Source: Isoetes taiwanensis
Lineage: Eukaryota; Streptophyta; Lycopodiopsida; Isoetales; Isoetaceae
NCBI GenBank assembly: GCA_021234155.1
Contig: JAJEKV010000057.1
Span: 4,249,821 to 4,313,820 of the forward strand
DNA: 64,000 nt
Reading direction: 5' to 3'
The notes under the pieces are model-generated. The model was not told the origin of the DNA. It made no database searches and saw nothing but the letters and a program-made list of their open reading frames with translations. Shown piece after piece: positions 1 to 64,000 of this stretch (positions are counted from its first letter, which is position 1; each line of letters opens with the position of its first letter). The position numbers and the translations under genes were made by a program.

Positions 1-171
1 GTTCTTGGCATCCGGTGCAGGTTCTTGGCCAGTAACAATTCCCCAAACTCCTTCATCTTTGAGAATGAAGATCATCCCGCTTTTCCATTGCTGGAAACCT
101 GTGCCGTCAAAGATTTGAATCGCATGACCCCCAGGGAAGGTAATCTGGTTGTAGTTTGCATCCTTCTCCAT
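1..171 (-). CDS. Ty1/copia gag N-terminus (partial, runs off window)
   Basis: Read on the minus strand, an ATG at 171 opens a 57-codon frame that leaves the window at base 1. It contains the copia gag opening pattern: a short polar start, then 'FDGTGFQQWKSGM' and 'GVWGIVTGQE', matching the FDG-x-N-F-x-x-W-K and W-x-x-V-x-G signature of plant copia gag (UBN2/DUF4219-like). The initiator-tRNA primer site lies 38 bases upstream, as expected for the first codon of a copia polyprotein. The protein would form the particle that packages element RNA. Only the beginning is visible, so whether the element is intact cannot be judged. There is no stop or frameshift in the visible part. Confidence 0.8.
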   Translation of the reverse strand, partial: MEKDANYNQITFPGGHAIQIFDGTGFQQWKSGMIFILKDEGVWGIVTGQEPAPDAKN

Positions 172-209
172 TGCTGTGTTGATCTTGAATCAATCTCAGC
201 ACACCTAGT

Positions 210-221
210 GCTCTGATACCA
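210..221 (-). other. Retrotransposon primer binding site (initiator tRNA-Met)
   Basis: The minus strand reads TGGTATCAGAGC, the standard plant LTR-retrotransposon site complementary to the 3' end of initiator tRNA-Met. It directly abuts the LTR end at 222 and precedes the gag ATG at 171. Confidence 0.85.
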
Positions 222-676
222 TGTCAAGGTTGCACCAAGAAAGGGAAAGAAGGGGATGCACACCAATATCCGAGAGCGCAAGCTCCCAAAACAAAGGCAA
301 AATCGAATTGTATTCAATGTTGTGTATCAATACATGAAGTACAATGATATAAACAAAACGGTGATACTAAGAATAGTATTAGCCGTTCACCCACCGTCCA
401 CTAATAACAAATACCGCTACTTAGTTAGGTTTGTGCTTCGATCTTGATAAGGTCTTGACTGCTCGCCAAAGACTTTCTCGGACCATCGGTATCTTTGAGT
501 CTTTGAAGTCATTTTCAAAGACGTCTAGCAAGATGGTGGTCTCGATATCACATATATCTTGACACCAAATGGTATAGTTCTTTGGGTTAAGCCAATAATT
601 GCACATATCACCTAATATGGGTTCATCAAAATTTCTGCACAGAATACTTAGACATTAATAACCTTGCCAATGACAT
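222..676 (-). mobile_element. 5' LTR of left-edge copia element
   Basis: The LTR must end next to the primer site. In plus orientation it starts TGTCAAGG at 222, and a candidate other end TGACA lies at 672-676, giving 5-bp inverted termini (TGTCA...TGACA) and a length of 455 bp, normal for a plant copia LTR. The inner boundary is firm. The outer boundary is inferred from the inverted termini, because the partner LTR lies outside the window and no target-site duplication can be checked. Confidence 0.6.
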
Positions 677-1550
677 CATTCTTTAATAACGTTTACAAGT
701 AATCTATAAAATTTACCGCAACATCAAACATACAAAGTAAAAAATATTCCTTGAAAGTTAAATTTTCTTTCTTCCTCGAAAACTAGGGCTTCATAAAAAA
801 AAACTAGGTTTTGCATCCTCGATAGGGTTCGGCCATGGCATCTCAGCATTGTCTACAGCTGCGCAAATCTAAACTGCGCGGCTATGGTTCGGCGAAGAAA
901 ACTTGAAAGGCAGTTCCGACAGCTAAAAGCTTACTACAGTTTGGTGTTCAGGTAAATCTGGCTATGGTGGAGTAGTAATCGCAGTCCTTAGTTTACAGAT
1001 TCGATAAAATAGAAGGTCTTTTGCAGATTCGGCACATTTAAAGCAGAATATCTTAGCAGGCAGTGGATTTACAGGCTATACTTTTTAAGAAAAAAACTTC
1101 CCTTTTCCATGAAAAAGGTAAGACTGGCTTATTTTAGAAACGAATAGGTTAACCCTTGAAACAAAAGTTAAGATCAAAATTCGAGCAAATAGCAGCAAGG
1201 AACGAGAAAGTTAGACTTGAATTTGTCTGGATATGGTGGCATTAGTCAAGGATCAGAAAAGCAAAAGATAATCTGGATATACGAATTGTTTGGGTTTGCG
1301 TAAAAACTGCTTTAAATCAGTGATGACTTTCATCACGATTAATCTGTGCAGGTACATCTATACAGCTATATAGCTATGGCAGACCAAATGGTAATAAATA
1401 TAATCTAATTTTAGACTTCTTTCTTTGACATAACAGAGCATCCAGATTTATCTCAGCTGTACAAATGATGACCTTATAAGCAATAAAGATTTGTGTTATG
1501 TCCTAGGAAGGGTCTTCCAGTTCAACAGTCCCATAAGAGAGCGAAATCGT

Positions 1551-1562
1551 GCTCTGATACCA
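1551..1562 (-). other. Second tRNA-Met primer-binding-site motif
   Basis: The minus strand reads TGGTATCAGAGC, identical to the site at 210-221. It is preceded by ...GTATCA plus two bases, the usual end of an LTR. The LTR would therefore lie to the right, from about 1565, but its far end and the coding region are not recognisable. It is probably the remnant of a small or decayed element. Confidence 0.45.
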
Positions 1563-4500
1563 AAATGATACGGATGCAAAAACTTATGGCAAAGGAAGAG
1601 CCACAGAGTATGTTCATTCAAGCGAAAATTAACTCTAATCAACAAAGTCCAGCCTTCATGGTTAAGCTATCCACCCAACCGGGCTGTTCCAGAGCAAGAG
1701 AATTTTAGAGAAAGACTGAGTTTATGGAAAGAAGTAAGGTTTAGGGAGAATCCAATTAACACTAAAGACTCTTCTTTAGCACTACACAAATTTAGGAAAG
1801 GTTTCAGAGTTGGGATTCCACAAGATCACTGAGGTCAACCAAGAAATTTATCAGATCTGGCTTAGGCTATCCTGCAAATAGAACTGAATGGCTTGAGAGT
1901 TAGTAGAAAAGGAATTTGCCATCGAAAAAGACAGATTGAATCCAATCGCCGCTGAGGCCGAATCTGCAGTGGTCGGGAATGATTTGTTGGTGACGGATCT
2001 AGGCCTTAAGTTACTGTAGCAAGTGCACAACTACTGTAGCCTTCAAAGATGTCAGCCAAGTGGTCGTATTCCTCCTCCGATGTTGGTGTTCGCCCATCTA
2101 TAAATACCCTGATGTTTCCTTTTGTAAAAGGCTTCGATGCCTTTTAAAAGCTAAAAGAAGGTTTGCTCCAAATGGTTTGTAAAAAGCAAGACTTTAAAAC
2201 TGATGTGGTTTGACCTTCCTGAGTAGGATCCTTTCAAGGATATCAAGGAAGGCCACTTTATGCTAGTCAGACCTGATGATGATGATTGTTTAATATGGTT
2301 AGGAATGATACTCATTCACATTACCACCACCTCTTTATGATCCTTGCATCAGCCACCATACCTAAGGGGCCTTGTTTGTTGTGCAATACCACTGTTACCC
2401 ACCATGGAGGAAAGTAAATAATTTTTTGTTGTCTATATATCTAGAAGATCTTTATCACTCATATATAATTCAGTTTCTTTTTCTGTTTGACACTATTTAT
2501 TTGATGCTAATTTGTTTGAGCAGTCCTCCAATCGACACGTGGTAAGAAGAAAAAAAATTAAGGCAGAAAACTTTACTTCGAAGCAAAGCTCCCAGGGCTC
2601 CAGCCAGCGACCATATCAGTCAGGGATTTCTTCCAGCCTCTACCTGCTGTTGATCTCGCCGTCTGTCTTAGATGCGCCGTCTGTATTAGGCAGTCGGCAA
2701 ACAGGATGAAAAGGCTTCGAAAATGAAGCTCTAGTGATGCAAAAATGCCTTAGCATAGCATTCTTCCGGCAATCTTAGTTCACTTTCTTTTGGCTCCAGT
2801 GCTGGTTCTACCTCTGGTTTTCCTGCCCCTTTGGATGTCGATGGATAAAACTCTGACGGTTTTCCTTTCCCTCTGTCTCTTGCTAGAGATCCCAAGAAAG
2901 GTATTGTATGTATCTTCTCTATCCTTTAGCATATTCTGAAGACTCTGTTTACTTTCTTCCAGGTATTTAGCCGCCAAAAGTGATGCAGATCATTATGCTA
3001 TTATTTAAGGTAGAAGCAAACAAAAATTTCATATCTGCCTTGAGAGATGAGAAGAGTTGGTGCTAACAGTGATTGATGTGGCAACGTATCAACGCCTCTG
3101 GGCTGTGCAGATGGATCAAACAGATGAGCGGCATAACAAGTTCGTGATACTTTAACCTTCCTATAAATTCCAACTTTTGTAAACTTCAATAATTCGGATG
3201 TTTGAGTTATGTATAGCTAGATTCTTACACTACATTGTGATTAGAACATAATAAGCTGAGCTTGAAACGTTATGACTTCCTATATGAACCACCTGCTCAT
3301 GACATGCAGGATGTTGGGCGAGATATTATCAGATAAATTTTCTTCTGTTCATAGGTTTTTGCAAATATTAACTTCTAGAGGTGCCTGTGTTTCTTACTAA
3401 ACAGAAGAATGCTGATAGTTTCTCTTCTCAAATGATTAGGAAAAGTATGAGCTTTTTTCCTTTCTGGGATGAGCTTTTCCCGTGAGTCAGATATTTTAGT
3501 TCTTTTGATCATGTTTACTCCTTTTGATGGTAATGTCCAATTAGAAAGATAGGAAGGCTAAGTAGCGTTATAAGGTCATGTTGCATTTTAAGGTATCTAT
3601 GCCTATGTTTCTGCCATTACTTCAACTTTGGCAATTTCGGTTTCCAATGAGATGGGCGTTGTGAAACCTTATTGGTTTTGTGGGAGCCACTAATGTTTGA
3701 AGTAGTCTAAATAATTGAGCAGCTAACCATGATGTTGAGTTCATTGTTCATTGCACTCATACTCCTGGACTAATTACCCTTTGGTGTTGCTGTTTTACTT
3801 TAGCTAATGATATTTTCTGGATAGAAATTGGCCCTATGAAGCATGGATGCTAGCCTGTGTATTTAGTTGGGGCATTGCATATGTTGTAGTATGTAGAAAC
3901 ATTTGACATAATAGTTAACTTGAAGGGTTCTAAATGGTCAATTTGTTGGGATGAAACATTAAGTAGACTGAATAGCATCACAAAACTTCTTCTATCTTTC
4001 GTTACACGTTCAAAGTGAAATAAAAATTGGCATTATTTTGGATGCAAGAACATTGGCTGCTGAGGATCTTGAAAGAGCGCAAGAATTCAAAACAAGTGCT
4101 ATTCTAATGAAGCTTTTGGTTGTACTTATTTGTTGATTCTACAGTTCATCACAGTATAGGACTTAGATGTTGAATTGACGCCATGGGAGTAATTGCTACA
4201 GAGGAAGCATCATATTGAGGCAGTTAATGGTGGATGGGCAATGATTGGTCTAACTGTAGTTGTTGTTATAGAAGGCCAAGGTGGGAAGACTATTGTATCT
4301 CAGGCAACACGCATGCAGTTGGAACAAATGCAGTTGAAACTTGGCTACTTCAGTACCATGAAGAATGGGCATGCATAATCTCTAGGGTCATTTTTGTGTG
4401 CTTTGCTGATCATCGTGGTTTTTTGTGCATGCTTCTGGCTATATCGGTATTCCACATGCTCCTTACCTGAAAAGTGACTTTTAATTTGTTAAGTTTTAAT

Positions 4501-4854
4501 GGCTTAGTGCATAATAGTAGTTAAAATGTCCATTTTCATCTATTGATTAAGTACAATCTGTTGATAATTTAATTTTTTTGGAGACTACATACACAAAAAA
4601 CCACATGTAAAATATTTTTGTCCTGCCAACAATGCTATTCGCCATAAAACAACCCGCAACAATGTGTGTTATTTTCTTATTTGAGTCCAAATATAGTGAA
4701 TGCTTATTTTTTTGGCCTCTGCAGGACCTAAAATTTTAAATAGCTACCTCTCCCTCTGTTACATAAATATTGTAATATTATATTTGCAGCAACAAATTTT
4801 ACATGACCAATAACCTCTTTCACCAAACACATTTAAGAGTGTAAGGGATCTTGA

Positions 4855-5260
4855 AAATACTCACAGAAACTCGAGGGAAGCTTGGGAATGTGTCTTTAGG
4901 TCTAGCCTTTTTTCACACCGGTTTCATAATGACAAGAGTCTTAAAATACTCGGGGAACTCGAGTATTAAATCCCGCCTTCTTTCACACCATTTTAATAAT
5001 GATAAGTTTTAAAATACTCAAAGAACTTGAGGGAAACTTGGAAAAGTATTTTTACTAGGGCCTTCTTCACACCATTTCTAACTTAACACAACTTCTGACT
5101 TAACACAACTTCCTCCATAATGATTTGGAAAAGAGAAATGTTCACAGCAGCCTTCAAACTCGAGGGAAACTTGGGAAAGTATTTTTACTAGGGCCTTCTT
5201 CACATCATTTTTAACTTTACACAATTTCTGACTTAATACAGCTTCCTCCATATCGGGCGG
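4855..5260. repeat. Tandem repeat, about 128-bp units
   Basis: The segment 'aaactcgagggaa(a/g)cttggga', followed in the later copies by 'gtatttttactagggcc' and 'ttcttcacacc', recurs at about 4866, 5020 and 5151, with 'acttaacacaacttc' between copies. The last two units are the most alike. Units have diverged by substitutions and short indels. Confidence 0.65.
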
Positions 5261-5669
5261 CCTTGGCGGCCGCGATAAATTTCTTGTAAATATTATTTTT
5301 GTTGTATCATTGGAACAATCTAATAGCAATTCAATGCTAACTTAATTGTAATGTGTAATTTTTTAATAGCAAGTTCTACATCCAAAATTGTGAAATGCCT
5401 ATATGATATTAATATTTTATATATTTAAACTAAAGGGACAAGCAATATAAGAAAACGAATCTAATATTCGCAGACTAAACTAATGTACATATATGAATTT
5501 TTATATCCAGAAGCATATACGCAAATTCACATCACATTCAATATAATTTGAAATCCAAAGTAAATTCCTTAAAAACTTTAAGGCAATGAAGCACATGAAT
5601 TCAAATTTCCATTACCAACTTATGTACATGGTCTTATTGACTTGTCTAGTTTTGTCCAACTATCATATC

Positions 5670-6059
5670 TCAATACCATGGATAATATGGTATGAAATAC
5701 GGGGAATAATATGGTCCATGATTTGTTGGCTGAGGATATGGATCAAACATTGGTGGCCCAAACTTTGACGGATAATTACCAACTGGAACATTAGTATTAG
5801 AAGAATCCCCCATCTTTGCAACTTTATTTCCATTTTCTGCGCTATGATAAACATGTCTAGGAGGATAATAACCATGACGACCACCATAGCCACCGTGGCC
5901 ATAGCTTGGAAAACCATAACCAGGAAATCCCCCATAGCCATACTCATGTCCAGGAGTTCCGTAACCATCACCATAGAAAAAAGGGGGCATCCTGGCCTGG
6001 GCCACCGATGCTAATACCATTAATGCCAAAACCACAATGACCAACATATTTTGCTCCAT
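5670..6059 (-). CDS. Small secreted Gly/Tyr/Pro-rich protein
   Basis: A 129-residue single-exon frame. The chosen ATG at 6059 opens a typical signal peptide: a short polar start, the hydrophobic core LVIVVLALMVLASV, and cleavage expected after AQA at about residue 22. An earlier in-frame ATG would place 43 residues ahead of this signal, so the inner start is preferred. The mature part (about 107 residues) has a GYGGFPGYGFPSYGHGGYGG block at about residues 35-60 and ends in an aromatic tail, PYYSPYFIPYYPWY. This composition fits plant glycine/tyrosine-rich cell-wall or apoplastic proteins, where tyrosines can be cross-linked. I cannot name a family. A G-box (CACGTG, 6110-6115) lies about 50 bp upstream. 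The gene stands alone. Confidence 0.7.
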   Translation of the reverse strand: MEQNMLVIVVLALMVLASVAQARMPPFFYGDGYGTPGHEYGYGGFPGYGFPSYGHGGYGGRHGYYPPRHVYHSAENGNKVAKMGDSSNTNVPVGNYPSKFGPPMFDPYPQPTNHGPYYSPYFIPYYPWY

Positions 6060-7082
6060 ATTCGATTTGATGGAGGTGACTAGGCCTTTATGTACTAGTA
6101 GCATCATTCCACGTGGCATAAAATTAGTTAGCATAACGTTGACTCCTTGTTTTCTTGAACTATATCTAGAGTTGTGAAGTGCATGCATGCTAGTGGCATG
6201 ATATTAACAAGTGTTTTTTTTTGTATCCAAACAAATGAGAAAGCAATATAAGAATATAACTCCACCAAATTATAGACTAATGTGCACATATGGGTTGTTA
6301 TATCCTATGAAGATGTACATACTTGTTATATACAAATGGATATTGCATCCTATAGGTACTAGCCAATTACAAGTTTCCCATTTATTTATGAATGTCATGT
6401 TTGAAATGATAAGTTCCCCATCTAAATTGTTTGAATTTAACACCAAATGTCTATAGTTGAAGTTCTATTATTCGAAGGGATTATATTTCTTATAGACTCC
6501 ATTGGCGTTAGCACTTGCTTAACAACTTATGGCTTTGTTAAGGAAGACATGGCGGAGCATAAAACATTGTTGGCCAAAGGCTCGAGATTTGAGACTGTCT
6601 TGGTCAATTGACTAACTTAAAAACTATATGACGTTATTAGAATAAATTTTGGCTACGCCTGCAGATAATGAGTAGATTTGAATTGAAGTTTTACAAGATA
6701 AAGACTTGGAGATGCTACGTAATTGAAATTGAATTGGTTTGAAATTGAGTTTGTCTTTTATTATCCAAATATACATAGGATGTAGCATTAAAACATGTAA
6801 GGTTTGAGGAATTCTTGATACTAATAAGACTGTAGAAAAAGTTTTAGTTTTCATGCCAACCAAGGTTGAAATACTATGTCTAGAATCGATGAAATTATGC
6901 ACTCCACTCTGGAAGCACTTAGACATAAGGTTCGAAAAAGATAAAAGATATGTAGACTATTCCTCCCAAGGTGAAAATGGGCCAATTTAAATTATGTTGG
7001 AATCTTGATTGATATTTTTTGATATAAAGTAGGGGGAAAAAGAGTTTAAATTTTTCCTTTGGACCTAAAAGGCGTAAAAAGA
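6060..7082. other. Spacer between the secreted-protein gene and ORC6
   Basis: AT-rich; no coding segment or repeat recognised. It must contain the promoters of both flanking genes, which are transcribed away from each other. Confidence 0.5.
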
Positions 7083-7090
7083 GCGCCAAA
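7083..7090. promoter_or_regulatory. E2F-type site upstream of ORC6
   Basis: GCGCCAAA, which is TTTGGCGC on the other strand, matches the plant E2F consensus TTTSSCGS exactly. It lies 21 bp before the ORC6 start codon, so it is near the transcription start. Plant ORC genes are known E2F targets activated at G1/S. The site is seen directly; its use is inferred. Confidence 0.6.
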
Positions 7091-7110
7091 GCTTGAATCT
7101 TTCTTTTCCG

Positions 7111-8690
7111 ATGGATATGGCAGTTCTTCAGAGGCGATTGGGCATGGACGAAAATCGAGCCTTGATCCGCAAGGCACAGGAGCTCCAGCGTCTCAGTAAC
7201 TTACGCTTTGATTCTGTCTCATTAGGAGTGGTACATCCATTTTTCCCCTCTTTTTACCATGTTTATCAATATTTATTCGTTCGTTTCACCAATTCTTAGG
7301 GCGACATTTGCAAATCAATCCTGTGCTATGAGCTCGCGTGCACGCTGTAAGTCCCTTGCGTTGTACAATGCTTGTTCTGTATTTGGATTTGGTCTGAACT
7401 TAGAATGCAGGTTGCAAATTCCTCTGGATCGGCAAAAGGCGATTAGGATTAGCGGTCTGTCTGAGAAGGCATATAGTAGATCCTTTATTACAATGCAAAA
7501 TGCATTGGGCTTAATGTTAGTACTACACCATCCTTTCAGTTTCATTCAATATTTATGAAATTTAGTCTTCCCCTGTTGATTCAATATTACAGGCCCAAGT
7601 TAGATGTGCGGGAGCTTGCAGTTCAATTTGGCTGTGTTAGGCTTATTGGGTTAGTCAACAGAGCTGTCACAACGTATGCATCTTATCATCCTACCATTGA
7701 ACTTTTCTTATTGAATTCATCTGTATATGAGACCATTCATCAGCAATCTATAATTGAATTGCTTTGTTCCCAGTTATAAGGAAAGATTTATTGCTGCTCT
7801 ACCTGAAGCTAGGCGCCAAAATGCAGATTTTAGTCGCCCAGTCTTTATTGGAGTTGCTTTCTATTTAAGTGCAAGGAAGTACAAGGTATGAATGAAAGTA
7901 GGTGTTATTATTATCTTATTTTCTCCATTGTAATACTATGCTCTGGACTTTTATATTCAGCTCAATGTTGACAAATCTAAGCTAATAGAAATATGTAACA
8001 CATCCGACACAGAATTTGCCAGTGTAAGTTTCCAAGTTTTGTCCCTTTATATTTTTTGTGCCAATCATAATGGTCCCTATTGATTATATTAGGTGGCCAC
8101 ATCAATGACAGACCTGTGCTTTGATATGTTAGGAGCTGAGAAGGAAAAGAAAGATCCAAGGCTTATAAAGGGAAACAGAAGTAAGATTACCCTTTTTGCT
8201 ATCTTGGCTTATGTTAAATCTCTTTTCTAATTAAAGATTATATTTGTGTTGAAAATGAATTTGATGCCACAGGATTATTAGATGCCCTGCCTCTTAAGAG
8301 ACATATAGAAGAAGATTCTGCATCGGACAATGAATCTCTCGATGATGATGATGGTTTGGAAGTTAGCATCAAATTATGGTTTAAGATTTGAAATTATTCT
8401 TCTATGGTAGATGAATAAGCTTATTGCTTATGCAGGTTCCTGGATTTAAAAGATCAAAAAAATCAGAAGACAAGGCATCTTACAGCGCATGGAAAGCATC
8501 AGTGCTTAAGACAATGGAGAACAAAGCTGAACAACAAGGTCCTCATGAACCATGTCATTTTATAAAGTTTATTCCTTTTTAAGGATCTAACGTTCTGTAT
8601 CAATTTCTAGGTCATCCAAAAAAGAGCAAGCAAATGCAGCTGAATTTTGGACCAAAACCATTGGATAGTGTGAATATTCCGACAGTTTAA
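7111..8690 (+). CDS. ORC6: Origin recognition complex subunit 6
   Basis: Ten exons (7111-7230, 7300-7346, 7411-7515, 7593-7673, 7774-7885, 7961-8023, 8093-8180, 8273-8361, 8436-8538, 8611-8690) join in phase with GT-AG introns to 888 bp, 295 residues, close to the 284 of the Arabidopsis protein. ORC6 is the smallest subunit of the nuclear complex that marks replication origins and helps load MCM helicase. Family hallmarks are clear: the N-terminal TFIIB-like half begins with an 'ENRALIRKAQELQRL' helix and continues through 'SGLSEKAYSRSF' and 'LDVRELAVQFGCVRLI'; the second half contains 'RRQNADFSRPVF' and 'TSMTDLCFDMLG'. An acidic linker (SASDNESLDDDD) is followed by a basic C-terminal tail. 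The start at 7111 is chosen because it gives the usual MD-x-x-x-L opening. No lesions are seen. Confidence 0.96.
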
Positions 8691-9268
8691 ACTAGAGGGA
8701 TATATCCATTTATTCTTTTTACCATTCCATTCTTGTCCAGTGACCATTTCTATTCATTGTCAAATATGATTTATTTTATCAAATCTGTCATTTGACTATA
8801 TCATCTTTCAAAACAAGGGCGCTAACTTGGAGAATTGTTCACTGAAATTTTGCCGAGACAAAGTACATTTCACCAGCTAAATGTGTAATCACCTTATTTG
8901 ACTTCCAATCCTTGAAACGTAGCATTGGTCATTCATCATTGTGTTCTGGAAGGAGCATATGTTAGCATTCCCAATTTACTTTATCTTCCTTCTGTTCTGT
9001 TCTATGTTGTATGATTCCTAGTGAGATTTACTCTCTCATTTTGTATATGAAGAGATGATTAAAACTGCAAATGGTGGCAGGTGCCGATATGTTAGGCATT
9101 AAATCCATATTAGGTTTATGATCGGAGGACTGCGGGAGTTTATAAGCAATGGTTGGCCAATGGCCAACCACGCCACCAGTGTTCCATCGCTGTCCCGTTC
9201 ATCTCATGCAGTGTGCTCAGACCAGTATCTTACGTTACTGACAGGTAGCACAAAAGTTAGAAGACTAC
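8691..9268. other. Spacer downstream of ORC6
   Basis: No gene or repeat recognised. The first few hundred bases should hold the ORC6 3' UTR and polyadenylation site. Confidence 0.5.
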
Positions 9269-9500
9269 GGGTCTATTCGCACCAACCGTTAAGTTAGGTT
9301 TAGTTAGAGTTTTTAACTGCAATCAACTTCACACCAATAGTTAAGTTAATAATTTATAGTTATAGGGTGTTAACTTTTTTTTTAACTGAAGACACTAATA
9401 AAATGTTCCTTTCACACCCAAAATGTGGTTAGTATATTTTAACTTTGTTATAAAAAATGGACTAAAAGTTAAAGTGACCTATATGAGGTCACTTTAGCCG
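9269..9500. repeat. AT-rich dispersed repeat, copy 1 (TAACTTAACT-rich)
   Basis: Begins gggtctattcgcacc and runs into repeated gttaagtta/aacttaac motifs. The start matches the inverted end of the repeat at 12434-12727 (gggttcattcgcaccc on the minus strand), so the two are copies of one family in opposite orientation. A 10-bp hairpin (aaagtgacct / aggtcacttt) lies at about 9468-9494. No clear target-site duplication. Confidence 0.5.
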
Positions 9501-9689
9501 CAGTTAGCGATGGCAATGTATGGACGGCCCGACGAGGGGCAGAGGAAGCGGTGAACATGGCATGGCCGTGGAGGGCGAGGGTGCGGGTCTGGTATTCGAA
9601 GGTGCAGAAGATGTACAGGAAAAAAGTTTGTGTTCTTTTTTTTTTTTTCCATTGTCAGGAAGCCGTAATTAGATATGATACTCTCACGA

Positions 9690-10323
9690 ACTGAAAATAG
9701 TGTAGCAAGGGCTTTGACTACATTGAACAAACTCTGCAAGGAAGGCAATTAGAGGAAGGGTTAGAAATTATAGAACAGCACCAGCTTCCCATATCAAGAG
9801 ATATCGCATATCACCTTTTGCTGGAGTGCACACGGAAGAAATGTCTGCATTGTGGATTACGAGTACATGCCCTTATGGTTGTCAATGGGCTAGATCCAAC
9901 TGCCGTTCTGGGGGACCATCTAATTCGGTTGTACTCCTCTTGTGGATGCTTGCCTGCAGCTGCACATGCATTGAACAAGGTCTTGCAACCTGGGATGCAT
10001 ACCTGGAGTTCAATAATTTCTGCCCATGCTAATCAAGGTCAAGGTAAGCCTTCAATAATTTCTGCCCATGCTAATCAAGGTCAAGGTAAGCCTGCACTTG
10101 AGCTCTATGGCAGAATGCAAATCTTGAATTTAGAAAATGATAGATATGTTTTTCTTGCTGCACTTAAAGCATGTACAAGTAATGCTGCACTAATACATGG
10201 ACGGCATGTCCATCAACAGGTCATAGAAAATGGCATGCACTTGGATAGTTTGTTAGGGAATGTCATTGTGGATATGGAGAAGACCCAACAATTGCTGAGC
10301 AATTTGAGGCTCAACAGCTGCTG
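9690..10323 (+). pseudogene. PLS-class pentatricopeptide-repeat (PPR) gene fragment
   Basis: The frame ending at 10323 reads like plant PPR repeats: 'LHCGLRVHALMVVNGLDP', 'LGDHLIRLYSSCGCL', 'ALELYGRMQ', 'FLAALKACTSNAALIHGRHV' and 'LLGNVIVDM', the order of P, L and S motifs in organelle RNA-editing PPR proteins. The leader 'LNKLCKEG' is in another frame and joins 'LEEGLEIIEQ' after a frameshift near 9742. A 42-bp segment (SIISAHANQGQGKP) is duplicated in tandem at 10009-10092. After GNVIVDM the similarity stops. With about four repeats, a frameshift and no E/DYW domain, it is a truncated remnant and probably not functional. Confidence 0.75.
10009..10092. repeat. 42-bp tandem duplication in the PPR fragment
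   Basis: Two identical copies of a 42-bp unit starting tcaataatttctgcccat. The duplication keeps the frame. Each copy ends in CAAGGTAAGCC, which also resembles a splice donor. Confidence 0.85.
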
Positions 10324-10329
10324 AGCAAT

Positions 10330-11840
10330 TTGAGTATTGGAAAGTGGCTTGAATCTGTTTGATGCCCCGACTTGCTAATATTTTTAGCATCCCAGTCCGC
10401 TGCTGTGGTGATTCATCCATTGGTCAAATGGACTGCATTTTTTGATGATGCCAGATTACTCAGTTGACCAAGGTACTTGGATATATTTTAACTACATCTT
10501 TGAACCATTTCATCCTTGCATGGCTTGAGATGAGAGCCGAACGTGATTGCCGCTTGTGTCAATGGTTCGCTTGGTTGGGTGTTCGGATCGGTTCTTGTGA
10601 CCAAAGAAAGCTAAATTCGCATTTCGGATGCAACTCGTGAAAATAAAGTACACAAGACGCTCGGCTCCACCAGATTTTCTTGAGCTTATACTCATGCAAG
10701 CTTTGCAAGATGAATAAGGAGGCCGATTTGCTTAAATACTTGCTCTTTTGAATGTTAGAGAGAGGACAGACTACGTATCACGTGAAAATCAAGAAAAATG
10801 ATTAGATGTGGTCTTGTATGGACCTCAAGAATGCAATATAAGACCAAGTTTTGAAGTTCCATACCGTGAGTTCAGATTCTTGATGTTTCTATATGATGTA
10901 ACCGTATGATGTAACGAGTTTGTGTTGCCCCCAGTATGTTTATTGAAACAAGGAATTGAAGCATTTGTTAAACATTTTGAAGCATTTTGAAGCATTTGAG
11001 GAATCTTCTTCAAGGCCAAATTTATGATCAAGCGGCACATGCCCTCCCCACAACCATGGGCAGCAAGCATGCATCAAAATGGGCGATGCACTTGTTCCAA
11101 CCGCTCATCTTGTACCACCGTAAATATGAGACGAAAGAGTTGGATCGGTCATCTCCCTTGGAGAAAACAAAGACTTCCGTGATATGACACGGATGATGTT
11201 GAGAGCCGGGATGATGGTGAAGATAAAGAAGACAAGAAAAGGTTGTCCCGGGTCTTGTCCACGTATAAGGCCGAGGACAGAAAGTCGAAAACAACAATAG
11301 TTGCAAAGAAAGGAGCAGCAAAGGTGCTTATCATTCTTGTTCGCAATTTACAATAATTCAGGACCTCATGATGCGCATCAATATTTACTTAGCAAGCATT
11401 CCTTATTTTCCCCGCCTCAATAATCATGCATACATTTTGAAATGCTTGTCCACGGACTAGTCCAACAAAAACCTCTCTGAATTGGCAAAAATTGTTGATT
11501 GTTGTCATGTCTGGAACTAACATTTGTCTCTTTGCTAAGAATGCAGCTTGGTGGATTGTGTTTTTCTTTGCATCACTTCTATTTGTAAATTATAACATTA
11601 TCACCTTTCTTAAAGCTTTGTTACATTTTGAGACATGCAAGGGCATCAGTATGACATCCTGTGCTGGTGCTAGGTATCCCATGGTCTAACGATAACATGC
11701 TATACTATTTACAAGAACTTTTCTATGCATAGGTTCTCATTTGTTACAAGCTTGTGAATTTGCATTGTAAGCATAAATGTAGAGGTTACACAATGTCTAT
11801 GATTTCCATTAAAGCTTGGTGACATATACAATATCTCTTG
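10330..11840. other. Spacer without recognisable gene
   Basis: Several short frames exist, but none shows family similarity or good exon structure. A basic stretch readable at about 11160-11300 has no recognisable domain. Confidence 0.5.
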
Positions 11841-11847
11841 TCAGCAG

Positions 11848-12164
11848 GTGTCAGAGGTGGGATCGCTTCTTGGAAGGGCTGGCACTGCTGATTTTGGTAA
11901 AGCTGTTGAAGCCCTTGACACATTTTCGAGCAGTATATACTTGGGTAGTGGATTTGGTGCCGGTGTGGCACCTGAGGGAAACAAGATTGGAATTCTGGCA
12001 TTTGAAGTAGCAAATACAATTGTGAAGGGGAATAACCTCAAACAATCACTCTCTAATGAAAGTTTGCAGTTACTTAAAGATGATATATTGCCATCTGATG
12101 GTAGCCAAATATTGGTTTCAAGGGATATGGGCAAACTTTGGAGGATCACTGCTGCTGATAAAAG
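11848..12164 (+). pseudogene. Single exon of a PSK SIMULATOR 1 (DUF3475/DUF668)-like gene
   Basis: The segment reads 'VSEVGSLLGRAGTADFGKAV', then 'KIGILAFEVANTIVKG', 'LKQSLSNESLQLLK' and 'AADKR'. This is the conserved DUF3475 start of plant PSI1-type proteins, plasma-membrane proteins linked to phytosulfokine responses and growth. It is framed like an exon: a CAG acceptor ends at 11847 and a GT donor follows at 12165, with the AG|G phase expected for an Arg codon. I cannot find the following DUF3475 or DUF668 exons in the next 1.4 kb, where a repeat begins. It is therefore either a captured exon or a decayed gene; within the exon there is no lesion. Confidence 0.75.
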
Positions 12165-12433
12165 GTAAAAGAGAACATGTGGTTTTCTTGTGCAATGAAA
12201 TTTACGTGGACTGCAAATTTGTGAATATATCAACCTTTCTCTACTTGTTTGCAAGGGTAAAATCTGAGTTTTGAATTTGTTTTTGCACTGCCATGCAGAC
12301 ACCTAGACTTTCAGATTTTGTTTTTGAACCAGATTTTTGGGTTCATATTCTTCCAAGTAGGTAAATAACTTGACTGAAAACATGTTTTGAATAAGCTTTG
12401 ATTAAGTTAACAACAATAAACAGAACTGGATTG

Positions 12434-12727
12434 GTTCGAATGCATTCTGGTTAAGTTAAACTTGTAACTTAACTAAAGGCATTCTGAAGGGATTTTGGTT
12501 AACCACTAACTTAACAAGACGATGTCTGAACAACTAGTAGTTAGGTTATAATTTTCTAACTTAACTATGTTTGGTGTGAAGAAATTTAACTTTATTCTAG
12601 TTAAGTTAAGTATTCAACACAAACTTAACTATTTTTAGTGTGAATGCAGTTGTTATATTTAAGTTTAACTAGGTAGTTAATTTTTTTTAACTTAACTTAA
12701 CTAAACGGCGGGTGCGAATGAACCCTA
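12434..12727. repeat. AT-rich dispersed repeat, copy 2
   Basis: Dense in aacttaacta/gttaagtta, ending ggcgggtgcgaatgaaccc, the reverse complement of the start of the copy at 9269. The left end (ggttcgaatgcattctgg) resembles the inverted right end, suggesting imperfect terminal inverted repeats and a MITE-like origin. Left boundary uncertain; similar sequence may extend to about 12340. Confidence 0.5.
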
Positions 12728-13566
12728 AAAACAGCTAAATCTTAGTTTTCCTCTATTTTCTTATATAATATATAATTGTCTCCTCCATAGAACGCTTCCC
12801 TGAGATTTTTTCCTTGTGAACTACCTGCAAGAGCGATCTATTCAGCAGACCCAGGCAGATCTACTTGCTACTTGATGATATATCATAAGGATAAGATTAA
12901 TTATGGGGCAAAACCAAAAGTTAGGTCAAGATTTAAGACCACTTAAAAATAGATGATGCCGGCTGAGAAGCTCTGTTATGCCCAATAAAATGAAAGCCAG
13001 GAGTGAAGAAAGAGCTCAGTCTCACTTTACTCTGCAATTCCAGTTTCATTTGTCATGTTCAAACCATGTAAGCCAGTTAGTATCCCTTCCACGTGGTTTA
13101 ATTTCATTTTCAGAATCTCAATTTACTTAGGTACATTTTGTTTTTTTGGTTGCCGGAAAGTTTCGTTACACGTCATTCTGCTCCCATATGCAATGAGATG
13201 CTGACACGTGTCCCTATTTCTATCCCTGAAAATGCCCTAAAGTTGTACTACATCAAGTTTTTTGTCTAGCAAGGTTGATTTCTAGAATGCCTTTCCATAA
13301 TGCAGTCCAGAATTTAGTTCAGAATGCAGACCAGAAATCCTGGAATTCATATTGTATTCGATCACATATTGAAATCAAACTGGATTCAAATTTATATCAA
13401 AATAAACTGCAGATTCATATCAAAAGTTTACAGTAGTAAAACAGACTTCAAATTCATATCAAAAGTTTACAGTAGCAGAATGATTTGAAGTTCTCAAAAC
13501 ACTCAAATAACAGCCAAAATTCTCACTGAATAACAAAAACTAAAAATTCAAGTTCATAAGGCCAAA
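12728..13566. other. Spacer downstream of the recombinase gene
   Basis: No gene recognised. It includes a short duplicated 'attcatatcaaaagtttacagtag' stretch at about 13411-13478 and presumably the recombinase 3' UTR. Confidence 0.45.
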
Positions 13567-15703
13567 CTATAAGATCCCATCACTTCGAATTATCTTCTTC
13601 ACAAGGTCTCCCAAGTCGAAACTGCCACCTCCAGGAAGAATGATACAATTGCTGAAGTTGCCACCTGAGATATTGGTAGAACCAATATCCATATTCAAGT
13701 TGAAGGCTCTCCTTAATTTGACATTCTGTCCAGCAAGCTCCTCTAAAGAAAGGTTATCAAAGAAGTCATCATCCAACTGACTAGAAGCTCGCGCAACTAC
13801 AGTTGTATCGTTCTTCACATCAGTCTGAACCGTCTCATTTAAAGAACTACTACCTTCAACCGCCTTCACAGTTTCGATTTCTGAATTCAGATTTCCTAAA
13901 GAAAGATAGGAATACATCAAAATGCATTCTAGATCATGAATCAAAAGAACAAAATAATTAAAATAAACACTTACCAGAATCAACAGGATTTTGTAGAACA
14001 TGGAATGAACCAGAATTCTGCTTCAAATCATAGTCACCTAATTCAGATTTGTACACGTCTTCAAACATTCGATGCGAACCATCGGCATTAAAAGGTTGTC
14101 CCACGATTGACATTGCAGCTTTAGCCTTGAGATCGATCGTTTTACCATACCTGTAACAAAGAATTAAAAACTAAAAATACAGCCAGAACTTAATAAACAA
14201 CAGAAAGTAGAAACTAACTAAGTAACTTATCTTTTATACGACTCGGGATTTCTATGACCAGTAATTGTCATCCCCACGTCAATAGGAACTTTGGCCCTAG
14301 CTAATCTGCTAACAACATAACTTCGGCCAGATTTTCCAGAGAACTTCCCTTCTACTCCAATACTACGCAGCATATACTTCATCCACCCCCCTAAAACTTT
14401 GGCAGAAACTCTATGTTTCTTATTGTACCATGCCTGTAACCAACACAAGGAATATGAAATCAAGATAAAAAAAACAAAAAACAGAAGTATACTTACATCG
14501 TCTCTTGGAGACACAATACACTCCATAAAAACAAATCTTTCCGCCTTCTCAAACTCATTATACACTGGAAGATGTTTCAATAGGCATTTGAAAGTAAAGA
14601 TGACATCCAGTTCAAAGCATTTGATTGGCACTCTAAAGCTTTCTTCTTGATATTTTTTCATCGACACATCATAGTTCTTACTTAATCTTTCACTGTATTC
14701 CAAACATTCAGCCCCATCTATATTCAGAATCTGAAAATCATCAACCAGTAACTTATAAAGCTCTTCTCTGCCTCTAATTGCAAAACGAGAGACACAATAG
14801 AACATAAAACGACGCTGCAATCCTCGGTTGCTATAAACAGAATGATCAACATCCATTAGTAAAGCTTGTTCAGTTGCAAAACTTATCTCCTCAGCTTTCT
14901 TCCTTTTTCCACAAACCCCAGGAGCCATTCTGGATCTTCTCATTGAAGCAATGCAAGCCTTTCTAGCGTTTGAGAAAATTGGACTCTCCCTAATATCAAA
15001 AGGTACTTCTTCCAAACCTGTTAAACCAATTCTGAGCCCATCTGATAATTGCCCCAAATTTCCTGAACATATCCTGCAATCTGAAACAAGAAACAACACA
15101 TTAGCAAAGAAAAAACAAAAGAAAGATAATATACAAATTTGTACTCACGTTTCAGTCGGGTACAGTCCACCTTTGATCTTACACACTTGTAACATAAATC
15201 TTTCAAGCATCCTAGCAAAATCACGCAGATCTAACTCTTCAATTTTTTTTGTCAAGTGGCAAACCTTGTTTGATCCTCCATGCATAAAACCTAGTTCTGG
15301 CCCATTCAATCTTATTAAATTTTCTATCAGCTTTATTAACTTCTCTCACGAGATCCTCATCAAGCTCCTAGAAGGCCACTGATTTTCCAGAACTGGTTTG
15401 CACAACATTCTCAGGCAGATTCTCCTTACTAGAATCACATGCAGAATCATATGCAAAGAGAGCAGGCATCTTTTCAATGTCATCAATGTACTCCTTCATT
15501 TCATCCTCTCCAAACTCTTTCGAAAGCAGAGCCTCAAAGTTGTCTTCATGATCTTCGTTATCTTGATCCAAGAATGCATCCACATGTCCCATTTCCGGTC
15601 CCATTTCCTGAGTGATGTTTAAAAGAAAGGGAGATTGCTGAGAAACACCATCCTCTTGAGCTTGAGACTGTATTCCAGCCATAGCAGACGGTATTCCAGC
15701 CAT
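13567..15703 (-). CDS. Crypton/DUF3504-type tyrosine recombinase, with breaks
   Basis: Five exons (15703-15149, 15073-14497, 14433-14231, 14150-13975, 13895-13567) join in phase to about 612 codons if one extra A is discounted. After an acidic N-terminal region comes a core-binding part ('WARTRFYAWRIKQG', 'DFARMLERFMLQVCK', 'GGLYPTET'), then a catalytic domain. The tyrosine-recombinase set is visible: Arg near residue 285 (FAIRGREEL), K-x-x-R at about 411-414 (FSGKSGRS), His-Arg at about 437 and the nucleophile Tyr at about 443 (TGHRNPESYKRY). 'CLEYSERLSKN' and the late 'NISGGNFSNCIIL' also match metazoan/protist DUF3504 proteins. Such enzymes move Crypton elements by DNA strand exchange; some are domesticated. 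Three breaks: a TAG stop (15370-15368), an A8 run that shifts frame (15250-15243) and an AT donor at 14230. No flanking target duplication was found. Family assignment is strong; activity is doubtful. Confidence 0.82.
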
Positions 15704-16229
15704 TCCAGACTAGCATAGCAAAAAAACCTCCAAAAAGATAAGGCCAAAGGATAAAAGGCAAGAAATTGCCACTAAATGTTGAGCCATTACAACCTTTTTC
15801 AACAGAAAGAAGCTTCAAAAACCTGTAAAAGGACAAGAAAGAATGTTAGACACCTAAAATCAAAAGCAAACAGAATAAAAAACAAGGAAACAAAAGATTA
15901 TTTACCTAAACTGCAAAAAGATGTCGTCCAAATGCAAGAAATCCGAACGGCGCCTTCAGATCCGCCAAATACATCAGCATTATTAGAAAACTATGCTGCC
16001 TATAGAAGAAAAATAGTCAAAAGCAAAAAAAAATCGCACAGACCAGTCTTTAAGCCGCCACAACTGCCTTCAAGCATGAACGCCGACCAGCGCCTTCAAG
16101 AAGATCACAAAAGAAAAGATCGGCTTCAAGCAATCGCCATAGCCGGATGCGGCCGGAGGCGGAAAAAAAAAGGAAACACAAAAAGCATGCTCAAACATTT
16201 TATACTGTGACGTGGCCGCTGACGTGGCA

Positions 16230-16440
16230 GAATGCATTTTCTGGCATGTCAAGGTAGCCGACGCGCGAATGCAAAGGCCCCTTGGGCCATTTTCTGGCAT
16301 GTCAAGGTGGCCGACGCGCAAAGGTGGCCGACGCTAAGAAGCCTTTAAAGCCCTTGGGCCATTTTACGGCATGTCAAAGGTGGCCTCCCAGGCCTACCAC
16401 GTTCCATGCCAGAAAATGGCCCAAGGGGCCTTTCCCTTAT
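16230..16440. repeat. Compound direct and inverted repeat (29-bp perfect palindrome arms)
   Basis: An exact 29-bp inverted repeat has arms at 16273-16301 (starting aaaggccccttgggccattt) and 16405-16433. The left part also holds direct copies of ttttctggcatgtcaaggt(g/a)gccgacgcgc separated by about 50 and 70 bp. The segment is GC-rich relative to its surroundings and lies about 0.55 kb upstream of the recombinase start. A fold-back mobile element or a promoter-proximal repeat are both possible. Confidence 0.75.
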
Positions 16441-16690
16441 TCTGAAGGGCAAACCCTTGGGAGTTGGGTTGGTGGAATATGTTGTTTTATGTTGTTGGAT
16501 GTACTACTTTACAGTGCAGATTGGGAATCCACTATGCATGATGTGACATTAGTGGATTGCTAGTTTGTCGTTGATCCTAGTCCGAAGAACGTTTGCTAGG
16601 GCTACCAAGATCTGGGCTTTCATCATGGAGCTCCATTATCGATGTACACACATTACATGTTCTGGCTCTTTCCCCAGCTCTTCCCGTCAT

Positions 16691-16842
16691 TAAACAGTTT
16701 AGGGTTTCATCGCAGCACTCTGTCGGCTCAGATTAAATACCTTCAATTTAAGTCTAGGGGAGGGTGTAAACAGTCTAGGATTTCATCGCAGCACTCTGTC
16801 GGCTCAGATTAAATACCTTCAATTTAAGTCTAGGGGAGGGTG
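16691..16842. repeat. 76-bp tandem duplication
   Basis: Two 76-bp units (16691-16766, 16767-16842) differ at only two visible positions. Each ends in aagtctaggggagggtg, which resembles the polypurine tract and LTR start at the 3' end of copia elements, so the unit may derive from a copia 3' region. Confidence 0.85.
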
Positions 16843-17409
16843 TCCATTGGCTGCTCACTTAAGTGCATAAATGGAATGGCAGCCATGTATGCGTCTCAAA
16901 TGCTTTCTGAATAACATGGCAGCATGCCTACCTAGATACCCTACATTGCAAGCTTGAAAACATGCCAAGTAGATAATGCTACTTTAAGTTATAAGCTATC
17001 AAAGAGGTAGGGGTACTGGTACCACCAGGGCTGAGCGGGCAGCCTCCATAGGATACCAGGTAGCCCATTGAAGGCTGCACTGAGCCCATTAAAGGCTACA
17101 ACTATGTATAATGCCAAAGTTGAAGAGAAAGAACCAGCCATTATCTTGATCAGATTTATTAAACAATTATATTTAAACAACAATCTCTAAATCATCATTA
17201 AATTTACAATTGAATTTGCAATGTACAATTGAATTTACAATGTCTTACAATTCGCAATGTTCAATTGAATTTACAATGCCTATAATCATCATTGAATTTG
17301 CAATTGGACATCCCAAACAACCTGCAATGATACAAATTGAAAATTGACAACAAATTCCAAAACAAATTGAAAGCAATAAATTGAGAACACTTACCATCAT
17401 GTGCATTAG

Positions 17410-18640
17410 TTTGATGCACCTTCCCACCTACAAGTACCTAGGGGTGGAGTTCCCCCTCCTCGCTCTGTTGGGAGACGTCCATCTGCTTGCGGGTGACAGC
17501 AGGCTGGAAAGCACTTTATGCCATGCAGAACAACAGTCACCAGGCAGAGCTCTATGATTGGGGCCATCAGTCACATCTGTTTCTGGCGCTGGTCGAGCCT
17601 GTCCTTGTACAGGGTCGAGGTTTGGGGCCCCGTCGTTTCTTTGGCGACCTGGAATGACTTGGAGCAGGTGCAGAAGGCATTTTTGGCACGGGCACTTGGG
17701 GTGAAACCTTCAGTCCCCTATCGATTCTCTGCTGCAGAAAACGGATTCTTGCCGCCGCCCGAGCAGCCCTTGATAGACACATCGCCTACTTCTTCAAAGT
17801 GGTTAATATGGGTGATGCTCGGCCCCCCACCGGCTTACGCCGTGGTAATGGGCCCGGCTTCCTCGGTCCCTTGGAGGGTAAGAGAGATCGCTGGTTCGCC
17901 CGGATGGAACGTCGGGGGAGCCGCCAGATCGTCGTCGTGGTGGACCGCGAGAGGGCCGATCGTGACAGCTTGCGGGAATACCGGACGCTTGCTTCCTTGG
18001 CAAGCTCGGGACCCCGGCCAGCTAGAGCAGGTCAAAAGCGCCCATTACAAGGAGCACATCAACCCCGCGTTGGTCCCGGAGCCCACATCTCTACTGCGTT
18101 CCCGGGCGCCCGAAAAAGCTTGCACTCATTGCCTCCATTCGCACAGTGCCCACCATCTCCGCCGAGATCGAGGCGGTGGCTTGGGGAGCCTCGCCGGACA
18201 GCTCTGTCGGTCTTTGTCAAACGGGTGCCATTGAGGATGAGTCCCACACTTTCCAGAGTTGCCCAGGATTCAGTCAGATCCGGGCCAGATACGTTCCCTT
18301 AGTACGGCCGGACTTGCCCCTACATTTGCTGATGAGCACACCGTCGGTACGTGCCCTAGAGTACTGGATATGCGAGCCCACCTTTGCCCCCGCCTGGCTG
18401 CTCGCTGATCAGGCACTATGGGTATGGTACATGAGTGTATATATTTGTGTGTTTTTGTATTTCGTATATTGGAACAGTTTGTCAGCAGGCGGATTGCTGT
18501 CACGGTTTTTCCCTCGAAAGCCCTTCGGGGCGGGGGTTTTTTAATCCGAGTAGAAATCCGCTTGCTGCGCTTTTGTATTGGGTCCCATATACCGATTGGT
18601 CTCCGTGGACGATAAAAATATCTTCCTTCCTTCCTTCCTT
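17410..18640 (+). mobile_element. LINE (non-LTR retrotransposon) 3' part, degenerate and GC-rich
   Basis: Across changing frames the plus strand reads 'YKYLGVEF', 'AGWKALYAMQ', 'VEVWGPVVSLATWNDLEQVQ', 'FLARALGVKPSVPY', then 'EDESHTFQSCPGFSQIR'. This is the region after the LINE reverse transcriptase (the 'KYLG' and 'YG-x-E-x-W' motifs) followed by a C-terminal Cys/His segment. Stops and frameshifts interrupt every frame, so it is a 5'-truncated dead copy. The 3' end is marked by a cttcc microsatellite at about 18622-18641. G+C is visibly much higher than on either side. Confidence 0.72.
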
Positions 18641-18799
18641 CCTCTTGCTCTTCAATAGCATATACCTCTTCTTCCTCATTTCATATACTGCCATATTGAA
18701 TAAGGTCATCTCACACCATACAACAAGTTTCTCAATCTCTTTTGTGCCACCCTTTCATCTTTCCTTCTTTTTCTAGATGCCTCCATTAGTTCCCTCTCA

Positions 18800-19521
18800 T
18801 GACATATTTAACAAAATTTGGACTTATTCAAATCTAATAGATATACTTCAAGGATGCCATGATAAGATTATAAATATTTTCAACTCGTATTGATTTTAAA
18901 AATTCGTCCAATTTATCTTTAGTATATCGCTTTTACTCTATTTAAAATTAAATTTTTATCTAAGATAAATTCTGTATGATTAAAATGTTATTTTTTAGAA
19001 ATATTTATAGAAGAATTTTTAAATTGAAATTAATTAACTAATTACGCTTATGTTTTAAAAAATTAAATAGCTTATTATTGATCATATTTTATTTCATCAA
19101 TAATAAATTATTCAGTAGTTATTATAAAACATTAACTTTATCACTTAATTAATTTCAACCTAAAACTTTTCCTAAAGTATTCCTAAAAGTGTAAAAGTTT
19201 GTCAATTGTGAAATTCTCATATGAATTTTAAGTCAATCACTTATTAAACCATCAGATTTCATTTAAAAATTATCATGATTGACAAATTTTAAATTTGTTA
19301 AGTTACTGAAAATTAAAATTTTATATTTTTAAAATGTCTAATTCTAAATAGATTCAAGTAAAAATTAGTTTGATAAGTAATTTTATTCTTTGACAACCAT
19401 TATAGTTTTAATCTAAAGATAAACAATCAAGAAGAATTAAACAATACATAAATTCTTATAATGGCATCCTTGAAGTGTTATTTATTAAATCTGAATAAGT
19501 CCAATTTTTGTTGAATATGTC
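18800..19521. mobile_element. Long fold-back (terminal-inverted-repeat) element, about 720 bp
   Basis: The left end gacatatttaacaaaatttg and the following 60 bases recur inverted at the right end (to 19521), and inverted similarity continues inward (aattc...tttatctttag; gaaattaattaa...gttttataa) to a centre near 19090. The whole element could fold into one AT-rich hairpin. It has no coding capacity. No clear target-site duplication flanks it. Confidence 0.7.
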
Positions 19522-21427
19522 GTTACTGTTTTGGGAGTGCCCATAGGACTAGACTGGAGAGGGCACTAAATCATTGACTCATTGACCGTATTTCTCCTCC
19601 TCCAGTTCCAACATGAGCTGGTAGTGCTTATAATTGTTAATGAAATATTTTGGATAAATATAATTGTGTTATTCGAGAGTACTATCCACAGAATATCAGA
19701 ATATACAACTTTGTCTTTCCTAAAGGTATTCTCATGCTTTGCTGTCAAACAAGCTAATTATTTTGTAATGACATTTTCATGCAAGTAGCAAATAATAATG
19801 CATCATGATATTGTACTTATTCTTAGACATTTGCATGCAAGTAGCAAATAATGCTTAAATTGTATTATGATATTATACTCAATTCTTAGATTTCAATCCT
19901 TTTGTAGTTTTAGAACAAAATATATATTTTCACAACCTTTTGTTGCACTTATTAATGATGCAAACACAATGACAGAAATTTGGCTATTATGGTTTTGGAG
20001 ATAGTTCATTTCGTGAAACCTAAGTTATCTGGGATCAATTTCAAAAGCACGAATCAAAACTATTTTGAAAGTAGTTGGAACATGCCAAACAACAAACATT
20101 GGGTTTGCAACATCCTATGAATCAAAGCTATACATGCCAAATAACAAACATTGGTTTTGCAACATGGTGACGTCAAAGAGGCAGATGAAGAGATTGCAAA
20201 ACACATGGATTGCAACATACATGGATTCAATTGCGTAAGTTCATTGAGAGGTCAGATGAAGAGATTGCAACTAAGTTCATTGACAGGTTTAGGCTTTTCA
20301 TTTACGGGTTCCCCAACATTTACAAAAACATTTACAAAACCAAATATTGCCCAGCAACGCTGGGCACCATTTCTAGTACCTACTATAGACGCAGGCATGC
20401 TCGAACATAGCGTGGAGGCGATGGCGCGCATTTCATCGGATGGCAATGGCACGTCAATGTTCAGAAGCCCTCCATCAGATGGAGGAGGTTTTGGTGCACT
20501 CGAGCATCGTTTCCCTTTCTCTTTGCCTTTTGCTCTATACCGCATTTTTCTTTTTTCTTTTCCTTTTTTCCCATTTTTCTACACACTTTCTCTTTCGTGC
20601 TTGCTCAGCCCTTCTATGATCTGCCTTTTGCTTCTTAATTTTTTCAGCCAGCTCTCTCCTAGATCTCTCTTCTTGACTTTGCCATTAAATTAGCGTTAAA
20701 ACACAAAGTGATACCATCACATGTACTAAATGAGCTTTGGCAAATCAGGCTTTATGCGAAGTTCTACTTTCTCTGACTCAGGTTTAATTACAGAATACTT
20801 GAGAGGTTGATTCCACGATGTTACATAATTGGCAATATGGACGAGAATCACCTTAATTCAATCTGAATACATACATGGCATCTGGAAAAAGATTCATGAA
20901 TGCCAGATTTGGTTCAGTACACCTGAAATTTGCTGCTTGACTAGTGAAACATGCACGTCAATGCTTGATCATATTTAAAAAACAGAAACTGCTTTACAAC
21001 AAGTTCCAGAACACTCGAGAATTTGTGCATCCAATAATGTTCTTCAATGCAATTAATGCATTTTATTTGTATTACATTGGCAGTAATCTGATATAGTGAC
21101 CAAAAATTTGATTTTTCACTCCAGATACACAGCCCATTTACTTAGAAAACATAATATGATTTGGTATAGATTAAGTTGGTTTTTACTGGTGCTTTATGTG
21201 TTGAATGGAAACTTGGCATAGTCTTGGTAAAAACCATGAAAATAGTCTCTGTTCAAAGAGTACTGGAAGAAGAAAGAAAGGGATGCCATTCCATATTATC
21301 ATTACCATTAGGCTTCTGCAATGAGGGAAAGCTTTCAGCAAGCTAGTTTCTATCAAGGTTAAGCTCCCCGATCTTTAATCATGGGAGCATATGACACTTG
21401 CAAGATTAGCTTATTGTCTTTCGTGTC
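19522..21427. other. Spacer without recognisable gene
   Basis: Contains short duplicated phrases (catgcaagtagcaaataat at 19781 and 19834; ccaaacaacaaacattgg-type repeats at about 20090 and 20140) and a pyrimidine-rich tract near 20510-20600. A 180-codon frame at 20151-20693 shows no family similarity and is not called. Confidence 0.5.
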
Positions 21428-21736
21428 TTGAATTCTAAAAAGTCTGATGTATACTCTTTTGGAGTTGTGCTGTTTGAGGTGATATGTGCAAGGCTAGCCA
21501 TGGATCCCTCCCCCCTTCCAGAGGATCAAGCCAATATTGCAGAGTGGACAATACAGTGCCACAAGTCTGGCTTGTTAGAAGACGTAATTGATCCAGACTT
21601 GAAGGGCCAATATAATGTAGAGTCCATGCACAAGTTTGTCGAGATAACTTCAAAATATCTAAAAGAGAATAGAATTGACAGGCCCCCCATGGGTGATGTT
21701 CTTTGGAGTTGCAAAAGAAGTCTGCTATGCCTGTAG
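21428..21736 (+). pseudogene. CrRLK1L (FERONIA/THESEUS-type) receptor kinase fragment
   Basis: The frame begins at 'KKSDVYSFGVVLFEVICAR', kinase subdomain IX, and continues 'PLPEDQANIAEWTIQCHKSG', 'LEDVIDPDLKGQ', 'SMHKFVEITSKYLKENRIDR' and 'PPMGDVLW'. This order and wording are diagnostic of the C-lobe of Catharanthus RLK1-like kinases. There is no catalytic N-lobe, HRD or DFG motif upstream, where a stop lies at 21407. After MGDVLW the frame shifts where 'YALQLQ' would be expected. About 100 residues of an 800-900-residue protein remain, so it is a truncated pseudogene fragment. Confidence 0.85.
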
Positions 21737-21744
21737 AAGGCAAA

Positions 21745-24700
21745 AGGCAACATGAAGAGATTCACTACAAGTCTTTCCAAGTGAAGCAGATTATAGTAAT
21801 AAGGTTGGAAGTGAGACCGAGAGTGCCAGTGCAGTATTCACACAGTCTATTAATACTGAAGGAAGGTAGTATTGCAGATCTGAGACGGCAAAAGTAATTC
21901 AGACATAGACTTAACTATGTTTCTTTCATATGATTTTTAATGCTATCCCTGAATGTTACCAGTACCAAACAGAGTCGTTATTGCAAATGCATAAGGAGAA
22001 TCAGGAATTGAAACTGCATCTTGCAAAGCTACGTCAGAAATTGAGCTCTTCTCTATCAGACCTGTTTCAAATGCTCTACAAGATGCCATTCGTCTATCTG
22101 CTCCTGCATTGATAATGCCATCGCCCATATTTTCAAACCATTCTAAGGATCTATGTCAGTCTTCAGTTGATATTATACTAGCCTTGCAACATAATCCTAT
22201 CATACTACGAATCTATCATATCATACTACGAATCCTATCATACTAGCCCTGCAACAGAATTCGATCCTACTACTAAACATAATTCGATCCTTAAAAGACA
22301 ATAAACATTTGTTACAGACGAAAGAACAGCTAAATTTCATAAATAACACTGAAATATGTGCTTAGAACAAACTTTACCTCAAGAATTTCATGTTGTTAGA
22401 CATTCTTGGAAAATCAGCTTCCATTTGCAAGACTCCTTGCAAGACTTTACAAGAATCCGATACTTCCATTGAAGACTTCATACTTCCAAGACTCCTTGCG
22501 AAACTCCAGCCTTCTCTGGTCCTTCGCCAGAATCTTACTTCGATTGTTGCTGAGCCTTGGAAAATTGCTTACGAAACACTTCCCCCCTTTTCCTGATTCA
22601 TCCTGTGGCCTTTTCCACGCCCGCCACAAAATATTGCCACGTCCGCCAAAAATAGTGCCACGTCCGCCAATGGTTCCGACGCCTTGAATGGCGACCTTCC
22701 CCTACAATCTTGAATTTTAGGAAAATAACTCATGCTTCTACAAATAGACGAATCAAGTGCGAATCAAGAAACATTGTCAGCCCAACTTGGTTCCATTGAT
22801 GAGAACATTTCATATGACAGAAAGGAACGAAGTCCGAACACTAAACCCAATACATGTAATTCCTTCTTACCAGGGGCAAAGCATACCCTCTTCAAAGGAC
22901 TTGTGCTGTTTAGTTTGCTTGAGAAGCATTGTTTCTATGGGGTTGATAAGCCTTCTTTGCATTGATGTTATTCAATGGTCCCTTCACTCCTTTTCTTGCA
23001 ACACTTCTAGCAGTTGTCTATGAAGGGGCTCGCAAAATATCTTTAGCAAAAGTATAAAATATAGTTTGTTTGATCCATGCAAATAGATGGCACATATTCC
23101 CTTCGATAAAGACACTAGAATTTCCTGTTTATAAATCTATTTTGTATTTCTAAATCAATCCTGCATGTGAGAGGGAAGGCTGCAATTGATGTTGTTCGCA
23201 CCCCGCTTGCCAAAGCTATTTCTTTTGAATAATCTCCTTTCAAGTATTTCTCCTAGACCATTGATTGTGATTTATAATTCCTTTTTTCCAGACAACTCAC
23301 AGTGCGATATCACATTCTCTATAGTGAATTCTCTATAGTAGTGGTACAAGCAAATGTCTTGCTTCCTCCTTCCACCCTTTTCTGCAATATAAGTTGGTTT
23401 CTTACCTCTAGTTTGAATGAATCAATATGCAATATGGCAGGTTGGATATATGTTTTCAAATTGCTAACAATGCATGAAGCCGTAGAGGCTTAGAGAAATA
23501 ATGCATGCGATAGAATTGCCGCGTCCTAAATTAACAACATTATTTGGCTGATCATAAGAGTTTGTAATAATGAGTCTTCGCTTCAGGCTGGTAACCAGGC
23601 TAATGTGAACATAACGTGGAGAAGCGAGGATGGTGGCTGTGCTAGTTGCACCCTTCTCATCTTAATAATTTTTTTACAAGTGGAACCAATATTGAAATAA
23701 ACATTGTAACAAAATGAGTCTTTTTTCAGAGGGTATGGATTGGGATGCCATGCATTAGAATCTTATTGTTGTCAATGTCTTTGGGCAACCTATTCTGTCT
23801 TTCCCTTAAAGGAGATGTATATCACAAAAAATGGTTTATCGCGCAAAACATACATTTATATGGCTTTTTCACAATGGTTTTCATATGATTTGCGGCATGT
23901 ATTTAGGATCGCGTATAGAATATGTATTTACAACGCGCGCACGACAGTTTTTGTCTTCCATAGTTTCCTTAACTATAATTTTATCCATGTATGTATTTAT
24001 CTTACATATTTGTTTAGTATGGAGCAGAGAAGATCCTAGGACAAGGGCCATAGCCGCCCTTATTCTTTTACTTCCTTCCTTCCCTAACACTGGCCAGATG
24101 GCAAGCCGAAGGCCCTGAAGCCATGGGTGCATGTGCTTGTAGGTATGTATTACATGTTTTCGCCTTTTGTTTTTGCCTAAGGATTAGGATTGGTGGCGGC
24201 AGTTATTTGTTTAACGTGTGATTTTCATGGCTATATAGTGATCTTGTCCGTCTCATATGCTCATTTTTGCTTATACCTTAGGTCATATTTCATGTTAACT
24301 TGCTTTCTTAGGTTGGTCTTTTTGGTTTGTTGATATGGCTTAGAATTTTGCCCTCTATTTTGCTCTATTGTTATTTTCGTATCCAAAGCTGCCCTTGCTC
24401 CATCTTAGTTTCCCACGTGTCCTTTGATCCCCTAAGGTGCTTTAGTTAGTTTCTTTATTCTCTTGATCCCTTGATCCTTGGGTTCTTTAAATCTATCATT
24501 CCTAGCTTCTCGACTTCAATGCTCCAGTTTCTTCCAAGGCCGAATGATTGGCTAGTTATTTTAACCCCTAAGCTAGGAGAAATAGCCAGCTTAACAAATG
24601 CAGAACCACCATAGGCATTACGGAAATAAGGAGAGATCGTCCTGAATTCTCCGATTATCAATCTGCTAAGAAACACCCCAGACCTCTGCCCCTCGCACAT

Positions 24701-25590
24701 ACAGGCAACCCAACCAAAAGCTGAGATCCCATCCCCACCTTCCGCCCAGCTCCCATAAGCACACTGTCTATTATCGATCCTCAGGTGTCCCTCAAATCCC
24801 AAAACTCCACAGCCACAGATAAAGAATATACTATAATATTCTCAAATCTTGGCCCTCTATCCATCCCTCCCCACACTCCCCAAGGATTGCCCTATGGGCA
24901 ACCCAAAAAAAGAGTAAACAACATAATGTTTAGTTTATTTATTGCCTTCTTAGAAAATCCACGATCAAAACAAGCCCAAAGAAATCTGGGCCATCAAAGT
25001 GGAAGATACCCTACCTAAGTTTCAGTTTTGAGTTGAGGGCATTTGTGACATCAATCCCTTGCCTTATTGCCTAGTTTGGTGCCAAAAATTGCCCACTTTG
25101 GTTTTGGCACTTATATAAGAGTTCACTTATTAAATTCAACGGACGAGATCAATCGCCTGCTCACAATATAAACCTACCCCACGCCCTACTAAACGTTCTA
25201 AAATCGGGCACTATCGACTTCTTTAGACATTGATTTTATTGTGCACATGTTTAAGATGTAAAAAGCAATTATATAACAGTCATAGTTCAGTCATGGTTCA
25301 ACGGATACACTTACCTTTTTGCTATTAACATTCATTTGTGGCATTTTCCATAAGCAGAATGCATGTTCTTCGCAAATTAATTTATGAATAATATTTTAGT
25401 GTTATATTTTTACCCGAGGCATGAATGAACATGCATTCCTTTAGTTGGCATATATATAAACTCGCAAATGATGGATGGCATTCAAAAAAGCTCTTGTTTG
25501 AAAATAGCAGATATACAAGCACTCAGATATAAATAATCTAGGCCAGCTGCCTCAGCAATCAATTGGTTAACTCTACACAAGCTATTACAG
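21745..25590. other. Long spacer without recognisable gene
   Basis: No family similarity was found in any frame. A 115-codon minus frame (24455-24802) looks composition-driven. Small local duplications (cctatcatactacgaat at about 22195-22245) are present. Confidence 0.5.
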
Positions 25591-25598
25591 GAAATGCT

Positions 25599-28500
25599 TC
25601 ACTTCAAGGATCTTCTTACTTCGTTATTCAATGAGAACTTACCAGTTTCTTTGGAATCAAGGGACCGTCTTTCTGGCTTGACAGTTTTGGTTCCTGATTT
25701 CGACTGCGCGTTGAACCTCTGAGATCGTGTGGGTTCGGAACTGATCTTACCACCATTGCTACCTGGAAGAGACAGCCTTCTTGGGGATGGTTCAGCATTA
25801 GAAATTTCATGGGAGATTGGCAAGGATAATCTTCTCTCTGGGCCATCAGAACTAGTCGACCCAGAAAACGAAAATCTCTTCTTTGCCACAATCTTCTGAG
25901 TCTCTGACTTGTCTTTCGGGCTTACTGTAAGACGAGCCTTGGCCTTGGATGATTCTGTTTTTGCCATATAGCTAGGAACATTCACATTTGGAGAGCGTTG
26001 TTGTATGATCTCAATTGGCTCAACTTTGGGAGATCCTAGAGGCCCAGGAGAAGCCTTCTTGGCCTTGCTTTCTTCTCTGGCTTTACCCCGTTTCTCTTCT
26101 TCTGCTTTTCCTTGTCGTTCTTCTTCTGCCTTGGTGACCCCGTTTGAATTTATCTTTTCTGACAAATATCTTGATGGACTTTCAACGTATTCATCAGAGA
26201 CTGCTATAGGGATTTTTTCAGCTGCTGGCAGCTGTGTCGGTTCGCAAACTTCATCCTGGGGAGACTCTTCTGCAGAAGAACTTTCTGATGCAGCTGGTAT
26301 AGACACATTCAATTCCGCATGCTTAGTTGTCTTTGTTGGGAATGACTTTTCAAGGGATGGATATGATAGATCATTTTCCTTGGGCGAGGATCTGACTTGT
26401 AAAATCTCTGACTCGCTGACAGAAGTAACAGTAACGTCCATATTGTCTTGAGAGCCTTCATTAATACTGCGCTCAGGAGCGTCAGCGTCCTCGAACAAGT
26501 AAGGAACTGCCCATGGCCGAGCCGCTGTCCAGCGCTCCATCCACCTCCATCCTGATTCTGGCATTGCATCTAGGTCCATGAACAATGGCCTTTGTGATGG
26601 GGCATACCACTGTAGCTATATTTTACAAGAAAGGGTGCATTAGGATAGACAAATCAAAATATCTTAATGTCAAAGTTACCTACCTGACGTTGTAGAGCAT
26701 AGGCCAAGCCCCTATTCTGACTCTTTGATCCGGTTCTTGAAGTCTGGTATTTACGACCACCAGTACTTACATGATAAGTTTCCTGATTTAACAAAAGCAC
26801 TCCATCAATCTTATCAACCATTAAGTCATAATGGTGTCCTTGTCAAAATTTAGATAACCTAAGCTAACACTTAATGCATCATAAAGAGTTCCCATTCTGT
26901 TTCTTTGAGTGAGACTTTAGTCCAAAATATTATTCTGTGCTTAAAACCGCCTTACAAATGAAATTGCCACTATAAGGCTCAGGAACCCTTACCACAATCT
27001 CCCATGTATCTGCCTGCTGTTGATGCAAGACCAGAATTCTTTCTTGGACGGCTCTTCCTATAGAAGATGTACGAACACGGTGACCCCGGTACAATGCTTG
27101 TGCTCTGACAATAGCTTGCACACATCGAAGTGAAACTGAAGCCTGCTTTCTCACAATATGTCCACGGACAAGGGCTTGCAGCCTGACTAGAGCTCTTAAG
27201 GACCGAAGTGCTCTTTGAGCCTACATGGTAGATCACAACAGATATATGAAATTCAAAATGTTAAGCATGCACACATGGCGTAGAAAATGAGAAAATCATG
27301 CCAGAATCACAATGCATCAAGGCGTTCATGACATTTTGCTTTAGGACAATACATGCATATAATCTAAGCGGCTTGTAGGATTTATTGTGCAGTAACCTAG
27401 CCATTGCGTGTGTAATTTTCTAGGGACAACAGAATAGCCGATAGGAAAATGGGTGGATGAAAAGTAATTCTAGCTGGGAATTGTCACTGGAAAGAAACTC
27501 TATCTTTGGTGCTGCATTAGACAGAATGTAGGGCAAGAAATACAAAACATGTACCAGATAGCAGCGAATAGCTGTTTGAATTCGGATAGCCGCCATTTCT
27601 TTCATCCTGTCATTATCAATGCATAGTTCAGCGTAACTGTTAACCAAAGAGTCATTCTCCTCAGGAACATGCAGCTCATTAAGGTTATGAAGATCTGTTT
27701 CTTCCCTTTGCTGATCTTGCCAGATATCTACGATTTCTGGAGTTGAGGCCTCCGCCTCTGGATGAGCATCTACCTTCCCTTGCAGAATTTGCTTTATATG
27801 CAACTCACTCATCTTATAGGCATCTTTTTCATTGTTCTGAACAAATTGATTTTCCTCCTCAAGTTTATGAGGTATCTCTATAGATGAAATGGTGGCTTCT
27901 GGCATATCTTGCTCTGTATCATGATCTTGGAATGATATGTTTTCATTGCTCTCTTCTTCCTCCTCCTCTTCCTCAACCTCACGTTCTTCAGCCTGTACAT
28001 CCTGTTGAAAAAGTAAAACCATCTAATTAAATGGCTCCGTATACCAATATTTTTTACTTTATTTAAAGTTCCATCCAAATGGAATAGTATATGACCCTAT
28101 TTTTTCTTACTATAGGGTCTTGGTTTTAAATCTATCAATAAGAAAGTGTGGCAATTAACATCTAATCTCAATTGAGCCAAACTTTTGCTCAAGATACATA
28201 AGGGCGAAGGATAGGACTGCACAAAGATGATGTTCATAAGCAGGGCTACAAATATAACAAACTGGAATGATGGCAAAGAGCACTAAGAGTTTCTAAACTT
28301 TTCTGGTACACTTAACATATATATATAGAGAAAGTAACAAATTTAAACCCTTTAAACGAGTAGTATTCAAATGTGAAATACAGAATTAATGATTGATTAA
28401 ATCTTACCAGATCTTGTTGTGTAGCTGTTTGAATCTTGATAGTTTCCCAGTCCTCTTTGAGATTTTCAGCTTGCTGTAACTCATAATTATTGGCAACGTA

Positions 28501-29442
28501 AGAATCATCATTATTAGTTTCTCTGTGAACGGGTACAGATGCTTCTGCAATAGGGGTTTTTGTAAAGTCCTCGTCCTGTTCATCCACTGACTCCAGCACC
28601 ACTGGATGACCATAGAGAATTTCTGGCGGATCTGTCTTTTCCTGAGTTTCTTCATTGCAAGGTTCCTTGGCATGCATATTATAATCAACTACGTTCTGTA
28701 TACCTTCTTCAGCATTTTTTTCGGGCTTCTGATATATCACTGAAGGTGGAACAAAGGGCTGTTGGTCTTTCTGTTCCAGAATCTTATAATCAACTACGTT
28801 CTGTATACCTTCTTCAGCATTTTTTTCGGGCTTCTGATATATCAATGAAGGTGGAACAAAGGGCTGTTGGTCTTTCTGTTCCAGAATCTGAGCTTGAAGA
28901 GTCTTCTTTTTCTTGCCCTCTTTTTGCTGGGGAGATTTTGTGTTCTGCAAGGACAGAATAACCATAGTTAGTTGTTAACTAAACTTACAACACTTCAATT
29001 TTGCAATAAGGACACCAAAACTGGAGCCGGCAACCTATCTGGAAAAGCAGTACTGTCTAATACTACAAAGATGACCACTATCTAATACAGATATAGTAGA
29101 TGGAAGTATGAATAGATCATCTTACACACAAGAACCAGCATTTGCCTGCCCTATCTTCCTCCGATTTCCAGGGATAGAGATCCTTCTATATTTCACATGT
29201 CAAATACCATGGCCAAAAGAAGGGGTTTCAATAGAAATTCGTAGCATTGTGCAATACCTTTCTCTACAATTGACATCACAAAATTGCAAAACTTACACTA
29301 CATCTACACTTGACTTTACATGCAAAGTAATACAGGAAGTAGTGTGTACCGTTTTATCATTATCATTCTTCTCCTTTGATGAGGACTTATTAGATTTTTT
29401 TAGACCTAGTAGATTGCGAATCCATCTGCCAGACTTCCCCAT
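25599..29442 (-). CDS. IQD: IQ-domain (IQD31-like) calmodulin-binding protein
   Basis: Six coding exons (29442-29350, 28944-28408, 28001-27555, 27220-26993, 26782-26684, 26615-25599) join in phase to 2421 bp, 806 residues, the size of the large IQD subgroup. It opens with the family start '[16 protein letters not shown]'. The IQ67 region spans the exon 3/4 junction at its conserved place: '[13 protein letters not shown]' then '[20 protein letters not shown]' and '[18 protein letters not shown]', giving IQ-type calmodulin-binding motifs. Further on are '[14 protein letters not shown]' and a basic Ser/Pro-rich C-terminus resembling the DUF4005 part. IQD proteins scaffold calmodulin at microtubules, membrane and nucleus. 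A splice acceptor at 29462-29464 and a donor at 30080 suggest a 5' UTR intron. Exon 2 carries an internal 105-bp duplication. Confidence 0.94.
28679..28888 (-). repeat. 105-bp in-frame tandem duplication in IQD exon 2
   Basis: Two adjacent 105-bp copies (28679-28783 and 28784-28888) encode 35-residue units containing '[14 protein letters not shown]' and '[14 protein letters not shown]'. They differ at very few bases, so the duplication is recent. It lies in the acidic linker before the IQ67 domain. Confidence 0.9.
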
Positions 29443-30300
29443 TGATCAAGCGCATATAGAGCTGCACAACATAGTTTAATTTTCAGATACAAGTGAATTA
29501 GCATGGAAAACATGCAAACAAATATGGAACTTTGGGTTACTCGGCCATGGAAAATAAGCCAATCAACAGAAGCTTAAAGTTGCCCCGTTAGAAACTCTCC
29601 TGCGCTTGTTGGACATTTTCCTTTCCGAAGACGTTCATTCATTTGACCGGCATTTCAAGAAATTGATACCGCCTAATTTTATGACATATTTTTCCAGATC
29701 CCATGATTCACAAAAGCGTGGTCTAAAATGGTCTAAAAAGTTTTAAGATTCACGTGCATTTGGAGAGAAACCCGTGAACAGTAAACATACTAAGCAGCCA
29801 AACGAACACATTGAACTAAAAGTGCTCCACTTGCACCGAATGATTTATCGTCATGGCGGGTTTCTGATGCCGATGCAAAAAAGAGGATAATTATGCAGAA
29901 TAGAAATGTCGAATACTTGCTTCACTCGATCTTCCAGATCCGAACATATCCTTCCACACATTTTCACTAATGTTACCACAGCCTAAACTAGAAGACTAGA
30001 ACAAATTTTAACGCACTTGCAAAAATCAAATTCTAGGAAAACGAGCTCAACCCCATAGTTCAGAGAAAGACAGGGTACCTGGCCACTGCAATGAACTGAA
30101 TCACAAAACACACAAGCTCAAGCTCAGCATTGCTGATAAATCACGGATCTGAGAAGAAAACGCTGCCGAGGACGAAAGAGCAATGCCCAGGTACACTTGT
30201 TATGATCCACAAAACCCCAGCTCTGAACGAAAAATCGAAGTTAGAAGTTGAAAATCGAGCTACATTTGCAAATGTTTGTGCAGCAGCTCTTGCCGGATCA
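29443..30300 (-). other. Probable 5' UTR exon and intron of the IQD gene
   Basis: Read on the minus strand, GCAGTGGCCAG|GTACCC gives a good donor at 30080 and TTGTGCAG a good acceptor ending at 29462, 19 bp before the ATG. The leader exon would lie roughly 30300-30081. Leader introns are common in this family; the leader start is not determined. Confidence 0.45.
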
Positions 30301-33300
30301 GAATCTTAAGCTCTGGTTATCATATTTGCGGAGCTGAGTTTTGGACCGTATGCTACTTACATGTATGTATAAGTATGTATAAGTTAGGCCGTATTTCTAC
30401 TTGTACCAAGTAGAAGTACTCAGTGGAAAAAACACCTATATTACACGTGGCTAGAATCAATTGGGTAATACATTAATGCGTGTTTGCAGGCGGGGGCTCA
30501 AGGCCGTCAATATGAAGGGCACGTGCAAAAGGAACCACGTCAGGATAAAGCCGTGGAAACGTCAATTTGAAGGGTTGGAAAAGATCCGTTACCTCGTAAA
30601 AAACGATTCTAAAGGTTTTATTTGTCCTCTTTTTTTTTCTTTTATCTTCCTTTGTGAAGTGTGCATACTTATTGCCTTCGATCCTAAGGGTTCCTATCTA
30701 ATGTTCTATGTCTAATATTTCTCTATGCTTGATGTTCTATGTCTCTGCTCTTCTCGATTTCATCTATGCCAGATGTTCTCTGCCTTAGCTCCGCTCGAGT
30801 CTTTGGTCCCTGCTTCTGGCCCCAGCTTACAAAATATAGCTCTTTAAGACTTTCTGCATTCGTAAGCAAGCTTACAAGTTGGTTCGCATAATCAAACCAG
30901 TTACTACATAGAAAATCAAGTTGATTGCTTATGATTCAATATCTTATGCAAATATATTAGTTTCGTGGTTTCCTATAACTTAGGAATAACGTGGATGATT
31001 TGTAAGTCAAGCCTGCACATGTTTGTGTGGAAATACTCGTAGTTGTTGGTTTACTTGTTCTTTGCATTCCTGTGTAAAATATCATCCTAGCATGGTCTTT
31101 TCCAACGAACATATTAAGTCCAAGCTTATCTATGTTAGCACATAGAGGGATTTGCCCTTATCTAAAGTCTTAAATGTGGGACCGTATGCAACAAGAAACG
31201 AATTATTTAATTTAGTCTTTTTGTTTTCTTTCTAACGTTGAAGAAGGAAAAGAGGGCAGAAAAAGAACCATAGTTCACATGACAGGCATAAGCCCCCTTT
31301 ACTTTGTAATAAGAAGTTCCTAGTGTAATTAAATGATAGTATAATATTATATTCATACCATCATGACAAACAATTACATCATCTATCATCACGGCCACTA
31401 TGTCATTGTCTCCGAGCATAATTGATGAAGGAACCTATTAAGATAAAGGTTTACAATGGTCCACTGAGTTTGTTTGCATGTCTATAGTGTGAAGCCTTGC
31501 AATAATTTTGGGTTCATGTTGCAATGATGTTATATCCATTCAAATATTATACATTTATTCATTTTATTAGGTAGGAGATCAAATCCCTAGAGGTTGAAGC
31601 GAAAATTTGCATGTCAGTTACAATATTGCTATAATTACTATCATTCTCGTGATGAAGACTCGCAATATATGCACACTAAACACCATAGGCTTTTCATTCA
31701 TTACAATAGCAGCATACATTAGGTTTTTGACATGAGTGGGTAGCCGCCCATAGGTATTTAGCTGGCGGTAATCCTTTACACTAAGACTTCAACATAGTAA
31801 TGCAAGTCTTTGTATGCGTGGATTTGGTTCATGTTGCAAGAATTAAACTACAGAATGTCCAAAATACTCATGCCTCGAGGGACCCAACATTTGAAACCAT
31901 TTTATGCACATTGCAATGACTTCTGCACATTGTTAGATGTCAAAATGTGCATTATTGTAGATGAAAGAGGCATAATCTTCCAGACGCGATGCCACTTTGC
32001 CTTTGTCTCAAGTTTGCAGAATTAATTGAAGTTGTGGATCCCTGCAAATTAATGTTCTTCACAGCGTGATAGTTGAACCCCAAGGTTTTGAAGCTATTTT
32101 CACTCTACGCATTTATAGACGTCCAAAAACATGCAGAAGTCATTAGTCTCAAGTGCAAGATGTTCAAAACATTCATGTCATAGCTTTGATTGGAACATTT
32201 GAAACTATTTCCTCGTGTTGATGTGAATTCCTTACATTGTCAGTTGCCCAAAACATGCATAATTCTAGATGTGCTAACATTTTTAGCTTACACATCCACC
32301 TACAAGACAAAAGGCCATTGATTATATGGGAATTGTTAGTCATTCTTTGGGTCTTGAATCAACAAGTTCACCATAGTTCCTATTAGTAATAGCTTAATTA
32401 ATATACATTTTTATTTGAATCTTGTTAAATATATAATACAAATTTCCCAGTGCCTAAAACACTTCCAGTTGCCATCTTGAATTCCCTACATCTTGAATTG
32501 GCTTTGAGGCAAGATCGAAATAAAAAACCCCGCCCTTTCGGGTTTTTGAGGAAAACCCTAATGAGAAATGGTCATCAATACTCTTGAGGTACTGCCTGTG
32601 GTGCTCGAACGGGAATGTAGACGACTGAGAACAATCAAAGGAAGAATTTGTAGTTTGTTGATGCTAACCTGAAAAATAAAATCACAAACATAGGTCAGCC
32701 CATAAAATTTATTAGTAATAACAACATATAGATGTATGGAAAAAACTCCAGTGAGGCTGATCAAGCGCACCCTGCGAATCAACATGAACGAAAAGAGACA
32801 TGAACATAAATTGCTCAACATCAATGAAAAAAGTAACCTCCACCATTGCTTTCTTACTTTGGAAGTCTGCACCCACCAAAAGATACGGCCAATTTGACTA
32901 GGGGGCTTGCTTGTAGAATTGAGGAATTTGCATAGAAAAGGAATGGAATCCTCATGCTTGAGTAAGTTGCTATTGAGCTTGAAATAAGATTGTCTTGTAG
33001 TTGAGGTATTGCTCTACATCTCTTTAATTGTCAATAACTGTGGCGGATGTCGTCAGAGATAGATTTGCAATTCTATTGCTAGTATTTTAGAGATTTTCGC
33101 GTAAGTAAAATCTGTCATGGAAGGCATAGATAGGATTGGCCCTGTGATCACTCCAGTTTACTCATTAGGAGGAGGCTGCTTGGAAATTAATATTTGAAAT
33201 GAGATCAGAATAAGAAATGAGTTCATCGCGGCTAAGAGGCCTAAAATTAGTATCTCTCATATAATTGTGGGCGACCATATCCCCTTCTATAATGAACTCA

Positions 33301-35384
33301 TCAAAAATCAAGATTATTCAAACTATCCTTTACCTTGCTTACTCTAAAAACTTATCGTGTTTCTGGAGTAAGCATAGATATCAGTGACGACAAATTTGAT
33401 ATCTTCAGAGGTGAAGGACAAAATTTGCCATCTAACTAGATGTCATTGACTTTGCAAATGTTTTTCAAATCAACTCTGGAGCTCCAGCTAATAGCAATGT
33501 CTTCTGATGTGTGATCAAAAGGAAGGGCCGAAAGCTCAAAATTCTGGGGAAGGACCCTGAAATATGTTAGAAAAAATTGTACTATATAGTTTATGCTATT
33601 GGAATGAGAGAAAATCAGCCTTAATGACAAAGAGACTTTCAAACTATTTTTCTTGTTAATTCATTGATTCCTTGTGGATTCCATCCAAACTGAGATTAGT
33701 CCTCAAGATAAATAATATGAGAAAAAATATCAGGATGTGCATGCTTCATCGAACTTCTTCTAACATGGCTCAAATGGTTCTTGATCTTCCATTCTTCTCT
33801 CATTACTGTTTTTTTTTGTTTTCCCTCTCTAATTGCTTCTTTCTTGTGTACAACAATTCTCTCATCTGTGTGGAGGGATTTAGTGTTGTAAAAGATATGA
33901 AGGTCAATGTTTATGGAATCAACAATGATGTTCATCCAATCTGAGTTGATTCTTTTAAAAATGCAGATGAAGGAAAAGTTTGTTTGAGGAATGGAGATAG
34001 AGATCACTTTCTCTAACTTCTGCTCAACAGCAATAAAGTGATTGATAGTCCAGAAGGAAGGAGGGAGGTTGGAAAAGGAGATTCAGATGGAAAAATAAAT
34101 GTTGGAAAGTTCACCTAGAAAGAATTCCTTGTTCCACTTTATGATATATATATTCTATTTTTTCCAAGGAAGCTGATCTTCTCCTTAGTCATAATTTGGG
34201 CATAACTTTTGTCCTCACAAATAACTTGAAAGGTGCAGGCATCAAGCTTTAGAATTGAGGTGCGGGGATATTGTGGATTTCAGAAACTCAGAATCTAACC
34301 TCACTAAGAGTGAGGCAAAGAGCTGAGAAATGAATAATGATATCCTTGTCCAAGAAATTGCTAAAATAGCGTGCAAGTCTAAAATGTCATGAATAAATTT
34401 TTAACTTTCTTAGCGACCACATTCTCTTGATTATTATCAAAATTAAAAGAGTTTAAAAGAAAATTAGCAGGTGCTTAATTTCATGCAACCCTCTTTCTTT
34501 TTACAGTTTTGCAGTTTTTGCAATCACAAAAAATAACCTCTTTCGGTACCAAACCGTTACTATCGTCAACTTTGCAGCTAGGAATTGGTTGATATGGACG
34601 CTGAAAGAAAAAGTAGTTGTATTTAACATTTCCAAGTCCTTCAACAGTATCCAAAATGGCGCACTCAATATAACGAACTTAAAAGCTTTCTTCCAGTTAG
34701 CTACAACTTCTAGCCAGACAGCCTTCTAAAACTTAACCATTTTAAAGGAGACAATGTTCAAACCCTCCTTAGAATTCAAATTCTAAAAATCTTCTTTGTT
34801 CTATTTTTTAGTTTATCCATAGTAGTCCTATAAGTCCCATTTTTAAAATGCATTATTTAGCATAGGTGTGTCCGATTTTAATTTCCATAACAGAAATGAG
34901 AAGCATGTCGATTTGTTGAATAAGCTAGTGGGAAATTCAATGCATGTGCAAGGACTGAACAATTGACAGAGTTCAACCCTTTGGTCTAGAACATATTGCC
35001 ACTTCATACGGTCGAAGAATTTTTACCACACATGTCGAAAGACAATGGCCATCCAGTCATGCAATTTTGAAGACAGTTGTTTCAGATATGCACATCTTTG
35101 ACTTGCTTGTCTCCAATGGTCTCGCACATTAGCCATATTTCTCCCCCAAGACTTATCGACATGAGAATCAGGTAGGTGGAACCAGCATTGTAAATCATGT
35201 GCTTGTGTTCAAGTCAGATCTAAACCTTCTCAGTCATCTGCAAATGGGAACAAACAGTAGAGATGAAGGAGTGGTTTCAGATCAACCACTCCTCTAGATC
35301 TTTTTTGAGATAGATTGGCAAATATGTGCAGAGCCCAGCTTCCACGTGTTTACTTGGAGCCTAAGTATTCCTTTATCCATGTTT
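30301..35384. other. Long spacer without recognisable gene
   Basis: No convincing coding segment. A C/G-rich hairpin-like stretch at 32527-32552 (ccccgccctttcgggttttt) resembles, inverted, the 3' region of the LINE at about 18510-18545, so part of this interval may be an old minus-strand LINE. Frames at 33.4-34.8 kb are broken and could not be assigned. Confidence 0.45.
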
Positions 35385-36922
35385 GATTTTTGCCTCTATA
35401 GAGGATATTACATCCTTGTTACAGCAAGTCCATCAGCTTGTTCAAGTATATCAGCAGTTGGAGTAGGACAATAAAAAGCTCATAAAACGGGTTACTTTTC
35501 ATGAATCAGCTTCTAGCTCTCGATTGGGGCTATTAGAGCCTATCACTCAGTTTCCAAGCTTCTTGGTTTTTTGAATCAGAATTTGCTTTGTAGATTGATT
35601 GGTTCTCTCCTAACAAGGCCAGCTCTAAGTTGGTTCGCTTTTTTGCTAGAGAGAGGAGCCTCAAAGCTGCAAGCTTTTACTGCTTCACTGCTGAGCTCAA
35701 GGCATGCTTTGAGGAGACAGATCGTCAACCTACAACAATTACACATCTCAAAATCTCAAGCAAGATTCTCGTCCAACCTTAGTTAATGCATATGAGTTCC
35801 TTCCAATTACAATCAATAATGCATGTGATGATGCTGCTCTCCATGATTGTCTTCGAAGAGAACTTCGTAAGGATGTGAAGGATATGTTGTTAACTGTGGA
35901 GTATCCTAGAACTTTGGATGAGGTTGTGATTTGTTGTGATAACCGTATCTTTTGACTGTAGGCAAAAAAGTTTAATCAGTATATTTCTCTGATTCTGCAA
36001 ATACCAGTGGTCACAACTGCTTCTGTGTCGTCCATGCCCTCTAGATCACATGGCCCTGTATCCATGTAGTTTGATCGTGAGGTTCAGGCCTTCAAACCAG
36101 TTGAAAAACTTCACGGGCCGGCCCGAGTAGTAGGAGTCTCGCGACAGCTGGCCAAAGTTTCTTAGACTCCTTCCACATGTGACAAAGGGTTTACTCCTCT
36201 AGATAAGATCAGTGAAGATTTTTTTTTAATCGATGTATCATTGGAATCGGAGGTGGAAAGGTTAGATATTTTGGCGCAACTCAATAATGGTGCAAATGCT
36301 TGCTTTATGGGTAGTATGTTCACTTCTAAGCATGCCATCCTTAAAATCAGGATCCAGAATTCTAGCTCTGTTGGTGTGATTTATGAACGTAAGATCTCCT
36401 CGGGTGCAGTTATTAAATGCATTGCACCTCTTTGGATTCTATTTAATGGAGCTTCTTGTATCATTTCCTCAATCTCATTACTAGCCCACATGTTCCAGTA
36501 GTCTTAAATTGCCTACTTCAACTTGCATAACACACAGATTGATTGGCATTCTAGATCATTTCTCTTTGCTGGTTCTAGATCTAGCCCCTAGTTCATCGGT
36601 AGTTCTTGCCTTTTCACCAATATCTGCTCCAGTCCATGCAGAAGCTTCATCATTCTAGTCAATGCCTTCGGCTTTGTATTCTGAAGATTTCTCTCTATAA
36701 ATTTATCAAATTTGGAAGGCAAGATCCCATTTTAACATTTTCGATTCAAGTTCATCTGTCAATTGGCTCCGTTTCAGCGATGTCTACCTCCTATCCTTCC
36801 TGGTAAGTACAATGATTTTGCTTTGACAAGGCAAAGGCCGGCAAGCTTCTAGAGCATCGTCTCTATAACTACCATACTGAGCTCCTGCTAAGGATGACCC
36901 CATCATATGCCATTTCTATGGC

Positions 36923-37470
36923 TTGTCATCAACACAATTGGAGGCTTTGCAGACTTATATTAAGGAGAATCTTGTGATTAGGTTTATTCGACACTCTCAG
37001 TCACCTGCAAGGGCTGCCATCTTCTTTGTATCCAAGAAGAACAATTCTTTGCAGTTGGTTGTAGATTACCTCATTCACAACAAGATCACTGTGTGCAATC
37101 AATATCCCTTTTCTCTGATTCTAGATTTATTTGATCGGCTAGAAGAAGGCACATGATACTTCGCCAAGATTGATCTTCATGGACCCTATAATCTTCTTCG
37201 GATCAGTGAAGGCAATGAATGGAAGATAGCTTTCTGAACTTGACACGATCATTTTCAGTATATTATCATGTCCATCAGCCTTATCAATGCTCTAACAGTC
37301 TCTCAGCACATGGCTAAGGATTTTTTTTTGGAGTTTTTAGATCTCTTTTTTAATCATCTATTTGGATGATATTCTGATTTATTTGAAGATTCTAGAAGAG
37401 CATGAAGAACACAACCAGAAGATCCTTAAGAAACTGCGAGAACATAGACTTTATGCTAAGCTGAAAAAGT
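36923..37470 (+). pseudogene. Reverse transcriptase remnant of element A
   Basis: Shows the gypsy RT order: 'FIRHSQSPARAAIFFVSKKN', 'SLQLVVDYLIHNKITV', 'QYPFSLILDLFDRL', a stop after 'EEGT', 'YFAKIDLHGPYNLLRI' and the catalytic 'YLDDILIY' near 37355 in another frame. The catalytic aspartates are still readable, but at least two stops and two frameshifts separate the blocks. Confidence 0.8.
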
Positions 37471-39835
37471 GTGATTTCAAGCGAATAATGTGAGCTTCTT
37501 AGCAATTGCATCACATCTCAGGGTGTCTCCATAGATCTAGAGAAGGCCATCATAGTTCTCGATTGGAAAGCACCTTCTTCGGTTAAGGATGTACAATACT
37601 TTTTGGGGTTTATCAATTTTTGTTATTGCCTCATCAAGGATTATTCAAGATTGCCTTGCATCTAATATCATATCTCACTAGGAAGGATGTTCCTTTAAAT
37701 AATTGAAGCAGAATCAACATTCTTCACTTTGAAGCATGCCATCATATCAGCACTTATCCTTGCATATCCAGACCCTTTGCATCCCTATGTTCTCAAAGCC
37801 GACGATTAAGCTTGCACCCGATCGCCTATCATTCTTGAAAGTTCCATGTTGCTGATCAACTATCCTATTTATGATAAGGAACCGTTGGGGATTGTTGACT
37901 CTTTTCAGGAGTGGTGACAATTTCTTCAAGCCTCACCTCTCATAAAGTGACTTTGTACAATGGTCGTCAAAATTTGAAATATTTTTAGTTTGCTAGAGTT
38001 CTTAATCATCATTAGGTTCGATGGCGTACACAATATGTCATCCCATTTTGATTTCATCATCAATTTCTACTTGACACACTTCAAGGTAAACTAGATGCTC
38101 TTTCTCGTAGATCGTATTTAGAACCTAAGATAGGAGAACAAGCATTTGTTCAGCAGTCCCACGTCATTCTTAGTCCTAGTCGATTGTAGTTTTTTACCAC
38201 TTCATTATTCCCAAACCCTTCAAAATAGCACTCTGCTAGTGATAATCAAGACAGCTTAACTCAGATTCCTTGACATCGAAACTCTTTTCCCACTTTGGTT
38301 TGGGCTCTTTCTTAGAGCTGCACCTCATCATACTGGCTACAATGCTTTTTCGTTCGTGACGGCCTAAGTTTTTAAAATGATATCTTGTATATTCCTGATG
38401 GTGCTCCTCGACTTCATGTTGAGCAGTCGAGATTATTGGTGGCCAGGTCTTTGCTACACTGCCAAGATTTTTGTGCGCTCATATGCCGTGCAAAAGCTCC
38501 CAAGCACCTTCTACATGGCCTGCTTCAGCCGTTACCTATTTCAGTCAGTCCTTGGAAAAACATTTCAGTGGATTTCATTTTCGAGCTCTCATCTTCCCAG
38601 AGCCATGATGTCATTCTTGTTTCATTGACTACTTCTCCAAAATAGCGCATTTCATTCCTTGCATCATCTCCATCTCCAGTGAAGCAATTCATCTTTTGCT
38701 TTCGTCTTCATGACCTACCAGATACCACTATAATGATTCCAATCTCTAGCTTGTTGCCCATTTTTGGAGGCGTCATTTGCATGTAGAACGTTCGCTCTCT
38801 TTTGTATATCACCCAGATATTAATGGACAAGTGGAGCGTACTAATCAGACCCTTGAGTAATATTTGCGATGCTTTATCAATTATTAGTAGGATGATGGGT
38901 TGATTAGATACCCGTGGCAAATTTGCTTCTAGTAATTTTGTCCATGCTTCTACGGGTTAAACATCATTCTTTGTTGATTCTTGCATCCTCGATGGTCCTT
39001 CATTGCCCCAAGATATGACTCTGTCAATCAAGTGCCGATGCCCAGCTTGAGAAACTCCGCATGTTCCAGGATGATCTTTAGCATCATCTTCTCCATGTCC
39101 AAGCATGTTATTGTCATCATGCTAATCAGCATCGCCAAGATGCTCCCCCTTCTGCAGTCGATGGCTCTGTTTTGCTTTTACGACGAGATCTGCTGACAGC
39201 TCATCCATGTAACAAGCTCGACTGCAGGTGCTGGGGTCGGATCATTGAGTAAGTTGGGGATGCTGCTTTTCTTTTGGAGCTTCTACTGTTAGTTCAATTT
39301 CACCTATGTCTCATTGTTGGAACTCTATATGGCGAATCTTTTTCCATATTGGGTACTTGAAGGACGTTGAAGAACAATGCTTACAATCTTTTCCATTCTA
39401 CTTCCATGCGTATATATCGTTGTATATATATTTTATATCAAGCTCGCATGCCTAATATACAATTTGCGATCGTAGCCATCGAGGGCAAAAATGGGCGACC
39501 CAGATTGGCTGGTGGAGATTGACATATTTGGGTGCATCTAGACCATCAGTAGATGAGATGGACGATCCTATGATCCATATTGATTCTGATACTGATCGTC
39601 GATCTGTGAGATCTGCCATGTATCGCGATTCTGATCGTTGGTCTAAGATCCTACAACCTACGTTGATTTTGATATATGCCATTTGATGCGAATTCGACCC
39701 TTGATCGGATCCAATCCTACGGCTCACATTGCATGCTCGGCCCTTAAGAGGGGCTTTAAAACTTTTTATGTTGTTTCTATAACTTTTAGTCAAATAAAAC
39801 CCATTAATCATCTTCAAACGCAATCCCTCTCCATA

Positions 39836-39840
39836 CTTTC
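39836..39840. repeat. Target-site duplication CTTTC, left copy (element B)
   Basis: CTTTC directly precedes the TGTAACGG start of element B and recurs directly after its CGTCACA end at 42809-42813. Confidence 0.85.
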
Positions 39841-40000
39841 TGTAACGGGCCCATGGTAGACCGCTCGAGTATTTGATCCTTGAATGTGCTTGTGGGGCGT
39901 TCCCGAGACACCGGCATAAATAGGTAGAAGCGACTACTTATAAACGTCTAGACGGTTTTGCCTAGTTGGTTAAGGCCATGTCGGTTAGGAACGTCACAGT

Positions 40001-40012
40001 TGGTATCAGAGC
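40001..40012 (+). other. Primer binding site of element B
   Basis: TGGTATCAGAGC, complementary to initiator tRNA-Met, two bases after the LTR end ...CGTCACA. Confidence 0.9.
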
Positions 40013-40085
40013 AAAGTTTTGATTAGTGGATCATAAGATTTTTTATTATTGATGATATTTGCTATGGTTCCAGATTCTTGCAGAG

Positions 40086-41030
40086 ATGAGTTCCCCAAGA
40101 GGATCCCCAGGAGGAGCTGGACATGCTGGTGGAGCTGGGCCTAGTGGAATCCCTGATGTAGCCGATATCTTGCAGCAAGTGTTGCAGCAGAGTGCCTCGC
40201 AACAAAAGACAGCAGCTGACAAGGCAGTGGAGAAGGTGCTTAAGGACATTAAGCGGGAAGTATTTACTGGAGAGAGTGTTACAGGGAATGATGCAGACTC
40301 GTGGCTTCGTGGGGTTGAGTTTTATTTTAAACTCATTAATGCTGAAGACTCTGTCAAGGCTGTATTGGCTCAGGCAATGTTAGGTGGATTTGCTAGAGTA
40401 TGGTGGGAGAATTACTTGCGGGCCATAAATAAGGTTGCAGGGCAGGCAACTTGGCAAGAGTTTAAAACCGCCTTCGGAGGACACTTTATGCCTCTTGGAT
40501 ACAAAGTAGACAAGATTAATGAGTTTTTGGACCTGACACAAAAAGGGACTGTGGCCGAATATAATGAGAAGTTCAGAAGGTTGCAGTATCATTCTCCTTT
40601 TGAGGATAAGGAGAAGCTCTGTGCTCGATTTGTAAGAGCACAATGTCAGGTGTGTCCTATAAGGATCTGGAGGAGGTGTTTAGAATTGCTAAGAATCGTG
40701 AATCTGAACTAGCTGAAGGCAACCTTGGAGAATGCTAAGAAGAGACAAGTTCCTTCCACATGGCAGACTGGTGGACCCACGAGTAGAGGTAGATTCCCTA
40801 GTCAGAGAGGTATGACTGTGCAGGCTGTTAGTATGCCGGAGGGCAGTCAAAATCGAGGATCTCGATCTATGTATGCACCTTTGAATGATGAAACCAGGGA
40901 AAAGTGTATCAATGAGAATCGATGCTTTAGGTGCAGAGAAGTTAGTCATTATGGGCGAAATTGTCCGAGAAGGTGGGTAGATAGTACCGCCTCATCTGCA
41001 TGTTCTCAACGTGGAGGGCAAACAAACTAG
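40086..41030 (+). pseudogene. Gag of element B with zinc knuckle
   Basis: From the ATG at 40086: a Gly/Ser-rich start, then the gypsy gag core ('FTGESVTGNDADSWLRGVEF', 'ARVWWENYL', 'TWQEFKTAFGGHFMPLGY', 'QKGTVAEYNEKFRRLQYHSP'). The frame shifts near 40650-40720. The second part ends with a CCHC knuckle, 'CFRCREVSHYGRNCP' (C-x2-C-x4-H-x4-C). This protein forms the particle and binds element RNA; here it is broken. Confidence 0.85.
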
Positions 41031-41239
41031 TGGTCCAGGTCAAATTCTTGATGCTTATGGACGGGGCCAAGGCAGAGGAAACCCAGGCCGTGGTAACAGG
41101 GGTGGTCGTGAAGGTTTTTGGGACAATAACAGGGGTGGCAGAGGTCAGGCTAGAGGAGATAATAGGATTATGGCACAAGCCAACCCTGCAGTTGAAGTTA
41201 GGGCTGCTCGAATCACGGACCCTTGCAATGGACCAGGGC

Positions 41240-42303
41240 CATGTAGATAACCAAGCTGTGGTGATCAGGGTTCCAAGTATTATTCATGGACTTCCTCTTC
41301 TCTTTCTTATTGATTGTGGTAGTAGGCTGGCAAAGAAACTAGATTTGAACATGATTAGCCGGGACCCTAGATATGTGGAGTTGGCTGATGGCAAAATTAA
41401 GACTTCTTATGCTAAGGTAGACAATCTTGAATTCCAAGTAGGAGATCTTGAGTCTCACACTAGTTTTCAAGTATTGAGCCTAGGAAAGTATGATGCTATT
41501 CTAGGAATGTCATGGTTGAGGCCATATAAAGCTTGCATTGATTGCGGAGAGCAAATAGTTACATGCCAAAGTTCTAATGGAGATAAGTATGTGCTGAAAG
41601 GATTGCCTTCATCATTAGTGGTTACACCTTTGTCCCATAAAAGTTTTAAGAAACAGATTAAGAAGGGTTGCATCATTTTTGGGTACCGCAGAGTTACAAG
41701 AACAACCTATTGCTCCTGAGATCTAGAAAGTGTTGGATGCGTTTTCTGATGTGTTCCCTAAAGAATTAACAGAATTGCCTCCACATAGGATGGTAGATCA
41801 TGAGATAGAACTTGTTCCAGGGGCTGAACCTACATCAAGGCCACCATATAGATTTCATGCATTAGAGATGGCTGAATTGAAGAAACAATTAGCGAAATTA
41901 TTGGAACAAGGGTTCATATGGCTGAGTGTTTCTCCATTTGGGGCGCTAGTTTTGTTTGTGAAAAAGAAAGATGGGACATTAAGGTTGTGTATTGATTATC
42001 GCATGCTTAACCAGATTACAGTAAAGAATAGATATGCATTGCCTAGAGTTGATGAGCTATTTGACCAGTTGGGCCAAGCTAAGTATTTTACAAAAATTGA
42101 TCTACGATCTGGATATCATCAGATCCAGATCAAGGATACAGATATTTATAAGACTGCATTTAGGACACGCTATGGACATTACAAGTTTGTTGTAATGCCG
42201 TTTAGGTTGACAAATGCTCCCGCCATCTTTATGCGCCTAATGAATGAGATATTCTGACCTTTCTTGGATAAGTTTATATTGGTTTTCTTTGATGATATTT
42301 TGG
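41240..42303 (+). pseudogene. Protease and reverse transcriptase of element B (truncated)
   Basis: The protease part reads 'FLIDCGSRLAKKLDL', with Asp-Cys-Gly where Asp-Ser/Thr-Gly is usual, and 'YDAILGMSWLRPY'. A stop falls just before the RT part at about 41727. The RT reads '[20 protein letters not shown]', '[20 protein letters not shown]', '[16 protein letters not shown]' and '[15 protein letters not shown]'. A second stop follows 'LMNEIF', then 'FLDKFILVFFDDILV', where the coding similarity ends abruptly. Confidence 0.85.
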
Positions 42304-42808
42304 TATAATTATGCATTGTGAATATGCTTGTTGGACTAGTGACTTGGATTGCAGGGGCGAGGCTACGGTAAGCCTGAGTTATTATTTCTAGGTTAATGCT
42401 TTGTATTGTTAATGCTAGACATGTCCTAGATCCCCGATCCCCACTTAGTCCGTGTGACTAACCCCGTGGTTGATAGTGTAAGCAGAGGTGCGAGATGCTC
42501 CGGAGAGTAGTCAAGCTTCGGGAAGGCGAGAGTAGAAGTGTGGATTGCCAGCTAAATAACTTGTTTACTATTATTATTATATATAGGCTTGAAGCTACAA
42601 TTATTAAAAAAACAATAATTGTTGTGCGGGGTTATTGCTGAGTAATGGGCAAGTATATTTTTGGGACCTTGGAGCATATATAAAGATTAAATTCTTTACC
42701 TAAGCATGCATGTGTTAATTTCTTGAGTTCCAAGGGTTAAGTATATCCAACGGTAGTGATTGATGGGATCTTCAGTTACCAAGAGGTTAACTGGCCAGGC
42801 CCGTCACA

Positions 42809-42813
42809 CTTTC
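42809..42813. repeat. Target-site duplication CTTTC, right copy (element B)
   Basis: Matches the left copy at 39836-39840 and is followed by sequence continuing the element A LTR (agcacccttcccacttttct). Confidence 0.85.
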
Positions 42814-43808
42814 AGCACCCTTCCCACTTTTCTCCCTAGTTGCCATCTTTACTTCTCCTTCCCATCGCACTACTATCGGTGTCTTTGCACTTTTGGTTCT
42901 ATTGGCCACCTTCTCTCTCTAAAAAGCCTTTTGCCCCCTTTCTCTATGACTCCAGGCTCCAATGTTCTAGCCATTTGTCCCCCCCCCCCCAAATGATCTT
43001 CAACACCATCTTCTCTAAGCCCATGCACATTATTGTCATCATGCTGATCAACATCGCCAAGATGCTCTTCCTTCTGTAGTTGATGACTCTGTTTGGCTTT
43101 TATGACGGGATCTGCCGACAGCTCATCCATGTAACAAGCTAGACTACAGGTGCTTGGGGCCCTATCGTATCATTGAGCAAGTTGGAGATGCTACTTTTCT
43201 TTTGGAGCTTCCACTGTTAGTTCAACTCCACCTCACCCTACGTTCCATGTCTCATTGTTGGAACCCTATATGGCGAACCTTTTTCCAATCGGGTACCTCC
43301 TTAGTTCAACTTCACCCCGCGTTTATGATATATTTAGCAAGATTTAGACTTATTCAAGTCTAATTGATGTGATTTTGCAGTCTTTTGTATACAACCTTGA
43401 AGGACAATGATACAATCTTTTGCATTCTACTTCCACAAGTATATATCACTATATAGATATTTACATCAAGCTCGCACGCATGATATAATTTACGATCCTA
43501 GCCGTCAAGGGCAGAAATGGATGGCCCAGATTGGCTGGTGGAGATTGACATATTTGGGCACATTTAGACCATCAGTTGAAATGAGAAGGACGATCCTACA
43601 ATCCATATTGATTCTGATCTTGATCGTCGATTTGTGAGATCCTCCACGTGGCATGATACTGATCGTTCGTCCGAGATCCTATGGCTCACATTGATTTTGA
43701 TATATACCATGTGACACGAATTCAGTCCTTGATCGGATCAAAGCGCTTACAGCTCATGCTGCATGCTCGGCTCTGAAAGAGGGCTTTTAAGACTTTTTAA
43801 GTTGTTTG
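42814..43808 (+). mobile_element. Gypsy A-type sequence: LTR continuation, then second copy of pol 3' end and LTR
   Basis: After element B the interrupted LTR resumes briefly. From about 42945 (after a C12 run at 42979-42990 the match is close) the sequence repeats the 3' end of element A: 'ttattgtcatcatgct' and 'tcatccatgtaacaagct' occur in both 39070-39300 and 43000-43220. The frame at 43157 reads 'GPYRIIEQVGDATFLLELP', the integrase C-terminal domain common to gypsy elements. The LTR follows (43380 on), matching 39390-39790. It is broken at 43808 by solo LTR C and resumes at 44561. Confidence 0.75.
43804..43808. repeat. Target-site duplication GTTTG, left copy (solo LTR C)
   Basis: GTTTG immediately before TGTGACG; the matching copy is at 44556-44560. 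Confidence 0.85.
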
Positions 43809-44555
43809 TGTGACGTTCCATGTATTTATATGCCTTTTTGGGTATAAATACATGACACGTCACTATAAATAATTAATGTCATATTAATTATTCATAAGCT
43901 AAAGTTAGCTATGCTAACTCATTAAATATTAAGGTGGAAACCTAACCTTAAATTCTAATTCGAATTTAGGGCTTAATCTAATATTAAAAAGGCCTAGATA
44001 TCAATTAATTAAGGATAACTAATCTAGAACTGCCACCTGGCCCAAATTGATTGGGCAAGGCAGATCTGCCAACTTGGGACACCCAAATTGGGGCTTCAAT
44101 CCCAATTTGCCCCAAATCGATTTGGGGGAAATTGGTGGAGGAGGAGCTGCTGCTCACCTTGGTTCCAAGGAGAAGGATGGAGAACCAGAGAGATAGCTAT
44201 GATACCGGTTAGTTTTAGCATAACTTGTATTCTTCTGACCCTTTTTGAGTAGATGGATGATTAGATTCTATTCTATGATCTATTTTAGATGATGATGGAT
44301 ATTTGTATCTGATTCCTGTTTTCTCTTTCTATTCCTCCTGTGTTGTATTGGATTAAGAGGGCTAGAGACCTAAAGGCTATCTAGATTTAGTGACGCTCCT
44401 AGCTAGAACCCCTTAGATCCCATTAAATGCGGCATGTGCACAAGAGCCCATCTGGTTCAGATGGAGGGCCTTTCTGTGGTGATGGAGACGCCATGGGAGG
44501 GGAATTTTCCATATTTATACGATGGGGGTATTGTATAGGACTGGGGAGCGTCACA
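43809..44555. mobile_element. Solo LTR C (747 bp)
   Basis: Starts TGTGACGTTCC, ends GAGCGTCACA (inverted termini TGTGACG/CGTCACA) and is flanked by GTTTG duplications. The flanks on either side join to match the uninterrupted LTR of element A at 39770-39810. There is no primer site, polypurine tract or coding sequence inside, so it is the product of recombination between two LTRs. A TATA-like box (tataaata) lies near 43851. Confidence 0.88.
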
Positions 44556-44560
44556 GTTTG
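44556..44560. repeat. Target-site duplication GTTTG, right copy (solo LTR C)
   Basis: Directly follows the CGTCACA end of solo LTR C. Confidence 0.85.
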
Positions 44561-44788
44561 TATGACTATTAGTCAAATAAGATCTATTAATCATCTTCAA
44601 GTTTCCCCCCTTGCAATCACCTCCATTCTCTCTCTAGTGCCTCATTTCTCTCTCTACAGTTTTTGTTTTTTCTACTATCTATCTATCTATCTATCTCTCT
44701 GGTATTTTTGTTCTCTCTCTAGGATTTTCTGGCAGAATTTATCAGTGTTGCAGTCTTTCTAGAAGGACTCTTTTAGATTCTCGTTCGT
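44561..44788 (+). mobile_element. Continuation of gypsy A-type LTR after solo LTR C
   Basis: 'tattagtcaaataagatcta' and 'ttaatcatcttcaag' continue the LTR sequence seen at 39788-39818. It then runs into a tctctc/atctatct microsatellite (about 44630-44715). Confidence 0.65.
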
Positions 44789-45000
44789 TTCTAGAACATT
44801 CTACAAAATTCTAGAACTTTCTAGAGAATTCTCTTAAATTCTCCCCTAGATTCTCTTATATTCTAAATTTTTTTGGAACTTTCTAAAATATTTTGGAAGT
44901 TTCTAAACCTTTATTACTATCTAGAAGATTCTAGAACTTTCAAGAGCTTTCTAGAGCCTTCTAGGACATTCTAGAACTTTCTAGAACTATCTAGAATATT
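44789..45000. promoter_or_regulatory. 10-bp-periodic TTCTAGAA array (extended heat-shock-element match)
   Basis: Two blocks of 10-bp units. At 44789-44848 there are six units starting TTC, with TTCTAGAA at 44789 and 44809. At 44919-44998 there are eight units, with TTCTAGAA at 44929, 44969 and 44979 and close variants between. Each unit is nTTCnnGAAn, so neighbouring units form the alternating 5-bp TTC/GAA pattern bound by heat-shock factor trimers. It lies at the end of, or just after, a gypsy LTR. The pattern is directly visible; heat response is inferred, and a plain minisatellite is the alternative. Confidence 0.55.
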
Positions 45001-45070
45001 ATAGTTTATTTTATCTTAATTAAATTACTATCCTTAGTATATTTGAAACATAATTATTTCGATGAATGAA

Positions 45071-45132
45071 TGCCTGGTCTAATGGTTAGAATGGGGGGAT
45101 TGGAGGGCAATGCCTAGGGTTCAAATCGCCCA
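45071..45132 (+). repeat. tRNA-like segment, probable SINE head
   Basis: TGGTCTAATGG (45075-45085) matches a pol III A box and GGTTCAAATCG (45118-45128) matches a B box, 32 bp apart as in tRNA genes. A proper anticodon arm and acceptor stem cannot be folded convincingly, so it is not called as a tRNA gene. tRNA-derived SINE or decayed tRNA are both possible. Confidence 0.45.
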
Positions 45133-45284
45133 AACAATATAAAACTTTTAAAAGCCGCTCCTGATGGGCCGAGCATTCAACCTGAGCCGTTGAATCTTGG
45201 ACCTAATTAAGGGTCGAGATCGCCCCACATGGCAAAAATCTAGAGCAACATGATCCCTAGGATCTTGGATCGACAATCAAGATC

Positions 45285-45770
45285 AAGAACAATCTAGACC
45301 GTCGGACCTATTACATATAATCCACAAAGCCATGTGCACCGTATGATATGTCCCCAAGCAACATGAGCAATCTAGACCGTCGGACCTATTACATATAATC
45401 CACAAAGCCATGTGCACCGTATGATATGTCCCCAAGCAACATGAGCCGTAAGATCTTGGATCAACGATCAGGATCAAAAACAACCTGGACCGTAGGATGT
45501 CCCTAATTAATGTGAGCCATACGATCTCGGATCAACGATCAAGATCAGATCAACTTGGATCATCGGATCGTCTATATAGAATCTATATAGAAACTCCCAA
45601 GCCATCTGGGCCGTAGGATATGAGCCGTAGGATCTCGGACTGACGATCAAGATCAAATCAACCTGGACCGTAGGATCGTCTATATAGAATCTATATAGAA
45701 ACTCCCAAGCCATCTGGGCCATAGGATATGTCCCAAAGCCACGTGAACCATAGGATCTCAAACGGACGGT
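45285..45770. repeat. Minisatellite-like tandem repeats built on 'ccgtaggatc' motifs
   Basis: A 78-bp unit is repeated at about 45290 and 45368 (aatctagaccgtcggaccta...). A unit of about 108 bp containing 'tcgtctatatagaatctata' is repeated at about 45569 and 45677. All share 'gaccgt(c/a)gga' and 'gatc(a/g)acgatcaagatca'-like segments, which also resemble the gypsy LTR at 39560-39660, so the array may have grown from LTR sequence. Confidence 0.75.
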
Positions 45771-45779
45771 CGGATATGT

Positions 45780-47159
45780 GCGACAAACATAAGAACATAT
45801 ATATGTTAGATATTATTTCCAACTGCTCTAATTAACCGTATTTCTTTTGCATTATGTTGCCATGGGGCAAATAAGGGCACCCTGCTAATAAGAATAAGGG
45901 CAAACTGCAGAGGAACTGGATGGGTGTTGAAAAGGGAATCAGTAATTACTTCAGCATAATTGGAAAATGCATAATCCATTACTAGAATGCGATCTGCAGG
46001 TTCAGGCTGGCCAGAGAATCAGTTGCTGGAGCAGGCTTTGTTGGAGAAGGCCAAGAAGAATGAGACTCTGTTTGAGAAGGCAACAGATGTCACGGTTTTA
46101 TAATATAGAATACAAAATACACAATATATGATCTCATTTAGGTAGGTCTTAAATTTCTGTTTCATTCTTAAATACACCCACAGTTCATGATCTCATTCTG
46201 TAAGCAATAATAAATTATATTTGAATTTCTCTAAGCACAAAAGCATGTAGGTATATTTGATGCTTAAAAATTTTCGTATTCTCTTTTAGACGACTTGACA
46301 AAGCAATCTTTTGGCAAAATTATTGCACTTAATCTTTTGCTATTGCGTGTTGAAGATTTGATGGCAACCAAATGAGTGTGTTATAGTTTCCTTCTTATAA
46401 TGTAGTATGACAATCAACTCCTTCATTCATTTAGACTAGAGTTGTCCTTAAATGGACAAAAAATGGTTCATTTGCACTGTTCACTTTAAAATTCATATAA
46501 AATCAACAACTCAATTTTCCACCAAGCCCTTCCAACAAATTCATATATGGCAATCACACTACACAAGAAAAATACCTAAAAATTCATCAGCTCACATATT
46601 TAAAAGTTATGTGCAGGTGAATCCAAGGGGGTCTAGTCAAAACTGTCCCATGTTTATATAAGGTAAAATGGTGTCGACAAAAAAATTAATTTTTTTTATG
46701 ATTTTTATATTACTCTAGATGAGATAAAGGAAAAAACACAAAAACTTGCAGCTCAATCTGAGGTATGGAAAGAGAAATAGGTCCCTTTGAACATGGCAGG
46801 GCCAAAGCTGTCTTCTGTCTTTTGTGAACTAATACTGGTTCCCAGAAAGTTGTTCCCAAATCAAATCAATAACTTTTACCTGAAAATAAATTTTAGCCTG
46901 AAATTTAGAATATAAGTAGTAAACAAGTTGGTTCATCCAAGAAAAATATTCATCGGCCTTGATTCGAACTCCCCATAATTTCTAATATAAGTGACTTTTA
47001 ATTTAGTCTCTATTGAAGAAAAAATATTCAAGGTTGCCCGCTAAAAAATCATACTATGAAAGTTGACAATGATATGAGACCAATGCGAAAACAAGCACGC
47101 AAAAAGAACATACCATTCGTTCTCAAGAAATCAAGAAAGGCCACTATTCCTGCGGCCAT
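45780..47159. other. Spacer without recognisable gene
   Basis: AT-rich. A short segment at about 46004-46098 reads 'PENQLLEQALLEKAKKNE' between a CAG and a stop and could be a decayed exon; I do not recognise it. Confidence 0.4.
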
Positions 47160-47790
47160 TACTGGTCCACAACATGGAATAATTTAAGGGCTAAACTTAG
47201 CTATTTGGCGATTTTTTAGCACATTTTCAAAAAAAAATGGCTAAAGTAAATAGAAAAAATTGGAAAAATAATAATAATTTTAGCTTAACTTTTTTCGGGA
47301 CTGCACCAACCCTGGAGCTCTTTAGCCAAATGCTAGAAAGTAAGAGCATGAAATTTTGTAGTGTTTAGCTAAACCATAGAAACTTTTAGAATGAATTTCG
47401 GGCTAGTTTAGCTAAAATCATTCTAGTTTATATGAAATATATGACTAGTAGTTTAGTTTCTAGCATTATGAATTAATTTGAGTCCTAGACTTTACTAGTT
47501 AGCGTTGTTTTAGAATGTTTTCACAAAGAAAATGATTAAAATAAGTGGAATATATTGAAAAAAAATATAGTAATTTGGTTTAATATTTTCTGTTGGCCAC
47601 ACTATAGAAATTTTTGAGATGATGTTTGGGTTAGTTTAGCTAAACGCTAGAAAGTATGAGAGGAAAAATGTATAAAGTTTAGCTAAACCACAGAAAGTTT
47701 TAGGATTAATATTGAGCAAGTTTAGCTAAAGTCATTCTGGCTAATAAGAAATATGTGATTAGTAATTTATTCCCTGGTCCACAATACATT
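47160..47790. repeat. Imperfect tandem duplication, about 310-bp units
   Basis: 'ctggtccacaa' begins both 47169 and 47774. 'tttagctaaaccatagaaa' (about 47366) is repeated as 'tttagctaaaccacagaaa' (about 47678), and 'agctaaaatcattctagt' (47412) as 'agctaaagtcattctggc' (47725). The two units are diverged by substitutions and indels. Confidence 0.6.
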
Positions 47791-47987
47791 AAAATGAAGA
47801 ACTTCCTCATGTTAATTGATCTTAGTTTCAATTTTGGGACTTTCCCCTTTTTTTAAAGAGAGAATGAGGGAATAACCTACAATCACAAAAAAAACTCACT
47901 GATGGAGTAACGAGGGCTAGATGTCTGTTTGGGAAAGAGAGGGATTAAACGCTTCAGAAATGATATGTTTCAAGGAAATTAAAGTGG

Positions 47988-48900
47988 TTATGGTAGTGAG
48001 GGTGTAGGGTAAGCGTGCAACCATTCCCCTAAATTAACTTCCACATTCAAGGCATCTGAGTTGGTGGTTGTCATTAGCGGGATCAATGTGTCAGCATCTG
48101 CAATGCCCCTATGATAGTAATAGCATTCCCTGTAGAATTCAAACTGAGCATCTGTCGCTCTCAAGCTATTACTTGCTAAAAACCGCCAAAGTTGGACCAT
48201 CAGGTATGTCCCTCTGGAGAATTCAGCTGTCCATGCAATTTCCCTTTCTGGAATATTTTGCAACTTATGTCAATGTTTCCTCTGCCCACTCCTGTCCAAT
48301 AACTATCTGAGTATCCTATATCATGAGCTAGTTACTGTCCAGCAAATATTGTGTGTTCAACTAGTTCAACAGATGTATTGAAGTCACGTGCAAGGCTCAT
48401 CATGTAATCTGAGAGATAGAAATCCAGTATCAGTAAGATCTTCGTGACATTTTAAAGTAAATAATTCAAAATTTTTCCACCTGTCATCAAAATTATTGGC
48501 TTTATTTTTTTATGCCCAGTTGCAGAGAGTTTAATATCATAAATGACATTTAATTTTGTTCATGCACATGAGAAATTGTAGCCACCATGAAGACATCTGT
48601 TTCTATGCTTCCAAATATTCCACAGAGCAGCAAAGCATAAGGTATTTAAAAAAGCATCATCATTCATAATGAAATTGAGCATAAAAATAGGTCTCCTGAT
48701 ATGAAAATAATGCTCAAACCAAGTCCAAGAATAGAAGAGTCTGGGGCAAAGAAAAATGTGATCTATAGATTCAGTGTTATTGCATTTAAGGGGACAACTA
48801 GGATTAATAAGGCTAAGTTTGGATTTTGATGCTTTGAATAAGATTCTAAGTTAGGCACACTTTTTTTGGCAAGAATCTAGATGAAGTGCTCTATGTTACG
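47988..48900 (-). mobile_element. LINE C-terminal fragment (zf-RVT and RNase H-like region)
   Basis: Read on the minus strand from about 48843, an open stretch gives 'CPLKCNNTESIDHIFLCPRL', a C-x3-C-x7-H-x4-C zinc-binding motif as in zf-RVT, then 'LCFAALWNIWKHRNRCLHGG', the linker before the RNase H-like domain of plant L1-type LINEs. Beyond 48500 the frames break. A last open piece (48263-47988) would cover part of the RNase H-like domain. The copy lacks RT and is not functional. Confidence 0.7.
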
Positions 48901-49922
48901 GGATAGATAAGAGTTTCAAACTTATGATTGGGGGCGCCTATGATTTTGAAATATGAAATACAGGTTTGCCTAAGGTTTTGAAATATATAATACAAAGACT
49001 CGAACCTCTACTATAATAACCCATTGAATTGTTTTAGGGGTATAGTTTATGGGATTATGAATGGTGATTTATACATCCATATCAAATCCCGTTGGAAACC
49101 CCTGTTATTGTGATTTATGCATCCATATCAAATCCCCCTACATATTGAAGATACATGTAGATCTGCAAGAAGTTTAAAATTTAGAGTATTATTGGGCTCC
49201 AAAAATTTAATGTCAGTATATTTTTGTTGAACTCACAAAAGGGACGGTTGTTTATGGAAGACCTGTATTCTTTTTTATTTTTGGCCGAAACCAGAAAGCC
49301 AATAATCTGTGGCCGTTGGTTAACATATGTGTATTGACATATAAATCCCATGGGACAAAATACATACTGCAACTATGAGCGATCTCGAACTGGAGACATA
49401 GCTATTATAGAACTAGTGTGGTACCGCTAAACGAAATCCAAAATAATAAACATTACAATCTTATTACAAAAATCTGTCAAAAGATTGAATTTAGATTGTT
49501 TGGTGAACATCATAAATATCATATTCTAATATTATAGTTACAAAAATCCATGAAAAGATTGAATTTCAATTATTTGGTAAACAGTATTAATTAATAGAAC
49601 CATTGATTGGAGAAAAGATGCCCTATATATGGGTCCATGGAATCCCGAATTTTTCTCGGTTTAAGGTCCCAAACATATGATATTTTTTTTGTCAAAAAAC
49701 ATATCACATGCTCTTGCCACATGCCGAAAGCATGTTCATGCCAAAACTGACATGAAAAAAAAAAAGTTTTTTATAATTCATGGTCTTTTTTGCCAAAACA
49801 AAAAAATTATTTCCAAAATTTAACCTTATCATGATTGGACAATATGGCAATATAGGTACATAATTGAAATTACATAGTTCTTGGAACTTCCACGACATAG
49901 TTAGTTTCTCTAGTCCCCTAGG
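48901..49922. other. Spacer without recognisable gene
   Basis: Contains a duplicated 'atttatgcatccatatcaaatccc' phrase (about 49070-49140) and 'aaaaatc(t/c)(g/a)tcaaaagattgaattt' repeats (about 49468 and 49542). 'cagttcgagatcgctc' on the minus strand near 49379 resembles a pol III B box. Confidence 0.45.
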
Positions 49923-49925
49923 TAA

Positions 49926-50122
49926 GGGTGCTTTCCCATGAGATTGGCTGACCTGAAAATCAGGGTCGAGGTCAAAAACCTGAGCGTGAGAAATGCTTGG
50001 TGATTACTTTTGCTTCAGGTCAAAAACCTGAGTCTTTGAGGTTGAGGCGCCCACGGGAACCTGCACGCCTTGATCTAGGCCTCAAGAAAACCTTGAGGTC
50101 GGAGGCCCATGGGAAAGCACCC
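49926..50122. mobile_element. Tourist-like MITE (197 bp)
   Basis: Perfect 15-bp terminal inverted repeats GGGTGCTTTCCCATG at 49926-49940 and 50108-50122, flanked on both sides by TAA (49923-49925, 50123-50125). A TWA target duplication with GGG-starting ends is the signature of PIF/Harbinger-mobilised Tourist elements. Inside are two 'caggtcaaaaacctgag'-type segments. It has no coding capacity. Confidence 0.85.
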
Positions 50123-50967
50123 TAATTAACATATTTTTATTGTGAAATTACAATTGTTGACCTGAAGGAGCAGGAAAGAACCTACAAAATAATAATCTTC
50201 TTTTTTGGTTAGTGAGTTATATTGATTGTGATACATTTGTTATCTCAAAATTGGCTGTATTTCTCAGAGTTCAGCATGAAAAACTTCGTACTTCCTCCTC
50301 ATCCATCTCTTTGCCTTTGCACATCAATATGCCTGAATACAACTGTGCTGCAAAGGTATCAAGTTATGAGGAAGCTCCTGCACCTGCATCATTTTAGAAA
50401 CCTTTAAATTGTTAAAAATCATAAACACAAGGATAGAACTCATAAAATAACTAAGGTGCATGTCAAACAGCAAATACAACTAGTTCTTTTCTATACTACC
50501 TAGAGCACAAAAACTTGACATCACACCACACTCAAACAAAACCAAAATTGTTAGGTAATAGCAAAAAAAAGAATGCTTCATTTGGAAGTGAAATACATGA
50601 AGTTCTGTCAGGGAAAAATGTAAGGCATCAAACTGCCAGTGCCTGTTAAACTGAAACAGCCACAGGTTAAATTAGAACAGCCACAGGCAGAAACTGTTAG
50701 AGCGCATGGCCAATCTTATACTGAAGCTCAAATATTACATTACTTCCAACCTTCATGCAGGGAGAACTGCCTCAGCATTGGGACTTCAATGTACAGAAAC
50801 CTAACTTTTACCTGCATCAATACCACCTGCTTGTGGTGTGGTTTAAAAATAAATATAGATGGTCAAGCATGTTAAAAATGCCCAATACTCATTTCTGCTA
50901 GTTGTAAGCAGAATAATGATGAGCAGTAAAGCAGCACCCGACTGTAGTGCCTGTGCCATGACATCTC

Positions 50968-53072
50968 TTACGTTGATACTTTCCCCCGACCGCGGCCTCT
51001 ACCTCGACCTCGTCCCCTACCCTTGGAGCTTGCCAATGTTTCTTTTGTCATTGGCTCAGTCTCACCATCAGATATGTCAGCAGAGTCTTCCTTTTTCCTC
51101 CCCCGAGCAAGTGTCGATTTGAAGGGAGAATTGGCACCTTTTCCACGAGCACGACCACGGCCACGGCCAGGTCGGCGGCCTTTGGCTTCCTCTTCAGATG
51201 AATCACTCTGAACATCAGATTCAACATCATCTTCAGTATCAGAGAGCTCTTCGGTCGGGGGCTTCCTCCCATTTGCTTTTGTGGTTTTCTTGGTCTTCTT
51301 TACTTTTTCCTTCTCTGGCACAGTTTTCTCCTTTTGTGTCTTTTTCTCGGGGCTTTCCACTTCAGATCCCTTCCGTTTTCTGCCCGGTTTATTTGGTGTT
51401 TTCTTTTCTTCAGATTGGATGTCCCCAGCTGTGAAATCATTACAATGGCAAGCATCATAAACTGAAATAATGCACCAAAAAAAAATTACACATATACACT
51501 GATACGAATTCACATCTTCACCTGGAACCTCTTTGGGACATTCATAGATTTCCAACTGCCAAAATACAGCACCAAATATTATGATTTTAATATTAACATG
51601 GAGTAATATTTGGATTAGGCTACACACCTTCTCCAAAACATCAGCCCGTTTACTCCTATCCACTATCATCAAAGAGTGTCCAACGCCACAAGCTACTCTG
51701 CAGCCACATAATGAATACAAAAGCAGCTACCATAAGGATGAATAAAATAAGATACATACTGTAAAATTTAAAATCAATAAACATATTCTGCCCAAACTAA
51801 GCACATGCACACATTACCGTATCACATGCATGCCTTCAAGCGCATCAACCTTTTTGGGTTGTGCTGAGGATCTGCAATTGATATAAAAAACCAATAAGCC
51901 CCAGAGAAGATATAGGTAGTATAAACCAAGCACAAAGCAGAGTACATACTTTGGCCCTGAAGCACCGTATCCAAGTTCTCCAGAAGTTGCTAAACCCCAA
52001 CTTATACAAGAATCCTCAGCAGATACCATGGTGATGGTGTTGCCACAATCCATATTTCGAATATTCCATCCACTACAAAGCAAATTCCAAACTATATCAG
52101 ACAGCAACAAGCATGTAAAAGATAATCCTAAAAAATAGGCATTACAAGTTTTACTTATTTCTAGAGCAAATTTCTATCTGAATATGCAATTTTGCAAGAA
52201 AACACTAGATCACTTGCAGAATAGGGAAAAAATAGTTTCTAAAAGCAAAATTCAGCATTGAATCTGGCGACGTCAGCAGGACACACACACACTTGGTTCA
52301 TAAAGCACTGAATGCAGGGCAAAAAAAGGGTTATTGGTTATTTCAGTTGAAAATATTGGGGCGTCTTTCATCTCTCCTTTATTTGAAAGGGCCATAGACA
52401 GATCACTCATTGCATCCTAATTTATTGAAGGTCATGCCCTTCAGTATTATAATTGCTCTTCTCAAGAGCTGACAAACCAGGTAATATATCAGGTACCTTA
52501 TATCAAATACAGGTTTTGGGTACATCCAATTGTCGCCAGTTGACTTAACACGTCCCCACATGTAAAGTTGCCCACCCGCTATGCACCAGCACAAATTGAT
52601 AGTAATTATAAAGTTTTATGACACAATATATTGAATATGATTATCAATTTGTTTCTTGTCGGAATTGCTATACCTGATGTGCAGGCAGAAAATGCAGAAC
52701 CGGCTCCAACTACAGCAGAAGCAGGCAGCACAAGGCCTTTCTGGAATGTTTCAACAAGCCTAGGTACCCATTCATCCTTCTGCTCTTTATGCCCTAGCCT
52801 GGATGATAAGAAACAAAACGAAGATAAAACAATTCAGCAGATATTCCACCCAAAGAAAGCTGCAGAAAGAGAGATATGCATACCTGCCATGACCTCCAAA
52901 GCCCCATCTGCACAATAGACATCCAACTGAATTAGGAACACTTCCAGTAACTTACATACCATCTATTTCCAATTGCAGTAACAGAAATAATCCACTGCCA
53001 GAACTTTTGTACCACCATACTAAAGGAACTTAATCTAAATCACAAAGTCCTAAAACCAACTGAAGTGGCAAA

Positions 53073-53105
<33 letters not shown>

Positions 53106-55799
53106 CTCATCGGAACTTTAAAAAGGTGGGATCAATGTACAAGAAGGGACCGAATGAAGAAGGGATCAAATAACCATTATAAAGGACAAGAACAAATAAT
53201 ACCCTCCATAAATATACAGAAGCATATCTACGCTCCACATAAAACAAATAAATTTTACTCTAGGCCATTAATCTTAGCATCTCTTTAAGTAATTCTGGAT
53301 AGCTATAATTCTCTCCCGGCAGGTTGTGTTCATGGTTGACTATGTTTTAATTTATTCTTGTGCCATACAGAGCAGCAACAGATGTGGCTTGCATTGTGTC
53401 ACTTGGGTTTCTTTCCAGATTGAAGCTTGATACTGTTAAACAGGTGGAATAAAGTTACAAAATCCAGCTTAGAAAATTGTGTTATGTGTGGGCAAAAGCA
53501 CGACCCTCCATCTCAAAATAAAACAAATATTATGCTTGAATGATTTATGTAGAATTCTAGCACACAAATCACTTTGCTTTTGAAGCAAAATATGATGACA
53601 ATGGCATAAGCGACGAATAAGGAAATAACAAAGGCAGGATGCGAAGGGACAAGAGCGTACGTATATACAAAGCCCTCGGAATCCACAGCAACTGCAAACA
53701 GGTGAAAGCAAAATGAAAAACGTTAAGCTTGGTCCCAAAAGACAGTATGTCTCATATCCTACATTATCAACAAGCATATTTTCACCAGATGGTTTCTAAA
53801 GAACCTTCCTCTGGATATGGACCGTGCTAGCTAAAAGCTCGTAACAGCATTTACATGTACATCACATGAATAATACATCAATGATCAAAATGTACAATAT
53901 AACTCGTCAGCATGACATACCCGTATGGTTGCTCCCACATGCAACTTTTACAATGGTTTTCCCTGCTAAGGCTGCAATGGCGCGGGGTCGGGGCTGAGCT
54001 TCATATGCAAGCCTCACAGAACCTTCTTTTGCGTTGTACTAGAGAATTTAAACATACACATGCAGACTCTGGTTACAAAAATCTCTCAAGCGGCCAAGTA
54101 ATGCTACTTAAATAAGTTATTGATAAGGCAACTAAGCTGTTGAAAAGCACTTGCCTCATTGTCAGTTCCATGTCCTAGTTGACCATACTGTGGTAATCCT
54201 GCAGAGCTGCACAGTAAAATTGCATAATTGTATTGAGTCTTTAAAGCACAGGTTCTGATGTTCTTGACGTTTATTTTTATATTAGATCACTTACAAAATA
54301 GATGCTCCAGGTGAGGAAGAAAGCCATACTGTGAACTCAGCACCGCAATATGTAAAAAAGGGCTCTGGCACTAAGCACTTCACTGGAAGCCTTTCAATCT
54401 CTATTCAAATTTAAATAAGAAAAAAGGAATCATGCATCTATTATACATTAATTATACAAAAAAAAGAATTTATACATATAAAAGATTTGATTACCACTAT
54501 GACAACTATGGAATTCATGTGTATTAAATTAAAAGAAAGAATTGGGCCACTGAGTTACAGATGTCTTTGAGGTGACTAGAATAGTTGGTTCTATACTGTT
54601 TTAACGGCATTTAACTTCCTTCATATTCAGGTCCATAAATAATAAATACCAGCTTTTGTATGTCCTGAGCCAAGTTGCCCATGCTTGTTATGTCCAAAAG
54701 CAAGTGAGGTGCCATCTCTTGTAATCACTACCGTGTGATTCCTTCCAGCTCCTGCCTTAACAATATGGTGCCTGGATAGATCACAATTGTTTCAATAGCA
54801 TAACAAAGCAAAACATTATAGCAGACAGGAGATAAGAAAAATTTATACAATGTATATAGGAGCACATTTTAGTACAAATAAGAGAATGTGCTGCATGTTA
54901 ACCTTTATAATGTCATCGGAACTATTTTTATCTAACTCATAGCTTCTGTTAGAGCATTGCAGGTGCGCTAAAGCATGTACAAATGAAGAAGTAATGTATA
55001 TGGTTCTCATATCACCAAAAAGCAATGGAAGGTCACATAATGGCCCACTGAAGTCCCTTGGGTTCTCTCTTTGACGGTAATAAGCACTTACTTGGATAGA
55101 GCTGTCACTAAAGTTGGTGCACTTCTCGTCAGCAAATCACCTGATCCTAGCTGCCCTTTCTGTCATGCAACAAATACATAATTAGCAAACATGCAATTGC
55201 AGTCATCGTAATGCTTGCCAAATAAAAGTTTCACCCTACCTCATTGCGTCCCCATGTGAAACACCTACCATCAGAATCAAGGGCAATACAATGAGCTGAT
55301 ACTGCAACAAAACATTTCTATTCAGGTTAACTGTAGTACATTCATATAGCCCTGAACTGGCTCTAACACCCTATGATCGCTAACAGACTAGATCCCAGCA
55401 TATTTTCGTATGAATGCCTGTCACCAACTGAACGATGACATTTGAGTTTAAGAGATGATCCTTTTCCACATTTAGAATATCAAAGACGGAAAAAACGAAA
55501 AGAAAAAATGAAGAACATTGTTGATTGCATACGATCACTAAACACATCAAATAAAAACAAAATGTAGAATACGAATACAAATAAGCAAAAGCAAATGATC
55601 ATACAGAGCGATCAGAAGCATTTTACTCACCACATCCAGTGGCAATGTAGCGGATAGAAACTCCAACCAAAGGCTTGAGCCTAGCAGGGGAAGGGAGGCA
55701 AGATGTATCAGCTGGTTTACGCCCGACATTGTCCCAGGCAAGTGTGCCACAGAAAAGAAGCTCGCCTTCTTCAGGGGACTCTTCCTCCTTGTCAGCCAT
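50968..55799 (-). CDS. RCC1-repeat (beta-propeller) protein with basic nuclear tail
   Basis: Sixteen exons (55799-55631, 55301-55240, 55159-55092, 54771-54650, 54400-54295, 54206-54155, 54038-53921, 53691-53661, 52907-52884, 52798-52674, 52578-52497, 52072-51950, 51871-51818, 51697-51628, 51555-51522, 51428-50968) join in phase to 1701 bp, 566 residues. Several RCC1 repeats are readable: 'GRCFTWGRNEKGQLGSGD', 'FGHNKHGQLGSGH', 'GLPQYGQLGHGTDNE', 'VYTWGFGGHGRLGHKEQKDE', 'GQLYMWGRVKSTGDNWMYPK' and 'ISWGLATSGELGYG'. It corresponds to the Arabidopsis RCC1-family protein At3g02300, as I recall it. The last exon encodes a Lys-rich, acidic, then RGRGRGR tail typical of nuclear DNA/RNA binding. RCC1 propellers act as Ran exchange factors or as chromatin/protein scaffolds; which applies here is not shown. 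The intron after exon 6 uses a GC donor. Confidence 0.95.
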
Positions 55800-55959
55800 G
55801 AACAGCTACAAGCTTTTTCTTTGCAGAAGCTGAGACAAATTGCAAGCAAGGGATGGCTATGGCGACGGAGCTTGCTTGCTGCTTACTTTCCCGCCCTAAA
55901 GGACGGTGCAGCTACTTATCTGGGAATTTAATTAGTCAGCTTTAAGGTGTTTTTACATC
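55800..55959. promoter_or_regulatory. Short upstream region of the RCC1 gene, bounded by a retroelement
   Basis: Only about 160 bp separate the RCC1 start from the point where minus-strand gypsy sequence may begin. No clear TATA box. The element runs in the same direction as the gene and lies upstream of it. Confidence 0.35.
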
Positions 55960-56190
55960 ATGTTTCCTTTCACATGGCGTCCACTGTGTTGGTATTCTAT
56001 TCTAATATCATCATCATAGTATATGAAGTGTGCTCATGATCCTAGCCATAGCCATAGCACTCAACCAATTGTTCTCGTAAATTGCATGATGCTTCTTGTT
56101 TGTTCAGTTGTAAACTGCCAGCTCATTGAACTTGATATACACATTGTTTGAGAGCAGCAAGAGGATTAGTCGTGGTGGCTAATTGAAATC

Positions 56191-56788
56191 TTAGTGTTGG
56201 TAGACCAGTTTGAAAGGTGTTTGGCCCATAGCAATCTTGTAGGTGGTGTTGTAAGCCCATAGAATCGTCGTTAGTTTGTCATGCCAATCTTTGCGATAAG
56301 CATCACAAATTTTCTTGAGAATAGATATGAGTGTTTTGTTGGTACTTTCTGCGGATAGTAAGGCGTGCTTTTTTTGTGATGGATACATAGATAATCAGTG
56401 AGCTCCTTGATGGTGTGATTCATAAAATGAACACCACGATCACTGACAAGTTCCATGGGACACCCAAAGCGAGTGATAACGTGCTTGTATAGAGCCCTGG
56501 CCGTGCTGGCTGCAGTGTTGTCTGGAAGGGCGCAAGCTTCTTCCCATTTAGTGGCATAGTACGTGAAGACCAAAATATAGCGTGCCCGGCTATGACTAGC
56601 GCGGGGATAACAAAATCCATTTCCCATTTACTAAAGGGAAGGGGCGTGGCTACCGGGGTTAGCGGTAAGGCATCGTGGGCAGTGGGTCGATCCAGCCATT
56701 GACAGACGTCACAAGTGCATGCATGAGCGTGAGCATCTTTGAAGAGCATAGGCCAAAAATAGTCAGTCGGGAGTATTTTCCTTGTCAT
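56191..56788 (-). pseudogene. Integrase remnant of element E
   Basis: Minus strand: 'DYFWPMLFKDAHAHACTCDV' (end of the zinc domain), 'YILVFTYYATKWEEACALPD', 'HVITRFGCPMELVSDRGVHF', 'ELTDYLCIHHKKSTPYYPQ' and 'ILWAYNTTYKIAMGQTPFKL'. This covers the catalytic core with readable Asp and Glu positions but with frameshifts near 56610 and 56330. Confidence 0.82.
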
Positions 56789-56965
56789 GGTATCTCTGCT
56801 GAAATGACCATTCCCTGAGCCTCCGTAGGCTTATTGAACAATTCGTAGAATTTCATGACGAAGAACACAGCTTCTGAGAATCATATCTTTGCCTCTTTTA
56901 TATAAATGGTCAGCAATCATTGTATAGTCATGAACTTCGCGAAGGAACTGTTGGTGCTGGAGATG

Positions 56966-57480
56966 CTAGTGCCCCGAAGAGAGCATGGGGTCTGTTGGCG
57001 AGAGTGCCCCTGTCAATAAGTATTGCTGGTAATCATGGAACCAGTGAGGTATGGCCATAACCAGAAAAAGTTGAGCATCTGGAAAGGTATCAGAAACACC
57101 TGAGTATGGATCTTCTGTGTGAATCCAACAGAGATAGTCTGGAACCGTGTGAGACTTACCAGGCTTGTGAATAATCTCAAAAGGAGCAAACTCTTGGAGA
57201 ATGAGAAGCCAGCGCCCTATACATCCCATGGGCTTGGTTTTGTTGATCAAATAGAGAAGAGCTTGATGGTCCACAATTTTCTACCCAGGAGATAATGGCA
57301 TAAGCGTTGAAAAAAATGATATCGCTCCACGGCAGAATAATTTCGTTCCACAGGGTTGAGCTTCCTGCTGGCAAAATGGATGGGCTTGTCTATGAGGTTC
57401 ATATTCCTGGGAAAGGACGGCACCAATCGCAAAGGTAGAGACATCCACGTAAACATGAAAGGGTTTATCTGATATGGAGC
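56966..57480 (-). pseudogene. RNase H remnant of element E
   Basis: Minus strand: 'NLIDKPIHFASRKLNPVERN' and 'YSAVERYHFFQRLCHYLLG' in one frame, then 'MDHQALLYLINKTKPMG' and 'RWLLILQEFAPFEIIHKPGK' and 'SHTVPDYLCWI' in another, the standard gypsy RNase H order. Frames change near 57270. Confidence 0.8.
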
Positions 57481-58451
57481 ATGCTGGGGGGAGTGATCCA
57501 ATAGTAAGGGATTAAGGCAATGGGGCATAGGGATACCAAAGGTTACAAGAATTGACAAAAGGGGCAAGATATTACATTCAAATATTACAAGTAAAAGAAC
57601 TAGGGCAAAATATCCTTCATGCAATTATATTTGCAAAAGGGGATGATATTTCAGAACAAAAGGTAAGGAAAGCCTCATGCAACGACTTTTGCAAAAAGGG
57701 CGAATTCGGCTGAGACAAGAATAGCAGGTGCAGATGTTTTTATCAGGAAGGAGGGTCGAATATCTATAAGAGGGGCGGTTGGCACAGATCCGGTAGGCAG
57801 AAGACCCCTGTTATCTTTTCCGGCATCAGCAAACTAGCCTATCCATCGTTGCTGCCCATTCCGACTCCAGAGATTGTGTTCCTGTCTGTTGTTCCTATAT
57901 CCGATCCTACTTGCAAGCATTGATAGCGATTGGGGATCTTGCAAGCGGAGTTCTCTTGGTCAGCCCTGATAGCGGCCTCCTTGGAGAAGTCTGAGATTGG
58001 TTCCATTTCTTACTATTGGCGGTTGCGATCGAACACATCTAAACCCATCGCTGTTGTAAAACGGATTGATCTTGTGCGGAAGGAAAATAGGCCTTGATCA
58101 ATTCCTTTCGCCCTAAAGCCCTTGGAAATTGCCTTAATCTTTGGATCCAGTTGGGTGGAAACTGGATGCTCCATAGCTTGGTTGTGGAGACCAAGTCCCT
58201 TTGTTCTTGAGCAGAGCTGTTAATAGACTCTAAGAATTACTTCTTCTGCTTTCTATCTATTTAACTGATGAACTAAGTGGATAATACCTTTGAGTCTCCT
58301 TAAATCATATCATTATCCCACTGAGGAGGTACAAGAATCGAAGCCTGAGTAAGTAAAACTTTTACTTGTTGAAAAACCATCTCAGCATGGGAGTTCCACT
58401 CCTAATTCACTTCATTCCTTGTGAGTTTATGGATAGGATCAGCCTTCTCAG

Positions 58452-59075
58452 CTAATCCAGGAATGAAGATAGCATAATAATTGATTTTGCCGAGAAAATA
58501 TCAAGTCTTCTTGATATTGGCGGAAGGCTTTGCTTGCAGAACACAACTGATTTTTGCTGGATCCGTGGTGATGCCTTGCTTGCTGACCACATGCCCAAGA
58601 AAGACACCCGAAGTGACGCAGAAGGTACACTTTTCAGGATTGAAGCTGATGCCTGATTCATCACATTTTTTAAAGACAAGCTCTTGGAAAGGTGATCTTC
58701 TTCTGTGCTATAAGCCGAGAAGTGATCTTGAAAGACTTGAAGAAATGCATTTTCTTTTATGAATTCTTGAAATACTGAATGCATGATGCATTGAAAAGTA
58801 GAGGGCGAATTTGAAAGTCCAAATTGAACAACTTTGTAAGCAAAAGTGCCCCATAGTGTAGTGAATATGGTTTTGAATTGATCTTCAGAGCGAATGGATA
58901 TTAGATTGTAACTCGAAAAGCCATCCATAAAGGAATACATTCCATGGCCTACAACTTCTTCTAGGACTTGATCCGTGAAAAATAATGGAAAATGATTCCG
59001 CTTCGTAGCCTGGTTTAAATCCATGCAAACACAGAGCTTACCATTGTGCTTAAGAGCAATAACAATATGGCTCAC
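58452..59075 (-). pseudogene. Reverse transcriptase remnant of element E
   Basis: Minus strand: 'KHNGKLCVCMDLNQATKRNH', 'FPLFFTDQVLEEVVGHGMYS', 'FMDGFSSYNLISIRSEDQFK', 'TIFTTLWGTFAYKVVQFGLS', 'NSPSTFQC'. The catalytic YxDD is lost: the matching place reads VFQDHF. A long open frame remains, but the enzyme would be inactive. Confidence 0.85.
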
Positions 59076-60886
59076 CCATTCAGAATGTCTGACTTCATAA
59101 ATGAGACCGGCATCAAGAAGTTTATCGATTTCTGCTACTCGGTCATGGTAATTTGGGTTGAGCTTGCACTGTCGTTGCTAGGTGGGGCGGGAATAACGTT
59201 TGGCAGGGATTGTGAGTTTCCCTAATTCTTTCTTGATACCGCATAAATCCTTGCAGCTCCACGCAAAAATATGTTTGAACTTCTTGAAAAGTTTGACCGC
59301 CTTTTCTCGAAAATGTGAATAGAGACCCGCAGCCGGGCGAATGGGTTGATTTTGGACCAAATCGAGAATCTCTGGAGTTTGGATATAGGGGATGACCTCA
59401 GCATCCGACATTGATGAGCAGGAGGTTGGAGGAGAACAAGTGGAGGTGCACTTGTAGTGGTAAAAACAAAGGCATTGGAGTCGGATCAACCAGAGGTTGG
59501 TGCGTAAGCGTGGTAGTATCCGCAGGAGGACCATCATGATATGGGTCATCCTGAGGGAATACTAGGTGAATTTGATGACAAAGCGCCAGATAAAGATCAA
59601 GCAGGGTGGCTATGGCATTGTACTGATCTAAGGTCATGTCGCCCGACGGATCTGCATATTCAGGATAAGCTGATAGGGGTAGTTCAGTAGCAGGAGATGT
59701 CTGACAAGGAGGGTTTAGCATGTTCTACAGCAATAAGTTGACATGTTTCCAGATCCATTGTGGTAGTTAAGTGACCATCCGTGATCACGAGTTGATCAGT
59801 AGCCCAATAATGGATACTCTTAGCTTGACAAAGGAAAGGTCTACCAACAAGCATTTCATAATCACCGGATCTTCACCTGCTCGCCAAACACCAAACTCAA
59901 GTGGAAACTTGAGATCTCTAATGCTAATAGTCAGTTGAGAAGTGATGCCTTGTGGCCATGTGATATGGCCATTGGTAAATTTGATATCATAGGATGCACG
60001 ATAGTTTCTTAATGCCTAATTGTTGTCGTAGTATGTCTAAGATAAGATTGACTGCATTGCCTCCATCGATTTGTACATGATTCATGAGCACCCACCGTGG
60101 CGTGCACCGTGGGGATGGAAGTGGCCACGGCTCACACAAAAATAGCAGGCAACGATAACTATTCCCGAAGAGCTGGGAAAAGTTTGAGAATAGTTGCCAA
60201 ACTGTGGAATCTTGATTTTCACAAGTTCCTCTTGAAGTTCCAGAGGAATAGCAGTGGCGGCGCATGTAGTAGCCACTGGGGCTGGTTCTGTGGGTAAAGA
60301 GGCAGCCACTTCTTAGACTCCGACTTCAGCAACAATATTGTGATATGTACAAGTGCATGGAGGTGGCATGGTGGCAGAAGAGTCAGGCCCCCGGGTCTGA
60401 GCACGGGTGGTAGCATGGACATTGGCAAGTGTTCATCCTTCCGCAGCTTGCATGAGGCGAAGAATATTTTGTCAAACTTTAGGCATGACATGTGGCATGA
60501 GGTGGTAAAGATCAGACGCAAAATGAAGAGATTTGGGAGTAGAACTTGCTAGAACAATGCTAACCATGTAAGCAGGCCGTGTGTCCTGAGGTATAAGGTG
60601 ATAAGGTCGTGTACCATGGGTTTGGCATGACATTAGGCCTACCAAATTGGAATGTTGAACCAGAGGATTTAAGGCCTGATAAATTCTCTCTTGAGCTTAT
60701 TGATCTAAGATGACCTATGAAGTGGTGTGTGTCGGTGGTGGCTGTTGCTGGGCTCATGGCGGTTTCTTTAGCGTGGGTCGGGGACTTTGTTTACCATTGG
60801 CTACCCATAGTTGATAGGCAGTGAGGCGGACGGAAGCGGTTTGATTGGTTCGTGGTAACTAGACTTGAACTTGAGGGGGTTGAGGG

Positions 60887-60928
60887 CACATCATAGTAGT
60901 GTGGCTCCATTCCCGACAGTGATGGCAT
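60887..60928 (-). pseudogene. Zinc knuckle of element E
   Basis: Minus strand reads CHHCREWSHTTMMC, an exact C-x2-C-x4-H-x4-C knuckle. A second, damaged one (CHLCKYQGHLANEY, last Cys lost) lies near 61160. Confidence 0.75.
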
Positions 60929-61439
60929 TGGATTTTAACAGGATCAAAAGGTGGTCGTGAAGACTGAGCACGCTGCTATGGCGGTTGTTGAGGTGTTATT
61001 TGTACCTGGAAGACTATATTCTGATAGAAGTGTATGGGGTTACCTCGTGTAAATTCTTCCGTAGTGTAATTGCACATATTGCACCTTTTGCAATGGGGGG
61101 AGGGGCATTAGTAGAGTTGTACTCATTAGCAAGATGGCCCTGATACTTACATAGATGGCACTAGATTTTACTGCGATGTTGACAGAGTTGTGAGTAATAG
61201 TCGTGGCAGGCATGAAGGGAAGATCCGTGAGGGAAACAACTCTAGAAAAAACATTGACAAAATGATTCACTAAAGCAATAGCATAAGTTAAGGACTTAGG
61301 TCGCAAATACTCAGTCGTACGGCAAATTGCTGGAGGCAGGCCTTGAAGAAACCATACTAAGATTTGACTTTGCATGGAATATTCTTTGAGTTTACCAACA
61401 AGAATCATCAGACGATCAGCAAATCTCGAGCAGACTCCG

Positions 61440-61887
61440 TGGCCTGTTGTTGAAGTTTTTTGAGTTATTTCAAAAGTTGTTAATCATCATCCAAAGAACC
61501 ATAGTGAGCAAGGAAAGCAACTTTCATGTCCGTCCAGCTTTGTTTCCATTGGCTTTTATTTGCCATGAGCCATTGGTAAGGTGCACCATGCAGAATGGTG
61601 GAAAATATGTGAAACTTGATCTGCAGTTGGGAGTGACCATTGAGAATTGTAAGTGCTTCAAATTCTTCCATGTGGGCTTGTGCACTTTGATCCACGATAG
61701 GCTTGCCTTTAGAGTTGCCAAAAATTGGGTACTGAAGTCTCAAATTCAAGCCTGAGGAAAAAATGGAGGGTACATTAGGAGGGAAAACATACTGTGTTGG
61801 TAACGCAGGAACTTGAGAGTGCCAGGTAGCTGAAGGACCTCATGTGACTGTCATAGGGGGCATCACTGAAAATTTTGGAGGGGCCGT
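61440..61887 (-). pseudogene. Gag core of element E (part after solo LTR D)
   Basis: Minus strand: 'LRLQYPIFGNSKGKPIVDQS', 'AQAHMEEFEALTILNG', 'FHIFSTILHGAPYQWLMANK' and 'TDMKVAFLAHYGS', typical gypsy gag. One stop lies at about 61839. Upstream the frame continues across solo LTR D into 63485-63650 when the LTR and one duplication copy are left out. Confidence 0.78.
61883..61887. repeat. Target-site duplication GCCGT, left copy (solo LTR D)
   Basis: GCCGT directly before TGTGACG; the matching copy is at 63480-63484. Confidence 0.87.
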
Positions 61888-63479
61888 TGTGACGTTCCAG
61901 CATAATATACGCCCCGAATACGTATATTATACCGCCACGTCACCCGTACATGTCACGGATGACATGTACTTGCGAGACGTATAGGGTTGCACCTAGGGGG
62001 CAACATTGAATATTGTGCATGTTAAATAAACATACACAATTATAACCCCATGGACCCCATTGCCAAATGGCTAAATCCCATTTGGCCAATGTCTAACCTA
62101 ACCCTAAGGGTTTCTATAAAAGGGCTTTCCCTTTAAACCCTAAACCCTTTCTATCTTTGACATTTAGGGTTTCCTAGAGCTCCTTTTCCATTCTCGCATT
62201 TAGAGTTGTCTTGAGCTATTTCGGCCAAGTCTGGACTCCAATTCGCATTGCTAGGCTCCGAAAAGCCAGATTTGCACAACAGATTATCGATTAGCAACTA
62301 TCTTCAGCAAGATCATGAGCATGGACGCCTTCCGGGGATCAGGAGCGGGTCAAGGACCAGGTATCTAGTCATTTTGTTGTGCAAAGCCGTCTTTGGGCAA
62401 GACAATAGGCTGGTTTAGTATGTTAAATCAACTCTAGAGGCCTTGTAGATCCCGAGATCATAAGCCCTAACTAAGGAACCTAACTCTGTTGTTTAGGTAG
62501 ATAGATTAGATGATATTCTCTATTTCAATTTTGTGATGTTATATGTATTTCACTCTGTGATCTCCATGTATTGGGAAGGGGGGTAGAGACCTAAAGCTGT
62601 GTAGCAGATGATCCTAGGTAGCACCACTCGTTCCCAATTATATGCGGGTCGTGCACAGGAGTCCGCCTGGTTGTGGGTGAAGGGGCTCGGTCGGTTGATA
62701 AGGAGGAACTTGTCTCATCACGGACTGACCCCTCTGGTAGTAAGGCCTATCGGGGGTCTCTGTGGGCTAGGCTTAATGGCTTGTCACTGCGTGTGGGCAA
62801 GGCATGAGCTCGACACTCGTGGGGTGATGCGTCACCTTCCAGTGAGTTAAGTCGAATAAGGCAGTGGCCCTCTAGCCGCTTGTGATGAGCATGGATGCCT
62901 CTGGAGGAGAGGCAACTCTCCTCCTGCCTCGTCGGGGCTGGGGAGATGCAACCCAGTAGCACTAGCCCCTCTGGCTATTCACCCGGTAGGCTACGGCCAG
63001 GTCCCAACACTTTTCAGCCTACTCTGCAAAGTGTGCACGGGAGGGGCGGATGGAGTGGACTACCCTCAGCCATGTTCTATGCCAGCCAAATCCATTGCCA
63101 TGAATTCTGTCTGCATTGACTTCTGGAGGCCCAAGCCGCCAGTCGTACCCCCTTGAGTCTGAGCCTTGGGTAGGATTTCTCCCTTTCTGTTATTGTTCAT
63201 GTTGATGTTGTTATCTCTGTGATGTTATGATATGTTCACCCTTCGAGGTGGTTGTATTTATATATACTGTTAGTTTGTGCTCATGTTTGTTTATTCGCGC
63301 TTCCGCATATAGGTCGACCCGATGGAAGACGGGTGAATGACACATCCATTCTTCCCTTGCTGGCTCATTCCACTGGGAGTGGAGTCAGGTGGATGGCCAC
63401 TGTCAGTGTAGCTGCCAGGGGGGAAGGCTCCTCCTTCGGATACGATGTGTGCATCGTATAAGGAGCAGGGGACGCCACA
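61888..63479. mobile_element. Solo LTR D (1592 bp)
   Basis: Starts TGTGACGTTCC, ends GACGCCACA and is flanked by GCCGT duplications. It shares its start and internal phrases with solo LTR C ('gagacctaaag', 'atgcgg...tgtgcac'), so the two belong to one family, with C being a shorter form. A good TATA box (tataaaag) lies at about 62115. No coding sequence is inside. Removing it with one duplication copy restores continuous gag reading in element E. Confidence 0.88.
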
Positions 63480-63484
63480 GCCGT
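63480..63484. repeat. Target-site duplication GCCGT, right copy (solo LTR D)
   Basis: Directly follows the GCCACA end of solo LTR D. Confidence 0.87.
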
Positions 63485-63967
63485 GGTGGGAACAATAATC
63501 TTGCTGTCAGTAATTGGTGGAACAGGGCAGCCTTCCTAGTCGAGCGTGAGGTCAACAATATTGTAGATGTTGATAGGAGGTTGAAAAGATGACGATGGGG
63601 GAAACTCATTGACATGGATGGGGCCAAAGGAGACTTGAGAATAAGCCATGCCATGTTGTGATGATATGCGTTAGAAAGGTACAGGCGTGGGCATGGGAGG
63701 GATATGAACATAAGAATACAACATAGTTTGCTGAACAAGATTGACGAGGTGAACGCGGTTGAGAACAATTTCGGCAATGCGTAGGAGATCTGATCGAGAA
63801 GAGTTCCGAGGTGTCAGTGGAACCGAATGCACACGGGATCGTAGGCGACCACGTTCAATGTCATAATCTCTATAATAAGAGTCACATACAGCATCATGGC
63901 GCGCTGCTAACGGGCGAGGCCAGCAGCTGTCTGGCTGAGGAGCTCCTTTAGCTTCTTGAACTCTCAA
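63485..63967 (-). pseudogene. N-terminal gag region of element E
   Basis: Minus strand: a frame from 63967 rich in Arg/Asp ('YYRDYDIERGRLRSRVHSVP', 'EIVLNRVHLVNLVQQ') breaks near 63674 and resumes as 'MAYSQVSFGPIHVNEFPPSS'. It runs up to the insertion point of solo LTR D with one further stop. The order and continuation into the gag core at 61887 identify it; by itself it has no diagnostic motif. Confidence 0.55.
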
Positions 63968-64000
63968 TAATTGCTCTTAAATAAACGATTAGGTAGTCTC

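What the first reader, a model, noticed from the sequence alone, without database searches (positions are those of the whole stretch)
13567..15703. Spliced Crypton/DUF3504-type tyrosine recombinase gene in a plant genome
Five exons join in perfect phase and give a core-binding region plus a catalytic domain with Arg, K-x-x-R, His-Arg and a Tyr nucleophile (TGHRNPESYKRY). Crypton-type and DUF3504 recombinases are best known from fungi, oomycetes and animals; to my knowledge they are not a standard part of described plant mobile DNA. This could be a plant Crypton lineage, a domesticated recombinase, or a horizontal arrival.
Basis: partly seen in the sequence, partly recalled or inferred. Interest (0 to 1): 0.85.

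Follow-up and report, generated by a model that had tools for sequence, protein, structure and literature searches.

The report
Tyrosine-recombinase transposon family in quillwort
This is a dead copy of a large, recently mobile family of plant jumping genes that move with a tyrosine recombinase, insert without duplicating the target, and carry inside themselves an inverted copy of the joint their two ends would make in a circle, an arrangement known from certain retrotransposons but found here without a detectable reverse transcriptase.

Summary
The gene is real: a spliced tyrosine recombinase (YR) on the minus strand, but the window copy is a broken transposon (13155-16442). The genome, very probably Isoetes taiwanensis, gave 154 exon-2 matches, a capped count. 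Eight of nine aligned members match Phage_integrase; R and K-x-x-R are invariant, and dN/dS shows purifying selection. Both ends were read in 18 elements (not a random sample). Insertion makes no target-site duplication: empty sites were found for 10 of 18 (8 of 16 by genome search, 2 in neighbouring repeat units). Targets read C|RRAA, like the element's own left end. Design: left end A; near the right end A' (inverted A), then a terminal hairpin B-loop-B'. A' is recognisable in 17 of 18 elements (lost in the window copy). The internal A'B is an inverted copy of the circle junction B'A in 15 of 15 elements compared. This is the logic of the DIRS internal complementary region, yet six frames of one complete element gave no reverse-transcriptase hit. 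Elements of about 350 bp keep the same parts. Cryptons are described as lacking terminal inverted repeats and DIRS as having RT, so this fits neither. Integration by YR recombination is well supported; the role of the internal copy is inferred.

The parts
13155..16442 (-). whole transposon copy (3288 bp), gene on minus strand; broken copy
   Evidence: similarity to sister copies stops near these points; ends read in 18 elements
13154..13154 (.). C of the target, constant just outside the left end
   Evidence: 22 of 22 left flanks end in C
13155..13182 (+). left terminus A (GGAAAGTTTCGTTA...)
   Evidence: inverted copy A' present near the right end in sister copy L002 and others; A' itself is lost in the window copy (score 8 of 28)
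15149..15703 (-). exon 1 (N-terminal and core-binding region); carries a stop at 15368-15370 and a frameshift in the T-run 15243-15250
   Evidence: other copies read on in one frame
14497..15080 (-). exon 2 (box-I Arg); 8-nt gap near 15034 against L002
14231..14433 (-). exon 3 (K-S-G-R and T-G-H-R); splice donor lost at 14229-14230
13975..14150 (-). exon 4 (begins with the predicted catalytic Tyr)
13567..13895 (-). exon 5 (C-terminal region)
16273..16301 (+). hairpin arm B, exact complement of 16405-16433
   Evidence: DNA fold z -6.5
16405..16442 (+). hairpin arm B' and right terminus ...CCTTTCCCTTATTC

Best explanation
The window holds a decayed copy of a tyrosine-recombinase DNA transposon. 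SHOWN: the family is multicopy; its YR gene has been kept by purifying selection; ends are sharp; insertion adds no target duplication and, in the gap-free cases, removes no target base; the left junction keeps the target's bases and the right junction carries the element's, so the crossover maps just after a C; targets C|RRAA resemble the element's own left end C|G(G/T)AAAG; 15 of 15 elements compared carry an inverted internal copy (A'B) of the junction their ends would form in a circle (B'A), and B/B' forms a strong hairpin. INFERRED: the YR excises the element as a circle with junction ...CTTTCCCTTATAC|GGAAAG... and recombines it into C|RRAA sites. The internal copy most likely acts as a splint: in a single strand, A pairs with A' and B with B', so the two ends lie edge to edge as a duplex recombination site, as proposed for the DIRS internal complementary region, but here without a detected reverse transcriptase. 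Its altered core would keep it from being used as a crossover site itself. The confidence given is for YR-driven conservative integration; for the splint alone I would say about 0.4.
For: YR: Phage_integrase in 8 of 9 members, PHROG integrase in 7 of 9, best 2.2e-11, over the Pfam cut-off in L036-L038. R122 and K248-S249-x-R251 invariant in 9 aligned members. Selection: of 13 pairs, 9 computable, 8 of these with dN/dS 0.03-0.13. Copies: 154 matches, capped. Ends: 18 elements. Target: left -1 C 22 of 22; right +3 A 35 of 42, +4 A 34 of 42. Empty sites: 8 of 16 by genome search, aligned, plus neighbouring repeat units at L023 and L032. Internal copy: 15 of 15 compared, of 18. Co-variation: own A/A' and B/B' pairings beat all 20000 permutations over 9 subfamily representatives. 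Hairpin z -13.5 in L023, -6.5 in the window. Elements of 346-356 bp keep A, A'B and B'; two other copies match L051 at 100% as rounded, so recent movement. No Pfam hit in six frames of the complete L023 element; the same library finds RT in L035 at 2.6e-16.
Against: No circle, excision or activity was observed. DUF3504 and PF00589 scores are weak for most members, and a profile search of solved structures found no recombinase. The six-frame scan of L023 at E 0.1 also missed the element's own exon-split YR, so a split or very divergent RT could be missed too. One clade (L036-L038) has exons 2-5 fused, which could reflect passage through RNA. The His is Gln in L031 and L032 and Arg in L027. Of the first 33 sequences scanned, 19 (several overlapping) showed A/A' pairs above threshold; the rest did not, some because they are truncated or cut by the locus edge, not each checked; L011 has A' but no hairpin after it. 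A' is weak in L004 (13 of 28) and lost in the window. Some target sites are not independent. A/A' and B/B' likeness could be kept by gene conversion between arms rather than by function.
Confidence: 0.85

Rival explanations
1. Internal A'B is an accessory recombinase-binding (arm-type) site or regulator of excision on ordinary double-stranded DNA; no single-strand splint is formed and the element is simply a Crypton with extra binding sites.
For: Seamless integration just after C needs only double-stranded circle recombination; the internal core is one base shorter in 14 of 15 elements, as expected for a bound but uncut site.
Against: Complementarity runs over about 57-60 nt with co-varying sequence among subfamilies and is seen in L037 (37% protein identity) with unrelated end sequence, more than a binding site would seem to need.
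Confidence: 0.4
2. The elements are RT-less derivatives of a DIRS-type retrotransposon, moved in trans by its reverse transcriptase; the internal complementary region is inherited from it.
For: The ICR logic matches DIRS1; the same genome has RT+RNase-H-like+YR elements (L033-L035); one clade of this family has lost introns 2-4 (L036-L038).
Against: No RT hit in the one complete element scanned; the two long terminal motifs are absent, with one mismatch allowed, from the three RT loci, and L033 has a direct rather than an inverted repeat; introns sit at matching places in divergent subfamilies, unlike copies made from spliced RNA; YR kept under selection.
Confidence: 0.12
3. A domesticated host gene derived from a recombinase (DUF3504 type).
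For: Weak DUF3504 likeness.
Against: Multicopy, with transposon ends, empty sites and near-identical recent copies; window copy broken; catalytic residues kept.
Confidence: 0.01
4. A DDE-transposase or Helitron-type element that happens to carry or adjoin a recombinase gene.
For: Inverted repeats resemble TIRs; a terminal hairpin and lack of target duplication resemble Helitrons.
Against: No target duplication, no other Pfam domain in six frames of L023; insertion after C, not between A and T as in Helitrons.
Confidence: 0.02

Closest known systems
Crypton transposons (CryptonF/S/A/I)
   Same: Encode a YR and, as far as tested, no RT or DDE transposase; non-autonomous derivatives occur
   Different: Cryptons are described with neither terminal inverted repeats nor long direct repeats, only 4-6 bp direct repeats (none in animals), and without land plants in the host table (a Mariner-fused MarCry element with TIRs is the exception in that paper); these have inverted ends, a terminal hairpin and an internal inverted copy of the circle junction
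DIRS1-like retrotransposons
   Same: Internal complementary region made of two adjacent parts, one complementary to each end; integration by a YR at a very short shared sequence, no target duplication
   Different: No RT detected in the element scanned; the two ends are not inverted repeats of each other beyond about 6 nt; gene has introns; [quoted passage not shown]
PAT/Ngaro-like YR retrotransposons (here L033-L035 as internal comparator)
   Same: YR family
   Different: RT plus RNase-H-like domain, direct repeat in L033
Integron attC sites (recalled, no call)
   Same: YR recombination at a folded single-strand hairpin with a precise one-point crossover
   Different: Bacterial; no homology shown; resemblance of mechanism only

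Membership tests
Crypton | encodes a tyrosine recombinase with catalytic residues and no RT/DDE | tested here: met
   YR; no other domain in six frames of one complete element, L023, a scan that also missed the split YR itself
Crypton | no terminal inverted repeats | tested here: not met
   A/A' inverted repeats and B/B' hairpin
Crypton | 4-6 bp direct repeats at both termini | tested here: inconclusive
   only C is shared by all; left flanks share 51 of 108 bases with their own right-end hexamer (18 of them that C) against 30.3 by chance; full 6 bp only in L025 of 18
Crypton | DUF3504-like YR | tested here: inconclusive
   5 of 9 members, best E 0.014, below cut-off; distant relatives L087/L088 pass it
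DIRS | reverse transcriptase and RNase H | tested here: not met
   six frames of L023 without hits; positive control; only one element scanned
DIRS | internal complementary region matching both ends, adjacent at a circular junction | tested here: met
   15 of 15 elements compared, 49-54 identical of 59-61 columns; 3 of 18 left out
DIRS | terminal repeats inverted relative to each other | tested here: not met
   left end A and right end B' share only GGAAAG/CTTTCC or less at the extremes, by eye
DIRS | no target-site duplication | tested here: met
   empty sites
DIRS | RNA intermediate | not testable with these tools
   introns kept in most subfamilies seen argue against spliced RNA only; L036-L038 lack introns 2-4
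DUF3504 domesticated gene | single-copy host gene that lost catalytic residues | tested here: not met
TIR/DDE transposon | target-site duplication | tested here: not met

The most novel reading that the evidence does not exclude
A separate order of land-plant transposons in which a recombinase alone, with a self-complementary internal copy of the circle junction, moves the element through a folded single strand whose two ends are splinted together. It would be a living intermediate between Cryptons and DIRS and would mean that the DIRS internal complementary region arose before, and independently of, reverse transcription.
Probability: 0.4. Interest if true: 0.92.

Novelty: new variant of a known kind. 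Interest (0 to 1): 0.8.

Why it matters
YR transposons are rarely reported in land plants: one review says Cryptons are not described in Arabidopsis and another omits DIRS from land plants, though a 2015 survey lists Crypton in all groups, land plants included. Here a large, recently mobile family has empty sites that give its integration to the base. Its ends join two designs so far described apart: Crypton (YR, no RT) and DIRS (YR, RT, internal complementary region). That makes the origin of DIRS ends directly testable, and short elements of about 350 bp offer a small substrate for a recombination assay in plants.

Tried and rejected
Contamination: rejected (copies spread over many contigs, plant genes in the window, GC within the window's range). 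Domesticated gene: rejected. DDE or Helitron mechanism: rejected. PDB profile search: no recombinase hit, one chance-level carboxypeptidase match at E 0.16. Viral and prokaryotic collections: no confirmed relatives of 151 and 25 pattern matches. An empty site for the window copy was sought and not found among 40 scored of 1073 candidates. No tree was built: no named eukaryotic YR set was at hand. tRNA scan of the window: none. Right-end rows dropped before the count: L060 and L074 (flanks like L059), L046, L057, L058, L062, L067, L071 (match stopped short of the end). Elements left out by me from the junction count: WIN, L004, L006. L006 was also outside the A'/B length filter. In one search L006 was oriented the wrong way round; one search has it right. 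A first right-end anchor search picked wrong places in several loci; one search replaced it by coordinates. One literature search was too loose to be useful (57,142 papers).

Full report
What was checked. The minus strand from 15703 to 13567 does encode a spliced protein with the marks of a tyrosine recombinase (YR): FAIRG (box-I Arg), K-S-G-R, T-G-H-R and a Tyr nine residues after the His, split by an intron just before the Tyr (the YR boxes are recalled). Joined pieces hit Phage_integrase at E 5e-4, below the curated cut-off. Against sister copies the window copy is broken: an in-frame stop at 15368-15370, a frameshift in the T-run 15243-15250, an 8-nt gap near 15034 and a lost donor at 14229-14230. 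The window assembly (1,658,258,908 bases, 1110 contigs) matches the published Isoetes taiwanensis assembly (1658.30 Mb, 204 scaffolds plus 909 contigs; passages of PMC8566536); the species is my inference from that. That paper's main text has no occurrence of 'Crypton' or 'DIRS'.

A large family. Exon 2 alone gave 154 matches (1580 candidates, 150 scored); some copies may give two pieces. Nine members aligned, eight of them at 37-76% identity to the first, share invariant R122 and K248-S249-x-R251. The His is kept in 8 of these 9 (Gln in L032); in the wider set it is also Gln in L031 and Arg in L027. The Tyr is present in the 8 of 9 members whose exon 4 is in the alignment. Eight of nine match Phage_integrase (best 4.9e-8), five of nine match DUF3504 only weakly (best 0.014), seven of nine match a PHROG integrase (best 2.2e-11); L036, L037 and L038 pass the Phage_integrase cut-off. 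A profile search of solved structures found no recombinase. Of 13 exon-2 pairs, 9 gave a finite dN/dS: eight between 0.03 and 0.13, one 0.87 in a nearly identical pair; four were saturated. Pattern-based scans found no relative in viral or prokaryotic contigs.

The ends. Sister copies stop being alike at sharp points. Both ends were read in 18 elements, chosen because their ends could be seen: 14 long (3.07-3.56 kb) and 4 short (346-356 bp). The left end begins G(G/T)AAA after a C; the right end is CTTTCCCTTAT(A/C/T)C in 14 of 18 and a variant of it in L025, L026, L031 and L032. Of 22 left flanks all 22 end in C; of 42 right flanks 35 have A at +3 and 34 have A at +4, so the target C|RRAA looks like the element's own left end C|G(G/T)AAAG. 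In two right-end loci (L064, L070), and perhaps a third (L071, not in the count), the flank itself reads like the left end of another element (by eye). L040 and L042 share a repeat. So the sites are not all independent.

Empty sites. Joined flanks of 16 elements were searched in the genome; for 8 a match spans the joint (L024, L003, L018, L016, L021, L025, L004, L026), L024 (three places) and L003 at 100%. Aligned, six of the eight show no gap within 10 nt of the joint; L004 and L026 have 1-nt gaps and mismatches nearby. L023 and L032 carry an unfilled repeat unit beside the insertion (37 and 31 aligned columns); L032 has a 1-nt gap at the joint. So there is no target duplication, and in the gap-free cases no loss. 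The left junction keeps the target's bases and the right junction keeps the element's, so the crossover lies just after the C. This speaks against DDE-type transposition and is what a YR would give. The window copy's own empty site was not found.

The internal copy. The left end A (about 28 bp) reappears inverted (A') near the right end, followed at once by a hairpin B-loop-B' that ends the element. Among the 18 elements A' scores 19-27 of 28 in 16, 13 in L004 and 8 (lost) in the window copy. A'B is the reverse complement of B'A, the junction the two ends would form in a circle: in 15 of 15 elements compared (WIN, L004 and L006 left out) 49-54 of 59-61 aligned columns agree. At the core the internal copy is one base shorter in 14 of the 15, with changed letters beside it. 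Across nine subfamily representatives the sum of matches of each A to its own A', and of each B to its own B', was reached by none of 20000 permutations. The hairpin folds with z -13.5 in L023 and -6.5 in the window. L037 (37% identity to the first aligned member) has the same design with unrelated letters, though its ends were not checked against a sister copy; L027, L029 and L030 (39-40% in exon 2) have inverted ends, and L027 and L030 a hairpin, of yet other sequence. Of the first 33 sequences (32 loci and the window, several overlapping) 19 showed A/A' above threshold and 14 did not; L011 has A' but no hairpin after it. Elements of about 350 bp keep A, A'B and B' with under 200 bp between; one such family gave 40 scored places of 372 candidates, two of them besides L051 itself at 100% as rounded. 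The family has moved recently.

What it is. The internal complementary region of DIRS1-like retrotransposons is described as two adjacent parts, one complementary to each end, meeting at a circular junction, with integration by recombination at a 3-bp identity and no target duplication (passages of PMC3266345). These elements share that logic, but no RT was found: the six frames of the complete L023 element, scanned in pieces at E 0.1, gave no Pfam hit, while the same library finds RT in L035 at 2.6e-16. That scan also missed the element's own exon-split YR, so it excludes an ordinary intact RT, not a shattered one; other complete elements were not scanned this way. Cryptons are described as having neither terminal inverted repeats nor long direct repeats, with 4-6 bp terminal direct repeats, none in animal Cryptons, and a host table without land plants (PMC3212892, abstract, passages and sections 5, 8, 17). 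So the family works like a Crypton in its enzyme, like DIRS in its ends, and meets the full definition of neither. The idea of Poulter and Butler that DIRS arose from a Crypton plus a Gypsy RT is quoted in PMC6681497 (passages).

How it most likely works. Shown: the junctions and the target. Inferred: a circle intermediate; YR cutting at C|G; the internal copy as a splint that brings the two ends of a single strand together as a duplex site. The chief rival is that A'B is only an extra recombinase-binding site on ordinary duplex DNA; junction data cannot separate the two. A trans-acting RT is less likely because introns are kept at matching places in divergent subfamilies and the RT-bearing YR loci found here lack the two long terminal motifs; against this, the L036-L038 clade has lost introns 2-4.

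Novelty. A search for 'Crypton' with 'Isoetes' gave 0 papers. Searches on Crypton with land plants (20 of 20 listed), with tyrosine recombinase, transposon and Selaginella (30 of 57 listed), with internal complementary region, inverted terminal repeats and DIRS (13 of 13) and with plant genomes, hairpin and inverted repeats (15 of 191) listed none whose title or shown abstract describes such an element; I saw listings and abstract starts only, plus passages of nine papers. A 2015 survey lists Crypton in all groups, land plants included (PMC4438587 passages), so 'first Crypton in plants' is not claimed. The library lacks most subscription journals, and Repbase was not available.

Noticed in passing
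L033, L034, L035 (G000 C1031, C1030, C1078): DIRS/Ngaro-type retrotransposons with reverse transcriptase, RNase-H-like and YR reading frames; a 39-bp exact direct repeat in L033. A 2022 review leaves DIRS out of land plants.
   Followed up: partly
L049, L051, L053, L055: Non-autonomous elements of 346-356 bp with the same ends; L051 has two further copies that match at 100% as reported, so very recent movement.
   Followed up: yes
L036-L038: A clade at 37-38% identity with exons 2-5 fused in one reading frame; L037 keeps the A...A'B-loop-B' design with unrelated sequence.
   Followed up: partly
L087, L088 (G000 C31, C606): Loci over the DUF3504 cut-off are distant relatives of this family around the box-I Arg.
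   Followed up: partly
internal site of 15 elements: The internal copy of the junction is one base shorter at the core in 14 of 15, and several elements have one extra base in A' against A, as if a bulge were kept.
   Followed up: no
L064, L070, perhaps L071: Right end of one element seems to abut the left end of another: insertion into or beside an existing element end (read by eye).
   Followed up: no
window 41727-42257 and 58452-59177: Reverse-transcriptase fragments of other retrotransposons (RVT_1).
   Followed up: no
window 25599-26615 and 9701-10324: DUF4005 protein (IQD-like by recall) and a PPR-like fragment just below cut-off: ordinary plant genes beside the element.
   Followed up: no
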